NCBI RefSeq assembly: GCF_030704535.1
Contig: NC_081819.1
Coordinates: 21,424,001 to 21,488,000, forward strand
DNA length: 64,000 nt
Reading direction: 5' to 3'
Source: Vitis vinifera
Taxonomy: Eukaryota > Streptophyta > Magnoliopsida > Vitales > Vitaceae
This document shows positions 1 through 64,000 of the stretch, piece after piece. The notes below the pieces were generated by a model. The model saw nothing but the letters and a program-made list of their open reading frames with translations. It had not been told where the DNA came from and searched no databases. The translations under genes were made by a program, and so were the position numbers. The stretch's first letter is position 1. Each line of letters opens with the position of its first letter.

Positions 1-70
1 GACTGGGTCTTGAACTGGTGATCATTGGAGAGCAAACCCAAGGTCGAACCAACTGAGCTACCCCTCAGGG
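1..70 (-). repeat. tRNA-derived SINE-like fragment (cut by window edge)
   Basis: Read on the minus strand, the segment has an A-box-like TAGCTCAGTTGG (49-60) followed by a B-box-like AGTTCAAGACCC (5-16), the spacing of an internal RNA polymerase III promoter. The acceptor stem does not pair convincingly and no clear anticodon arm is present. A SINE head or tRNA pseudogene is therefore more likely than a working tRNA. The element runs off the left edge, so its tail cannot be seen. Confidence 0.5.
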
Positions 71-3000
71 TTTGACAACTTGGTTTATGAATTGAAAATT
101 TTACTCTCCATGACAATTGCAATGTAAAAGCGTTAGGTTTTACTTTATGATACAATGATATGTTTTTGTATATTTATTTTAATCATAAGTCGAACATATA
201 GTTTAATGCATAGAAATTATAATATGTACATTTATATGATATTATTATTTTGTTGTTACTTTGTCGTCATGTTTAAATTGTGTTACTGGTTTTAAAATTT
301 GTTTATGTTAAATCAATGATTTTAGAATTAATTCTTTTTAGGTTTTAACTAGAAAAATATGACATGATTCACCCTTTACTTTATTTATTAGTACATTAAA
401 TATGAATTTATGTAATTTAATTGCTTCATCTTATGCTTGTATTTATCAAACACTTTTGGAGTACTTGCAAATACTATACATTTGAATGACAATGATCTTG
501 CTTATATTATATAGAATAGTTCTTAAGTTGATTTGTTATTATAATATTGAATTTTCTTATTCAATAAGGGAAGTTGTTAGGAATATTTTTATAAATATTT
601 TGGATTATGATAATAAAAAGTTATAAGGTGGAGATAAGCTTGTAGGTAGTGAATGGAAATATGAGGAAGAATGAGAAATACCTAATGGAGCAAGAGGCTC
701 TGAAGGATAAATGAAATGTTTCGAGAACCCAATAATTTAGTTTTATCATTTGTAATATTTTTTTAATAATATAATTGAATGACTTTTTTTCATCTGTAAA
801 TGTAGATATAGTTGGTTGAATTATGTTAAAACCTCATATATTATTGTATTGATTATTTTATCTTTGTATTTTTTTATCTAACATTGTTTAGATTAAAACT
901 TCTATTAGTATAATAAACCGACACCAAAGCTTAGGTTGAAGATTTATGGAAGAACAAAATATTACAGAACATACAAAAGGAAGACAAAAGGAGTTCCTAT
1001 TAAAAGTGAGGTCAATTGCTCTCTCGTAAGGATGTGATACAATAGTATAAATATTACAAAAATATTAAATCATTTTTTGGTTAGAGTCGATTATCCTAAT
1101 ATTGGCTCAAGTCTAGTTCAAATTAAGTTCAAGATTTTAAATAATTTAATTCAATTCCAATCCAAATATTAAAAATAATTATTTTAATAAATAATTTGCA
1201 TACTACTGTAGATTTGCACCAATATAAAGTGATGTGACATATGGCTTCATATGCCCCTACACTATGATGAATCAGAGAGAAATGAGGGTGGGCATCCAAT
1301 CAATATGTCGATTTGATTCTGATGGGTTGTAGGTATATGGATATAGAGTAATAATGAAGTTGCATCACTGAAAAGTTGTCTTTTTTTGTGCTAATAATAA
1401 TTGCAAGATATATAAATATATTTTGGTAATAGGATGTGTCAATTAATTTTTCTAAACGGATTTATTGATAATTGACACATAATATAAACTCAAATCCATT
1501 AAAAATAATTTAAAATATTTTGTATATTTCAAATTCAACTTATTCTATATACAAATTATTTATTATTTTTTAATTTCAAAAATAAAAATCATAAAATGTA
1601 TTAGATGGGAAATTGGAAAAAAAGATTAAATGGGTAGATTGCAATTAAAATTCTATCTCTCTTAGACCCTTTCTGAATTCAAGAAGAGTCCGACTCTTTG
1701 GTGAAGAGCCCATTGATGACTCCTCTATAAGCAAAGAGGCATTTTTCCTTGGAATCAGACAGCAAAATCCAAACACAAGTACACCCCACATCCCCTTTTG
1801 GATGCCAAGAAAATGAAGGAAATCAGAGCCAAGAATCCAAACACCCCTTTTTTTGAACTTATTTTTCATCAACCCTTCCACCAACTTTCAAGCCACCAAA
1901 AAGAATTAAAAAAAAACCAAGCCATTTTGTTCTTTTGCATTTCTTAATTTGTAGTGGCCTTGAGAAATGAGCTCCACAGCTACCTTTAAATAAGGAGACA
2001 AAAAATTTGGGTAAAAACTCAACTACACACACCCTCAAAAGATGATCTTTTTTTCAACTTTCAAGTAAAGTCTCAAAAAAGCAGCTTTTCAACTTTCCAA
2101 AAAGCTGCAAATATTTTTTGAACTTGAAGTTCTTTTTCCCTTCTTTCTTTACTAAGAGAGAAAAAAAAAAAAAAAAAATTTAAAAACTATTAGTCAGAAA
2201 AATGGGGAAAAAATCTATAGAATAGTGGGTGAATTTCTTGGAAAGGGTGAAGCCAATGGAATATATGTCTTGAGAGGTATAGGATAAGAAGGAAAAAGGT
2301 AAGATTTTTTTTTTTTGCCTATTTCTTACCAAACATTCTTCAACCTCTTGTCCAAAAAGCAACCATGAGAGAACTATATCCCATCTTTAGTGGGTTGTCT
2401 ATAATTTACCCAAAGATGACTACAAAAGTATTCAAAATTTTCTTTATTGTATGTTCCTTTCTCTCCCCACTAGGTTGGGTGATAATGAGTTATCATATAT
2501 ATTATTTTTGAAAAATATTAATTTTATTGATATTTTTATAGTTTTCCTTCTCATGTAGTTAGTGAGTGTTATTTTTATTTTTTAAAATATTTCATAAATT
2601 TTAACTACTTTTTTTATTACATTCAATTATTGCCCACCAACCATGTGAATAAGTGATGAAAAAATAATACAAATAACACTAATTAAAGTATTATTTAATA
2701 TTGTTTAGGATTAATAATTTTGCTAAGACCAAGTTGCCTTTTGACCTAATTGCCTAATCACAAAGTTGATCTTTGACTACAAGAATCTTTTAAGCTAAAT
2801 AAAAAACCCAATCAGCCCACATTCAAAAATGGGAACACCATCCCATGTAGAAGAGTATTTTATTTTTGTAATGATGGAAAGAGGTTAAAAAAAAATATTA
2901 ATTTCAACTAACAAAAAAAAAAAGGACAAATAATAGAAAATGGTTAAGTATTATAACGGCACCTATTAAACAAAACATTCGAACTACTGAATATGTATGA

Positions 3001-3870
3001 TGAGATCGATATTGTTTTGTTGAATTAAAGTACAAACTAATGAGATTAAAATCCAATGATATAAAAAATAAGATTAAAATATAAATAATAAAATCTAAAA
3101 ATTTGCATGTTACATCATCATGATACTTTTTCAATAGAAATTGAAAAAATACACTTATATACTACACTCATGACAAGTGTTTTTTTATAAAAAATATTAT
3201 TAAAAATGGGATATTATAAATTTGATTCCATAAAGAAAAAGGTGCATGATACATGTTATTGCGTACTATTCTATTTTTAAAAAATATATTTAATTTAAAA
3301 AAAATAAAAATAAAGAATGCATATGAAAGAAAAATTTCAAAATGCATACAAAAAAAAAAAGAAAACAAAAAGTCAAAAAAGTAATATCTTTCTCCACACC
3401 CTTACCTAACTCAACCACCAAATTATTGGAATTCCATCTCAATCATTGAGTTAGTAAAAGGAAAAGGTGGAAAGTATTTACATATCTTTTATATATATAT
3501 ATATTTGGGTTTGGCCAAAAAGGTATAGAGTGATACTTATAACATTTATGAAAATTTTAAACCTTACTTTGATAAAAATTTGTGCTTATGACATTGTTGA
3601 AGAAAATGACCATCAAAAAGAGATTAATGCTTAAAAAAAGTAAAATAAATAAATAAAAACATCAAATCTCTTAGTTCTAAGAGAAAAATAATAGTGTTCT
3701 TCTTCTCTTTGAAATGATGATAAATTTGGATAAGGAAGGATACTTTAATCATTATTTTTGTTTGCAACTTGGAAATTTTCTCAAGTACATGGAACCTTCA
3801 TGTTTTGTTTTTTTCTTTCAAAATGTTTTTACTAGTAGACAAGATTTCAAATAGGTCCAAATGGTAATTC

Positions 3871-3871
3871 A

Positions 3872-3904
<33 letters not shown>
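3871..3904. repeat. (AAT)n microsatellite
   Basis: Uninterrupted trinucleotide AAT run of about 11 units. Confidence 0.95.
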
Positions 3905-4338
3905 TGTTGACATATTTTTTTTATTAATAGTGCAAGAAATCAATAATAAAATAATTTATTTTTGCATGAATAAATATACTAATTAAAAAGTATATTTAAA
4001 AATAGTTGGAGCCTACCACCTCTAGAAGTAATTAAGTTAATTCCATTTTTACCAATAAATTATTTTGAAAAATTTGTCTTTTCAATGAGTTAGGTAAAAA
4101 TATATTCTTAAAATATGCCTAAGCAAAATAAAAATAATAAAAATAAAAACAAACTCTCATTCAATAAAAGTAAAAAGTTGATATGATACATAAAGTTTCC
4201 TTTTCCACAATGCATTAAACACATGTTAGGATTTTGTGAGGATAAAAAAAATTAATTTTTAATAAATTTGTAGGTTGGTATGTTCTATTAAATAAAAATA
4301 TCTCAATTTTCTTAAAATTTTTAATTCAACGTATTCAA

Positions 4339-4372
4339 TTTTTTTTTGTTTTTTTTTGTTTTTTTTTGTTTT
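4339..4372. repeat. (T8G)n short tandem repeat
   Basis: The nine-base unit TTTTTTTTG is repeated perfectly three times and then begins a fourth. Confidence 0.85.
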
Positions 4373-7063
4373 GCATTAAATCTATATAAATTAATTGTAT
4401 CAATATATAAACCCATATTTATTTGTATTATTAATAAATACATAGAATCCATGGCTAGGTGGACCCTTTAGAACCAGTGAATACTCCAAAATTAATGAAC
4501 CTATACATTCAATATTTCAATGATTATTGAATCCGGAACTAAAGATTCAATTCTCACAATGATTTCGGATATTGATATTTCAAAAACCATCATAGCATAC
4601 CAAGCCTAAATATATAGATTTGATAATTGATTAGAACTTTAAAAAAAATTGATGAAATATTTTTTCCAATATATGGTGAATATTATTTATGAAGTACATT
4701 TTACCTTTTAATATTATAGGGGATATCAACATACTACAATTTTTTTGTTATCTCGATTTGCTTTCTTCTATTTGGATAGATTTGGGTAAGCCATTTTCGA
4801 TGTAGGGGTAGGTTTAGGAAGAAATGGAAGCGGGTCGGATTTTATATTGTCCCATCCTACTTAAATTTTTAACAATTATTTTTGTCCTTACTCTTTATAA
4901 ATTATAAATTCCAATTTTTTTAAACATGCATATTATAAAAATCATTTTCCCCAATATCTTTTCGATTTTCTTTTTAGTCTTATATCCTAGCAACCCTAAC
5001 TTCATCTTAGTCGCGTGAGAGTCGCCGGTCTTTCTGTCATCTCCTTCAACATACTCTTATCATCAACTCTATAATCATCTTAAATCTTGTAAGTTGTGTT
5101 TATTAAATTTGTTCTTATTTTGAATCTTCGTCTTATATTGTTTATGAATCGATCTTTGTTTTCTTGGCCTTTTTCATTTTTCTAAATTTATAATGAATGT
5201 TCTGATATTTGATTTTGATTCAAATTGTATTAGCGAATATAGGATTGAACATAGAGAAAGATCTAATTATACTAACTCGATTAATACCATCGGATCGAGG
5301 ATAGGAAAAGATCTAATTATACTAGCTCGATCAATACTTGATTGTGTTTTTGAATTAGGGATAAGAAAATCCCTTCACTTTAGAGGCAAATTTGGGATTA
5401 GAGTTTTTTGTCATAAACTAACCCTTTTGACGTCACTACCAGTATAATTTAAATACCTGTAATTTAATGGATTAAATCAATCGATATTTGCTAATTCATT
5501 CAATAATTAGACTTGTTCATTGGTTCATAGAGTATAGTAAAACCAACAAACTAAAGACTAAAAAATTACATTAATCAAGATATTTAATATTACACAAAGA
5601 TCATCATAGCATATCAAACCTAAATATATTACAAATGACAATGACTTCGAAAAAGTAGAATAAAGTTTGATAAATATTATTTACTATAGCATTTATCTTT
5701 AGTATAAATAACACTTTTCTATATGCTTTTGATCAATTTCATTTGAATGCATATATATAAGATCCGAACCATGCTTCTTTCTTATTATCAATTTCTTCAA
5801 AGTAGTTGATATTCTCTTCTACCCTTCTTGACCATGGACCTAAAACAAACCTTTTCAGTGCCTCAAACTTTTCCCAAACAATAAAGGTTGTTGCTAAGGG
5901 GATGAGAGAATTATTGCCCACTAAAAGTTAAAAGAAGACTGAAAAATCTGATTCAGGGATGTTGATTACTAGGGTTTTTCCTTTTTGAAAACTTCAGCTG
6001 TTTTTTATATTAGCAATCTTCTATATCTAAACATCATCTACTCAACTAAAGTGGCTAACTAATTTTGATCTAATCTACATTAAAAAAAGCTTCTTAATTT
6101 CAACTAACAGTGTCAACTCAAGTACTAATCCTAGGTATAGTATTATAGTAGTGATTAAAATCCATCTTTTGGGTACTTCATGTTCTGAGATTCCATCCCA
6201 GGCTAGTGGCCATGACTAGTCGCCAACTCACATATTCCTAGAGGACATGGTACAACATTTTAATAAAAAGGCCACCTTATCAAAAATAGCTTTTAGGATA
6301 AGTCTATTTGTTTTTTACCTCTTTTTTTTTTTTTTTTAATACAAATATTAAAAAAATATGTAAAAATTATTCATCTATCATCATTTTCTTCTTTTGCTTA
6401 AACCCCGATTAAAAGCTTAAAGCTCCCACCCTTTTTCTAGTCTCCATCTCCCCCCACCTTTCTCTATCCCATTTTAGTTTCTTCTTTATGTCTTTATCCT
6501 ACTAGGGTGGGAAAAAGTAAGAAAATGAATAGAAAAGAAGAGAATGAAGGTGAGAAAAAGTAGGAAAAGGGATTAGAGGTTTTAGATGCATACTGATGAA
6601 GGAAAAATATAAGGGCTAACGACAAAAAGTTTAGCATGTTTAATAAATTAAAAAAATTAAATGAAATTAGGGGTTTGAGGAGAGGGAAAAAAAATAAAAT
6701 AAAAGGAGAAAAATACAAATAAGAGCAGTAAGTTTTATTTGGATTTAAGCATAGGCATTAGGGGCATTATGGGTAAGTGCCCTAGGATCAACTCTTTGAC
6801 CTCAACGACACCTACAAGTCAACCAATTTTATTTTGCTTGTTTGGTAGGACCTGCCGTTCCAGCTCTTTTGTTTCCCGGGCCGTGACATTTTACTCCAGA
6901 GTTGAATTCCCATGACTCCATATTTTCCGATTCCATTTTGGGAAACTATTAAATGTCAATCAACCCCTTCGCATCCGTGAATTTTCCTGGGATTTTCCCA
7001 CCCTTTCTTCTCTGATCTCATGCCTTTCACTTACTCTTAGCAAAAAGGAGGAAAAATATAACT

Positions 7064-7544
7064 ATGGACAGACGCCGCCGGAAGCAAGCCAAGACCCACA
7101 GTTCATGCTGCTCAGAGGGTGAGTTTTCTCTTTCCCTTTTCTTTCTGGGTTCTGGGGTTTTGTTTTCTCTCCCATCATTTCCCTGTTCTTAGCTCACCAC
7201 CTCTTCTGGGTCATCCTTCTTTTCCTTGGTTTCTCAGAGGTCAGCAGCATTGCATGGGAGTTCATAAACATGACAGAACAAGAGGAAGATCTCATCTATA
7301 GAATGTACAAGCTGGTGGGAGACAGGTAAAATTGATAGCGATGATGCTCGGATCCTCATTCTTTCATTAATTTTTTGGGTAACCCATGTCGGAATTGAGC
7401 TCCTGAAATGATTTCTCCAGGTGGGCTTTGATCGCCGGCCGGATTCCGGGCCGGAAAGCTGAAGAAATCGAGAGGTTTTGGATAATGAGACATGGAGAAG
7501 GATTTGCAGGTATAAGAAAAGAGCTCAAGAGATACAAATTCTAA
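7064..7544 (+). CDS. CPC-like: R3-MYB (single-repeat MYB) transcription repressor, CPC/TRY/ETC type
   Basis: Gene model join(7064..7118, 7238..7325, 7421..7544), 88 residues. Introns are GT-AG and fall after SE|EVSS and GDR|W, the two positions used in the Arabidopsis CPC/TRY/ETC family. The protein has a basic N-terminus (DRRRRKQ), then one R3 MYB repeat (about residues 30-75). The bHLH-binding signature [DE]Lx2[RK]x3Lx6Lx3R is complete in DLIYRMYKLVGDRWALIAGR. The W-x-M motif (FWIMRH), needed in CPC for cell-to-cell movement, is present. There is no activation domain. Family members compete with R2R3-MYBs for bHLH partners, repressing trichome fate, promoting root-hair fate, and dampening anthocyanin genes. 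The length is slightly shorter than CPC (94). Start chosen as the first ATG, in MDRRRRKQ. The specific orthologue (CPC, TRY or ETC) is not resolved. Confidence 0.92.
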
Positions 7545-7783
7545 TGTTCTCTCTGTGTCTCTGTGTCTCTCTGTCTCTCTCTTTGCCATTTTCTATTGTA
7601 TGTCTCTCTCCTTTTTTGTATTCCTTTTTTTTTTTTTTTTTTTTTTTAGCCCTTTTGAGATTTACTTAGGTTTGAATTGAAATGAGGTTGGTTGAGACTT
7701 CTCTGTTGATTGTCTGACTTTGGTTTTCATTTATGAGGCTTAACCTTTGAGCGAGCTTGCATAAGATGAAGGTGGTTGAGACA

Positions 7784-7786
<3 letters not shown>

Positions 7787-7849
<63 letters not shown>

Positions 7850-7850
7850 C

Positions 7851-7900
<50 letters not shown>
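7787..7900. repeat. Compound (CT)n(TA)n(CT)n(TA)n(GT)n microsatellite
   Basis: Alternating CT and TA blocks (about 7787-7827, 7827-7849, 7850-7870, 7871-7892) end in a short GT run. It starts about 240 bp after the R3-MYB stop codon, so it probably lies in or just beyond the 3' UTR. Open frames seen through it on both strands (Ser-Leu and Tyr-Ile repeats) are low-complexity artefacts. Confidence 0.93.
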
Positions 7901-10597
7901 ATGCTTCTTCTCTCGTCTCTCTCAAGAAAAAAAATCAAAAACCAAATGGAAGATGCATGCCTCTGGTTTTTCTTTTGTTTCCCTTGAAATCTCAACAACT
8001 TTTCTTGGGTATTAGAAACTTGGAATTGCTTATCTGCATCCTTGCTTGGAAGTTGAGCTTTTGGGTAAAGTTTCTGGTCGATCACGGGCCAACAGAATGG
8101 GAAACGGAGCTTTTTATACTAATAGAGTAATCGTCTTAGAATGGCTTAGAGAGGAGAGATTAATTATATGTCTACCAAGAGAAGATTATTTAGTGGAAAT
8201 AATAAATTTTTTTAATCTTAAAATAGCTTTTTTCTTACATATTCAATGTCGATTAGTGTAATTTTATGTAGGGTTTTAAGGGTATTTTGTTCACATGTAT
8301 AATTAGCAAAGTAAATCTGAAGTGTTTATTGAACAAAGTAATTTAATAGAAGCTGTTTTCGATGAATTGAACAATTTCATACTTGTTTGAATTCATAATA
8401 GGCATGTATTTTAACTTCATTTCATGAAGATTGAGAGAAAAGATCGAAGAAAGAAAGAGAATGAAAAAGAATATAATTCATCGTAAGAATTTATCATGGT
8501 TAAATGGATTAAATAATTTCATATGGTATAATTTGACAATAAAATAAGGATAATTCCCGTCAATTCTTTGTTAGAAAAAAATGAATTCCAATCATATTCT
8601 ATATTGATGAATTAATAAAAATAATTTTGATCTTAAAATATGTTAACCAAAATAATTATTTTCAATGGTTTAATTTTATTGACTTATAAATGTCTTAAAC
8701 CAAAAACCACTAAATTTATTTTATATTTACATCTCCAAAACCTTATCCTTAGAAACATTTTTGTAGCATACGATCAAATTTCTTTCTCCACTCTATTTAA
8801 GAAACATTACGAAGGGCTAAAAACAAATCTTAGTCTGATATAAGAAAAATATTGTATTTTATTAGTATTTACTGAACTGTTTATTTTGATTGTTGAATTC
8901 ATGTAGTGAAATCTTTGTCATTGGATGAAAATACAAACGATGAAATTAAGGTATAAAGATATAAATAAATAAAATATAGGTATAAATTCACGAGATTTGA
9001 TGGTGTACACATTGTACCATTGATTTGAATACAAAATCATAAAAGTTGAAAGTGTACATGTGATAACACCTTACCATTTTCATAATGTAGGAGGATCTTT
9101 TATATAAGAGAACCTTTTAAAAGCTAAAAAACAACTTTAGCAAATGAAATATAACTTTTAAGATACATGTTTGCATAACATTTTGAAACATGAGTTTCAC
9201 TCTTTCTAACATGACACTCCTATTTTTCGTCGTACATGCATAGAAAGTTTGAAAATATTTAATTTATCCTTATATTTTGATTAAAAATAATTTTAAAATA
9301 TAATTTTTAAGCATAAGATTAATCATCCCAAAAAAAAAATTCTAAATACCAAATCCTTGCCATACTAAACATAAAATCTAAACCATTAAATCTAGATTAT
9401 TGAATAAAAGTATAAAAAATTACGATAAGACATAAAATAATGAGACCATTATCAAAATAGAAAACGATAAGATGTTGAATTTTTATTTTATTAGGTGATA
9501 TGCTTTGATTGGCTACATCTTTTGGACACCATAGTTTTGCCAAAGGGCTTGCCGTGTCAACTTCAAAATATTGATTATTCTTGATACAAAAGAGTGACGG
9601 TGACATATCAAACATGCCATCACATATAAGCATAAGGATGTGTTGTTCACAATGGACCAAGCATTGAATGTATTTTGTATTATGGTCAGTAGGTACTATG
9701 AAAATTCGTATGCTGCCTGCTATATTATTGTACTTCTAGCCAAAACGAAGAGGGATTGGAGGCAAAACAATAGTGCCTAGATGAACCTCAATGTGACTTG
9801 GGTCTCCCATGTGTTAGATAAACCCTTCCAAAACCCTTGTTTGTGTGGTTGCCATCTTGAATACCGATTGAGAGGAGTAGGTTCAACCAAGTCATTTGGT
9901 CCTAATCCGCCAGTCACAAATCAGAATGGACCCCCCTTGGGCCTGTTCCTCTGTCACATGTACTAATTATCACGCTTTAGATTATTCGGATACCTCGCTT
10001 ATAGTTATAGGAATTCTCAAAATACATGTCTTATTATCGTGTGAATGACAAAAAGAAATGTGAGAGTTTTGTACTCTTGGTTGAACTTGTCTGCGACCTT
10101 AATCGATGGCCAAGGATTGATCTTGAATATTGAAAAACAATTTTCGGTACCATAAATTTTTCAACCGAGAAAATAAGCGTATATACACTTTCAAACTAAT
10201 GTTTTGATACCATGTAAATTTATTGTCTAACTTAAAAGTTATGGGTTAAATGATGAATCAATGATGGATATCGGATTAATTTAAGTTTAAAGCCATAAAA
10301 CTACTTATATATGAACGATTTTAGTTAAATTGTTTTTATGTTTTAAACATGTCAATGTGGAACCATGTTAATATCATAACTATTAGCTCGTAAAAATAAA
10401 GTAATCACTTTCTAACTTAAGGTAATCACCAAAGAAATAAATATCTTTCAGACACTAAAGTATGTTGTCATCTCAATCATTAAAAGTAAAAGCAAAAAAA
10501 TTATTGTAAATATAATCATATCTCATTACAAGTCATAATCTCAATATTAAAACCTTAAATCAAGCAACGTGGGTGTCCATGAACCATAATTGTTTTC
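7901..10597. other. Intergenic region, no recognised gene
   Basis: Probable distal 3' flank of the R3-MYB gene, then AT-rich DNA. A 9.5-9.97 kb patch with higher GC contains short open frames on both strands that resemble no family I know. It may be an old transposon fragment. No terminal repeats or domains are visible. Confidence 0.4.
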
Positions 10598-10717
10598 AAA
10601 ACAATGAAATCTAACTCAATTATTATGTTACTATTTTGGTGAATATATATCATTATAAAAACAATGAAATCTAACTCAATTATTATGCTACTATTTTGGT
10701 GAATATATATCATTATA
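10598..10717. repeat. 60-bp direct tandem duplication
   Basis: Two copies of a 60-base unit beginning AAAACAATGAAATCTAACTC and ending in ATATATATCATTAT lie back to back with essentially one difference (GTTACT/GCTACT). The near identity indicates a recent slippage or duplication event. Confidence 0.9.
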
Positions 10718-10784
10718 GTGGAGGGCCTTCTTAACCTCTACAGTTAGTTTGAAAAAAAAATGTTAAAAAATGATTGTTACAAAA

Positions 10785-11540
10785 CTAGTGATAAATTTAC
10801 TACACTTTTTTTTTCACATTAGATGGTATTTTTTGAAGAGATATTTTCACAGTTTTTTTTTAATAGATACTTTTTACAATTCTACAAAATTAAATTTATA
10901 TTAAAGATATTTCTTTAAAAGATATTTTTCCACAACTTTATTTATCAGTCATACACATTAAAAAAAATGAATTTATATTAAAGATTTCTCTTGAAGACAC
11001 ATATTTCCACAACTCCACAAAATTGAATTTATAATAAAGGTATTTCTTAAGAAATATCTTCCATAATTTTCATATTAACCACATAATAAAAAAAAATTGA
11101 ATTTACACTAAAAATATCTCTTAAAGAGACATCTTCCACAATCTTACAAAATTAAATTTATACTAAACATATTTTTAAAAAAGATACATTTCACAATTTT
11201 TATATCGGTCATCCATCGAAAAAATTGAATTTTTACTAAAGGTGTCTCTTGAAGAGACGTATTTCATTATAAATTCAATTTTGTGAGATTATGAAGAGAC
11301 ATATTCAATATAAATTCAATTTTTTTCACTAAGTGGTTGATATGAAAATTATGAAATGCATCTTTTCAAAATAAATTTAATTATATGAAATTATGAAAAA
11401 ATGTCTTTTTAAAAAATACATTTAGTATAAATTCAATTTTTTTTAACATGTGTTACTGATAATTTTTTTTTTTTATAAAAATATATCTTTTAGTATAAAT
11501 TCAATTTTATGAAATTAGTGGGTATTAAATTCAATTTTTT
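10785..11540. repeat. Bipolar array of two alternating AT-rich repeat units (foldback-like)
   Basis: Left half (to about 11245): two unit types alternate with a joint period of about 130 bp. One has the core CACAAAATTGAATTTATA, the other has the core AAAAATTGAATTTACACTAAA followed by CTCTTAAAGAGACA. Right half (from about 11255): the same cores appear reverse-complemented, for example TAGTATAAATTCAATTTT. The switch point is a near-palindrome, GTCTCTTGAAGAGAC (about 11243-11257). The whole could fold as a long imperfect hairpin. No coding content or clear target-site duplication is seen. Confidence 0.7.
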
Positions 11541-14500
11541 TTAAATATGTATAAAAAATTATGATGTGACAAAAAAGTTTGTGTTGCATTTAAAAAAATT
11601 AATTTTAAATCCATCGTACTTTTATCACAAATCCTTAAGAGTGGGTGGAACTCAAATAATAACGCCAAGACTGACCCACTGTGACTCGACATCCACTGTG
11701 TGGACCATGAGTTGAATCCATAAAATCCACAACAGCCCATAAAAGAAGATAAAATACCAAAGAAAATAAGGGAATAACAGCTAGCTTGGGTCCATATCAA
11801 ACCCATGAAAGCATGCATGGTCCAAATGACCTAGAATTGGAGGGTCATTTTCCCTTTGATAGGGCACGTCAACTGACCATAGTTTTAAGTGCTCCATTTT
11901 TGTTCCCTTACGCCATAAAAATGTGAACAATATGGCTCAAAAGTTTGGCTTACATGGTCCAAAGTCTATGAATTATTTACAGAAAGGCCAGACCTGCAAC
12001 TTGGACTGCCAAATGGTTTAATCAATTTGTAACCACCCCTTACGTTCCATGTCTCATTTGTAAGAGGTTCCATGAGGATCGATTACCTTTTAGGGCAAAA
12101 ATTTGAGTTACTTTAAAAGTAGGAGCAACTTGCTGCATACATCATATGTTGATATGATATTGTGTCCCATAATGTTGTGATGTCAAATAGATATACTTTC
12201 ATTTTTTTTTATATATAAAAAATTTATTACATAGAGAATTATGGGATCATAAAAATAGACTCCCATAATCGGGGTTTTAATGATTTTTTTCTTTTCTTTT
12301 TGTATAGATGTTGTCTACTCTAAGTCATAGTCTCACATGATGACTTTATGATATATTTACGTAACAAAAAGGAGCTTGCTATTTATGTAGTGTTAAAAAA
12401 ATTCCTTCTCAGTTAATGTAAAATCTCATAATTATAATTACTTTTCATACAAATACAATATTCTCGTTATGACTCTTATAAGATCATGGACTTACATAAA
12501 TTGACACTCTTTATGAGCATATAGGATTCTTGTAATATCAATTATTGGATAATCATCCACGCCTAAAACGTATTTTAATGCCTAAAAGTTGGATAGGATG
12601 GTCATTACGTAAAGATTATATTGCACCTAATTTTTATGAAATATTTAATACTATTACTAATGACTTATGCCTTGTTTAGAGCAGATAATACATACATGGG
12701 AAGAAATAACTCGTTATAACAATTGAACATCTCTATAAAAATGTTTTTATTTTTAATAATACAATGAGTACTATTTTGGTTTTTGGTTTTTTGAATTATT
12801 TTCTTTGCTCGCGAAAATCGATTTTTTTGCATGTCATTATGAAATGAATTGCATTTTTCACTCTTTACCTTTTCATTTTATTTATTTAAATAGAGAACTT
12901 TGGGCCAAATTAAGCCTGACATTCAAGGACTTAAAGGCTCAAGTCTGGGCCAGGCCCATTAACATTTGAAAGGGCCATGTTTGAAATTACAAGGCCCGTT
13001 TCTTTAATTTCCTTCTTGGTATAACTTGTAACAAGTATAAAGTTTTGTGGGGTTCAATTATTGAATACAATGTCGAATAAAACATATATAATTATTTTAA
13101 TTTTTATAAATAATTTATGTGACCATTATCTAGAAGGAGCAATTCGAAAAACTAATTCCAATAAAAAATATAAAATTAATTTTCTAAAAAAAAATATAAA
13201 GGATTTAATGAAAAGGTTTTCTAAATTGTTTTTATTAGAAATGGTTTAGGTGTCCAAGTGACTCGATCGGACCCAATTTTTAAAAAGTGGATGGAACAGT
13301 GTGTAAGAATTTTTTAACTACCTAGAAATTGCTCCTAATACTACAAATAATAATTATCACAAAGAACACATCATATATGTTTTTTCTTTTTAAATAAAAA
13401 AAGAGTTTTCTCCTTGAAGGTCATCTCTTGAAGTTTTTCGATTTTCTCCGTAAAAATAAAGGTTCAAACTCTTGTACTAGGAAAATTTTGAGTCATTCTT
13501 GTATTTGTAATTTCATTCATGACTCAAAATAAAAAACTTAAAATTAAAATAATCAAATTAAAATTCTTTGACACTTGGAACGTAATCCGATTTTATTTTT
13601 TTGTTAATTGATTTCAATCTTTTAAAAGCCTTTGAAAACAATTTTCAAAATCGGTTCTCAAAAAATAATATTTTAGAACAATTTCAACTCTTAGTTATTT
13701 TCATAAACAAAATTTTATTTGAGAACTCAAATATGAAAGATAATTTTCTTAACTTATTTTTTGTGAAAGTGTCATGTGCTTTATACAATGCAAAAGTATT
13801 CTTTATATTTTCAAATTATTGTACAAAACACTAAATAAAATAAATTACAAAAAATACCTAAAATTTATTTTAAAGTGGAGTTTGTTTCAAAAATAAATTT
13901 TCAAAAAAATGTGTTCTTTAAAAGTTAGTCAAATGTATTTTTTTTTTAAGTTAAAAAACTATTTTTTGTTTTTAAAAAAACAAAAATCTAACCGATTGTC
14001 AAACAAAATCTTAATATTAAGGTTAATTCCAATCACCCATCCTAAAGTATTTTGGCTAGATATACTTAACCTCTATTAATTTGAAATTTTGTCAAATGCC
14101 TCTTTTATTTTGAATTAAAAGGGAAATGATTGAAAATAACATAAGGAGTCGATTGGGGTTAGTTGATAGGCCCAAATCCTAATTCGATACCAATTGAGAA
14201 ATTTGAGTGGCTAGCTTGACCTAGATCTAAGTCAAGCCCAAACCAAACCCAACCCAACCAACATCTATAAGATTGGTCTGGGCTGTTTGTTTAAGCTTGA
14301 GACTTCCTCAGCCCAAGACCAGCCCACGAAATCCTTTCAAAAGGTCATTCAAAATTTGTTGTAAGGGAATTTCAACCCTTACGAATTAGGAAATGTCTAA
14401 TATAGCTTCATTACACCAAATATCATTTTATTTTTATAGATAAAATTACTAGAATTTGTAAAATTCTTATTAAGAGAGTGAAAAGCTTTAACATGATGTG

Positions 14501-17500
14501 TGGATGTAGCAATAGTACAGATAATGAACAAGAATCACATAAAGACATACGGGATTTTAATATAGTTCCACAAATTATATTTACATCCTGTACCCACTTA
14601 CAAAAGAAAATTATGGTTCTATCAGTTATAATTATATCCAAAGAAATCGATTATACAACAATCCATTATACAACTTGAAAGTTAGAAAGGAAAATGATTC
14701 TTGGACATGAAACATCTCATATTTTCACTAAGTATCTTGTATAATTTCTTATATAATTTAATTATATTGCTTATAGTCTTTACAAACTTATTTTAGTCTC
14801 ATGATTTTTTTCCTTATGACTTAAAATATTTAGAGAGATGTTCTCAACATCTTTTCTTATTTTGAGTCCATTGACCTCTCTTTATTTTAAAATAGGTATA
14901 CCAATAATAAAAACTTACTATATATGGATGTAGAATTTTTTTATCCTGATTGATGTAGAATATCACAACTATCTCTTATGAGAACACAACGTCCTTATCA
15001 TGTTCTATAGGATTATGGAGTCACTTTCAGGACATTTATTTAGAATCTTATACGGATGTAAGAGATCTGTATCGATATTATTCTACAATAACTTATTCTC
15101 TCCTACATATATATCATTCACTCTAAGTTTATTGAATCCTTACAATTTTAAGATGCATTTACCCAATTAATTGCGATATCCAACATCAATTAAAGGAAAA
15201 GATCTCTAGTATAGTATAATATAATATAACACGCCTCTCTTAAATTAGGTAGCCTTGTTTTCAAGCTCTAAAAAACTTATTAGGGTCCACGAAAGAAAAA
15301 TCTAGCAAGTCAATCCCCAATAGTAAATTTGCAATGAACTCTTCCAGATATGGGATAAGATCAACATCACCTGACCCAAGCTCAAGCCAAACCAAGAGAT
15401 TTGGTTTGAAGAATAGGCCACCGTCCAAAGCATATTGATGTTTGCGGGAGGACGGTCTTACATTGTATTCATCAAAAAGCGACACAACCAATGTGAACAC
15501 CACCTTCGCCTGACAGTCGATGTGATTTTTTCACCACTACATGCTTTTCATGCAAAATTTAATATACCCAAATGCCATCTCCTTGTCTCTACCAACTCTT
15601 GCTTCCTTTTCTTGTTCACACTGCTACATTTGCTTCAAGGGTGGCCCTCTTCATTTTCCTCCTGAAATTGTTTTTACTCTTAGAATTGAAAAAAATAAAT
15701 AAAATAAATAAAAATTATGATAGAATCATTAAAAAATAAAAATAAAAATAAAATTACAAGCTTATAAATAGCCTTGAAGTAAATAAATTAGTATGAAATA
15801 TGTTTTGTTGAAGTAACCTCTCTCATATTTTTAAGAAAAGTTTCGAACTTATGGTGGAAGTCTTTGTAAACAAGAAGAAAAGAAAAGAAAAGAAAAAAAG
15901 GTCAATGGTGTATGAATTATTTGATCGAATTCTAGAAATGGGTGATTTTAGTTATTAATGTAGTTACAAAAAAAAGTTTCATTTTTTTTTTTTCAAATCT
16001 ATAAATGAAATGTTTAATAACATCATTAAAAATAGAAAATAAAAAATAAAAGTATGAAAAAAACAGTTTTGAAAATCAATTTTTAAAAATAGTTTTTAAA
16101 TATTTTGTAAAATGAAGACCTGTTTGGAAACTTAAAATATTTTTAATATATTTAAATATATTTTAAAAATAATTTTTATATCCAGTATTTTATTTTTAAT
16201 CTTTTTATATATTTGTGTAATTATTTTTTAAAACAACTTTAATAAAAGCAAGTAAAAAAAAACAATTAAAAGATGTTTTTTGAAAACACATTAATAGAAA
16301 ACAAAAAACGATTTTTGGTTATCAAATGTGTTTTTTTTTTCTTTTAAAAAGAAATTTGGAGAACAAAAACCAGTTCTAAAAAACGGTTACTAAACATACC
16401 AAAAAATTCTCCCTTTTTATTTTTGGGATAAACAATGGAATTAGAATTTATTTTAATATTATTTCTAGTTGAAAAAAATTAAGAAAAGTAAATAGAATAA
16501 AAAAAGGAAGTAAAAAAAATGAAAGAGAATTAAAAATAGATTTAAAGCTAATATGCTATTTTTATATGTTAATTCAAATCATTTTTTCTTATTTTATCTT
16601 GTTTGTTTTATAAAGATATATAAGTGTTTGTTTAACTTTTTTTTTAAGTATTTGTAAAAATTTAGAAAATATTTTTAATAATTTAAAAAATCACTTATAA
16701 TATTCTTTTAGAAAAAACACTTAATGATTTTCTTAAAAATACTTTTAAATATAATATTTTCACTAAAAATACTTCAAAAGTACTTCCAAACACACTTTAA
16801 AGTATAAAAGTTTTGAATTAATTTTAGATATATTTATTTTTAAAAAAATTTCCATAATAAAATTAAATATAAAAAATTATTCTTTAAAATTATTTTAATA
16901 CATTTTTAGAGTTAAACATAATGAAAACTATAAAATAAAATTATATATAATTAAAATCAGTTAATCTTCCTATATAATATGAAAAAAAAAATGAAATTAC
17001 CTTTTTTCTTTCTTTCTCAGGGTCAAATCGTTTTCCAACACTCATCTTTCCTTTGAAAGCTTCCTTATAGATTGGCTATTTGAAAGGACATTATTTTTTA
17101 GCTTTTAAAAATATAAAAATAATAATGTCCCATTCATTGAATACATTTCTTACTTTTTGTTTTTGAAATTAGGAAATAATAGTAATATTTAGGATTAATT
17201 TTATTAATCTCCCTTGTGGTTTTAGCTAAATACATATTCCCTCATTAGTTTAAAATTTTATTAAATACATCTTTTACCCTTCTTATTTAATATTTCTGTA
17301 ACTTTTCTTTTAATTATAAATAAATAAAATATTTAACGAATTTTTAAATCAATAAATACTAGTTGTATATAGCTAAAATATAAAGAGATATAAGTGAAAC
17401 TAACTCTAATATTTATTGAATAACTTGTAAAAATTTACATTAAAAAAACAATGATCTTAAAATAATTGAAGTATCAATTTTTTTTTTTAAGTTTAGAATG

Positions 17501-17839
17501 TTTTTTATTTAAAAAATGGTCACACGGTCGATGATTTGAATTCTCAATGTTTATGTAAAGTGATATATATTATATTTTAACCATGGTATGAGAAATCCTC
17601 TTATTCTAATCTATCCCAAATGTGGTCACCAACGAAGAATCTTCCATTGAAATCATGACTAAAAATACTTTGAAACGTTCAAACTTATAAAAAAACAAAA
17701 ATGAAGAAGAAAAGAAAAACACACCCGTATGAACCCTTCAATCCTCTTGACCAAAAAAATCCAAAAAAACCCTAAAGTTGAAACACTGCCCACAAAATGA
17801 GTAACAATCACATTGTTCCTTTCCCACCTAACATCCAAA
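11541..17839. other. AT-rich intergenic region, no recognised gene
   Basis: Long AT-rich stretch. A minus-strand open frame near 11.53-11.82 kb and overlapping frames near 15.26-15.66 kb have no domain I recognise. The 14.9-15.25 kb text (a GATGTAGAATATCACA-like phrase, then AACACGCC) resembles plant LTR-type repeats but lacks a clean terminus. GGCCC-rich patches at 12.9-13.0 and 14.2-14.3 kb have no associated gene. Confidence 0.4.
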
Positions 17840-17845
17840 TCTCTC

Positions 17846-17921
<76 letters not shown>
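17840..17921. repeat. Long (CT)n microsatellite
   Basis: About 80 bases of CT dinucleotide with a single interruption (CCCTCT near 17855). It sits in a locally GC-richer, promoter-like stretch (17.75-18.3 kb) that has AAACCCTA just upstream but no coding frame downstream. CT/GA tracts are common in plant 5' leaders and bind BPC/GAGA factors. A non-coding or unrecognised transcript here is possible but unproven. Confidence 0.93.
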
Positions 17922-17928
<7 letters not shown>

Positions 17929-18658
17929 GACCTTTCTTCGAAAACCAATCAAAAGGCACACGGTTACTAGTAAGGCCCCACGCGTTTAAGCCTCAACATC
18001 TAGAACCCAAAAAGGGTCTAAAAAATTCAAAAGACAACTCCTTCTTCATCTTTCATTTTTTAGTTCCCACTTTCCACAGAATCCCTATGTAGTTTCTAGG
18101 AAGATATAACATGGATGATTTGGGATTGGGACATGGCCCAAAAATTTGGAAAATTTCTTGCTCATGGGCCCATCTCATCTTTCTTGATTTTCCCGGAAAG
18201 AATGCAATAATGATTGAACCATGGAAAATTGGGGTTTGCCTCTTGTATTCATGGGAAGGTTGTTTTGGGTTTGGGGTGGAGAAATGATAGAAGATAAGAT
18301 ATGACTTGAATTTTTTTTATTTTATTTTATAATTTTAAAGTAATAAGAATTACTTTTCAAATCCACTTGCCTAATTAAGAAAATAATTTTAAAACTTGAG
18401 CATCTTGACATGCATATGTATATGAATATAGGACTCCTCTGTTGAAATCTCATACATCTTTTAAATCTTCTCCAATTTATAATAATATAATAATAGATCC
18501 AATGTTTGTCTTTTATGAGCTTTTCAACGGAGGCTGTTTCATTTCATTAATAATAGAAAAGGAGATGTGACAAGTTATTTAATATGCTTTTTGTTTTTTG
18601 GATTCCACTTAAAAGATTAAACATTCAAAAAAAAAAAAAAAAGTGTTGATTTAAAAGT

Positions 18659-19205
18659 GAGGATGTTTTTTTTTGTTTTTTTTTAGCTTTTTGATTAAAG
18701 TAATTAGTTTTTAAATTTTAAGTATTTGTTTTTCTATTTTTTTTATGATTTATTATAAATTTTAATTTAATAAAAAAAGAGTCAAGGTGTTTGTTTGTTT
18801 GTTTGTTTTTTTATTTAATTCTAAATGAAATTTAAAAGTAAATAATATTTAATAGTGTTAAGTATTAAATTATTTATTTTATAGTATTTTATTTTTATTA
18901 AGTATTAAAAAGTAAAGAAAAATTAATATTACTTTTTCTATTTAGAAAAAATAAAAAATATTTGATTTTTTTTATTTAGTCAAAAATTTATAATAAGTTA
19001 TAAAAAAAGATAGAAAAACAAATAATATAAAAATTTGAAAGCAAATTAATTTCAATAAAAAGTTAAAAAAAATAAACATCCTCAAAATATTTGATTTTTT
19101 TAATATTTAATAAAAATAAAATATTACTAAAATAAACAACTTAATACTTAATATTAAGTACTATTTAATTTTAAATTCTATTTAGAATTAAATAAAAAAA
19201 AATCA
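18659..19205. repeat. Interleaved inverted repeats (MITE-like, a-b-a'-b' order)
   Basis: Segment a (from 18659, starting GAGGATGTTT) is inverted at a' (about 18980-19083, ending AAACATCCTC). That gives a 425-bp MITE-like element with arms over 100 bp. Segment b (about 18797-18915, TTTAATTCTAAATG...) lies inside that element, yet its inverted partner b' (about 19093-19205, ...TTTAGAATTAAA) lies outside. The motif AAAATATTTGATTTTTTT follows both the central block and a'. The crossing order implies nested or rearranged insertions. No coding sequence is visible. Confidence 0.7.
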
Positions 19206-19861
19206 TTTATACTCTTTCTTAACAAATTAAATAAAAAGGTTGAGCCCAAAAGACAAATTAGGCATAATGCCCACAATCTTTTGGAACACCCCTTTCAATA
19301 AATACACCAACAAATAATAAGAAAATTATTGCCCAATAATATTTACTAAGCTAATTTGATTTAAATTTCTAAGATTTCATCATAGGTAAACCAAAGACTA
19401 TAATAGTTTAAGATATCAATAACAAAAAATAAGAGGGTGTGGTTAAGCTCTCAATAAAAAAAAAAAAAAAATTAAAATAAATGAATGATATTATTTAATA
19501 AAACTTATATAAAATTTATAATATCCTTTTAAAGCATCATCTTACATATAAGGGGGGTATTTAATGAGTGATATTGAGATGTAAATAGGAATGGACAGAT
19601 CAGAAAGAGCTTTCCGTCTTAGGGTAGGTGAGGTTGGAATAGGAATCCTTGTTAGAGAGAGAAGTAGAGAACTTCCTTCCACATCCTAGTAGGAATGGGA
19701 ATGGATTTGGGTGATGCAGTGAATCCAGTGACTGAGTCACATATTTGGGATTTGAAGCCTTTATTAAAGAAAATGGATAATATAGCTTATTTATTTCTAT
19801 TCAGTTATAAAATAACTTAATTATTTTTAGTTTTTCGAAATATATTCTCATATTTTACCCC

Positions 19862-20339
19862 GTCAAGTAATTTATTGACTTCCCTACTGGAATGGATCCC
19901 ACAATGGTCTCAGTCAAATTATTTATTGATTTATTTATTTGATTTTATGCCATTCTTAAGTCCTAAGAATGAATAAGGTGTACCAAAGTCGAAAAAGTGA
20001 AATGAAGATGGTCGTATGTGGCTGGCATGTGACATGGGTGAGCTATCAGCATCAATCGTAAGCTTGGGTTTCGGCATGACACCATCACACGATGTCACCA
20101 CTCTCTATTCAACACTCGGGGGAGAGAAAGTAGCAACGCGGAAGAAGCCATGAAGATTCTTCTCTATTGCTTCAGTCTCTGACCTTCCAAGCCCTTTCTC
20201 TCTTTGATCAAATTAAATACTCTGGTTTGAACTAGTCAAGAATTGGACCTTTCTCCCATCCTTCTATGATTCCCATGACCACAGACTGGTCCACTTTGTG
20301 AAACTCTGGAAGTATACACAACACCCTTTTTCCAGTCAA
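19862..20339 (+). promoter_or_regulatory. W-box core cluster upstream of the WRKY gene
   Basis: TTGAC cores occur at 19862-19866 (-), 19875-19880 (+, TTGACT), 19912-19917 (-), 20234-20239 (-) and 20334-20339 (-). A bZIP-type TGAGTCA sits at 19733-19739. WRKY proteins bind TTGAC[CT], and WRKY promoters are often auto- or cross-regulated. A CT-rich leader-like stretch (about 20340-20530) follows. Which of these sites lies upstream of the transcription start is not visible. Confidence 0.55.
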
Positions 20340-20679
20340 AAATCTCTCTCCCCCCTCCTCTATATCTTCCTCTCCTTTCCAACTTCCTCACTTACAAGGC
20401 CATTTCCTTGGTGGGCAAGCTTCTTCAGTACTCCTCTTTCTCCAACCTTATATCTCCCCCTTCTCTTTTCATTGTCACATCCCAACTCCTCAAATCTCAC
20501 TCTATTCAAACTGCTTCCATTTCTTACAATTGCTAACACCTTTCAGGCAATGATACCAGCTCTTCCTGGACTTGAATTAGAGCTTTTCATTGACATGATT
20601 TAGGATTGGGACGAGATCCTTTTTTCGGCTTTCTTTGCTGTTTTTGGGAGGGGTTCTCTTGTTTCTTTGGTAGTACTAA

Positions 20680-22642
20680 ATGGAAATGGCCAGGGAGTGG
20701 GAGCACAACACCCTAATCAATGAGCTAACTCAAGGGAGAGAGATGGCAAACCAGCTCAAAAACCATCTCACTCCATCATCATCCCGCGAAACGCGAGAGT
20801 TCTTAGTCGAGAAGATACTTTCTTCCTATGAAAAAGCGCTTTCAATGCTGAAATGTGGTGGTTTTGTGAGCGAATTGCCTCATTCCCTTCCCGGAAGTAG
20901 CCCAAGGAGCGAAGGGTCCAACCAAGATTTCAAGGACCAAGCAGGCAAAGATGTCTTCAAGAAGAGGTGAATTATGAAGTTTTAGCTCGAAACCAATTCA
21001 TTCATAGTACTTAATCATGTGATTTGAAGCTGAATTTGATCTGACTTTGGCCTGGGGTTCCCGGGATTACTCCATGATGCAGAAAAACATTGCCTAGGTG
21101 GACCGAGCAAGTGCGCGTCACCATCGGAACAGTGCCAGAAGGCCCTCTTGACGATGGGTACAGCTGGAGAAAATATGGACAGAAAGACATCTTGGGAGCC
21201 AATTTTCCAAGGTGAGAAGCTAACCCTCTCCCCAAACTTTTAGCTATTCTGAATAAGATACAGCAGATCCACCTCAAAAAAATCTCTTTTCTTATCTAAA
21301 GTTAGCAACCCCTTTCGCTTTGTGACTCATCCTCTCATCTTTCCTATCTATTCATGGCCTTTACTCCTATCATTGGGCATCCCACAAAGCCACCCCTTCT
21401 GTACCACTGACAGGGATCATACATACCATCAAAAATACATAATCTACAGATACATGCACACACAAGTCCTTAAATGAAGGCATAGTTCCAAGCTCAAAAA
21501 GCAAAATTTGAACTTATCTGCAGATAAGCACACAATTTGTTCTGGGGTTGGTTCAAATTGAAGAGAGTGGCTCATCTTTTCTTCTTATTTAACTCAAGGC
21601 GCTCAGGAATCCAATTCATATGAGCTGTCACTTGTAGTGACAACCGTCTAACAATCCACCTTTCAGCATTAAAAATCAAGCCATGGTCCCATATTTCCAT
21701 TGGCTGATCATGAACTACATGCATATGGCCCAACAAACGCCCATTCGAATGAAATTATTGCTACTTTTTGTCTACTGAGCATGCGTAGATACCGAGGCCC
21801 AGATGTTTATAAGCGCATGCTCACCTAACAATTCCCTCATGCAAATAATCTTGTATCTATCAATATCTCTTATCCTCTTCTTTAAAGTAGAAGACAAGAA
21901 ACTTTAAATGATTGAGCTGTGTGTGGTTGCAGAATGATGAGACCTGTACACTGAATTCTTTACTAGTTTGATGTAAATTTAACAAAAATTTTCTTGTATG
22001 CATTGCAGGGGATACTTCAGATGTACTCATAGGCATGCGCAGGGCTGTTTGGCAACCAAACAAGTTCAAAGATCAGATGAAGACCCCTCAATCTATGAGG
22101 TAACATACCGAGGAAGGCATACTTGTATTCAAGGCTCTCGTGTAGCGCCGGCCTCGGTCGTGCTAGTGGACAAAGAAGAGCCCATTGAGAAGAAAGTCAG
22201 TTACGAGCCGGAGCAGCAGCAGCAGCAGCCGCAGGAGGCTGAACAAATAGTGTCGGGCTTTGGGACAGGCCTTAAGGTTAAGACTGAGGACTTGGACAGT
22301 AGGGAGAAGATATTCCCATCATTCTCCTTCCCTTTGTCAGATTCGGAAACCGTGGACAAAATTTTTGCTGAATCCATGATTGAAAACAGCTTGATGGGCG
22401 GTTTTTCCCCGTCGTTTTTGTCTCCGGCCACATCTGAATCCAACTATTTTCCGGTGTCGCCATGCCAGATGAACAGCTTTGGAATGGGGCACAGTGTGTA
22501 CACTACAGAATCAGACCTGACGGAGAACATCTCAGCCCCAACTTCAGTCACCAATTCGCCTATTGGGGACTACAGTTTCCCGCTGGATCCTGTGGATTTT
22601 GATCCAGATTTTCCATTTGATAATCCTGAATTCTTCCAATGA
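20680..22642 (+). CDS. WRKY transcription factor, group III (WRKY41/53-like)
   Basis: Gene model join(20680..20966, 21083..21211, 22009..22642), 349 residues, GT-AG introns. The WRKY domain has WRKYGQK at residues 124-130 and a C-x7-C-x23-H-x1-C zinc finger (C144, C152, H176, C178), which defines group III. Intron 2 falls in phase 2 inside the Arg of the FPR|GYFRC segment, the conserved R-type intron of WRKY domains. The N-terminal region (residues 1-75) is helical and typical of the WRKY30/41/46/53 clade. The C-terminus carries a Gln run and an acidic, Pro/Asp/Phe-rich tail suited to activation. Members of this clade act in the nucleus in salicylate-linked defence and senescence. The gene is intact. 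Orthology to one Arabidopsis member is inferred only. Confidence 0.95.
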
Positions 22643-25600
22643 ACCCCAAAAAAAGGAAAAAGAAAAAGAAAAAATTCCTAGTTTTTAGTCCATTTGTGTA
22701 TTGATCCAGAGCAGTTGTAGATCCAGGACAGCATTCCAAGTGAGACGGAACCCATAAAGATGGTACTTCAAAGTCTCCCATGGTGCTGTCCTAGAGAATT
22801 TTCCTTCTCTATAGATTCCTTCTTGAATATAGTGTCTCTCTCTATAGATTCCTTCTCCTTAAATTATCTTCAAAGTGATTAATTCCTTAATCATTAAAAA
22901 TCAAGCAAACCCAGTTCAATAATTCAGATTAATCGGTGTAGCTCTCTGTTTCCGGCGTACTACCTGCAACTAAACGGTGTCGCTTTCTTTTTTCCTTTTT
23001 GAGGCTGGAATTCGGGCCCATACCGCGTCGTTTAGAGTTGGGTTCAAAATTTTGCTTAAGCATACTATGGCTCGGTACTAGAGGCCCCTTTTTTTTCATT
23101 TCAAAATATAAGCTCTCATAATGCTATATTAAACTATTAAAATATTTGGTTAAAATTATGAAATAATTTTCAAATTATGAATATAATTTTTCCCTTATTT
23201 TTTCTTGAAAAGTAACCTATTTTTTTTTACACAAATGTCCTTTACCAGTCCAAATATTTACATGTAAGTTTTAAAAGAGATGATTATTTTTATAAGAAAA
23301 TAATAAGGATATTTTTGTCCAAATGAAATAAAAAATGGTAAGAGGTAAAATTTAAAAAATTGAGTTTTCAAAAACCCTTTTAATCAAATAACTCATTATT
23401 ATTATCTAAGTAAAAAAATTTAAATTATTAAAAATAATATATTATTAAGTTGATTTAGATCGATACCCTCTTAAATGTAGAATAACCCTCTTTTCACTAG
23501 GGGAGCCAATGCATAGATTTAGGAAAGACAATAGATTTAGGGAGAGTTTTAAAATACTTTAAAGTTGAGATGGATCAAGTTGGGTGTATTGCCTTACTTG
23601 ACCCACACTACTTCTATATAATTAAATCAAAATAATTTAATTTAAGATATTTTGTTTTTATTTTTAGGTTTTCAACGCATAAAATAAAAGCAAAATTTTC
23701 GAATTAACCTTATCTACATTGAAGCATCAAGTCTTCTCAAATTTTTAGGTATTGAATTGAAAACATAAATCTTCTAAGAAATGCTTTAAATAAATTAACT
23801 TTAACATCTTATTTGGTAACTGTTTTTACAAATATTTTTTTGTTCTTTTAAAAAAACACATTTTTGGGAATCATGAAATAGAAAATAATTTTATATTTTT
23901 AAAAATAACAAATAAGGTATTTCCAAATAACATATTTTATTTGTTTTAAATTCTTTTCACTTGCTTTTGAAGATTATTTTTAAAAATAATTATATAAATA
24001 TAAAGACAAATTAAAAATAAAATAGTACACGTAAAAGTTATTTTTAAAATATATTTTAAAAATTTTTAAAAATAGACTAAAAACATTTTAGATTTTTAAA
24101 CAAATTTTTGTTTTACAAAATATTATAAATGAGTTTTAAAAAGTTATTTTCGAAAATTGCTTCTCAAATTATCTTAGAAAGCATTAAAAGTAATTCAAAT
24201 AAGCCACCTTCAAACACCCTAAATCAATTATTTATCATGATAAGTGTCATGGACGTGTTGACTGCTCATTGTAGCAAAAGCCACAATATGGGGACCGTAA
24301 AGAAGGAAAGATTTCTATGAATCTCCTTGATATCACTTTCCCCACAAAATGCCATCCCATGTGCTATCATAAAAGTTTGAATAAATTCACAAATCAACGT
24401 AACATTTCTTCTTTGCCATGTGATGAACTTTAAAAGCATGATGTAGGTGTGACGTTTAGAAATCAAACTAAAGGAAGAGATATATTAAATTATTAATGCA
24501 TGGTGCATTGTACATGGCTTTTAATGATTAAAGAAAGCCTCAATTCCAGATAAGCTAGACAACCATTTATCAAAATAAGTAAGGATGTTAAAAGGATTAG
24601 AAACGTTTTTTTAAAATTATTGTGAAATGCGTTATAAATACATTTATATTCAATTATTTAATATGTTTCTCAACGCCACAACCATCCATTTATATTGAAT
24701 TATCTCATCAAAAATTTGTTTATTGTAATTTTAAATTATTTCATTTAAAAAAAAGACTTCAAAATCCATTTCTTTAATAGCTAAAACTTTTCTTGGATGG
24801 CTCTCAAATCCAAATAAATTTATTTTTTTACCTTTGAAATGTTATAATACGAATGCATTGGTGCATTAAATTGCTTAGTTTAAATTTATAATTTTGTTTC
24901 ATTTATCTTTAACTTACAACTTTTTTAGTTGACTATCTTTGACTCATCATTGAAGATTCAAGATTGATCTATCCACAATTACATAGCTAAGTATAGAGAG
25001 GTTCAACGAAAGCTAGAATTGATAATTCATGACATTATGTGGTGCTTAGATTTTTTAACCGAGTAAAAATGATTTTTAATTAGTTTAAAATATCTTCATG
25101 AGCATTAAAATTGCACCTAACACTCAAGCACTCGAGATAGAATTATGGAAATAATTCATTTTATATTTTTAATAAAAATTTAAAAAAAATTCTACATTTC
25201 ATCCACTAAGGATCTTTCCTTGTAAATACTATATCATACAAGTTTTAGTTTCCAAATGTGAACTTTAGAAGAATATTGTTAACCTTTCCTATATCCCAAT
25301 ACTCTCATATCTTTGTGGTTTTCATTCTTAAAGTTGTTAAAAGATTTGCATCGCCTTAAGTATTGAGGTAGTCCACTAGGTACACAAGTGGTGCTATGTC
25401 ATAGGCAGGAAAACCAGTAGAAGTATTATGGAGTGAGACTTCGAAATGGCATCCGCTCAATGAATTTGTATACTTTTATTTTGATAGTGAATTTGGGTTT
25501 TGCATTTTCTTACCTTATGGTTTTTACATCTACATAGTTTTAGGAGACTTTGTTGATAGGTATGAAGAAAGGTTTGATTCAAGGAAAATACACACAAGCA

Positions 25601-25739
25601 ATGATATTAGAAAGCTTCAAATGACAAACGAAATACTAAAGGCTTATGGAGATGATTCCAAGGGTTAATTCCTTATAAGGCTATTAATTCTGTCAAATAC
25701 TTTCCAAATTTGTTTAAAAGGTTTTAAGTTGAAAAAGAT
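22643..25739. other. WRKY 3' flank and AT-rich intergenic DNA
   Basis: The first few hundred bases are probably the 3' UTR and terminator region of the WRKY gene. The rest is AT-rich with no recognisable gene. Short frames at 24.1-24.5 kb on both strands have no family signature. Confidence 0.45.
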
Positions 25740-26530
25740 AGTTGTTGAAAAAAAATAGCTCAATCGGTTGAACCGGATGAAGAACCGATCAACTTGTTTA
25801 ACTCAACCAATCGAGGGGTGAAAAAACATTATCTCTCTTCTAAAGCGCTCGTTCAACTAGTCAAGATTGAACCCCAATTGGTCGATAGTGAACCTCAACT
25901 AGTCGAAGTCAAACGATCACCTACCAAACATTAAATACTAATGACTAGTCAACCAGTTAAACTGGAGTTCGACCGAACAAACCCCGAATGACTAGTTTAA
26001 CATTTTTTTCCTTTATAAAAAGATTTCAATCTTCATTGTTTTAAGAGTTTAACCTTCCTAAACATTTTTTGAATATATTTGAGCCTTGAGAGAGAGTTTT
26101 TTTAATGCACCATTATTCTAAAACTTACATATCATTAATACACCTTTCAATTCTAGTTTTCTTGTATCATTTGAACCTAAAGTTTTGTAATAGGATTTTG
26201 TGAAAATATTTATTATCCTCATTTGTAAATCTTTGAGAAGAAAAGTCTACGTGTGAGATATCACTTAAGGATTCTCAAGTGCGGGGTATCACTTGAAGGG
26301 TTATTCAAGAGTGGGGTATTTTTTAAAGATTGTAAAATGTGCTTAGAGCCAAAAGTCCAAGATGATGTATTTGAACCATAATCCAATTGTATTGCTTGAA
26401 GACTTGGTTTGGAAGCCTTAAATTAGTGAAACCTCAAGTTTGGGATTGAAACTAAAGAAGAGTGGATGTAGGTCGGGTTGTGCCGAACCACTATAAAAAT
26501 TTTGCGTTTGCATTATTTTTTCCCTAGTCT
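25740..26530. mobile_element. Probable LTR-retrotransposon remnant
   Basis: 25.74-26.0 kb is rich in CCGGTT/CTAGTC-like motifs (ACTAGTCAACCAGTT, CGGTTGAACCGG) of a kind common in plant LTR repeats. It is followed by GTGGATGTAGGTCGGGTTGTGCCGAACCACTATAA (26463-26497), a wording that resembles the R-U5 part of plant copia LTRs. No open pol frame, primer-binding site or partner LTR is seen, so this is a partial copy at best. Confidence 0.4.
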
Positions 26531-26534
26531 TTTA

Positions 26535-26763
26535 CTTTATATGCAATTATCTTTATATTGTTTTATTATATATTTGCATATAATTATTTCTTGCATTCAT
26601 ATAATTTAAATTTACAAAAAGAGACCATTATCCTATTCCTCCTTTATTTCTTTCCTACTATTTTACTTTATATGCAATTATCTTTATATTATTTTATTAT
26701 ATATTTGTATATAATTGTTTCTTGCATTCATATAATTTAAATTTACAAAAAGAGACTATCACC
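26535..26763. repeat. Tandem ~115-bp repeat joined to the broken 3' end of SDR unit A
   Basis: A unit containing TTTTACTTTATATGCAATTATC and ending near TTTAAATTTACAAAAAGAGA occurs twice here (about 26528-26640 and 26660-26760) and once more at about 30080-30190, beyond unit A. Copies therefore flank the 3.3-kb unit A on both sides in direct orientation. The second copy abuts the truncated reductase exon. Confidence 0.8.
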
Positions 26764-27660
26764 TTAGTAGTTAGTAATTTTTGCCGAAGAAATAGATGAG
26801 CTTGCACATAAGAATCTGCCATTGATGGAAGGTTTCTCGATACAGAAGATATGGGCTTCACAGACATCGTCTATGTGTATGATTGGGACTTTTCCGAGCA
26901 ACTCCTCTAGGAACTTTAGGGCTTGATACCGGTTTTCATGGTCGGTAAGCTGAGATATAAACAAATCTACGCTTTCTGGTGTGTAAGGTAGAAGAGTCTC
27001 CCCTCCCACAAGTCCATAAGCCAGTGAAACTACCTCCAATCCGCCGGTCTTATTCTCCCCATGGCTCAAAATTTCTTTTTCAGCCACTGTCTTTGAATGC
27101 GCGTAGTCCTGTAATCAGGACAAATTAATATTCTCTCTCAACTGTTTGGATTTCAAGTAATATTTTATTGAGCATTAGAGTTAAGGAAAAACTTGCCTTT
27201 AGATGAGAATTACCATGAGAGAATGGAAGATTAAGAGGGGTCCAACAAGATTCATCCATGGAGTCCTTGAAACCAGTCTCGTCATCTTTTAATGGGGCTG
27301 CAGCCACCACGGAAGCAGTGTAGATTACTCGCCTCACAGTTGCTGAATTGATGCAAGACACTGCAATGCTCTTTGCCCCAGCCACTGCAGCTTCTGCTGT
27401 GTTCTTGTACTGTTTTACAGAAATTGGATTACTTATAATTAAATATAAGTATATGTGGATGAAAATGATGGGAAATTGGGACAAACCTGAGAGTCCTCAA
27501 TGTGTTGCAAGGGGGTGGCAACATGGAAAACAAACTCACACCCTTGAATGGCCTGCTCGAACTCATCAGGATTGTAAATGTCGGCTTTAAACAACCTCAG
27601 TCTCGTGTCAGCATTAGGCAAGCTCTGGAGGAGTCCCACCTTGCAGCTCCTGTTCTCCAT
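26764..27660 (-). pseudogene. Anthocyanidin reductase-like SDR, unit A (broken copy)
   Basis: Exon remains: complement(join(26764..27108, 27197..27409, 27487..27660)), open for 243 codons. Compared with unit B, exon 1 after MENRSC is fused directly to KVGLLQ of exon 2. This in-frame deletion removes the rest of exon 1 (the TGGAGYIGS Rossmann motif) and all of intron 1. The last coding part stops at TAA (26764-26766) after ITNY, where a foreign AT-rich repeat begins, so the end of exon 4 and the last exon are missing. Ser of TAS and Tyr/Lys of YAHSK remain, but without the NAD(P)H-binding loop an active reductase is not expected. Intron 2 is GT-AG. Intron 3 begins with GC (AAG|GCAAGT), as in unit B. 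A TATA box is preserved 98 bp upstream, so it may still be transcribed. Confidence 0.88.
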
Positions 27661-27757
27661 TGCGACTACTCGTTGTTTTTCAGAAGAAAAAAAAAACCAA
27701 GCACTCAAAAGGGGTGAATGGTGGTTGATTTCTGATCATTTACATGTGTGACATTTG

Positions 27758-27766
27758 TATATATAA
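27758..27766 (-). promoter_or_regulatory. TATA box of SDR unit A
   Basis: Minus-strand TTATATATA about 98 bp upstream of the ATG, at the same relative place as in unit B and within homologous flanking sequence. Confidence 0.6.
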
Positions 27767-27999
27767 CATGAGTTGTCCCATTTTCTTGTTTTCTAGGTAG
27801 TACACATGATAGTGCACCATCATGATACAACCATAAGAAAGAAATGGATGATGGTACTGATAAATTGGGTGTCACTGATTAAAATTTGTCCGTCAACGCA
27901 AGCGTTGATTGGGTCAAAGCTAAAAATGAGTTGTCCATCAACATCCGTTGGTGAACGCAAGCATTGACTGGGTCAAAGCTAAAAAATGAATTATTTCTC

Positions 28000-28130
28000 T
28001 ATCGAGAGTTGAACCCTGACAAAAGGTTGGGCAAGCACCCACCTTAGTGTCGGGGCAAGTGTGCCCCTTACAAATTATGTAGATAAGGGGCACGTTTGCC
28101 CCGTGTTTGCCCAATATACATATATATATT
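28000..28130. repeat. SINE-like / GGGGCA-rich repeat in unit A flank
   Basis: Contains GAGTTGAACCCTGAC (B-box-like on the minus strand) followed by inverted GGGGCAAGTGTGCCCC-type sequence. A longer version occurs in unit B (32341-32525), so it predates the A/B duplication. Confidence 0.5.
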
Positions 28131-28487
28131 AAAAAATTTTATATGCACAAAATATTAAAACAATATTTTAAATAATGGATTAATTAAAATTATTTTATAA
28201 TTAAATGAAAAATTTTCATTTAATTGATTAGTAAAAAGTATTTAATATAATTAGTATATTAATTAAATATTAAAAAATTAAATATTTATTATTATTTATT
28301 TTATATCATTTAATATAATTAAATTAAATATATCATAATTTTAATATTAAATATATTTTAAAATTAGTTATATTATAATCAAATATCATAATATTATTAT
28401 CAAATAATATTTGATGTAATTAATAATAACATACACTTATAAAATTTATATTTTTTATTGACGCATATAATATTATCATCAAATATG

Positions 28488-28528
<41 letters not shown>

Positions 28529-29040
28529 TTCTTTAATAAAAACAACTTTAAAATATCTATTATAGTTGTAATTTTATTTTTAAAAGTTTTATTTTACATT
28601 TTTCATAAGTTTTAATAAATTTTAGGTCAATTGATCCATCGATATATCTGTAAAATCAAACTATCAATATATCCATGATTATCAATATTTTTTTTTTCCT
28701 TTTATGAGTTTTGATAAATTTAGATATTATTTCTAAAATATTCAATAGATACTTAATGATATTTTTGTGTTTTTAAGTTCTATAATGAAAATAACTTTAA
28801 TATATATATATCAATCCTTCTTTTTCATTATTTTTGAGTTTTTTTTAATATTTTCATAAATTTTTATAAATATTTATCGATATTTTCTGATATATTATAA
28901 TATATCCATAAAATTGTATTATCATATATTCATCTAAACCAATATTTTGAGTACTGATGTAGTATAATTCTTCTTTTAATTTTCCTTTGCGTGTGCTGGT
29001 GACTTTATTGTTCTTCTTCAAAGACACAGAAAAAAAATTC
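28131..29040. repeat. AT-rich dispersed repeat with GATATATC motifs (unit A copy)
   Basis: AT-rich block with TCGATATATCTGTAAAATC-type motifs. It is homologous to 32526-34080 in unit B (which has an extra ~690-bp insert) and appears reverse-complemented at 51890-52290 inside the broken PPR gene. It includes a (TA)n microsatellite at 28493-28524. No coding content. Confidence 0.75.
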
Positions 29041-30084
29041 ATATGTGGGATTCAGAGTATATAGCCTATAAATTGGAAGCCGCAGTGAAAAAACCATGGT
29101 TTCTTTGCAGTAGTAGTCGTGTGGGATTGTTCAGTGTTCATGGCCTATGAATTCAATACCACAACGAATTTTGAACTCAGATTTTATTCCTCTCCTTGTC
29201 CTGCTCATGAATATTGTTTTTTCTTGTACTACATATCACATCAAATATGCATAACACAATTCATTTCGGTAATGGTTTCGTTGGCAGAGCCTTTTTTGTG
29301 CTTGTACGTAATTCAAACCTAACTAAACATAGATAAACATGGAAAAAGGGCTGGTGAAGATCACTCCATCTTACTTCCACAGGTGATAAAATCTTTCCAT
29401 ATCAATAGAGGTGCAAGAAAGAATGAAAAACACCTGATAAAAAAAAAACTTATGATTTAAAGTGGTGAAACATGAAATGTTTTAAGAGTCGGTAGTTATA
29501 TTTGGTTTTATCTTTTATAATATTCTTTATGGTATAAAGAAAAAAATTCTCTCATTCGTAAGTATAAGCATGATTGACCGAACCACGTTAAAATTATTTA
29601 TATTTTTATACGAATGGTTTTATCTTTATTTTAAAACTTTAGAATATTTTATGGTTTATTATAATTTTTTTTCATAAAAATTTATTTGTGTCTAAAAATG
29701 TAATAGCAAAATGAAAATTTAATTAGTGTTAACTTATTTTTTGTGTTTTTAGATATTTATTAAAATTAACTTTTATTAAGAATATTTTATTTTCAATTAT
29801 TATCTAAATTTGTGTAATTATATTTTAAAACGATATCCATTTTGAAAAAATTATCAAACATATTTTCTACATCTGAAAAACAATTATTTTTTTCCCGATT
29901 ACATGCTCTACCCAATATATAGATATTATCTAGCATATTAAGAGGTTGACATCCATAGACTTTCATCTTATGATATCTTATCTCCTTGATAAAATAAATC
30001 TTTAGAATAAGTCATTTGTTGGAAGTGAATCATATAGAATGGACCAACAAGAAGAAGACAAAAACCACCCCATTCGAAGCTCTT
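29041..30084. other. Distal upstream flank of unit A
   Basis: Near-identical to 34115-35170 beyond unit B, starting from the shared phrase GTGGGATTCAGAGTATATAG and ending at GAAGCTCTTTTACT. No gene is visible. The homology marks the outer limit of the A/B duplication unit. Confidence 0.7.
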
Positions 30085-30660
30085 TTACTTTATATGCAAT
30101 TATCTTTATATTTTTTTTATTATATATTTGCATATAATTATTTCTTGTATTCACATAATTTAAATTTACAAAAAGAGATCATCACCTTATTCCCCTCTTT
30201 AGGTTGGATTAACCTAAGTTTTTTTTAACAAAAATAATATAAAAAGAAAGTAGAAAGAAAAAAAAATTAATTAAAATTAATAAATTATTTTTACATGCTA
30301 TTTCAGATTCATTTAACTTATTTTAACTTTTTAATATGAAAATCAAATGGTCTAAAAATACACAAGTTTGTAACTAATTTAAATTATATTTTATTTTCTT
30401 TTGAATTTTTCACGATATAATCAAATACAAGAAAATCATTTTTCTTAATATTTTTTTCTTTTGTTGGCGCTTCCCACGACCTAACAGAACCTAACCTAAC
30501 ATAACCTAATGTTATTTGTCCTCTTCATGATATTTTTCATAGTACTACATATTACAAAATATGCATGACACTTCCTCATGGTACTGGTCTCTGTGTACAA
30601 CCTTTTTTGTGCTTGTAGTTCCACCCTAACTAAAAATAAACAAACAACATGGAAAAAAGA
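30085..30660. other. Junction between SDR units A and B
   Basis: Begins with the third copy of the ~115-bp AT-rich repeat (to about 30190), then AT-rich DNA. TAACCTAACATAACCTAA near 30.49 kb is a short degenerate repeat. The last ~120 bases are the 3' UTR side of the unit B gene. Confidence 0.6.
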
Positions 30661-32005
30661 CTACTGCAGATCACCCATCTGCCTTCCACAGCTGATACAA
30701 TCTTCCAATATCATATTGGTATCACATTTATACTCAAACCCCTCCTCAATTAGCTTTGTTGATCCCCACTTAATCTCTTTTTTTGGCCCAATTTTCAAAT
30801 ACCTGAAACCAAAATGTAAGCACTGATGATCAGTTCCAAAAATTGTAGCAAATTACATACAATATTATAGCTTCTTACTCTGCTTTTATATGAAGTTGTG
30901 GATAATTTTCGTGATAGTAGTTAGTAATTTCTGCAGAAGAAATACACGAGCTTGCACATAAGAATCTGCCATTGATGGAAGGTTTCTCGATACAGAAGAT
31001 ATGGGCTTCACAGACATCGTCTATGTGTATGATTGGGACTTTTCCGAGCAACTCCTCTAGGAACTTTAGGGTTTGATACCGGTTTTCATGGTCGGTAAGC
31101 TGAGATATAAACAAACCTACGCTTTCTGGTGTGTAAGGTAGAAGAGTCTCCCCTCCCACAAGCCCACAAGCCAGTGAAACCACCTCCAATCCGCCGGTCT
31201 TATTCTCCCCATGGCTCAAGATTTCTTTTTCAGCCACTGTCTTTGAATGAGCATAGTCCTGTAATCAGGACAAATTAATATTCTCTCAACTGTTTGGATT
31301 TCAAGTCCTATTTTATTGAGCATTAGAGTTAAGGAAAAACTCGCCTTTAGATGAGAATTACTATGAGAGAATGGAAGATTAAGAGGGGTCCAACAAGATT
31401 CATCCATGGAGTCCTTGAAACCAGTCCCGTCATCTTTCAATGGGGCTGCAGCCACCACGGAAGCAGTGTAGATTAGTCGCCTCACAGTTGCTGATTTGAT
31501 GCAAGACACTGCAATGCTCTTTGCCCCAGCCACTGCAGCTTCTGCTGTGTCCTTGTACTGTTTTACAGAAATTGGATTACTTATAATTAAATATAAGTAT
31601 ATGTAGATGAAAATGATGGGAAATTGGGTCAAACCTGAGAGCCCTCAATGTGTTGCAAGGGGGTGGCAACATGGAAAACAAACTCACACCCTTGAATGGC
31701 CTGCTCGAACTCATCTGGATTGTAAATGTCGGCTTTAAACAACCTCAGTCTCGTGTCAGCATTAGGCAAGCTCTGGAGGAGTCCCACCTTGGCATGATCA
31801 TCTGCAATTCACCATTGCAAATCTGCTGAGAGAAAGAGAGGAATTGATAGAGAAATAGGGAGAGATGAGGAAAGGGAGAGTATATACGCAAGTTCCTGAG
31901 TGTTGCATGGACTGTGTAGCCCTTCAGCAAAAGCTTCTTCACAAGGGAAGATCCGATATAGCCGGCACCTCCTGTAACACAAACCCTGCAGCTCCTTTTC
32001 TCCAT
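30661..32005 (-). CDS. Anthocyanidin reductase-like / DFR-like NAD(P)H-dependent reductase, unit B
   Basis: Gene model complement(join(30661..30802, 30879..31258, 31345..31557, 31635..31801, 31888..32005)), 339 residues, the usual size for the DFR/ANR/vestitone reductase group of extended SDRs. TGGAGYIGS (residues 11-19) is the nucleotide-binding glycine motif. Ser128 (YTAS), Tyr168 and Lys172 (YAHSK) form the catalytic triad at the positions known for grape DFR. These enzymes reduce flavonoid-type carbonyl or enol substrates in the cytosol; the actual substrate cannot be told from sequence. Intron 3 has a GC donor (AAG|GCGAGT); the others are GT-AG. All exons keep frame. It is the only one of the three tandem copies with both the intact motif set and a canonical catalytic serine. 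A bona fide ANR is less likely than an ANR-like paralogue. Confidence 0.92.
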
Positions 32006-32100
32006 TGCGACTAGTCGTTGTTTTTCAGAAAAAAAAAAACCAAGTACTCAAAAGGGGTGAATGGTGGTTGATTTCTGATCATTTACATGTGTGACATTTG

Positions 32101-32110
32101 TATATATAAC
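32101..32110 (-). promoter_or_regulatory. TATA box of SDR unit B
   Basis: Minus-strand GTTATATATA lies about 96-105 bp upstream of the ATG. The surrounding ~100 bp is nearly identical to the unit A promoter. Confidence 0.65.
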
Positions 32111-32340
32111 ATGAGTTGTTGCATTTTCTCGTTTGCTAGGTAGTAGTAGTACACATTATAGTGCAGCATCATGATAAAACCATAAGAAAGAAATGGATGA
32201 TGGTACTGATAAATTGGGTGTCACTGATTAAAATTCATCGGTCAACGCAAGCGTTGATTGGGTCAAAGCTAAAAATGAGCTGTCCACCAACGGATGTTGG
32301 TGAACACAAGCATTGATCGGATCAAAGCTAAAAAATGAGT

Positions 32341-32525
32341 TATTTCTCTATCGGGAGTTGAACCCCTGACAAAAGGTTGGACAAACACCCACCTTAAAAT
32401 CGGGCCAAGTGTGCCCCTTATTAATTATGTGGTGCCCACCTTAGTTTCGGGGGAAGTGTGCCCCTTATTAATTATATTGCACCACGGCACACTTGCCCCA
32501 ATACTAAGGTGGGTGTTTACCCAAT
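32341..32525. repeat. SINE-like / GGGGCA-rich repeat in unit B flank
   Basis: GGGAGTTGAACCCCTGAC is a good B box on the minus strand (GGTTCAACTCC). It is followed by a duplicated AAGTGTGCCCCTTATTAATTAT segment and an inverted copy, so the piece can fold. The block is longer than in unit A, which points to a later local duplication. Confidence 0.55.
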
Positions 32526-34115
32526 ATATATATATTTTAAAAGTTTTCATATGCATAAAATATTGAAACAATACTTTAAACAATGGATTAATTAAAATTA
32601 TTTTATAATTAAATAAAAAATTTTCATTTAATTGATTAGCTTTTAATATCATTAGTATATTAATTAAATATTAAAAAATTATATATTTATCATTATTTAT
32701 TTTATATCATTTAATATAATTAAATTAAATATATCATAATTTTAATATTAAATATATTTTAAAATTAGGTATATTATAATCAAATATCACAATATTGTTA
32801 TCAAATAATATTTGATGTAATTTAATAATAACGTACACTTATAAAATTTATATTTTTTATTGACGTATATAATATTATCATCAAATATGATAAATTATAT
32901 ATATAGTAATTTATTTAATAAAAACAACTTTAAAATATCTATTATACTTGTAATTTTACTTATAAGAGTTTTATTTTACATTTTCATAAGTTTTAATCAA
33001 TTTTAGGTCAATTGATCCATCGATATATCCGTAAAATCGAACTATTGATATATTAATGATTATCAATATTTTTATACTTGCCATAGATATGTTGATGTTC
33101 CAAACTTTCAGGAGTTTTCTCTTTTTAATTGTGCCGATATTTCAGGGTGCCAGGACCTTTACGCCATGACAAAATTCATGCTCAATTGAAGGCACGGGCC
33201 AAACGAGCCCAATTTTACATGGCCAGAAGCCCAACACCCAACACAAATTCACGTGACTAGTTGAGGAACGCCCTATCCATGAATAGGAGAGCTTACACCC
33301 GAAGCAACCCTTCGACTTAGGATGGGTGGCTTGTACCTTGTGACCTAATCTTTTTTTTGTGCCATATGTGCACATAGATTTATATTATAAATACAATTGA
33401 TCGAAGGGATGGATGGCTTGTACCGTGTGACCTAATCTTTCCTAATCTTTTTTTGTGCCATATATGCACATGGATTTATATATATTATAAATAAAATTTA
33501 TTACACTTTACCTCCCATCTATACCGTATTTTGCACATTATCCCCTTGAATTCAAAATTAAGTAATGTACCCTCCATATTATATAATTACATATAATGTA
33601 CATTTTTTAAATAACGATGTTATATTTTTGGACCAAAAGCACATGTATTTTTCACGTGATCAAAAGTAATAGGGTCATATTTTTTAAAACCCCCCAAAAC
33701 TCCAACCAATCCTCCTCTTCTTTCATTCTTCTTATATTCACCAATATTTTTTGATATATCAAAGCAATATTTTTTTTTTCCTTTTATGAGTTTTGATGAA
33801 TTTAGATATTATTTCTAAAAAGTTCAATAGATACTTAATGATATTTTTGTGTTTTTAAGTTCTATAATAAAAATAACTTTAATATGTATATCGATACTTC
33901 TTTTATTATTATTTTAAAGTGTTTTTATAACATTTTTATCAATTTTTTATATTCACCGATATTTTTTGATATATTATAATATATCCGTAAAATTGTATTA
34001 TCATATATTCGCCGAAACCGATATTTTCATCTGATGTAGTATAATTCTTCTTTTAATTTTCCTTTGCGTGTGCTGGTGACTTTATTGTTCTTCTTCAAAG
34101 ACACAGAAAAAAAAC
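32526..34115. repeat. AT-rich dispersed repeat with GATATATC motifs (unit B copy) and insertion
   Basis: Same repeat as 28131-29040. About 33072-33765 has no counterpart in unit A: it is a ~690-bp insertion with higher GC and a local tandem duplication around GTGACCTAATCTTT...GTGCCATATGTGCACAT (two copies, about 33320-33395 and 33407-33490). No coding domain was recognised in the insert. Confidence 0.7.
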
Positions 34116-35392
34116 TCATGTGGGATTCAGAGTATATAGCCTATAAATTGGAAGCCGTAGTGAAAAAGCCATGGTTTCTTTTCAGTACTAGTCGTGTGGG
34201 ATTGTTCAGTGTTCATGGCCTATGAATTCAATACCACAACGAATTTTGAACTCAAATTTTATTCCTCTCCTTGTCCTGCTCATGAATATTGTTTTTTCTT
34301 GTACTACATATCACATCAAATATGCATAAGACAATCCATTTCGGTAATGGTTTCGTTGGTACAGCCTTTTTTTGTGCTTGTATGTAATAAAAACCTAACT
34401 AAACATAATAAACATGGAAAAAGGGCTGGTGGAGATCACTCCATCTTACTTCCACAGGTGATAAAATCTTTCCATATCAATAGAGGTGCAAGAAAGAATG
34501 AAAAACACCCGATAAAAAAAAAAAAAAAACTTATGATTTAAGGTAATGAAACATGAAATGTTTTAAGAGTCAATAATTATGTTTGGTTTTATCTTTTATA
34601 ATATTTTTATGATATAATGGAAAGATTCTCTTATTCGTGGATACAGACATGATTGATCGAACCACATTAAAATTCTTTATATTTTTATGTAAATTGTTTA
34701 ATCTTTATGTTAAAACTTTAGAATGTTTTTCTAAAATATTTTATGTTTTATTATAATTTTTTTTCATAAAAATTTATTTGTATCTAAAAATGTGGTAGCA
34801 AAATATAAATTTTATTATAGTGTTAACTTATTTTTTGTGTTTTTAGATGTTTATTAAAATGAACTTTTATTAATAATATTTTATTTTCAATAATTAACTA
34901 TATTTGTATAATTATTTTTTAAAATGATATCCATTTTGAAAAAATTATCAAACATATTTTCTACATCTCAAAATCAATTTTTTTTTTCCCGATTACGTGC
35001 TCTACCCAATGTATAGATATTATCTAGCATATTAAAAAGTTCACATCCATAGACTTTCATTTTATGATATCTTATCTCCTTGATAAAATGAATCTTTAGA
35101 ATAAGTCATTTGTTGGAAGTGAATCATATAGAATGAACCAACAAGAAGAAGACAAAAACCACCCCATTTGAAGCTCTTTTACTCTCACATTCAAACACCT
35201 AGGCCTCGACATCCACAAATAAAAGAGATAAAACTATGAGCCTGCAAATTTAAAGTATAAAAGAGATAAGTTGAATGAAGGGAACAACAAAAAGGAAAAA
35301 GAGAGGTGAGGAGTTCTTGAACTATCCATTCCCACCTCATGATTATTGATATTTCCAATGTCATTGGATGTTTTGAAAGACTTCAAATGTCA
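34116..35392. other. Distal upstream flank of unit B and start of unit C spacer
   Basis: Homologous to the unit A outer flank to about 35170, then diverges into CTCACATTCAAACACCTAGG. The section 35133-35220 is also echoed at 37680-37760 upstream of unit C, so all three units share the same upstream boundary sequence. Confidence 0.65.
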
Positions 35393-36834
35393 CTATTGAA
35401 GATCACCCATCTTCCTTCCACACTTGATACTATCATCCAGTATCATACTGGTATCATATTTGTACTCAAACCCTTCCTCAATTAGCTTAGTTGATCCCCA
35501 CTTAATCTTTCTCTTTGGCCCATTCAAATATCTGAAACCAAAATTTAAATACACAGTAAGCACTCAATTTTATACAGGACACATGCATATATATGATAGC
35601 TTCAATTCTTACTCTGGTTTGATATCAAATTGAGGGTGATTCTTTTGATAGTAGTCGGTGATTTCTGCTGAAGAAATATAGGAGTTTGTGCATAAGAATC
35701 TGCCATGGATTGAAGGTTTCTCCATACAGAAGATATGGGCTTCACAGACATCATCTATGTGTATGATTGGAATCTTTCCCAGCGACTCCTCCAAGAACCT
35801 GAGTAATTGGTAGTGGTATGGGTTGTCTGTGAGCTGAGCTATCAGTACAGCTACGCTGGCAGGCGTGTAAGACAGAAGAGTGTCCCCACCCACAAGCCCA
35901 CAAGCTAGGGTCACCACCTCCAACCCACCATTATTATTGTTGCCAAAGCTCAAGATTTCTTTCTCAGCCAGTGTCTTAGAATCTGTGTAGTCCTATTTCA
36001 CATATCATCACACCAATTAGCCTCATAAATTTGAGTTCTTCTCGGGATTTTTTCTGTAAAAGTTTTCTGATCTTTTTGTTCTGGAAAACCGAAAATTATT
36101 TTAACAAACAGTTACCAGAGAAGGTTACTTGCCTAAGTAACTTACCTCGACAAAAGAATTAGTATAAGGAAGTGAAAGGTTCGGAGGGGTCCAACAAGAT
36201 TCATCCATGGAGTCCTTGAAACTAGACCCGTCATCTGTCAAGGGGGATGCAGCCATGACGGTGGCAGTGTAGATGAGTCGCCTCACTGATCCTGATTTAA
36301 TGCAAGACATGGCAATGCTCTTTGCCCCAGAAATTGCAGCTTCAGTGGTGTTCTTATACTGTCAATTTTCATGGAAACAATCAAACTACTTATAATAATA
36401 TACATATAAAAATAATTCAAGGCCATAAACAAGTCTATTTGATCTGATTGCCTGAAAGCCCTCACTGTGATGCATGGGGGTGGCCACATGGAATACGAAT
36501 TCACACCCTTTGATGGCCTCCTCGAACTCATCAGGATTGTAAATATCGGCCTGAAACAGCTTCAGCCTCGTCTCCGCGTTAGGGAAGCTCTGGAGGAGTC
36601 CCACCTTGGCATGATCCTCTGCAATTCACCATGGCAAATCTGTTGAGAGAATCAAGAGAGGAACATATAGAGAAATAGGGAGAGATGGATCGAGATGGAT
36701 CAGAAAGGGAGAGTACCCATGTTTCTGAGCGTTGCATGGACTGTGTAGCCCTTCTGCAAAAGCTTCTTGACCAGGTAAGAGCCAATGTAGCCTGAGCCTC
36801 CTGTAACACAAACCTTGCAGCTCATTTTCTCCAT
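35393..36834 (-). CDS. Anthocyanidin reductase-like / DFR-like reductase, unit C (Ser128Thr)
   Basis: Gene model complement(join(35393..35531, 35613..35992, 36146..36358, 36452..36618, 36717..36834)), 338 residues, five exons of the same sizes as unit B except for one codon fewer in the last exon. TGGSGYIGS (11-19) and YTDSK (Tyr168, Lys172) are intact, but the catalytic serine position reads Thr128 (codon ACC in YTAT), where units A and B have Ser. Intron 2 starts with GC (TTTCAG|GCAATC), while intron 3, which is GC in A and B, is GT here (GTCGAG|GTAAGT). This is the most divergent of the three copies. The reading frame is open throughout and a TATA box is present, so the gene is probably expressed. 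Threonine may support weak activity or a changed role; the substrate is unknown. Confidence 0.9.
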
Positions 36835-36927
36835 TACAAGTCTTTGTTTTGCAGCACTAATCATGATTCAGTCTCCTCTGATTTCCTGTATCTCTTATTA
36901 TACAATTAAGTGGCCAAAAAAGTAAGT

Positions 36928-36940
36928 TATATATATATAT
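36928..36940 (-). promoter_or_regulatory. TATA box of SDR unit C
   Basis: Minus-strand ATATATATATATAA about 95-105 bp upstream of the ATG, the same spacing as in units A and B. Confidence 0.55.
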
Positions 36941-36959
36941 GTAATGTTCCCTAAGACTA

Positions 36960-38456
36960 CTTCCCCACTAAATGCCATTCTGTATACTGTCATGAACTTT
37001 GAGTAACTCACCAAAGATTAACAGTATCATGTGTCATGACATATACTTAAATTGGAGAAGTTTCTGGCTGGGTAACTCATTTGGTATGCCTACTCCTTTT
37101 TTGAATCATAGGAGTTTGTAAACCTAAATTTGGCGGTATTTACATAGATTTTTTCATTCAGCCTATATAAGAAAATCAAGGTAGTAAATTAAAGCCCTAT
37201 AAATTCAGAGGTTTTAATATTAAAGAAATAAAAAAATGTCAAGAAAAATTATTTTCTTTTATTCTAAGTAAAATAAGTTTGAAATAACATTTTAAATAAT
37301 TTATTAATTTTAAATCTTTTTTTCTTCTATTTTTTCTATTATTTCATTTCGAATAAAACCTGTACACAACCATGTTTACATGATTAAGAAAAATTTATAC
37401 TTATATAGTGTTATGAACCTTTTCCTTCATGTGATGTGAAACATCATAATCGCTCATCTTGCAAACATAACTTCTTCGTTATATTCTATGAGGTTGTGAA
37501 ATCAAATAGACATACACTTATTTAGGCCCAGAGTATATATTATTATGTACAAGATATTATACTTTCCCTTATATTTTCTCTTAAATTTTTCAAAAATTAA
37601 ATGTAGCTAAGCTAAGAAGTTCAACAAGACAATTATGGAGGACATATTGTTATACACCGCGTTAGATTTTTCATTTGCAAAATGAACCAACAAGTAGAAG
37701 ACAAAAACCCATTAAAGCTACTTTACTCTCACATATTCAAACATCCTATGAGCTTGATATCCACGAAAATATTAAGTAATTTAGTAAGATATGATCAAGA
37801 TATCCCTAACTACCTGATAAAACTATGGCAATGAAAATTTAAAATTTAAGGGACGGGCGACAATGTTGTGCTTATGGTTGTCCTTCTCATGAACAAGTCA
37901 AAAACATTGTAGGATAATTTAAGGAGTGTGAAGAGAAAAGGACAGAGAAAAGAGATCATTAAAATATGTGGGAGGTTGGGGTGAGTTAACCAAGGGATAA
38001 ATTACTAATATTTGTCATAACCTATAAATGATTGTGAGCCATATAGACAAAAGAAAGGTTCAAACATAGAGAATATTTAATAACAAATCAAAGAAATAAT
38101 TATCAAAAAATTCGATTTGTCCCCTCCATAAATCCAAATCCCAAAAACCCATGTTAAGACTCAAATTAGAATATTATATTAGGAATTGATTGAGCAACAA
38201 GTTGCCGACCATGATTAAGATAATGAAACAATGTTAAACGTTATCGCCTAAGAAGAGTAGTATTAGATTTTTTAAGTTTTGTAGTATGAGATTTCTTAAT
38301 TCTTTGTAATATTTTTAAAAATTTTACTATTTTGATAATCATTATAAAAACAAATAAGTGTTGTTAATAATATTTTATGAATAATTAACTATATTTTGAT
38401 TAATTTTACTTAATATGATATGGTCTCTTGATTTTCAAATCATAAGTAAATATTTT
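36960..38456. other. Upstream flank of unit C, no gene
   Basis: AT-rich DNA. 37680-37760 matches the outer flank of unit B (AATGAACCAACAAG then ACTCTCACAT). No coding frame is recognised. Confidence 0.55.
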
Positions 38457-38703
38457 TGTAACAACTCGAACCCAATTGTATAAATATTGTCTATTTTGGG
38501 TTTAAAGAGACTCTCACAACTTTAAAACGTGTTTATAGGGTTAAGAGAGACTCATATTTATATAATTTCAGGAACCTTCTCCCTTATCCGATGTGGAATA
38601 TCATATATTATGTAAATGTGTTTTAAAGCCTTGATGACCTTCTTAGGCTATGAGCAAACAATACTGGTTAGGAGCGGGTCGTTATAGAGTGGTATCATAA
38701 TCG
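38457..38703 (+). mobile_element. Degenerate LTR with primer-binding site (solo or 5'-end remnant)
   Basis: The segment starts TGTAACAACTCGAACCC and ends GTTATA (38681-38686), approximate inverted termini of an LTR about 230 bp long. Four bases on is TGGTATCATAATCGA (38690-38704), a mutated version of the initiator-Met tRNA complement TGGTATCAGAGC used as a primer-binding site. GATGTGGAATATCA inside is typical of plant LTRs. No gag or pol follows, so it is a dead remnant. Confidence 0.6.
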
Positions 38704-38829
38704 ATCATCGACCTCAATGTGAGACTTTGTTTGACTTTATAAAGATTGTTTATCTGTTTTACCTCATTATGTGTTCATATGGGGAGGTGTTTATGATATT
38801 TTATATCGGATAAAGAAGAAAGTTATTAA

Positions 38830-38882
<53 letters not shown>

Positions 38883-41029
38883 CTTCTTAATCATGTAGAC
38901 CTATTTTAAAGCCATAAGAATCTCTTTGGATTCAGAACTGACAATATTCACATGGTTGGGTACGGTTTATTACAATTTTATTGAAAAATTCACCAACACA
39001 TCCATGGGCAAAACATCTCCCTTGCCCAAAAGAAATATATAGTTGTCTTCATGTGAAAAAAATAATAATAATAAAACAAATAAAGAAAATTGACAAAGAA
39101 ATAATGATATCTTGTTCTATATAAGTCAGTTGATCAACTTGGATTTTTCATGTATTTCCAAAAAAATATTTCTAGCATCTTCATTGATGACAAAATTTGA
39201 GGGACCAGTGGAATAAGATAACTTGTAATCTCATATGATTTTCATGTAACAACAAAATTTGTTAATCTTATATGATACAAGGTACCAAAATTTTTCAATA
39301 TTGAAAGGGATTGGGCTATATTTTCTCAACACATCAAGATCTTAATATTATTATTTCAAAATATTTGTGTTAATATCATTGTCACAAATAGTTTCAAGTT
39401 GTATAGATTATTATTGCCTTAAACAATAAAATAAATAATATATTTTAAAAATAAATAAATAAATATATGAATTTGGGTTTTAAAAGATCTACTAATACTT
39501 GTTAACTAAATCACACATACACATAAGCAAAAAATAAATAAATAAATAAATAAATAATAATATGATTTGATAATCAATGTAATCCTTACGTCCACAAAGT
39601 GTATCAATATTCAACAATTCACTAATCAAAAGAAAATAATAATTACAATAATGAATTTATCGAAAAACACCTCTCAATTATGATCGACCCCCAATGTCCC
39701 GAACGAAGCGCAAGAAAAACTCCTCTCAAAAAAGTTATGTTCCTTGAGAAGTTGTGCATTGACCCCGACGTGTAATCAAACTGAATTCTATAAGTTGCAT
39801 TTGATTCTAGAAAATTTTAAAGAGAATGAAAAAAAAGAAGGAAAGCTAGAGGGAAAAATGAAAAAAATAATAATAAATTTAAACTTAATAAATTATTTTT
39901 AAATTCCACTTCAAATTCATTTGACTTATTTTTTTACTTTCTATATAAAAATTAAATAAATAAATAATGTATAAATTTTTATTGAAGTTTAATTATAACT
40001 TTTCATATTGCTTATGGTAAAATAAAATATAAAAAAAAAATCACTTTCTTTTAACATTTGTTTTCTTTACTTGAGGTTTTCCAAACCTTCTATATTGATT
40101 TTACCAAAAGATAAAAGCATCAATCATTAGTTCTATTTTCCAAGACGATATAATTCATAATACAATTGGTTGATAAATTAATTTCAGGGGGGAAAGAAAT
40201 GAAAAATCAACTTGGGATATCAAAACTATCTGCTTTTTACCAAAGAAGAATCCAAGCTTGGAACTTAACCCAAATGTGTCACATATGTTGATTTTAATCT
40301 TTAATTAATGGGCCTTAAGATTAGTTTTTAGAGTAGCCAAACTTTGGGCTTTGATCAATGAGCTTGAAGGCCTGGCCCAAACCTAATCAAAACTTGTAGT
40401 GCTTTAAAATATATATTACTCTCTATAGATTTATGTATTTTTGCATTTTTTTTTTCATCATTTTCTTTGAATTTAGTTAACTAGGAAAAAAAAATTAAAA
40501 ATAAAATGGTAAAAATACTAAGAAATAAAATTTAAATAATAAACAACATTTTTAATTAAATGTAATTTTTTTATTAAAGTTTAAACTTTTAAATCTTTCC
40601 CATAATTGATTTTTCTTCCATCAAAGTTATAATAAAAAAATATATCTAAAAATCACCCTAATGCCAAATTCACCCTAAATATTTGAGAAAATATTTAAAA
40701 TATATAAGATAACTTTGGTCTAAGTTTCCATTATTAAAATTAATTTATATAATTAAAAATAATATCTCTTTTATTGATTTTTCTCAACTTTTCCTCATTG
40801 ATTTCAAATTTTATCGATCAACCCCTTACTGACACATTACCTTTGTAAAGTTAAATTTTTAGAAAATGAAATTTATCATTTTGGTTAAATCTCAATGAAA
40901 GAAATTAACCCTTTATTTATTTATTTATTTATTTTTTTTGCCGCCACCAATATTGTAATAATTAATCTAATTTTTAGAAAATAAAATTTATCTTTTTCTT
41001 CTTTTTTTCTTTTCCTTTTAGAAAGAGCC
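38704..41029. other. AT-rich intergenic region
   Basis: Holds a (TA)n microsatellite (38833-38878), an (AAAT)n run (about 39530-39557) and a (TTTA)n run (about 40912-40935). No gene is visible. Confidence 0.6.
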
Positions 41030-41240
41030 TTAAAACCCTAGCAGAACAGAAACCCTCGATCTCTCAGAAACCATTCTGAACACTGCCCAGAGATTTACGT
41101 CTGAGAGAGAGAGAGAGAGAGAACCCCCCCATTTATAACCTTTTCTTCTTCTCCGGAATAACCCAAACAAAATCCCTGCAAAACCCTAAGAGCCCCCCAT
41201 TTTCAAGAAGAATAACCTTTTTTTTTTTCCCTTACCTTCT
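41030..41240 (+). other. 5'-leader-like fragment with telo-boxes
   Basis: Two AAACCCTA telo-box motifs (41033-41040, 41181-41188), a short GA run (41105-41121) and CT-rich sequence resemble the promoter and leader of a plant housekeeping gene such as a ribosomal-protein gene. No coding exon follows within several kilobases on the plus strand. It may be a stranded promoter or leader fragment. Confidence 0.3.
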
Positions 41241-43833
41241 ACTTTTATGATCAAACATAGCATTAGGAGTTGCTTCCTGGACAAACTCATTTCAAAGCAT
41301 ATATTTGACTGGTATAATCACCTGTGCCCATGGTCCAACTGCACCCTGACTATTTGTCCTTAATATAAAAAAATTGAATATTCAAAATAAATTTAAATTT
41401 TAAAAATAATACAAAATTTAAAAGAGTGACAAATTTAATATTTTAAAAATGTTATATCTCAATATTGAATAAATAAAAATAGAAAACATTTAAAGATATG
41501 TTTGATTTCCCAACATTATGAAGGAAAGAAAATAGAAAAAAAAATGATATGATGGAAAAATTAAGAGAAAAAAAATTAAAGAATTAGGAAGTATTTTGTT
41601 TATTTTTTAATCTTTTCCTAGGAAAATAAGGGGAAAAAAATTCTTTTAATATTTTTCTACTTGATTGGAGGTGCAAGGTGTAATTTGGGCTTCCGCACTT
41701 TGTTACAGGTGTAGTAGGGTAGGCAACAAAAGATCTGGCCCAAATATCCAATCCAACCCGGCCCATGCCCACCCACCTAAAGAATAGAACTTGTGTATTA
41801 CAGTCAAAGCCCATTGATCCACACCTAATGGACCTGCGGCCCAAGTCATTTTCTTGGTCCACCCAATTGTGCACCCTCAACTCACCTGATTAAAACGATG
41901 CGCTTTGGGGGGTCCATTGTCGACAATGAGGAGGAGTACATGAAGAATCCAATGCAAGGCGATGAAAAAACTAAAAGTTATCACATCTTTATTGAAGTGG
42001 GGAGCTTAGTAGATTGGGTGCCTTTTTCAGGGATGGAGTGCAATGTTGTTAGATAGCTTTGTTGGCAGCTTTTCAGCCAGGAAGTTGACAGGCGTGTCAT
42101 GACTTCATTCCTTTTTCTTTTCTTTTTTCTTTTTCTTTTTTTTTCTTTTTTTCTTTTTTCTTTTTTTTTGTTTTTTCCATGCATTCCCATTCCCATTTCA
42201 AGTACATATCCTCCCAATGAATCAATGCCTTTCTAGTAGTCATCATACACTCTTCCATAAAGTCATTGTGGGATGCTTGATAGGATAATGGATTAAAAAG
42301 CTAAATTCTAATTTTACAAAAATTATTTGCCTTTTCATAAGTGATATTATAAAAGGGTCATGTTGCAATACTACAAAGGTATGGTGCTTCTATTATTATT
42401 ATTATTTTTCAATTATTGCCTCAAAAGAAAATTAAATTCTAATCGATCAATTAGATGTGAACAAATTGATATTTAAGAATTGATCGATGAATTTTAGGTA
42501 GAGGTAAAAATGTCACTTGAGCTATGAGTTAGTTGGTTCCTATAAAACATGAGGAATAACACGATATTCAATCTATATTGCAGAATTCATTGATAATTTT
42601 ATATAGAGATAAAATATTATTAAGAGTTAATCAATTTTTTATGAAACATAAGATACAACAATGTGAATAAGTTGATAGAGTTGACAATGGGATAGGTTTG
42701 GGATAGGTCACTTTCATCTCGAGCTCTTTCCATTTATTCAAAATAATTTTCATTCTCGTCCCATTAAAAAAATAAATAAATAAACAGGGCAAGGCGGGTA
42801 TATGAATTTTCCATGCTCGCCTCGCTCCGTAAATAAATATATTTTATAAATAATAAAAATATTATACTTTTTTATAATTTATTTTTTTATTATTATATAT
42901 TAAAATGTAAGAAAATAAAAAATAAATTAATTTTTAAAATTAATTTCTTATTATTTTTTGAAAAAATGTATGATACCAACCACAAACTAGTATCCTCAAA
43001 TAATGACTCAATAGTTCCAAAGGTGACTTCAAAAGTTTATTAAGAAATTTGAGAGGAAGAGGGGGAAAAAAAGGAAAGTAGACAAGGAGCAAGAGGATGA
43101 TTAAAGTTAAAGGGTTAAGGCAATTATTGGCAACTTTTAACCCTAACAACTGTTGTAATTATATGGTAGTAATTGGGTGAGAAAATGGAAAGGAAAGGAG
43201 CATATATAAATACATTTCTAGATAAAATGAAATGATGTGATGTTTAGCTTTTAAATCATTTTCTATTGACAACTTTAAAGAATCTTTAAAGTAACTATTT
43301 TCTATACATTTTGGCCTTCCACTTTTAATGGGTCACTCCATATAAATGAGAAAGTTGGTTATAATTAATGAGCAAATATGATGAAGGGTGTGAGTCTCTT
43401 AACTCAAAAGGGGTGTTTGGTATGTAGGAACTGGGAGTATCATTCCTTTTCTCGATATTTTACATGTTTGGATAAATTTTATGAAAGTAGAAATGTAAAA
43501 AAAAATTATTATCGTATAAATCAAATTTCACTTATAGGTGAAAATTTAATTTATCTTAGACATATGATATTTTGATTCATTCATCCTATAAGATAATATA
43601 AAATAGCCTAAAATTATCATTTTACTCTTAAAAATTTAATTTTTTTTTTTTATAAAATATAATTCTATAGCTTCTTTTGCATGATAAATTATTCAAAATT
43701 TTATTTTAAAAAATGGATATTTGCATATTTTAGGGTTGTGGATTTTATTGGATATAATATTTATTGAAAATTAGAATGAAGTTTGAGTTTTTATTTCCTC
43801 TTTTGGAAATAAGAAAAATATTTATTAAAAATG

Positions 43834-43884
<51 letters not shown>

Positions 43885-46730
43885 TTCTAAATTTATCCAA
43901 ATACTAAAAATGGAATCACAAATTCATTTTAAATTCTACAATAAATAAGAATGGAAACAAAATATTCATTCTCATCAACCTTTCTCCCATACTAAACACC
44001 TTTAGTGTTGAAAAACCACATATCGTATTTTTTAGATAAATTATAATAGATGATTTTTCTAAAAATATTTTCAAAAAAAATTAATTTCACTAAAAATATT
44101 TCCTAAAATCAATGTTAAACAAACTCGAGCAAAGACTAAGTACTATTTTTAAAAAACTTTGTATTTTGTGTTTAGAAAATGTAAACAAATTTTAATAATT
44201 AATTAGAACTTAAAAAAAAAATTTTAATGTCCCAAATTTTTGTTTATTATTTCGTATGGGAATGTGGTCATGATTTAGGTGGTGTATAAGGTACATTACC
44301 AAAGAATCATAGGTTTTATGCTAAAAGTGTACTAACCTAAGAATCAAACCAAAAATTGACATTTGGAATAGAGTTGATTGAAAGGGAGATTAGGAATAGA
44401 AACAAAACAAAGAACTTTTTTCCATTTGATCATGTAAAGGTGGGAATCACTAAGTGGTAGGTAGGAAGTCATAATTTGGAGATTAGTATTAAACTTTTGA
44501 TTCAAAAGAAATGACTGGACAAAAGGAATAAAATGTAAAATAAAAAATAACAAAAAGGAAGGAACGTCTCTTATTGTATTTACTATCAAAAAAAACAACA
44601 AAGATAAATATAATAAGAATTATTTTAAAATATAAATATTTTAAATTTTATTATTTACAATATAAGAGAAAAGATGAGGAGTAAGCTTTAATGGGATTTT
44701 TTTATAATAATAATAAATAAATAAAAAACAGAAACTCTATTTCTTAAAAAATATTTTCAAAAATTTAAAATTTGAGATAATAAATTTTTTTAATATCTCA
44801 ATTTTTTAATCAAGTTTTAGTATTATCATTATTAAAAAAGAAAAAGAAAAACATAAAGTATGGTTTTGTTTGGAAAGTATTTTAAAAAACAGTTTTGAAA
44901 GCAATTTTTAAAAGTTGTTTTTTAATATAAAACAAGAATTTATTTGAGAAATTGAAAAGTTCTTAATATATTTTTTGTGTATTTAAATATATTGTCAAAA
45001 TAACTTTTATCCATAATATTTTATTTTTAATTATTCTTCATGGTTAGAAAATAACCCTCCTAAAATGACTTAAAATAACTCAAAAATGTTCTCTAAAGTT
45101 ATCAGATTTTTTATTTTTAAAAACAAAAAATTTATTTCACGTTTTTTGATTATCAAATATGTTTTTTTTTCTTTCTTTGCTTTAAAAAATAGAAATTTGT
45201 TTTTTAAAAGAGTTGCTACCACGAGACCTATAGACCTATAAATATTAAATTCATATGTTGTTCAACAAATTTCAAATTTACAAGTTACTAAAAAAAAAAA
45301 AAAAATTCTTGTATCCCAAAGTACATATTTTGGAACAATAAGACATTTCCAATTTCCCATCTACCTCTACTCTACATCACTTAAAAAAAAATGTGTCTAT
45401 TTCCCATTAGACTAGTTCAAATATTGTCCCAAATGTCAAATTGATATATAATACAAAATGCGTGCAGCCAAAGTGGACCGAGTCGCCCATCAAAGATAAT
45501 AAAGCAAAAATACACCACATGTCCATACCCCCATCAACTTTGATATGTTGCTTTCAAATATTTAAAGCCATACAGCCACTGCTGACCATATTGCTTTGCT
45601 AAGCCTATGAATATCATGTGGTAGCACTAAGTGCGATGGCTCATCCACTTCTGTATTATATTAGTCACAATGTGACTCATTTATGACCTTTCTCCTTTTG
45701 AAAAACACTTCAATCCTTTTTTTTTTTTTTTTTAAAGTCATTTATTTAAATGGTGAGAAGGTAGGTTGGGCTTATCTTCAATACTTTTTCTCTAACTCTC
45801 TTCTTCTCTTTTTTTTTTTTTTTTTTTCTCGGTAGTTTTAATTTAATTACGCTTGGAGTAGTGGTATTTATTGATTGTCTTCCTTTCCAACCCATCAAGT
45901 TTATGACTTTTCAACCACTAACTTAGTGACGAATGGTTTTTTAAAATATTTGTTAATTATGTTTAAGGACGAAAAAAGTCAAGTGTGACAATTCATTCTC
46001 AATTATGAAAGTATTGTCTGTTTCTATATGTCGTTTCAATCATATAAATATCATATAGTCTTAATCATGTAAATATTATCTATTTCGGTAGATTCTCTTA
46101 TGAATTCTAACAAACTTTTGTATCTTGTTCTAAAACTATAGGGATATTTTTAGTCCTAATGACAACGATATCTATATAGTAGAGAATTTGAAAACATATC
46201 GATACAAGTGTATTATCAAAAACTTTTTCATTCATCCAATGAGATATTATATATGATATTATTATCTAATAACCTAAATTTTACCATATACTTTCAATGA
46301 TCGAGATTGTATTTTCGATATGTATCAGTTCGATACCCTAAACTTTTACCCACAAGTAAGATAAAATAAATGAAATCTACCAAACATTTTATTTTTAACA
46401 CGTAATTGCATGCAAGTGAATTCCACCACACACTTTATTTTTAAAACGTAATTGCATGCTTGTAACTTATAAGAAAACAACAACAACTACTTTGAAATGG
46501 ACAAGATTAGGTAGAGAGCACTACACGTATTGAATTCATAAAATCTAATTCAGATCACACGCTTCTGATCATCCTTCATTTTCTACAAAGCAAATTAAAA
46601 ATTTACCCATGAAAATTGAATTTCATGGGTTTGCCGCTTTGCCCTATCGTCAATGCCAACCACCAGTTCCATTGAAGGGCCAAGTGCCCCCCCACTTTGT
46701 TTCCTGATGCCCCAATTTTCTTGCTAGTTG
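41241..46730. other. AT-rich intergenic region, no recognised gene
   Basis: Contains a pyrimidine-rich (TTTTC)n-like run (about 42105-42178), a (TA)n microsatellite (43837-43877) and homopolymer tracts. Minus-strand frames at 41.58-41.88 and 44.34-44.60 kb have no family signature and sit in biased composition. Confidence 0.5.
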
Positions 46731-46894
46731 GGTCCACTCAACTCACCTACTACAATTCAATAATAGAGCCACAAGAAAATAAAATATACATATAATTTAT
46801 AACAGCAAATAGATATACAAACATAACCTAATGTATAGGTACCTAAAATACAAGGACATATAAATAGAATTACACAAGGAAAAAAAATATTGTT

Positions 46895-48304
46895 CTAATA
46901 ATTCTTGTGAGCCTTCCATTTTTGAGCCACGGTTGCGAGTGCCTTTGTAGAAGACCCATCATGGCTCAAAACTTTTGCGGAGGCGTCCTTAAGGTCCTTC
47001 ATTCGACTGCGTACATCCTTTCCTTCTTCCCCTTCCATCAGACCCTTAACAATTCGAGCAATTTCATTACGATCGATTAGACCATTTTCGTTAACTTTTG
47101 GCCTCAATGCCACTTTTAAGTCGTCGGTTAATGTTATTGCGTTCATTTTTTGCTCGGCGTAGAGCGGCCAAGCGATCATGGGGACACCGCAGGCAACGCT
47201 CTCGAGAGTGGAGTTCCACCCGCAATGAGACAAGAACCCTCCGGTGGATGCGTGGCTAATAATTTGAGCCTGTGGTGCCCAGGATGACACCAAGAGGCCC
47301 CGCCCTTTGGTTCTATCTACAAACCCTTGAGGTAAGAAAGAGAAAGGGTCATTTTGAGAATGGACACTGAAGAATGAGGAATCAGCCACACGACTAGGGC
47401 TCCTCACTACCCACAAAAATCTTTGCTCACTCATCTCTAAGCCCAAGGCCAGCTCATCTAATTGCTCACTGGGGAGGGTCCCACCGCTCCCGAAAGCGAC
47501 GAATAGGACGGAGCCAAGTGGCTGGTCGTCCAGCCACTTCAAACACTCGTTCTCACCGGATCCCATCTCCGACTCCCTCTTTATCAGCGGTCCGACCGGG
47601 TAGACCGGCGGTTTACCCGGTTCGGGTGTCTGCAGAGCCTTGAGCGGTCCAGGCTCCAACTCCATGAAGCTATTCACCATTATCCCTTCAGCCAGTCGAT
47701 ATCTCTTGGTGTGGTGTAGAACCCACTTGTAAGCGTCGTTCCTCCTATCCTGAACCGGGTCGAGCAGCTGCGAGCCGTGGACCGGCACGCAACCAGGAAT
47801 CGCCACCGGTTCATTCATGTCCCGAAATTCGCACGCCACCATCTCATCCAGCTTCGGCAGGAACAGAAACAGCGAGAGAGCCATCGCCGTCGACGGGAAG
47901 AAAATGTACGGCGCCACCCCGAACTCCACCGCGACGTCGAACGCGTCGGTTCCGAAGAGATCGACGACGAGCGCCGCCACTCGGGTCTTCGAAACCAGCA
48001 ACTCCAGCGAGCTCCGGAGATGGGAAAGTGACCGAACCACAGTGAGAGAAATCATAGTCTCGATCTTCGTCTCCGCCGGCAAGTCGTCAAAACTAACCGG
48101 AGGAAGAAAAATGGAGTCTATGCTGGGAGGGAGGCTCTGGAGCACGGCCTTTTGGGCTTTGAGAGAAGAATTATCGTTGGGGATGATGAAAGTGACTGTG
48201 AATCCATGGTGGGTGACGAGGCGTTTGGCTAGTTCAATGAGAGGGATGAGGTGACCCATGCCAGGGGTCGGGAGAATGGCTATGTGGGGAGGTTTTTCAG
48301 CCAT
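46895..48304 (-). CDS. UDP-glycosyltransferase, UGT72B-like (hydroquinone/arbutin-type), copy 1
   Basis: Single-exon gene, 469 residues, full length for plant family-1 UGTs. The catalytic pair His18 (in GMGH) and Asp115 (in VVDLFGTD) corresponds to His19/Asp117 of Arabidopsis UGT72B1. The PSPG sugar-donor box runs from Trp342 (WAPQAQ) to Gln385 (LYAEQ) with HCGWNS inside. The final Gln is typical of UDP-glucose users. UGT72B enzymes glucosylate small phenolics such as hydroquinone, monolignol aldehydes and chlorophenols in the cytosol. The start is fixed by MAEKPPHIAI and by the sister copy. It has a good TATA box and a TGACGTCA element upstream. The closest paralogue is 9.6 kb away in the same orientation, differing by roughly 30 substitutions. 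The exact acceptor is unknown. Confidence 0.95.
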   Translation of the reverse strand: MAEKPPHIAILPTPGMGHLIPLIELAKRLVTHHGFTVTFIIPNDNSSLKAQKAVLQSLPPSIDSIFLPPVSFDDLPAETKIETMISLTVVRSLSHLRSSLELLVSKTRVAALVVDLFGTDAFDVAVEFGVAPYIFFPSTAMALSLFLFLPKLDEMVACEFRDMNEPVAIPGCVPVHGSQLLDPVQDRRNDAYKWVLHHTKRYRLAEGIMVNSFMELEPGPLKALQTPEPGKPPVYPVGPLIKRESEMGSGENECLKWLDDQPLGSVLFVAFGSGGTLPSEQLDELALGLEMSEQRFLWVVRSPSRVADSSFFSVHSQNDPFSFLPQGFVDRTKGRGLLVSSWAPQAQIISHASTGGFLSHCGWNSTLESVACGVPMIAWPLYAEQKMNAITLTDDLKVALRPKVNENGLIDRNEIARIVKGLMEGEEGKDVRSRMKDLKDASAKVLSHDGSSTKALATVAQKWKAHKNY

Positions 48305-48400
48305 TGAAGATGGAAAAAAGAAGAAGAAATACCAGAAAAGCTGGGTGGAGAAATGATTGAAAAGGGGAGCTGGAGTAGGAGGAGAGGAAGTGGGTACGGT

Positions 48401-48412
48401 GTATATATATAG
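48401..48412 (-). promoter_or_regulatory. TATA box of UGT copy 1
   Basis: Minus-strand CTATATATATAC about 97-108 bp upstream of the ATG. The aligned position in UGT copy 2 (about 58000-58010) reads CTACATTATC and no longer has a TATA core. Confidence 0.75.
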
Positions 48413-48597
48413 TCGTTGGTCCTTTTTGGGGGATTGTGCTGGTTATGCATGTGAGGCTCACAGTGTAAGGGTTTGTTTGGTTTTCCTCGTTGGAGGGCTG
48501 TGGAGGAAAGGAGTGTGGAACTTGATTTTTGCCTTATTTTATTTTATTAATATTATTATTGGATTTTTTTTTCCTGATATGGACAGATCTGAATATA

Positions 48598-48605
48598 TGA
48601 CGTCA
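48598..48605. promoter_or_regulatory. TGACGTCA palindrome upstream of UGT copy 1
   Basis: A perfect TGACGTCA lies about 295 bp upstream of the ATG. TGACG is the core bound by TGA-type bZIP factors (as-1 element), which commonly control stress- and xenobiotic-induced UGT genes. In copy 2 the aligned site is TGACGTCG (58795-58802): the core is kept, the palindrome lost. Confidence 0.5.
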
Positions 48606-48789
48606 TCGAAGCGTAAGGCTTATGTTATCACCTCATCTCATCATTGAGGCTTCATTCACCTATTTTCTTTATTTAAAGAAATATGATCTGGCTTTTTTAG
48701 GCTAAGGGTTAGTTCCTAAATGGGCAAAAAGAAAAAAGAACCGTTACTTTTATTTTTTATTTTAAGAAAAAAATGGTTAAATATTAATT

Positions 48790-50285
48790 TTTTTTTCATA
48801 TTTAATTTGTTTTAAAATATAAAAAATCAAATCAAATATAGTTAAAACCTGTTATCTATATCTTATAATATGTATCCACTGTATTTTTATAATATGTATT
48901 TTTTTTCCTTTTTTTTTTGTTTAAATTTATATTCAATGTTGAATAATTACTTCTGGACTGGGGATTTTTTTATTATTTTTTATTTTTTTATTTTTTATTG
49001 TCTCTTTCAAGGGTAATGACCTGCACCAAAGACTTCCAGAAACCCAACAACTCAGTGACAGTGAGTTTTCACTTTGCACTAATTCTCAGCTTATCATACG
49101 CCATTCTGCCAATTTTCTCAGCGGTCAAACACCCCATTTCCACTATCTATGATGATATTCCTTTTCCCACTTCCCAATTTGTCAAAAGCCTGGAAATTTC
49201 GATTTTGCTGGAAATCATTTTCTTCCATGGTTTTCTGCTGCCCTGCCCGCCCCCATCTAATGTGCATTTTTGACTTTGATAATCCAATTATAAAAATAAT
49301 TCCAGCACCAAAAGAGAATATTATCTGTATTTTTTTTTCCCAAAATAGAAAAATCAATTTATAATTTTTTCTAAATTATTTTTAAAAAAATCCATAATTT
49401 CTACATAATATAATCACTCCATTTCTAAAATTTTAAATACAATTTAAGAAAATAAATAAATTAGAAAATTTTCCAAAATTTTACCTTATAAAAATAAAAA
49501 TAAATAAATTCCAAAAAAAAAATCTAATAAAAATTATTAATTTAAACTTATTATTTTCTTCAAAGTTTTAACCTTTGTCTGGAATTTTCCATTTTGATAT
49601 TCCACCACCATCTTCAATGCTGTCAGCATTCTAGAAAGAAAAGTGGGTCACGCGACTCACACCCCACAAGCAGCAGCAACCCCATGCATATGGAATAAAA
49701 AAAAATGGATTATTCTCTTCTGATTGAATATCCAAACGCGCTCTAAGAGTTGACAGCATGCCTTTGATCTTTTGTACTAGAAAAAAAATGGTTGGAATAA
49801 ATATCCAAATATAAGTTCTAGTCCATGCACAATAATGGTAAGAAAAAAGGAAAAGAAAAAGATGATGAACATGATGAATAATGATGCTATGATGATGAAA
49901 TCATGAGGTAAGAAATTTTTAGATGTACAATTATCTCTTTGTGGGGACTAACCCTCAATAATCGAGGATTTGATGTTTTACTTTTACCCCTCAATAAAAA
50001 TAAAAATCATATTAAATACGATAAAAATAATAAAATAAAATAAAATATGATGATAATCAATGATGTTGATAATCATTTTAATGATTAAGATCAAATATTA
50101 TTAAAAAACATGATACCGGAACCCAAATTCTATAAGTTTAAAACTTAAAATTGATAGTTGAATATGATATAAAGTTTGGTTTACAAGGAAGTTAATATAA
50201 TTCCAAATTCTGTCTCTATTGAATATGAATTCAAATTATGTGTAATTCAAATCTTATCGATTTAGATTTTTAAAAAATTAGTATA
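48790..50285. other. AT-rich intergenic region beyond UGT copy 1 duplication unit
   Basis: The duplication with the copy 2 flank ends near 48790 (ATGGTTAAATATTAA). 49.0-49.36 kb has open frames on both strands in moderately GC-rich sequence, but no recognisable domain. Confidence 0.45.
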
Positions 50286-50860
50286 TGGACATCGTATTTT
50301 TCACGATGCGTTCTCACTCAATGATACAACTCATTTTTTTATTTATTTGGTGAAAATATGATTTTTAGAAAAAGACTTGGAGTCGTAACTTATTTTCGTT
50401 TTATTTTTAGAGAAAAAACAAAATAAGAAAGAAAATCCTAAGTCTAACTCTTTATTTGGAAAATGCGATTCGTGAAAAACCAAACTTGGGTTTAGGGGTC
50501 ATATTTATTAGGAAGGTACTGTAAAGACCATAACATCTCTCTAAGCCTTTAAAAACGAGTCTCTATTAAATAAAATGAAACAAGTGTAACAATTGATAAA
50601 AAAATTAATAAATACCAAAATGATCACATATCAAAAGCAACTCATGATAACAAATAAATAAACAAAGTGAGAATGAGAACATACCTTGACAGCAGGTAAT
50701 AAAGCGTTATCATAAAACAATATTAGTATACATTGATAAGTGTAAAATATTTCACACAAAACCAATCAAAATCAAACAATATCAACCATACAATTTACCT
50801 GAATTATTTTCGAAATAAATGTTACGACTGTTGGCCCCACTATTGTTATGAATTAATTCT
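50286..50860. repeat. Dispersed repeat, copy 1 (CACTCAATGA... family)
   Basis: About 550 bp align with 58999-59560: CGTATTT, CACTCAATGA, AGACTTGGAGTCG, ACAAAATAAGAAAG, TAAAGACC and TAAAAACGAGTCTCTA blocks occur in the same order. The composition and the TGGACCCCGTATTT opening of the second copy suggest LTR-type sequence. No coding part is attached. Confidence 0.7.
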
Positions 50861-50939
50861 CATAAATTCCATTATTTTGGAATTATAAAAACTTAATCAT
50901 TAAAAAAAATTGAAAATGAGAGTTTTGAAAACTAAATTC

Positions 50940-51450
50940 AAAAATTGGAATTTTGGAAAATTTATTTGAATATGGCATTTAAAAAATAAATAAATTTGGA
51001 AATTGGAATTTCGGAAAATTTATTGGAAGATGACATTTTAAAAATTAAATTTGGAAATTGGAATTTTTGGAAAATTTATTTGCATATGGCATTTTATAAA
51101 TTAAATTTGGAAATTTGAATATTTGGAAAATTTATTTGAAGATGGAATTTTATAAATTAAATTTGGAAATGAAATTTTTGGAAAATTTATTTGAATATGG
51201 TATTTTAAAAATTAAATTTGAAAATTGAAATTTTTGGAAAATTTATTTGAAGATGGTATTTTAAAAATTAAATTTGGAATTTTGAAATTTTTGGAAAATT
51301 TATTCGAAGATGGCATTTTTTAACAAAAATTAATTTTGGAATTTTGGAAAATTATTTCGAGAATGAAATTTTGGAAAATTATTTAAAAATTGAAGTGAAA
51401 AAAAAAATTATTTGAAAGTTTGGAATTTTGAAAATTATTTTAAAAAAATA
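50940..51450. repeat. Degenerate tandem array, ~56-bp unit
   Basis: About eight or nine copies of a unit reading GGAAATTGGAATTTTTGGAA then AATTTATTTGAAGATGGCAT, ending TTTAAAAATTAAATTT. Spacing is 54-60 bp and units differ by small substitutions and indels. No function is evident. Confidence 0.88.
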
Positions 51451-51889
51451 ATTTGTGAAAACGTGTGAGCATAAAGGATCAAAAAGGAATATGGGCATGT
51501 ATGCTCCAAGGATGGCCACCAAATGTTAATTGTGTATGCAGAAGCTTAAGATTTTTATAACAGGTTATATATAATAAAAAATACACTTTGTTGACTTCTT
51601 TTTGCTTGTTTCAGCCCTTGGTCCTTCAATTGCATGAATAACCTCAATGAACTCTCAACTTGCCCATTCCGAGATAATCCAAAAATGAAAGCATTGCAAT
51701 ATCCTACATCCATGTGATCCATTTGATCAAACACTTGTGACATCTCAGATGTGCAAGAACGCTTCCCGTACATATCAACAAGTGCGCTACTGACGCATTT
51801 ATCTGACACAAGACCTTGCTTTATCACATAACCATGAATTAGTATCCCATAACCAAATCCTCCTAATCTCTAACAACCAAGGATGAAAA

Positions 51890-52290
51890 TATCGGTAATC
51901 ACGGATATATCGGTATTTCGATTTTACGGATATATCGGAGATATATCAACAAATATTTTGAAAAAAAATATCGGTAAGCTTAAAATTGTTAAAAACTCAT
52001 GAAAATGTAAGGAAAACCTCATAATAATATAATTAGAAGTATAATAGACATTTTAAAGTTATTTTATTAAAAATTTTGATATATATATAACATGATTTAT
52101 CATATTTGATAATAATATCGTATGCATCGATAAAAATGTGAATTTTATAAATGTACATTTATTATTAAATTACACCTAATATTATGATATTTGATTATAA
52201 TATGTCTAATTTTAAAATATATATTAATATTAAAATATGATCCATTTAATTCAATTGTATTAAACAATATAAAATAAATTATGATATATA
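51890..52290. repeat. AT-rich GATATATC-motif repeat, inverted relative to SDR units
   Basis: Reverse complement of the block found in the A and B flanks (28310-28700, 32700-33080), including CGATTTTACGGATATATCGG and GATTTATCATATTTGATAATA. It lies between the downstream PPR fragment and the inverted repeat, so it is one of the insertions that broke the gene. Confidence 0.75.
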
Positions 52291-52296
52291 TATTCA

Positions 52297-53378
52297 CCAC
52301 CCTTATTTATGCATTCTCAAAGTTTCATCAATTTCATCACACACTTGCTACTTTCTCTCAGATGCTCACCCGAGGCCTCAAGCCTAACAATCGTGCCTTC
52401 CCTAGTGTTGCTAAGGCCTGTGTTGGACTATCTGCCCTGAAGCCTGGCCGACAGGTTCATGGCATTGCCACGAATCCTAATTCCCTTAAGAGGTATATTG
52501 AAAGTCTATTATTAGTCCTAGAGTAAGGCACTCTATTTAGAGAGTAGGACAAGATGAGTAAAAGGTAGAGGCATAGCAGTTCACATGTATATTAAATGCA
52601 TGTGGTTAGTTAGAGTGCTTTGGTTGCGACTTTTAAGAGGTTTTGAACCTGAAAGGTATCGACACACGCAGGTCAACGAAAGTCAGGGGATCGCTTACCA
52701 TCTGGGCTAACTTGCCCTTTGATATATTATGTGCAATAAATTTATATATACTTAAATTCATTATATAAAGAAAATATTAAAAGAAATATAATTTTTATAT
52801 TTTTGGTAATTAATTAAAAGATTTTGCATTTAATTATAAAATAATTATAATTAATTTGCTCTTTAAAATATTCTTTTAATATTTTTTTTATATAATGAAT
52901 TTAAGTATATATAAATTTATTGCACATAATATATCAAAGGGCAAGTTAGCCCATATGGTAAGTGGGTGAACCCAAACCAAAAGGTTTGGGGTTCAAATCC
53001 CCTGACTTTCGTTGACCCTTGTGTCGATACCCTTCAGGTTCAAAACCTCTTAAAAGCCGCAACCAAAGCACTCTAACTAACCATATGCATTTAATATACA
53101 TGTGAACCAAAGAAGATTGAACAAAATAATCTGAATCAAACCCAGCTACTGCTACGCCTCTACCTTTTACTCATCTTGTCCTACTATGTCTTACTCTAGG
53201 ACTAATAATAGACTTTCAATATACCTCTTAAGGGAATTAGGATTCGTGGCAATGCCATGAACCTGTCGGCTAGGGAAGGCACAATTGTTAGGCTTGAGGC
53301 CTCGGGTGAGCATCCGAGAGAAAGTAGCAAGTGTGTGATGAAATTGATGAAACTTTGAGAATGCATAAATAAGGGTGG
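52297..53378. repeat. ~500-bp-arm inverted repeat with captured PPR sequence and SINE-like part
   Basis: Left arm about 52297-52795, right arm about 52868-53378, with an AT-rich loop of about 70 bp. Each arm carries PPR coding sequence (LIYAFSKFHQFHHTLATF), then GGTATATTGAAAGTCTATTA, then a tRNA-like SINE part. In the right arm the plus strand shows TTAGCCCATATGGTAAG (A box) and GGTTCAAATCC (B box) at about 52945-52998; the left arm has lost its B box. The left arm keeps ~45 bp of PPR sequence that the right arm lacks, and the right arm has a ~40-bp insertion near 53108-53148. The arms are otherwise closely similar. Confidence 0.85.
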
Positions 53379-53598
53379 AGAAAGAGAAGACATTGGGCTT
53401 AGGAACCAAATCAAGAACAAGAGTTGCATCCGCAAAGCACATGTTAATAGCATAATGCGATAGAAATTTGGTGGCGAGATGGGTATCGTTGAAGAGTCTA
53501 GTCTTGAGGATGTGGGCATGAGCTTGACGTGTTTCAACATTGAGGATGAGAGGGAGCTCTTGATCAACCTTCCCCTTGGGATGCATTGTATGGTTCAC

Positions 53599-56340
53599 TT
53601 CCTCAGCACCAAATGCATTTTAAATGGAGATAAAAACATGATTAGGCATCTCAAAGGAGAACCAAAACAGAGCCGAAGAAAGAGGGCCAAAACTAGACAT
53701 AAAATACAGTAAAAGTAAAAAAAAAAAATCGCAGATTCCACAAACAGGCACAACATATAGTGTCCACAATCGAGCATCAAAATGAACTCAAAATCAATAG
53801 GAGGTAGGACATAACAATGTGAAGTAGAGAAATATGGAGCATGTTGTAATCATACCTGGACAAAACCGGTGAGCCCCTCCTCTACTTCTTCTTCAGTTCC
53901 AAATTTCCTTACTCCAGCTCCTTCCCCTTACAACTCTTTTTTTCTCTCAAAACCTTCGAAAAATCTCCCACCTGTGAACAACCTTCTTCTTCTCTCGCTT
54001 GCTCTTTTTTTTTTTTTTTTGTTTATCCGCCTCTCCTAGCTTCCTTTGCGAGCTTCTAACGGCTCCATTACTGACCCTTTAACAAGTCCCCATTTTCAAC
54101 CACCACTATGGCAAGGTGGGCATATGTCCCATGCAACTCGTTTTCTAGAAATCGTCCCCCACTCCAAAACGAAATGATGTCCAATTCCTCCCGGGTGCTC
54201 CTTAAAGGTGGCAGGAAAAATTAAAATAAAAAACTATTAAAATGTAATAAAACAATGATAATAAATAAATAAATAAATAAATAATCCAATGATCTAAAAA
54301 AAAGGGGAGTCCACATAGTAGTTCGATAAATATTATTTATCACAAAAAACGTGGTTTCGATGAAAAATAAATTAATAATAATTTATTTTTGTCTTATTAA
54401 TGTCAAAAGCATGTGAAGTCGTAGCGCCAATTTCCACAAGACAAGATAATATTGAGTTGTCTTATTGATTGGATGCTACCATGCTACAAAATATTTTAGA
54501 CAATTAATAATTTTTTTTTCTTTTATCAAATAAAGTCTACGACCCTTTATGGAGTCCACGTATAAGAGCATAACTTGTAATAAAGTGCTTAAAAAATGTT
54601 GGAAAAAAAATATTTTTAATTGTTTTTATTATTTTATTTTCAAAAACATCTCTCCGTATCATGCCATATCTTAACTAAATCCAAAAAAGTAATAATAATA
54701 TTAATGTAGGTGTTTAATCTAGGTTATATGGTCCCCGCGTTTATTCCGTTTTAGACCTACGCGGAAAATAATTTTGGGTTGGGCCCCATTATTGGGTTGT
54801 CCTCAGAAGAGTTGTACTGAGTTTGGGGTGTAGGGGTCTTAGGGTGTCAAAATTTTTAATTTTTTTTTAAATATTTTATTTTGGAAAATATTTGTATTTT
54901 TCAGATCTTGACTAAATCGAATGGCTATAATTTTTTAGATTAATAAATTTGTCACATTATGAATAGATAATTAATATGAGTAAGTTAATTGTTGGACCAA
55001 CTACTTTTAATAATTAAATTTGCCCATAATTACTATTGGTGTGGGAGTTAGAAAATAAGTTGAAATGACAAGAATAATAATTTATTTTGGAATAAAAAAA
55101 GGTAAAAAGCAAAAATCAACTACATAGTTTTGTGATAGTCGTAAACCTAAAGGCAAAGAATCAAATCCTTATTAATGAAGATTTGTTTTCCAAAATCTCG
55201 AGGGGTTCATTTACTCCCATAAGCCTTATGTGAGTTCACTCTAGTCACTGACGGTGTTATTTTTATTTACGATCAAATTAAATTTTGAATGAAAGAAGAA
55301 AAGCTAGAAGAAGAGTTGTTTTCTCAAATCTAATAAGTTATAGCCCTTTTGGAAGTGATTTTGAGAGAGAAATATTTTTCTAATGTTTTGAAGTTTTTTC
55401 TTGTGAAAATTAAAGTGCGTTTGACAGTGATCGTATGAAGTGTTTCTAATATTTTTAATACTTAAAGTATGAAAATTTTCAAATGTTATAAAGATTAAAA
55501 ATACTTCATAAAATCACAATCAAACGCACTCTTAAATATGTAATAAATTTTTTAATATCATTTTTATAATTATGAAGAATCACTTGAAATGATTCTTTAA
55601 AAATCACTTATCAAGTGATTTATTTCAAAAGTACTTTTGAAAAACACTCCAAACTAAAAATACTTTAGTTAAAATCATTTAGACTATTAAAATAAAGGTT
55701 AATTTCATTTACAATAAGAGTACGTTTGGTGGTCTTTTTCTTGAAAGTGTTTTTTAAAATGTTTTTAAAAGAATCATCTATCAAATGTTTCTCCAAAAAA
55801 TAGTACAAATGTTTTTCAACTTTTTAAAAATGTTTCCTAATTTCTACCAAATGTATAAGTTTACCTCAAAAATACTTTCTAAAAGTGTTTTTGTCAATCA
55901 AAAGCCACCATTAATTTCAAATTTTGTTAGTTACTCCTATAAATGTGTTTCGTACATAATTTTTTTTTTTAATTATTAAATACATCTACTTAAATTTTTT
56001 TCATTTAAAATATTTCTAAAATTAATTTTATAAATTTATATGAGTGTTAATCCACGAAATTTGAATGATTGGATGTATTTACATCAAACATTAGGGTTTA
56101 AGTAAATTTAAGCCCTCAAACTGGGCTAAACCTGTACTGGGCCTAAGCATATAGGCCAGGAAGAAAGGAGTAAAGGTTTGGGCACAACTCGAACTGCTAA
56201 CCCAGGCCCTGGCCCAAAACACTTCCAATTAATACCCGCCTAGGTTCTGATCCAGGCTGTAATTTAAGTTGGTGATTCAACAGCAAGTATACTATTTCGT
56301 CCCAAATTCTAGAATTTGATGACTGCTTCATTAATTGAAT
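53599..56340. other. Upstream flank of PPR pseudogene and AT-rich intergenic DNA
   Basis: 53.6-54.1 kb is probably the former PPR promoter/leader region (pyrimidine-rich on the plus strand). The rest is AT-rich with an (AAAT)n run (about 54262-54285) and no gene. Confidence 0.5.
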
Positions 56341-56495
56341 TACTAGTTGGGTCCACTCAACTCACCTGCTACAATTCAATAAAATATACATATAATTTAA
56401 AACAGCAAGAAGATATACAAACAAAACCTAATGTATAGGTACCTAAAAAATCAGGACATATAAATAGAATTACACAAGGAAAAAAAAAAAATTTT

Positions 56496-57905
56496 CTAAT
56501 AATTTTTGTGAGCCTTCCATTTTTGAGCCACGGTTGCGAGTGCCTTTGTAGAAGACCCATCAGGGCTCAAAACTTTTGCGGCGGCGTCCTTAAGGTCCTT
56601 CATTCGACTGCGTACATCCTTTCCTTCTTCCTCTTCCATCAGACCCTTAACAATTTGGGCAATTTCATTACGATCGATTAGACCATTTTCGTTAACTTTT
56701 GGCCTCAATGCCACTTTTAAGCCGTTGGTTAATGTTATTGCGTTCATTTTTTGCTCGGCGTAGAGCGGCCAAGCGATCATGGGGACACCGCAGGCAACGC
56801 TCTCGAGAGTGGAGTTCCACCCGCAATGTGACAAGAACCCTCCGGTGGATGCGTGGCTAAGAATTTGAGCCTGTGGTGCCCAGGATGACACCAAGAGGCC
56901 CCGCCCTTTGGTTCTATCTACAAACCCTTGAGGTAAGAAAGAGAAAGGGTCATCTTGAGAATGGACACTGAAGAATGGAGAAGCAGCCACACGACTAGGG
57001 CTCCTCACTACCCACAAAAATCTTTGCTCACTCATCTCTAAGCCCAAGGCCAGCTCATTTAATTGCTCACTGGGAAGGGTCCCACCGCTCCCAAAAGCGA
57101 CGAATAGGACGGAGCCAAGTGGCTGGTCGTCCAGCCACTTCAAACACTCGTTCTCACCGGATCCCACCTCCGGCTCCCTCCTTGTCAGCGGTCCGACCGG
57201 GTAGACCGGCGGTTTACCCGGTTCGAGTGTCTGCAGAGCCTTGAGCGGTCCAGGCTCCAACTCCATGAAGCTATTCACCATTATCCCTTCAGCCAGTCGA
57301 TATCTCTTGGTGTGGTTTAGAACACACTTGTAAGCGTCGCTCCTCCTATCCTGAACTGGGTCGAGCAGCTCCGAGCCGTGGACCTGCACGCAACCAGGAA
57401 TCGCCACCGGTTCATTCATGTCCCGAAATTCGCACGCCACCATCTCATCCAGCTTCGGCAGGAACAGAAACAGCGAGAGAGCCATCGCCGTCGAAGTGAA
57501 GAAAATGTACGGCGCCACCCCGAACTCCGCCGCGACGTCGAACGCGTCGGTTCCGAAGAGATCGACGACGAGCGCCACCACTCGAGTCTTCGAAACCAGC
57601 AACTCCAGCGAGCTCCGGAGATGGGAAAGTGACCGAAGCACAGTGAGAGAAATCATAGTCTCGATCTTCGTATCCGCCGGCAAGTCGTCAAAACTAACCG
57701 GAGGAAGAAAAATGGAGTCTATGCTGGGAGGGAGGCTCTGGAGCACGGCCTTTGGGGCTTTGAGAAAAGAATTTTCGTTGGCGATGATGAAAGTGACTGT
57801 GAATCCATGGTGGGTGACGAGGCGTTTGGCTAGTTCAATGAGAGGGATGAGGTGACCCATGCCAGGGGTCGGGACAATGGCTATGTGGGGAGGTTTTTCA
57901 GCCAT
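56496..57905 (-). CDS. UDP-glycosyltransferase, UGT72B-like, copy 2
   Basis: Single-exon, 469 residues, tandem paralogue of the gene at 46895-48304. His18, Asp115, PSPG Trp342 to Gln385, HCGWNS and the closing Gln are all conserved. The frame stays open 47 codons further upstream, but that extension is low-complexity leader with no counterpart in copy 1, so the start is set at MAEKPPHIAI. Substitutions relative to copy 1 include IPNDNSS to IANENSF, PSTAM to TSTAM, GSQLL to GSELL, AYKWVLHH to AYKCVLNH and TDDLK to TNGLK. Several fall in the acceptor-binding half, so acceptor preference could differ. The promoter has lost the TATA box and has a MITE-like insertion further up, so expression may be reduced or shifted. 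The protein itself looks functional. Confidence 0.94.
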   Translation of the reverse strand: MAEKPPHIAIVPTPGMGHLIPLIELAKRLVTHHGFTVTFIIANENSFLKAPKAVLQSLPPSIDSIFLPPVSFDDLPADTKIETMISLTVLRSLSHLRSSLELLVSKTRVVALVVDLFGTDAFDVAAEFGVAPYIFFTSTAMALSLFLFLPKLDEMVACEFRDMNEPVAIPGCVQVHGSELLDPVQDRRSDAYKCVLNHTKRYRLAEGIMVNSFMELEPGPLKALQTLEPGKPPVYPVGPLTRREPEVGSGENECLKWLDDQPLGSVLFVAFGSGGTLPSEQLNELALGLEMSEQRFLWVVRSPSRVAASPFFSVHSQDDPFSFLPQGFVDRTKGRGLLVSSWAPQAQILSHASTGGFLSHCGWNSTLESVACGVPMIAWPLYAEQKMNAITLTNGLKVALRPKVNENGLIDRNEIAQIVKGLMEEEEGKDVRSRMKDLKDAAAKVLSPDGSSTKALATVAQKWKAHKNY

Positions 57906-58176
57906 TGAAGATGGAAAAAAGAAGAAGAAAAACCAGAAAAGCTGGGTGGAGAAATGATTGAAAAGGAGAGCTGGAGTAGGAGAGGAAGTGGGTAGCGGTG
58001 ATAATGTAGTCGTTGGTCCTTTTTGGGGGATTTTGGGGTTATGCATGGCAGCATGTGGGGCTCACAGTGTAAGGGTTTGTTTGGTTTTCCTCGTTGGAGG
58101 GCTGTGGAGGAGAGGAGTGTGGAACACGATTTTTGCCTTATTTTATTTTATTAATATTATTATTGGATTTTTATTT

Positions 58177-58746
58177 GGGATAATTGTGTTTTGAATCAAA
58201 TTGGCCTAAAATTTAAGCTTTGATTTCATCATTTAAGCCAAAAACCTAAAATAAGCGTGAAAATTGAGAAGAAGAATATGAATTTGATATATTTCTAAAA
58301 ATAACCTTTACTCACTATAAAAAAAAAAAAATATTAATTTAAATTTTATTCCTTTTGTAAACCTTAATAAAATTTAATATAATTTAGAGATTTGGAAAAA
58401 AAAATACACTATTCTCCAAAAAAATAAAAATAAATTATTATTATTATTATTATTATTTAAAAATCAAACAACTTGAAAATACATATTTTTAAAATTGTAT
58501 ATATAAAAATAACTAAAAATATTTCATTTTTTTTAATTGATATATTTTTAGAATATATTTTTTTTACAAAATTAGTTTTCTAAAATTAATAAATTTTCAA
58601 AATAATTATTAAATAAAATTAAGATAAAAAAGTTTGTTAAATATTATAGTAGAAAACAATTTTGAAGGATATATTGGTCTCTTCATATTTCATATCCTCC
58701 CCATAAATTATTTTAGGTCTAATTGGGTCAAAAGTACAATTGTCTA
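58177..58746. mobile_element. MITE-like insertion (about 570 bp) upstream of UGT copy 2
   Basis: Absent from the otherwise collinear flank of UGT copy 1. Left end GGGATAATTGTGTTTTGA and right end TCAAAAGTACAATTGTCTA form imperfect terminal inverted repeats continuing for about 30 bp (…CCTAAA inside both). TTTTTATTT flanks both sides (58168-58176 and 58747-58755), a possible 9-bp target-site duplication as in Mutator-like elements, although the flank is low-complexity. No coding content. Confidence 0.72.
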
Positions 58747-58998
58747 TTTTTATTTTTATTTTTTATTTTTTTTCTGATGTGGACATCTAAAGGTGTGACG
58801 TCGGTGAAGCATAAGGCTTATGTTATCACCTCATCTCATCAATAAGGCTTCATTAACCTATTTTCTTTTATTAAAACAAATATGATCTGGCCTTTTTATG
58901 CTAGGGGTTAGTTCCTAAATGCGCAAAAAGAAAAAAGAACTGTTACTTAATTAAGTAAAAGTTATTTGTTATTTTAAGAAAAAAAATGGTTAAATATT

Positions 58999-59560
58999 AA
59001 TGTGGACCCCGTATTTCTACTCATGCACTTCCACTCAATGACGAACTCGTTTTTTATTTGAAAAAGATTTATTTTTCAGAAAATGACTTGTAGTCGCCAC
59101 TTATTTTTGTTTTATTTTTAAAGGGTAAACAAAATAAGAAAGAAACCCTAAATGTAACTTCTTATTTGGAAAATATGGTATGCGAAATACCAAATATGGG
59201 CTCGGGGGTCAGGTTACTTATTGGGAATGTACGGTAAAGACCGTAACACCCCTTTAAGTCCCTAAAAACGGGTCTCTACTAATGAGATGAAGTAAGTATG
59301 ACAATTGGTAAGGAAGTTAATGGATACCAAAATGATTAAATACTAGAAGCCAAAACATGCATAGAGAAGAATCGAAGTGAGAGTGCTACCGTGCCTTAGC
59401 TGCAAGCAATAATGCACTATCATGAAATGGGGTTAGTGCACAATAATGAATATAAAATATATCGCATATATCGCTAAACAGAGTAAAAAATCATTAGATA
59501 TCATTCTTCACTCAAATTTATTTTTTTAGAGAAAAGATGACCAATGTTGGGCCCCCACCA
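58999..59560. repeat. Dispersed repeat, copy 2 (TGGACCCCGTATTT... family)
   Basis: Collinear with 50286-50860. It starts directly at the end of the UGT duplication unit (TAAATATTAATG|TGGACCCCG), so it probably inserted there or marks the duplication breakpoint. Confidence 0.7.
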
Positions 59561-59939
59561 AAGCCCGATTTATTTTTGTATAAATTAACTTCATAAATTT
59601 TAAATTCATGCTTATTTTAAAAAAATTTTAAAATCAAGGAAAATGTGAAAATTGCTTGCCGAAGGAAATCGCAGCAAATTTTTATTGAAAATGGGATTTT
59701 TGGGACCTAAAAATTCTAAGGATGAAGAAATGTGGAGTCAAAACAAGATTCTTTTGAAAACCAATTTTTAAAGACATGCATGAAGATGGATGAAGAAATA
59801 TATGAGTTTGGAAAAGGAACATAAGAGGGTGGCTATGCAAATTTGGAATTATGCATGTGGGCCCGAAGTGCAACAGGTGTCGCACTAGGAGGTTGGTGAC
59901 TGCAGCTACCCTCTTCGCATTATACCTGGTCACAAAGTT
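59561..59939. other. Short intergenic stretch, unrecognised
   Basis: Contains a minus-strand open frame (59682-59951) with no family signature that I recognise. It could be decayed downstream sequence of the LRR gene. Confidence 0.35.
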
Positions 59940-60833
59940 GATTGCCACCATTTTCCTCCCAAAACGTCTGCTATGCCCAATTCAATGAAGGTAAGAGAGA
60001 CTTGTTGGGCACCAATATGTCACCGAGTATTTTGTGGTTGGATTGGCGTTGTGGATATCGGTATTGAGCTCGATGAGGAGACAACTATTGTTAGATTTTC
60101 GCTAGAAATCACCGACGATGCGATTGCACCATCGGATCCAGGTTCGTTGGGTCGCCCACAATGTTCTTACATGTTGGCATGGGAGATCCACAAAGAACCG
60201 CATTTCGGTCAAAGACGGACATAGGGAACACAGAAAGAGTTTTTGGTATTTCACCGACGAGGCAGTTTCCAGAGACGTTGAAGTCCTGTAGATTCGGGAG
60301 ATTCAAACTTTGCCGAAAAATCGGTTTTCTTCCAGACGTAGAGTAAGAATATGCTAAGTGGTTGACTGTCACTAGAATCTGGCCCGATAAGTTGTTGTGA
60401 GACAAATCGAGACGTTATAGCGGGAAAAGAGACGGACAGAAGCAAGAAACTCCCCCGAGAACTCATTGTAAGAAAGAAAAAACAGCTTTAGAGCAGTGAG
60501 GTTGGAGATATTCGAAATAGGGCCAGAGAGACGGTTTCACTTGAGACTCATCACTCGAAGTTGAGTGAGAGATGCAAGGGGCCGGAAACTGCCTTGCAGG
60601 TCGAGACCCTTGAGCACGAGGTGAGACACTTTGTTCTGGAGACAGGAAACGTCATATCAGCTACACAGATTAACCGTTACATTCCAGGTAGCAAGCTTGT
60701 TAGCAACATTGACACTTTCTTTGAACGCCATCAAAGCTTCCAAATCAAAACTCGTAGAAGCGCAAAGTAGAAAGAAATGGAGGATGAAGAGAACAAAAGC
60801 AAAATCCAAGCTGGTGAGAGTGGGTTTCGCCAT
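59940..60833 (-). pseudogene. LRR receptor-like kinase (At1g68400-like), decayed ectodomain fragment
   Basis: From the ATG at 60831-60833 the minus strand reads MAKPTLTSL followed by a hydrophobic signal peptide, then FDLEALMAFKESVN, the LRRNT domain. Further down are an LRR phrase (LDLSHNNLSGQ-like) and NLPNLQDFNVSGN, GEIPKTLS, FDRNAVLCGSPMPTC, the juxtamembrane-side signature of LRR-III receptor kinases. These pieces lie in different frames, separated by stops and frameshifts (for example just after the NLCS segment). The transmembrane segment is barely recognisable and no kinase domain follows. This is a dead, truncated gene. A Ty1/copia LTR begins 96 bp upstream of its start codon. Confidence 0.8.
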
Positions 60834-60928
60834 TATCGCTCTGCAACTGATTGAAATATTGGAGGAATCCATGACTTTGATGGCATCGTTACAGGCGCAG
60901 ACAATGTTGAAGACTGATTCAAAGTGGC

Positions 60929-61206
60929 TGTTGGCATATTCCTATTCTTATGGTTGAGTTAGTCAAATAAGGAGCTTGTTGCTAAAATCGAGTTAGTGGG
61001 TGTAGTGGGTCAAGTGTTAGTGGTGTAGTGGGGCAGATTGTGTCCTCTTTGTTTTTTTTATAAATAGACATGTTTTCTGTAGTGGAATTAATGACTGCAA
61101 TAAAATATCCAGAAGCATTTTCTTTGGTCTGGTGAAGCTCTGTTTTTTAGAGTTAAAGAGCTCTATTTTTTTCCTTGCTATTGTTTTGTCTTGTTTTTGT
61201 CCAACA
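60929..61206 (+). repeat. 5' LTR of the copia element
   Basis: 278 bp, bounded by TGTTGG and CCAACA, a perfect 6-bp inverted terminus starting TG and ending CA. It contains a promoter-like TATAAATA at 61059-61066, about 150 bp before the LTR end. Confidence 0.88.
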
Positions 61207-61211
61207 ATTTT

Positions 61212-61223
61212 TGGTATCAGAGC
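61212..61223 (+). other. Primer-binding site (initiator-Met tRNA)
   Basis: TGGTATCAGAGC, the standard complement to the 3' end of plant initiator methionine tRNA, five bases after the LTR. Confidence 0.9.
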
Positions 61224-61252
61224 AACCAGGTTCCTTCTGAACTGGGCGAATA

Positions 61253-64000
61253 ATGGCAACAACCAACGGCAGTATGGTGAGTGTGTCTCAACCAGCAATT
61301 CCCATTTTCAAAGGTGAGTGCTATGAGTTTTGGAGCATCAAAATGAAGACTTTATTCAAGTCTCAAGATCTGTGGGACTTGGTTGAAAATGGCTATCCTT
61401 ATCCGGACGAAGAAGCTAGGTTGAAAGAAAATACGAAGAAGGACTCCAAGGCATTGTTCTTTATTCAACAGGCTGTACATGAATCAATCTTCTCAAAGAT
61501 TGCAGTAGCAACCACAGCAAAAGAGGCGTGGACAACCTTGAAAACTGCATTTCAAGGTTCCTCTAAAGTGATCACGGTGAAGCTCCAGTCCTTGCGTCGT
61601 GACTTTGAAACCTTGCACATGAAAAATGGAGAGTCAGTGCAAGATTTTTTGTCAAGAGTTGCTGCTATAGTTAATCAAATGAGGTCGTATGGTGAAGATA
61701 TTCTTGATCAAACTGTCGTAGCAAAGGTGTTAAGGAGTTTAACGCCTAAGTTTGATCATGTAGTTGCAGCCATTGAGGAGTCTAAGGATCTGTCAACCTA
61801 TTCATTTGATGAGCTCATGGGATCCTTGCAATCTCATGAAGTGAGGCTGTCCAGAACAGAGGAGAAGAATGAAGAAAAGACATTTTACACGAAGGGGGAG
61901 ACATCAGATCAGAAGAATGGAGGCAGAGAAGCTACTGGTAGAGGACGTGGCAGAGGAGGTGCTCATGGAAGAGGTGGACGTGGCAGAGGCCGAGGTGATG
62001 CACAAGGTGACCAAAGGCAGTCAACTGAGAAGAGCAGAAACAAGAGTAATATCCAGTGCTACTACTGCAAGCGGTTTGGACATGTTCAAGCTGAATGTTG
62101 GAAGAAAGAAAGGCAAGAAAAACAAGTTAACTATGTCGAGCAAGAGGAAGATCAAGTCAAGTTGTTCATGGCCTATAATGAAGAGGTAGTATCTTCCAAC
62201 AATATTTGGTTTTTGGATAGTGGATGTTCTAACCACATGACAGGGATAAAGTCACTCTTTAAGGAGCTGGATGAATCACACAAGTTGAAGGTGAAACTTG
62301 GTGATGACAAACAAGTGCAAGTGGAAGGCAAGGGGACCGTGGCAGTAAACAATGGTCATGGTAATGTAAAGCTCCTTTACAATGTGTACTTTATTCCTAG
62401 TTTGACTCAAAACTTGTTAAGTGTGGGGCAACTTATGGTTAGTGGATACTCCATTTTGTTTGATGGTGCTACTTGTGTGATCAAAGATAAAAAGTCTGAT
62501 CAAATAATAGTTGATGTTCGTATGGCCGCAAACAAGTTGTTTCCTCTTGAAGTGTCAAGTATAGAAAAGCATGCTCTTGTTGTTAAAGAGACTAGTGAGT
62601 CTAATCTGTGGCACTTAAGGTATGGTCATCTAAATGTCAAAGGGTTGAAGTTACTAAGTAAAAAGGAAATGGTGTTTGGACTACCTAAAATTGACTCGGT
62701 GAATGTGTGTGAGGGCTGTATTTATGGGAAACAAAGCAAGAAACCATTCCCTAAGGGAAGGTCAAGGAGGGCATCTAGTTGTCTTGAGATTATACATGCT
62801 GATCTATGTGGTCCTATGCAAACTGCTTCATTTGGTGGCAGTAGATATTTTTTGTTGTTTACAGATGATCATAGCAGGATGAGTTGAGTGTATTTTCTTC
62901 AATCAAAGGCAGAGACTTTTGAGACCTTCAAGAAGTTCAAAGCATTTGTAGAGAAGCAGAGTGGCAAGTGCATTAAGGTGCTGCGGACTGACAGAGGTGG
63001 AGAGTTCTTATCAAATGATTTTAAAGTGTTTTATGAAGAGGAAGGCTTGCATAAAGAGCTGACTACTCCTTATTCACCATAGCAAAACGGTGTGGCTGAG
63101 AGGAAGAATAGAACGGTGGTTGAGATGGCTAGAAGCATGATGAAGGCCAAGAACCTTTCAAACCATTTTTGGGCAGAAGGAGTTGCTACAGCTGTATACT
63201 TGTTGAATATTTCTCCAACCAAGGCAGTGTTGAATAGAACTCCATATGAAGCTTGGTATGGGAGGAAACCTTGGGTAAGCCATTTAAAGGTTTTTGGTAG
63301 TGTTGCCTATACGTTGATTGACTCACATAACCGTAGTAAGCTTGATGAAAAATCAGTAAAGTGCATCTTTATTGGTTATTGCTCTCAATCAAAAGGATAT
63401 AAGCTATATAAACCTGTTAGTGGTAAGATAATTGTTAGCAGGAATGTGGTGTTTGATGAAAAAGCTAGCTGGACTTGGCGTGTAAGTGAAGACGGTGCTC
63501 TTGTGGAGATTTCAAGTGAAAGTGAAGTGGCACAGAGTGAAGATCAGCAGCCTTCTATTCAGATTCCAGCAAGTCCAACTCCCTCTCATTCACCCAGTTC
63601 CCCAAATTTGAGTAGCAGCAGTTCTTCACAATCTTCAGAGGAAACCCCTCCAAGGAAATTCAGATCTTTAAGGGACATCTATGAGACTACACAAGTCTTG
63701 TTTGTAGCTGATCCAACAACCTTTGAAGAAGCAGTGGAGAAGGAAGAATGGTGCAGTGCTATGAAAGAAGAAATAGCTGCCATTGAGAAGAATGAGACTT
63801 GGGAACTGGTGGAGCTTCCTGAAGACAAGAATGTGATAGGTGTTAAATGGGTTTTCATAACCAAGTACTTAGCAGATGGTAGTATACAAAAGCACAAGGC
63901 ACGGTTAGTGGCAAAGGGCTATGCACAGCAACATGGAGTTGATTATGATGACACCTTCTCACCAGTTGCACGGTTTGAAACAGTAAGGACCTTATTAGCC
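61253..64000 (+). pseudogene. Copia gag-pol polyprotein, interrupted by two stops
   Basis: One frame from ATG 61253 to the window end. Gag has a DUF4219/UBN2-type capsid region (residues 1-200), an RGG-rich linker and a CCHC zinc knuckle (C269 to C282, C-x2-C-x4-H-x4-C). Protease has LDSGCSNHM with catalytic Asp322. The integrase zinc-binding segment shows H454, H459, C486 and C489, followed by HADLCGPM and TDRGGEF from the DDE core and NGVAERKNR around the third acidic residue. TGA at 62885-62887 and TAG at 63080-63082 interrupt the integrase without shifting frame. The start of the RVT_2 reverse transcriptase follows from about 63.72 kb (GVKWVF, KARLVAKGYAQ). Both stops look like single transitions (from TGG and CAG). 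The rest of the frame appears continuous. Confidence 0.92.

Follow-up and report, generated by a model that had tools for sequence, protein, structure and literature searches.

A potential natural hairpin from a probable local inverted duplication in a dead glyoxalase-PPR pseudogene of Vitis vinifera

Many small-RNA genes of plants are held, in the standing model, to be born when a target gene is duplicated in inverted orientation, but the copying step is seldom visible. In this study, we analysed a stretch of 64,000 nt of Vitis vinifera DNA (the window), in which PPR coding sequence stands in two inverted arms inside a broken PPR gene. The question raised by this locus is how the second arm arose, and whether the repeat now acts as a source of small RNAs or is only decaying. 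The features of the locus are listed in Table 1.

Table 1. Positions in the window of the inverted repeat, the transposon-like element, and the pieces of the host pseudogene
Feature	Position	Strand	Remarks
Additional part of the host PPR gene, past the insertions	51558-51869	-	PF01535, 34.7 bits (gathering score 25)
Transposon-like element, left part	51878-52292	+	73-75% identity to 28282-28691 and 32681-33080 (minus)
PPR-coding stretch, left arm	52287-52421	+	PPR_2, profile 4-48, 25.8 bits (gathering score 30); still has the 42-nt block that the right arm has lost
Left arm	52293-52786 (494 nt)	+	Read as the inserted inverted copy of 52870-53382
Spacer (loop)	52787-52869 (83 nt)		Transposon-like sequence
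Transposon-like element, right part	52787-52922	+	Spans the spacer and runs into the inner right arm; blast matches to both copies
Right arm	52870-53382 (513 nt)	-	Original orientation; runs uninterrupted into the PPR pseudogene on the right and the element on the left
Chimeric glyoxalase-PPR open frame	53191-53619	-	Stop codon falls inside the right arm
PPR-coding stretch at and just beyond the right arm	53281-53397	-	PPR_2, profile 1-39, 25 bits (gathering score 30)
Glyoxalase (At5g48480-like) fragment	53515-53619	-	PF22656, 39.3 bits (gathering score 27); PDB 1xy7, E=8e-05; in frame with PPR

Geometry, folding, and PPR content of the inverted repeat

The first-pass annotation had placed a hairpin with arms of approximately 500 bp at 52297-53378, and these limits were correct to within a few bases (52293-53382). 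The loop that it described was present, but its size was 83 nt and not approximately 70 bp. When one arm was aligned with the reverse complement of the other, 425 of the 439 aligned bases were equal and 14 were mismatched (96.8% ungapped identity). Five indels of 42, 42, 32, 11, and 2 nt lie between them; blocks of 42 and 32 nt are missing from the left arm, and blocks of 42, 11, and 2 nt are missing from the right arm. The 32-nt block that the left arm lacks can fold into a small hairpin of its own (-16.5 kcal/mol).

Computational folding, which had been proposed as a check, gave -777.5 kcal/mol for the plus strand and -792.1 kcal/mol for the minus strand, and the longest uninterrupted helices were 83 and 108 bp, respectively. 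When the plus strand was put through 30 dinucleotide shuffles, the mean was -250.3 kcal/mol (sd 8.5) and the minimum -265.5 kcal/mol. Because the fold energy lies far beyond this minimum, chance is excluded and the inverted repeat is a real structure. In the fold, 972 of the 1096 nt were paired, which is the long self-complementary stem that characterises endoIR-siRNA loci. It had also been claimed that a transcript crossing the locus would form long double-stranded RNA, and a long hairpin is indeed predicted for the RNA of either strand. A scan of the whole window for inverted pairs (exact seed of 14, length of at least 60) returned 16 pairs, of which the top four (97-98%) all belonged to the hairpin described here; those ranked after them reached 84%.

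PPR coding sequence was found in both orientations, as had been supposed. The PPR_2 matches lie in the frames 52281-52502 (+) and 53215-53619 (-), with 25.8 and 25 bits, respectively, both below the Pfam gathering score of 30, and both arms also matched PPR chains in the PDB. The left-arm piece 52299-52502 (+) matched 31 PDB sequences, the best being a synthetic PPR-DYW protein and PLS9-PPR, whereas 53215-53514 (-), from which the block is lost, matched 34, the best being a P-type design. The arms of this foldback thus resemble a protein-coding gene, as those of MIR161-like loci do. The recognisable PPR sequence is restricted to the outer part of each arm, and the inner part consists of other DNA, including transposon sequence. 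The Pfam profile search of 52949-53170 gave no match; the stretches at approximately 53090-53149 (-) and 53030-53060 (-) are presumably additional PPR codons.

Host pseudogene, interrupted element, and proposed origin of the left arm

As read from its sequence, the host is a dead PPR pseudogene on the minus strand, interrupted by stop codons, shifts of frame, and inserted DNA. PPR pieces stand on both sides of the hairpin, and the right arm is uninterrupted with the PPR frame, which bears out the earlier view that the hairpin sits within the same broken gene. The minus-strand PPR pieces in 53191-53619 and 51558-51869 are in different frames. The latter, at 51591-51869 (-), matched 27 PDB sequences, and the best were again the synthetic PPR-DYW protein and PLS9-PPR. 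Judged by the best PDB match, two of the three fragments are PLS-type and one resembles a P-type design; PLS type is favoured for the host gene but is not settled. We take the host gene to resemble At1g20230 and a grapevine protein.

Because the host frame opens with an At5g48480-like glyoxalase fragment, the pseudogene is chimeric. This fragment forms the first 35 residues of the frame 53191-53619, and no PPR is present there. The designed repeat protein 7udk had an E-value below that of 1xy7 for the same fragment, but no single stretch of that match passed, and it was taken as chance. In the minus-strand direction, the DNA upstream of the fragment is rich in purines, and we read a possible 5' splice site near 53858; the chimera may once have had a leader exon. 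A bacterial-type promoter scan of 53300-54600 gave 2 sites against 4.0 expected, and this type of model is of no use for plant genes.

The transposon-like element has two other copies in the window, at 28112-28691 and 32523-33080 (minus), in which blast places both element parts approximately 45 bp apart. The right part was matched in the pairs 52800-52922 versus 28112-28237 and 52808-52917 versus 32523-32633. After the left arm was omitted, the joined flanks aligned across the junction to both copies with scores of 605 and 608, whereas 20 shuffles of the joined flanks did not exceed 295. With identical scoring, the left arm itself reached 62-76 against the element copies, which is the level of its shuffles (n=20, up to 91). 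The gap between the flanks was at most 2 bases in the copy at 32 kb and 23 bases in the copy at 28 kb. Because omitting the left arm brings the flanks together as in the other copies, we conclude that the left arm was inserted into the element. The order read from these alignments is that the PPR gene holds the transposon-like element and the element holds the left arm, with the caveat for the element history that the copies are merely 73-75% identical to the element at the PPR locus. Both copies belong to a single tandem duplication (27638-28692 with 31983-33073); they therefore probably go back to one insertion and count as one witness. The tandemly duplicated stretches that bear them extend over 26765-36854 and are up to 96.9% identical.

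The right arm consists of element sequence at its inner end and of PPR sequence at its outer end, so it was the neighbouring DNA that was copied, in inverted form. We consider it probable that the locus is a local inverted duplication, produced by a DNA copying error in an already dead chimeric glyoxalase-PPR pseudogene, and that it is now passively decaying without a regulatory role. The starting point would be a transposon-like element inside this pseudogene. A strand under synthesis would have changed template near 53382, taking up the opposite strand, been extended back to approximately 52870 (about 510 bp, comprising the element end and the PPR N-terminal region), and then re-entered the element at about the point of departure. 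A microhomology-mediated template switch or fold-back repair is the candidate route. The strand would have left the element and come back to it at almost one point, and a short TTC is shared at the left switch point; these features are compatible with a template switch or fold-back repair, but prove no mechanism. Studies of fold-back duplications and of inverted, templated insertions that arise at DNA breaks, in the parts available, likewise describe nearby DNA copied in inverted form, apparently in organisms other than plants (PMC11724301, PMC3907307, PMC7467729). The yeast templated insertions are mostly approximately 5-34 bp according to the available text (PMC11724301), whereas the insert at the PPR locus is approximately 494 nt.

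The two arms now differ by 3.2% and five indels. The right arm lost its PPR block after the copying, because the left arm keeps it (PPR_2 to profile position 48 versus 39); the profile match polarises this indel alone. The block losses in both arms offer no hint of selection keeping the pairing, although a long stem remains. At usual plant substitution rates, 14 differences in 439 positions would correspond to an age of a few million years if no gene conversion took place between the arms. The order that can be read at this locus is a dead chimeric gene, a transposon in the gene, an inverted copy in the transposon, and decay. Drift and locus death are perhaps the commonest fate of such duplications, and a new inverted-duplication locus needs a nearby working promoter, according to the available part of Fahlgren and others (PMC1790633).

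Possible role of the locus as a hairpin RNA

If the locus were transcribed, the RNA would form a near-perfect hairpin of approximately 500 bp, suited to Dicer-like enzymes. The default expectation from the features above would still be a passively decaying locus with no regulatory role. By analogy, the best reading is that of a potential natural hairpin, a raw proto-hairpin of the type from which MIR161 and related siRNA loci are proposed to descend. The foldbacks of miRNAs are shorter and less perfect than a stem of approximately 500 bp with 96.8% identity. Arabidopsis MIR161 and other young MIRNA genes are likewise described as inverted duplications of a protein-coding piece, and the target family of MIR161 is PPR; MIR161-type genes are short foldbacks with defined miRNAs, whereas the stem of the PPR locus is closer to the proposed siRNA-like first stage, as far as the available sections of PMC1790633 go.

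An active endogenous inverted-repeat siRNA locus, with putative 21-24 nt Dicer-like products acting on intact PPR relatives, would share the same origin and differ in its present-day role, and we regard this as possible but unlikely. The long near-perfect stem on both strands speaks for such activity, and inverted repeats of like size yield siRNAs in soybean (PMC3534067) and Arabidopsis (PMC4687873), according to the accessible text of both articles. For example, the soybean Gm14 aquaporin NIP6-1 inverted repeat is also made of a gene fragment, with arms of 621 bp, a spacer of approximately 1,000 nt against 83 nt at the PPR locus, and intact relatives elsewhere; approximately 400 unique small RNAs are annotated on it, 40 of which match an intact relative (PMC3534067, in part). 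Similarly, the Arabidopsis endoIR-siRNA loci IR71 and IR2039 have a very long self-complementary stem and need no RNA-dependent polymerase; they are transcribed and diced by DCL2/3/4 (PMC4687873, in part). Any small RNAs of the PPR locus are putative. Phased siRNAs come in large part from PPR genes, which rank among their largest sources and perhaps second among all families, grapevine included, in the available part of PMC7960677, and the grapevine small-RNA paper PMC5050227, in its accessible portion, mentions PPR merely within a list. However, each arm lacks blocks present in the other with no sign of maintained pairing, PPR sequence covers just part of each arm, and the hairpin sits in a dead gene. 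Inverted repeats are also frequent, making up 6.2% of the moss genome, and those of moss also make small RNAs, according to the part of PMC2600652 at hand.

This locus is only loosely analogous to the known PPR targets of siRNAs. The siRNA-targeted PPR clade is the restorer-like (RFL) clade. It is P-class in the available text of PMC5138203, in which none of the small-RNA terms looked for was found. In the available part of PMC1790633, miR161 and miR400 target a clade within the PPR family, whereas two of the three fragments of the host gene look PLS-type. We also considered a very young proto-MIRNA or endoIR-siRNA locus, with its copying still readable through the interrupted transposon and aimed at PLS-type and not restorer-like P-class PPR genes; this more specific reading is quite doubtful. 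Among the titles and abstract openings of the literature, no PPR-derived natural hairpin was evident beyond MIR161 and the soybean cases, which is no proof of absence. If small RNAs arise from the PPR locus, it would give the inverted-duplication model a datable starting point; if none arise, it would be one among many silent inverted duplications.

Other readings of the repeat and features of the neighbourhood

A foldback-type or gene-capturing DNA transposon, with long terminal arms and captured glyoxalase and PPR fragments, is very improbable. Two gene fragments are fused in one frame and transposon-like DNA is present, as this reading would have it, but the right arm passes into the PPR frame without a boundary, the flanks of the element close up once the left arm is omitted, and blast of 51400-54400 against the 64-kb window found no second copy of the arms. 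In a foldback transposon both arms move as one insert; because the right arm is uninterrupted with the PPR frame, the left arm alone is the insert here, and this candidate was rejected. An assembly or sequencing artefact was set aside as having a negligible chance, for although inverted duplications are a known class of error, a duplicated read would give near-equal arms, whereas these differ at 14 positions and five indels, each missing blocks found in the other. The preferred reading is still a local inverted duplication.

Within the inner right arm, 52920-53030 (+) carries motifs that we read, by their consensus, as tRNA-like Pol III boxes; it is possibly a SINE remnant and holds the 32-nt hairpin block absent from the left arm. 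ARAGORN found no tRNA in the window, and Rfam at gathering scores found no known RNA family there. The PPR pseudogene is bracketed by two tandem UDP-glycosyltransferase genes (PF00201; 46721-48572 and 56340-58176) with 94.8% identical DNA, and the other UDP-glycosyltransferase copy showed no PPR piece next to it. A minisatellite at 50942-51319 (56-bp unit, 6.7 copies) adjoins the pseudogene. The window also contains a WRKY transcription factor coding piece at 21983-22642 (+) (PF03106) and a copia-type retrotransposon frame at 61241-62887 (+), which runs from gag to pre-integrase (PF14223, PF22936, PF13976).
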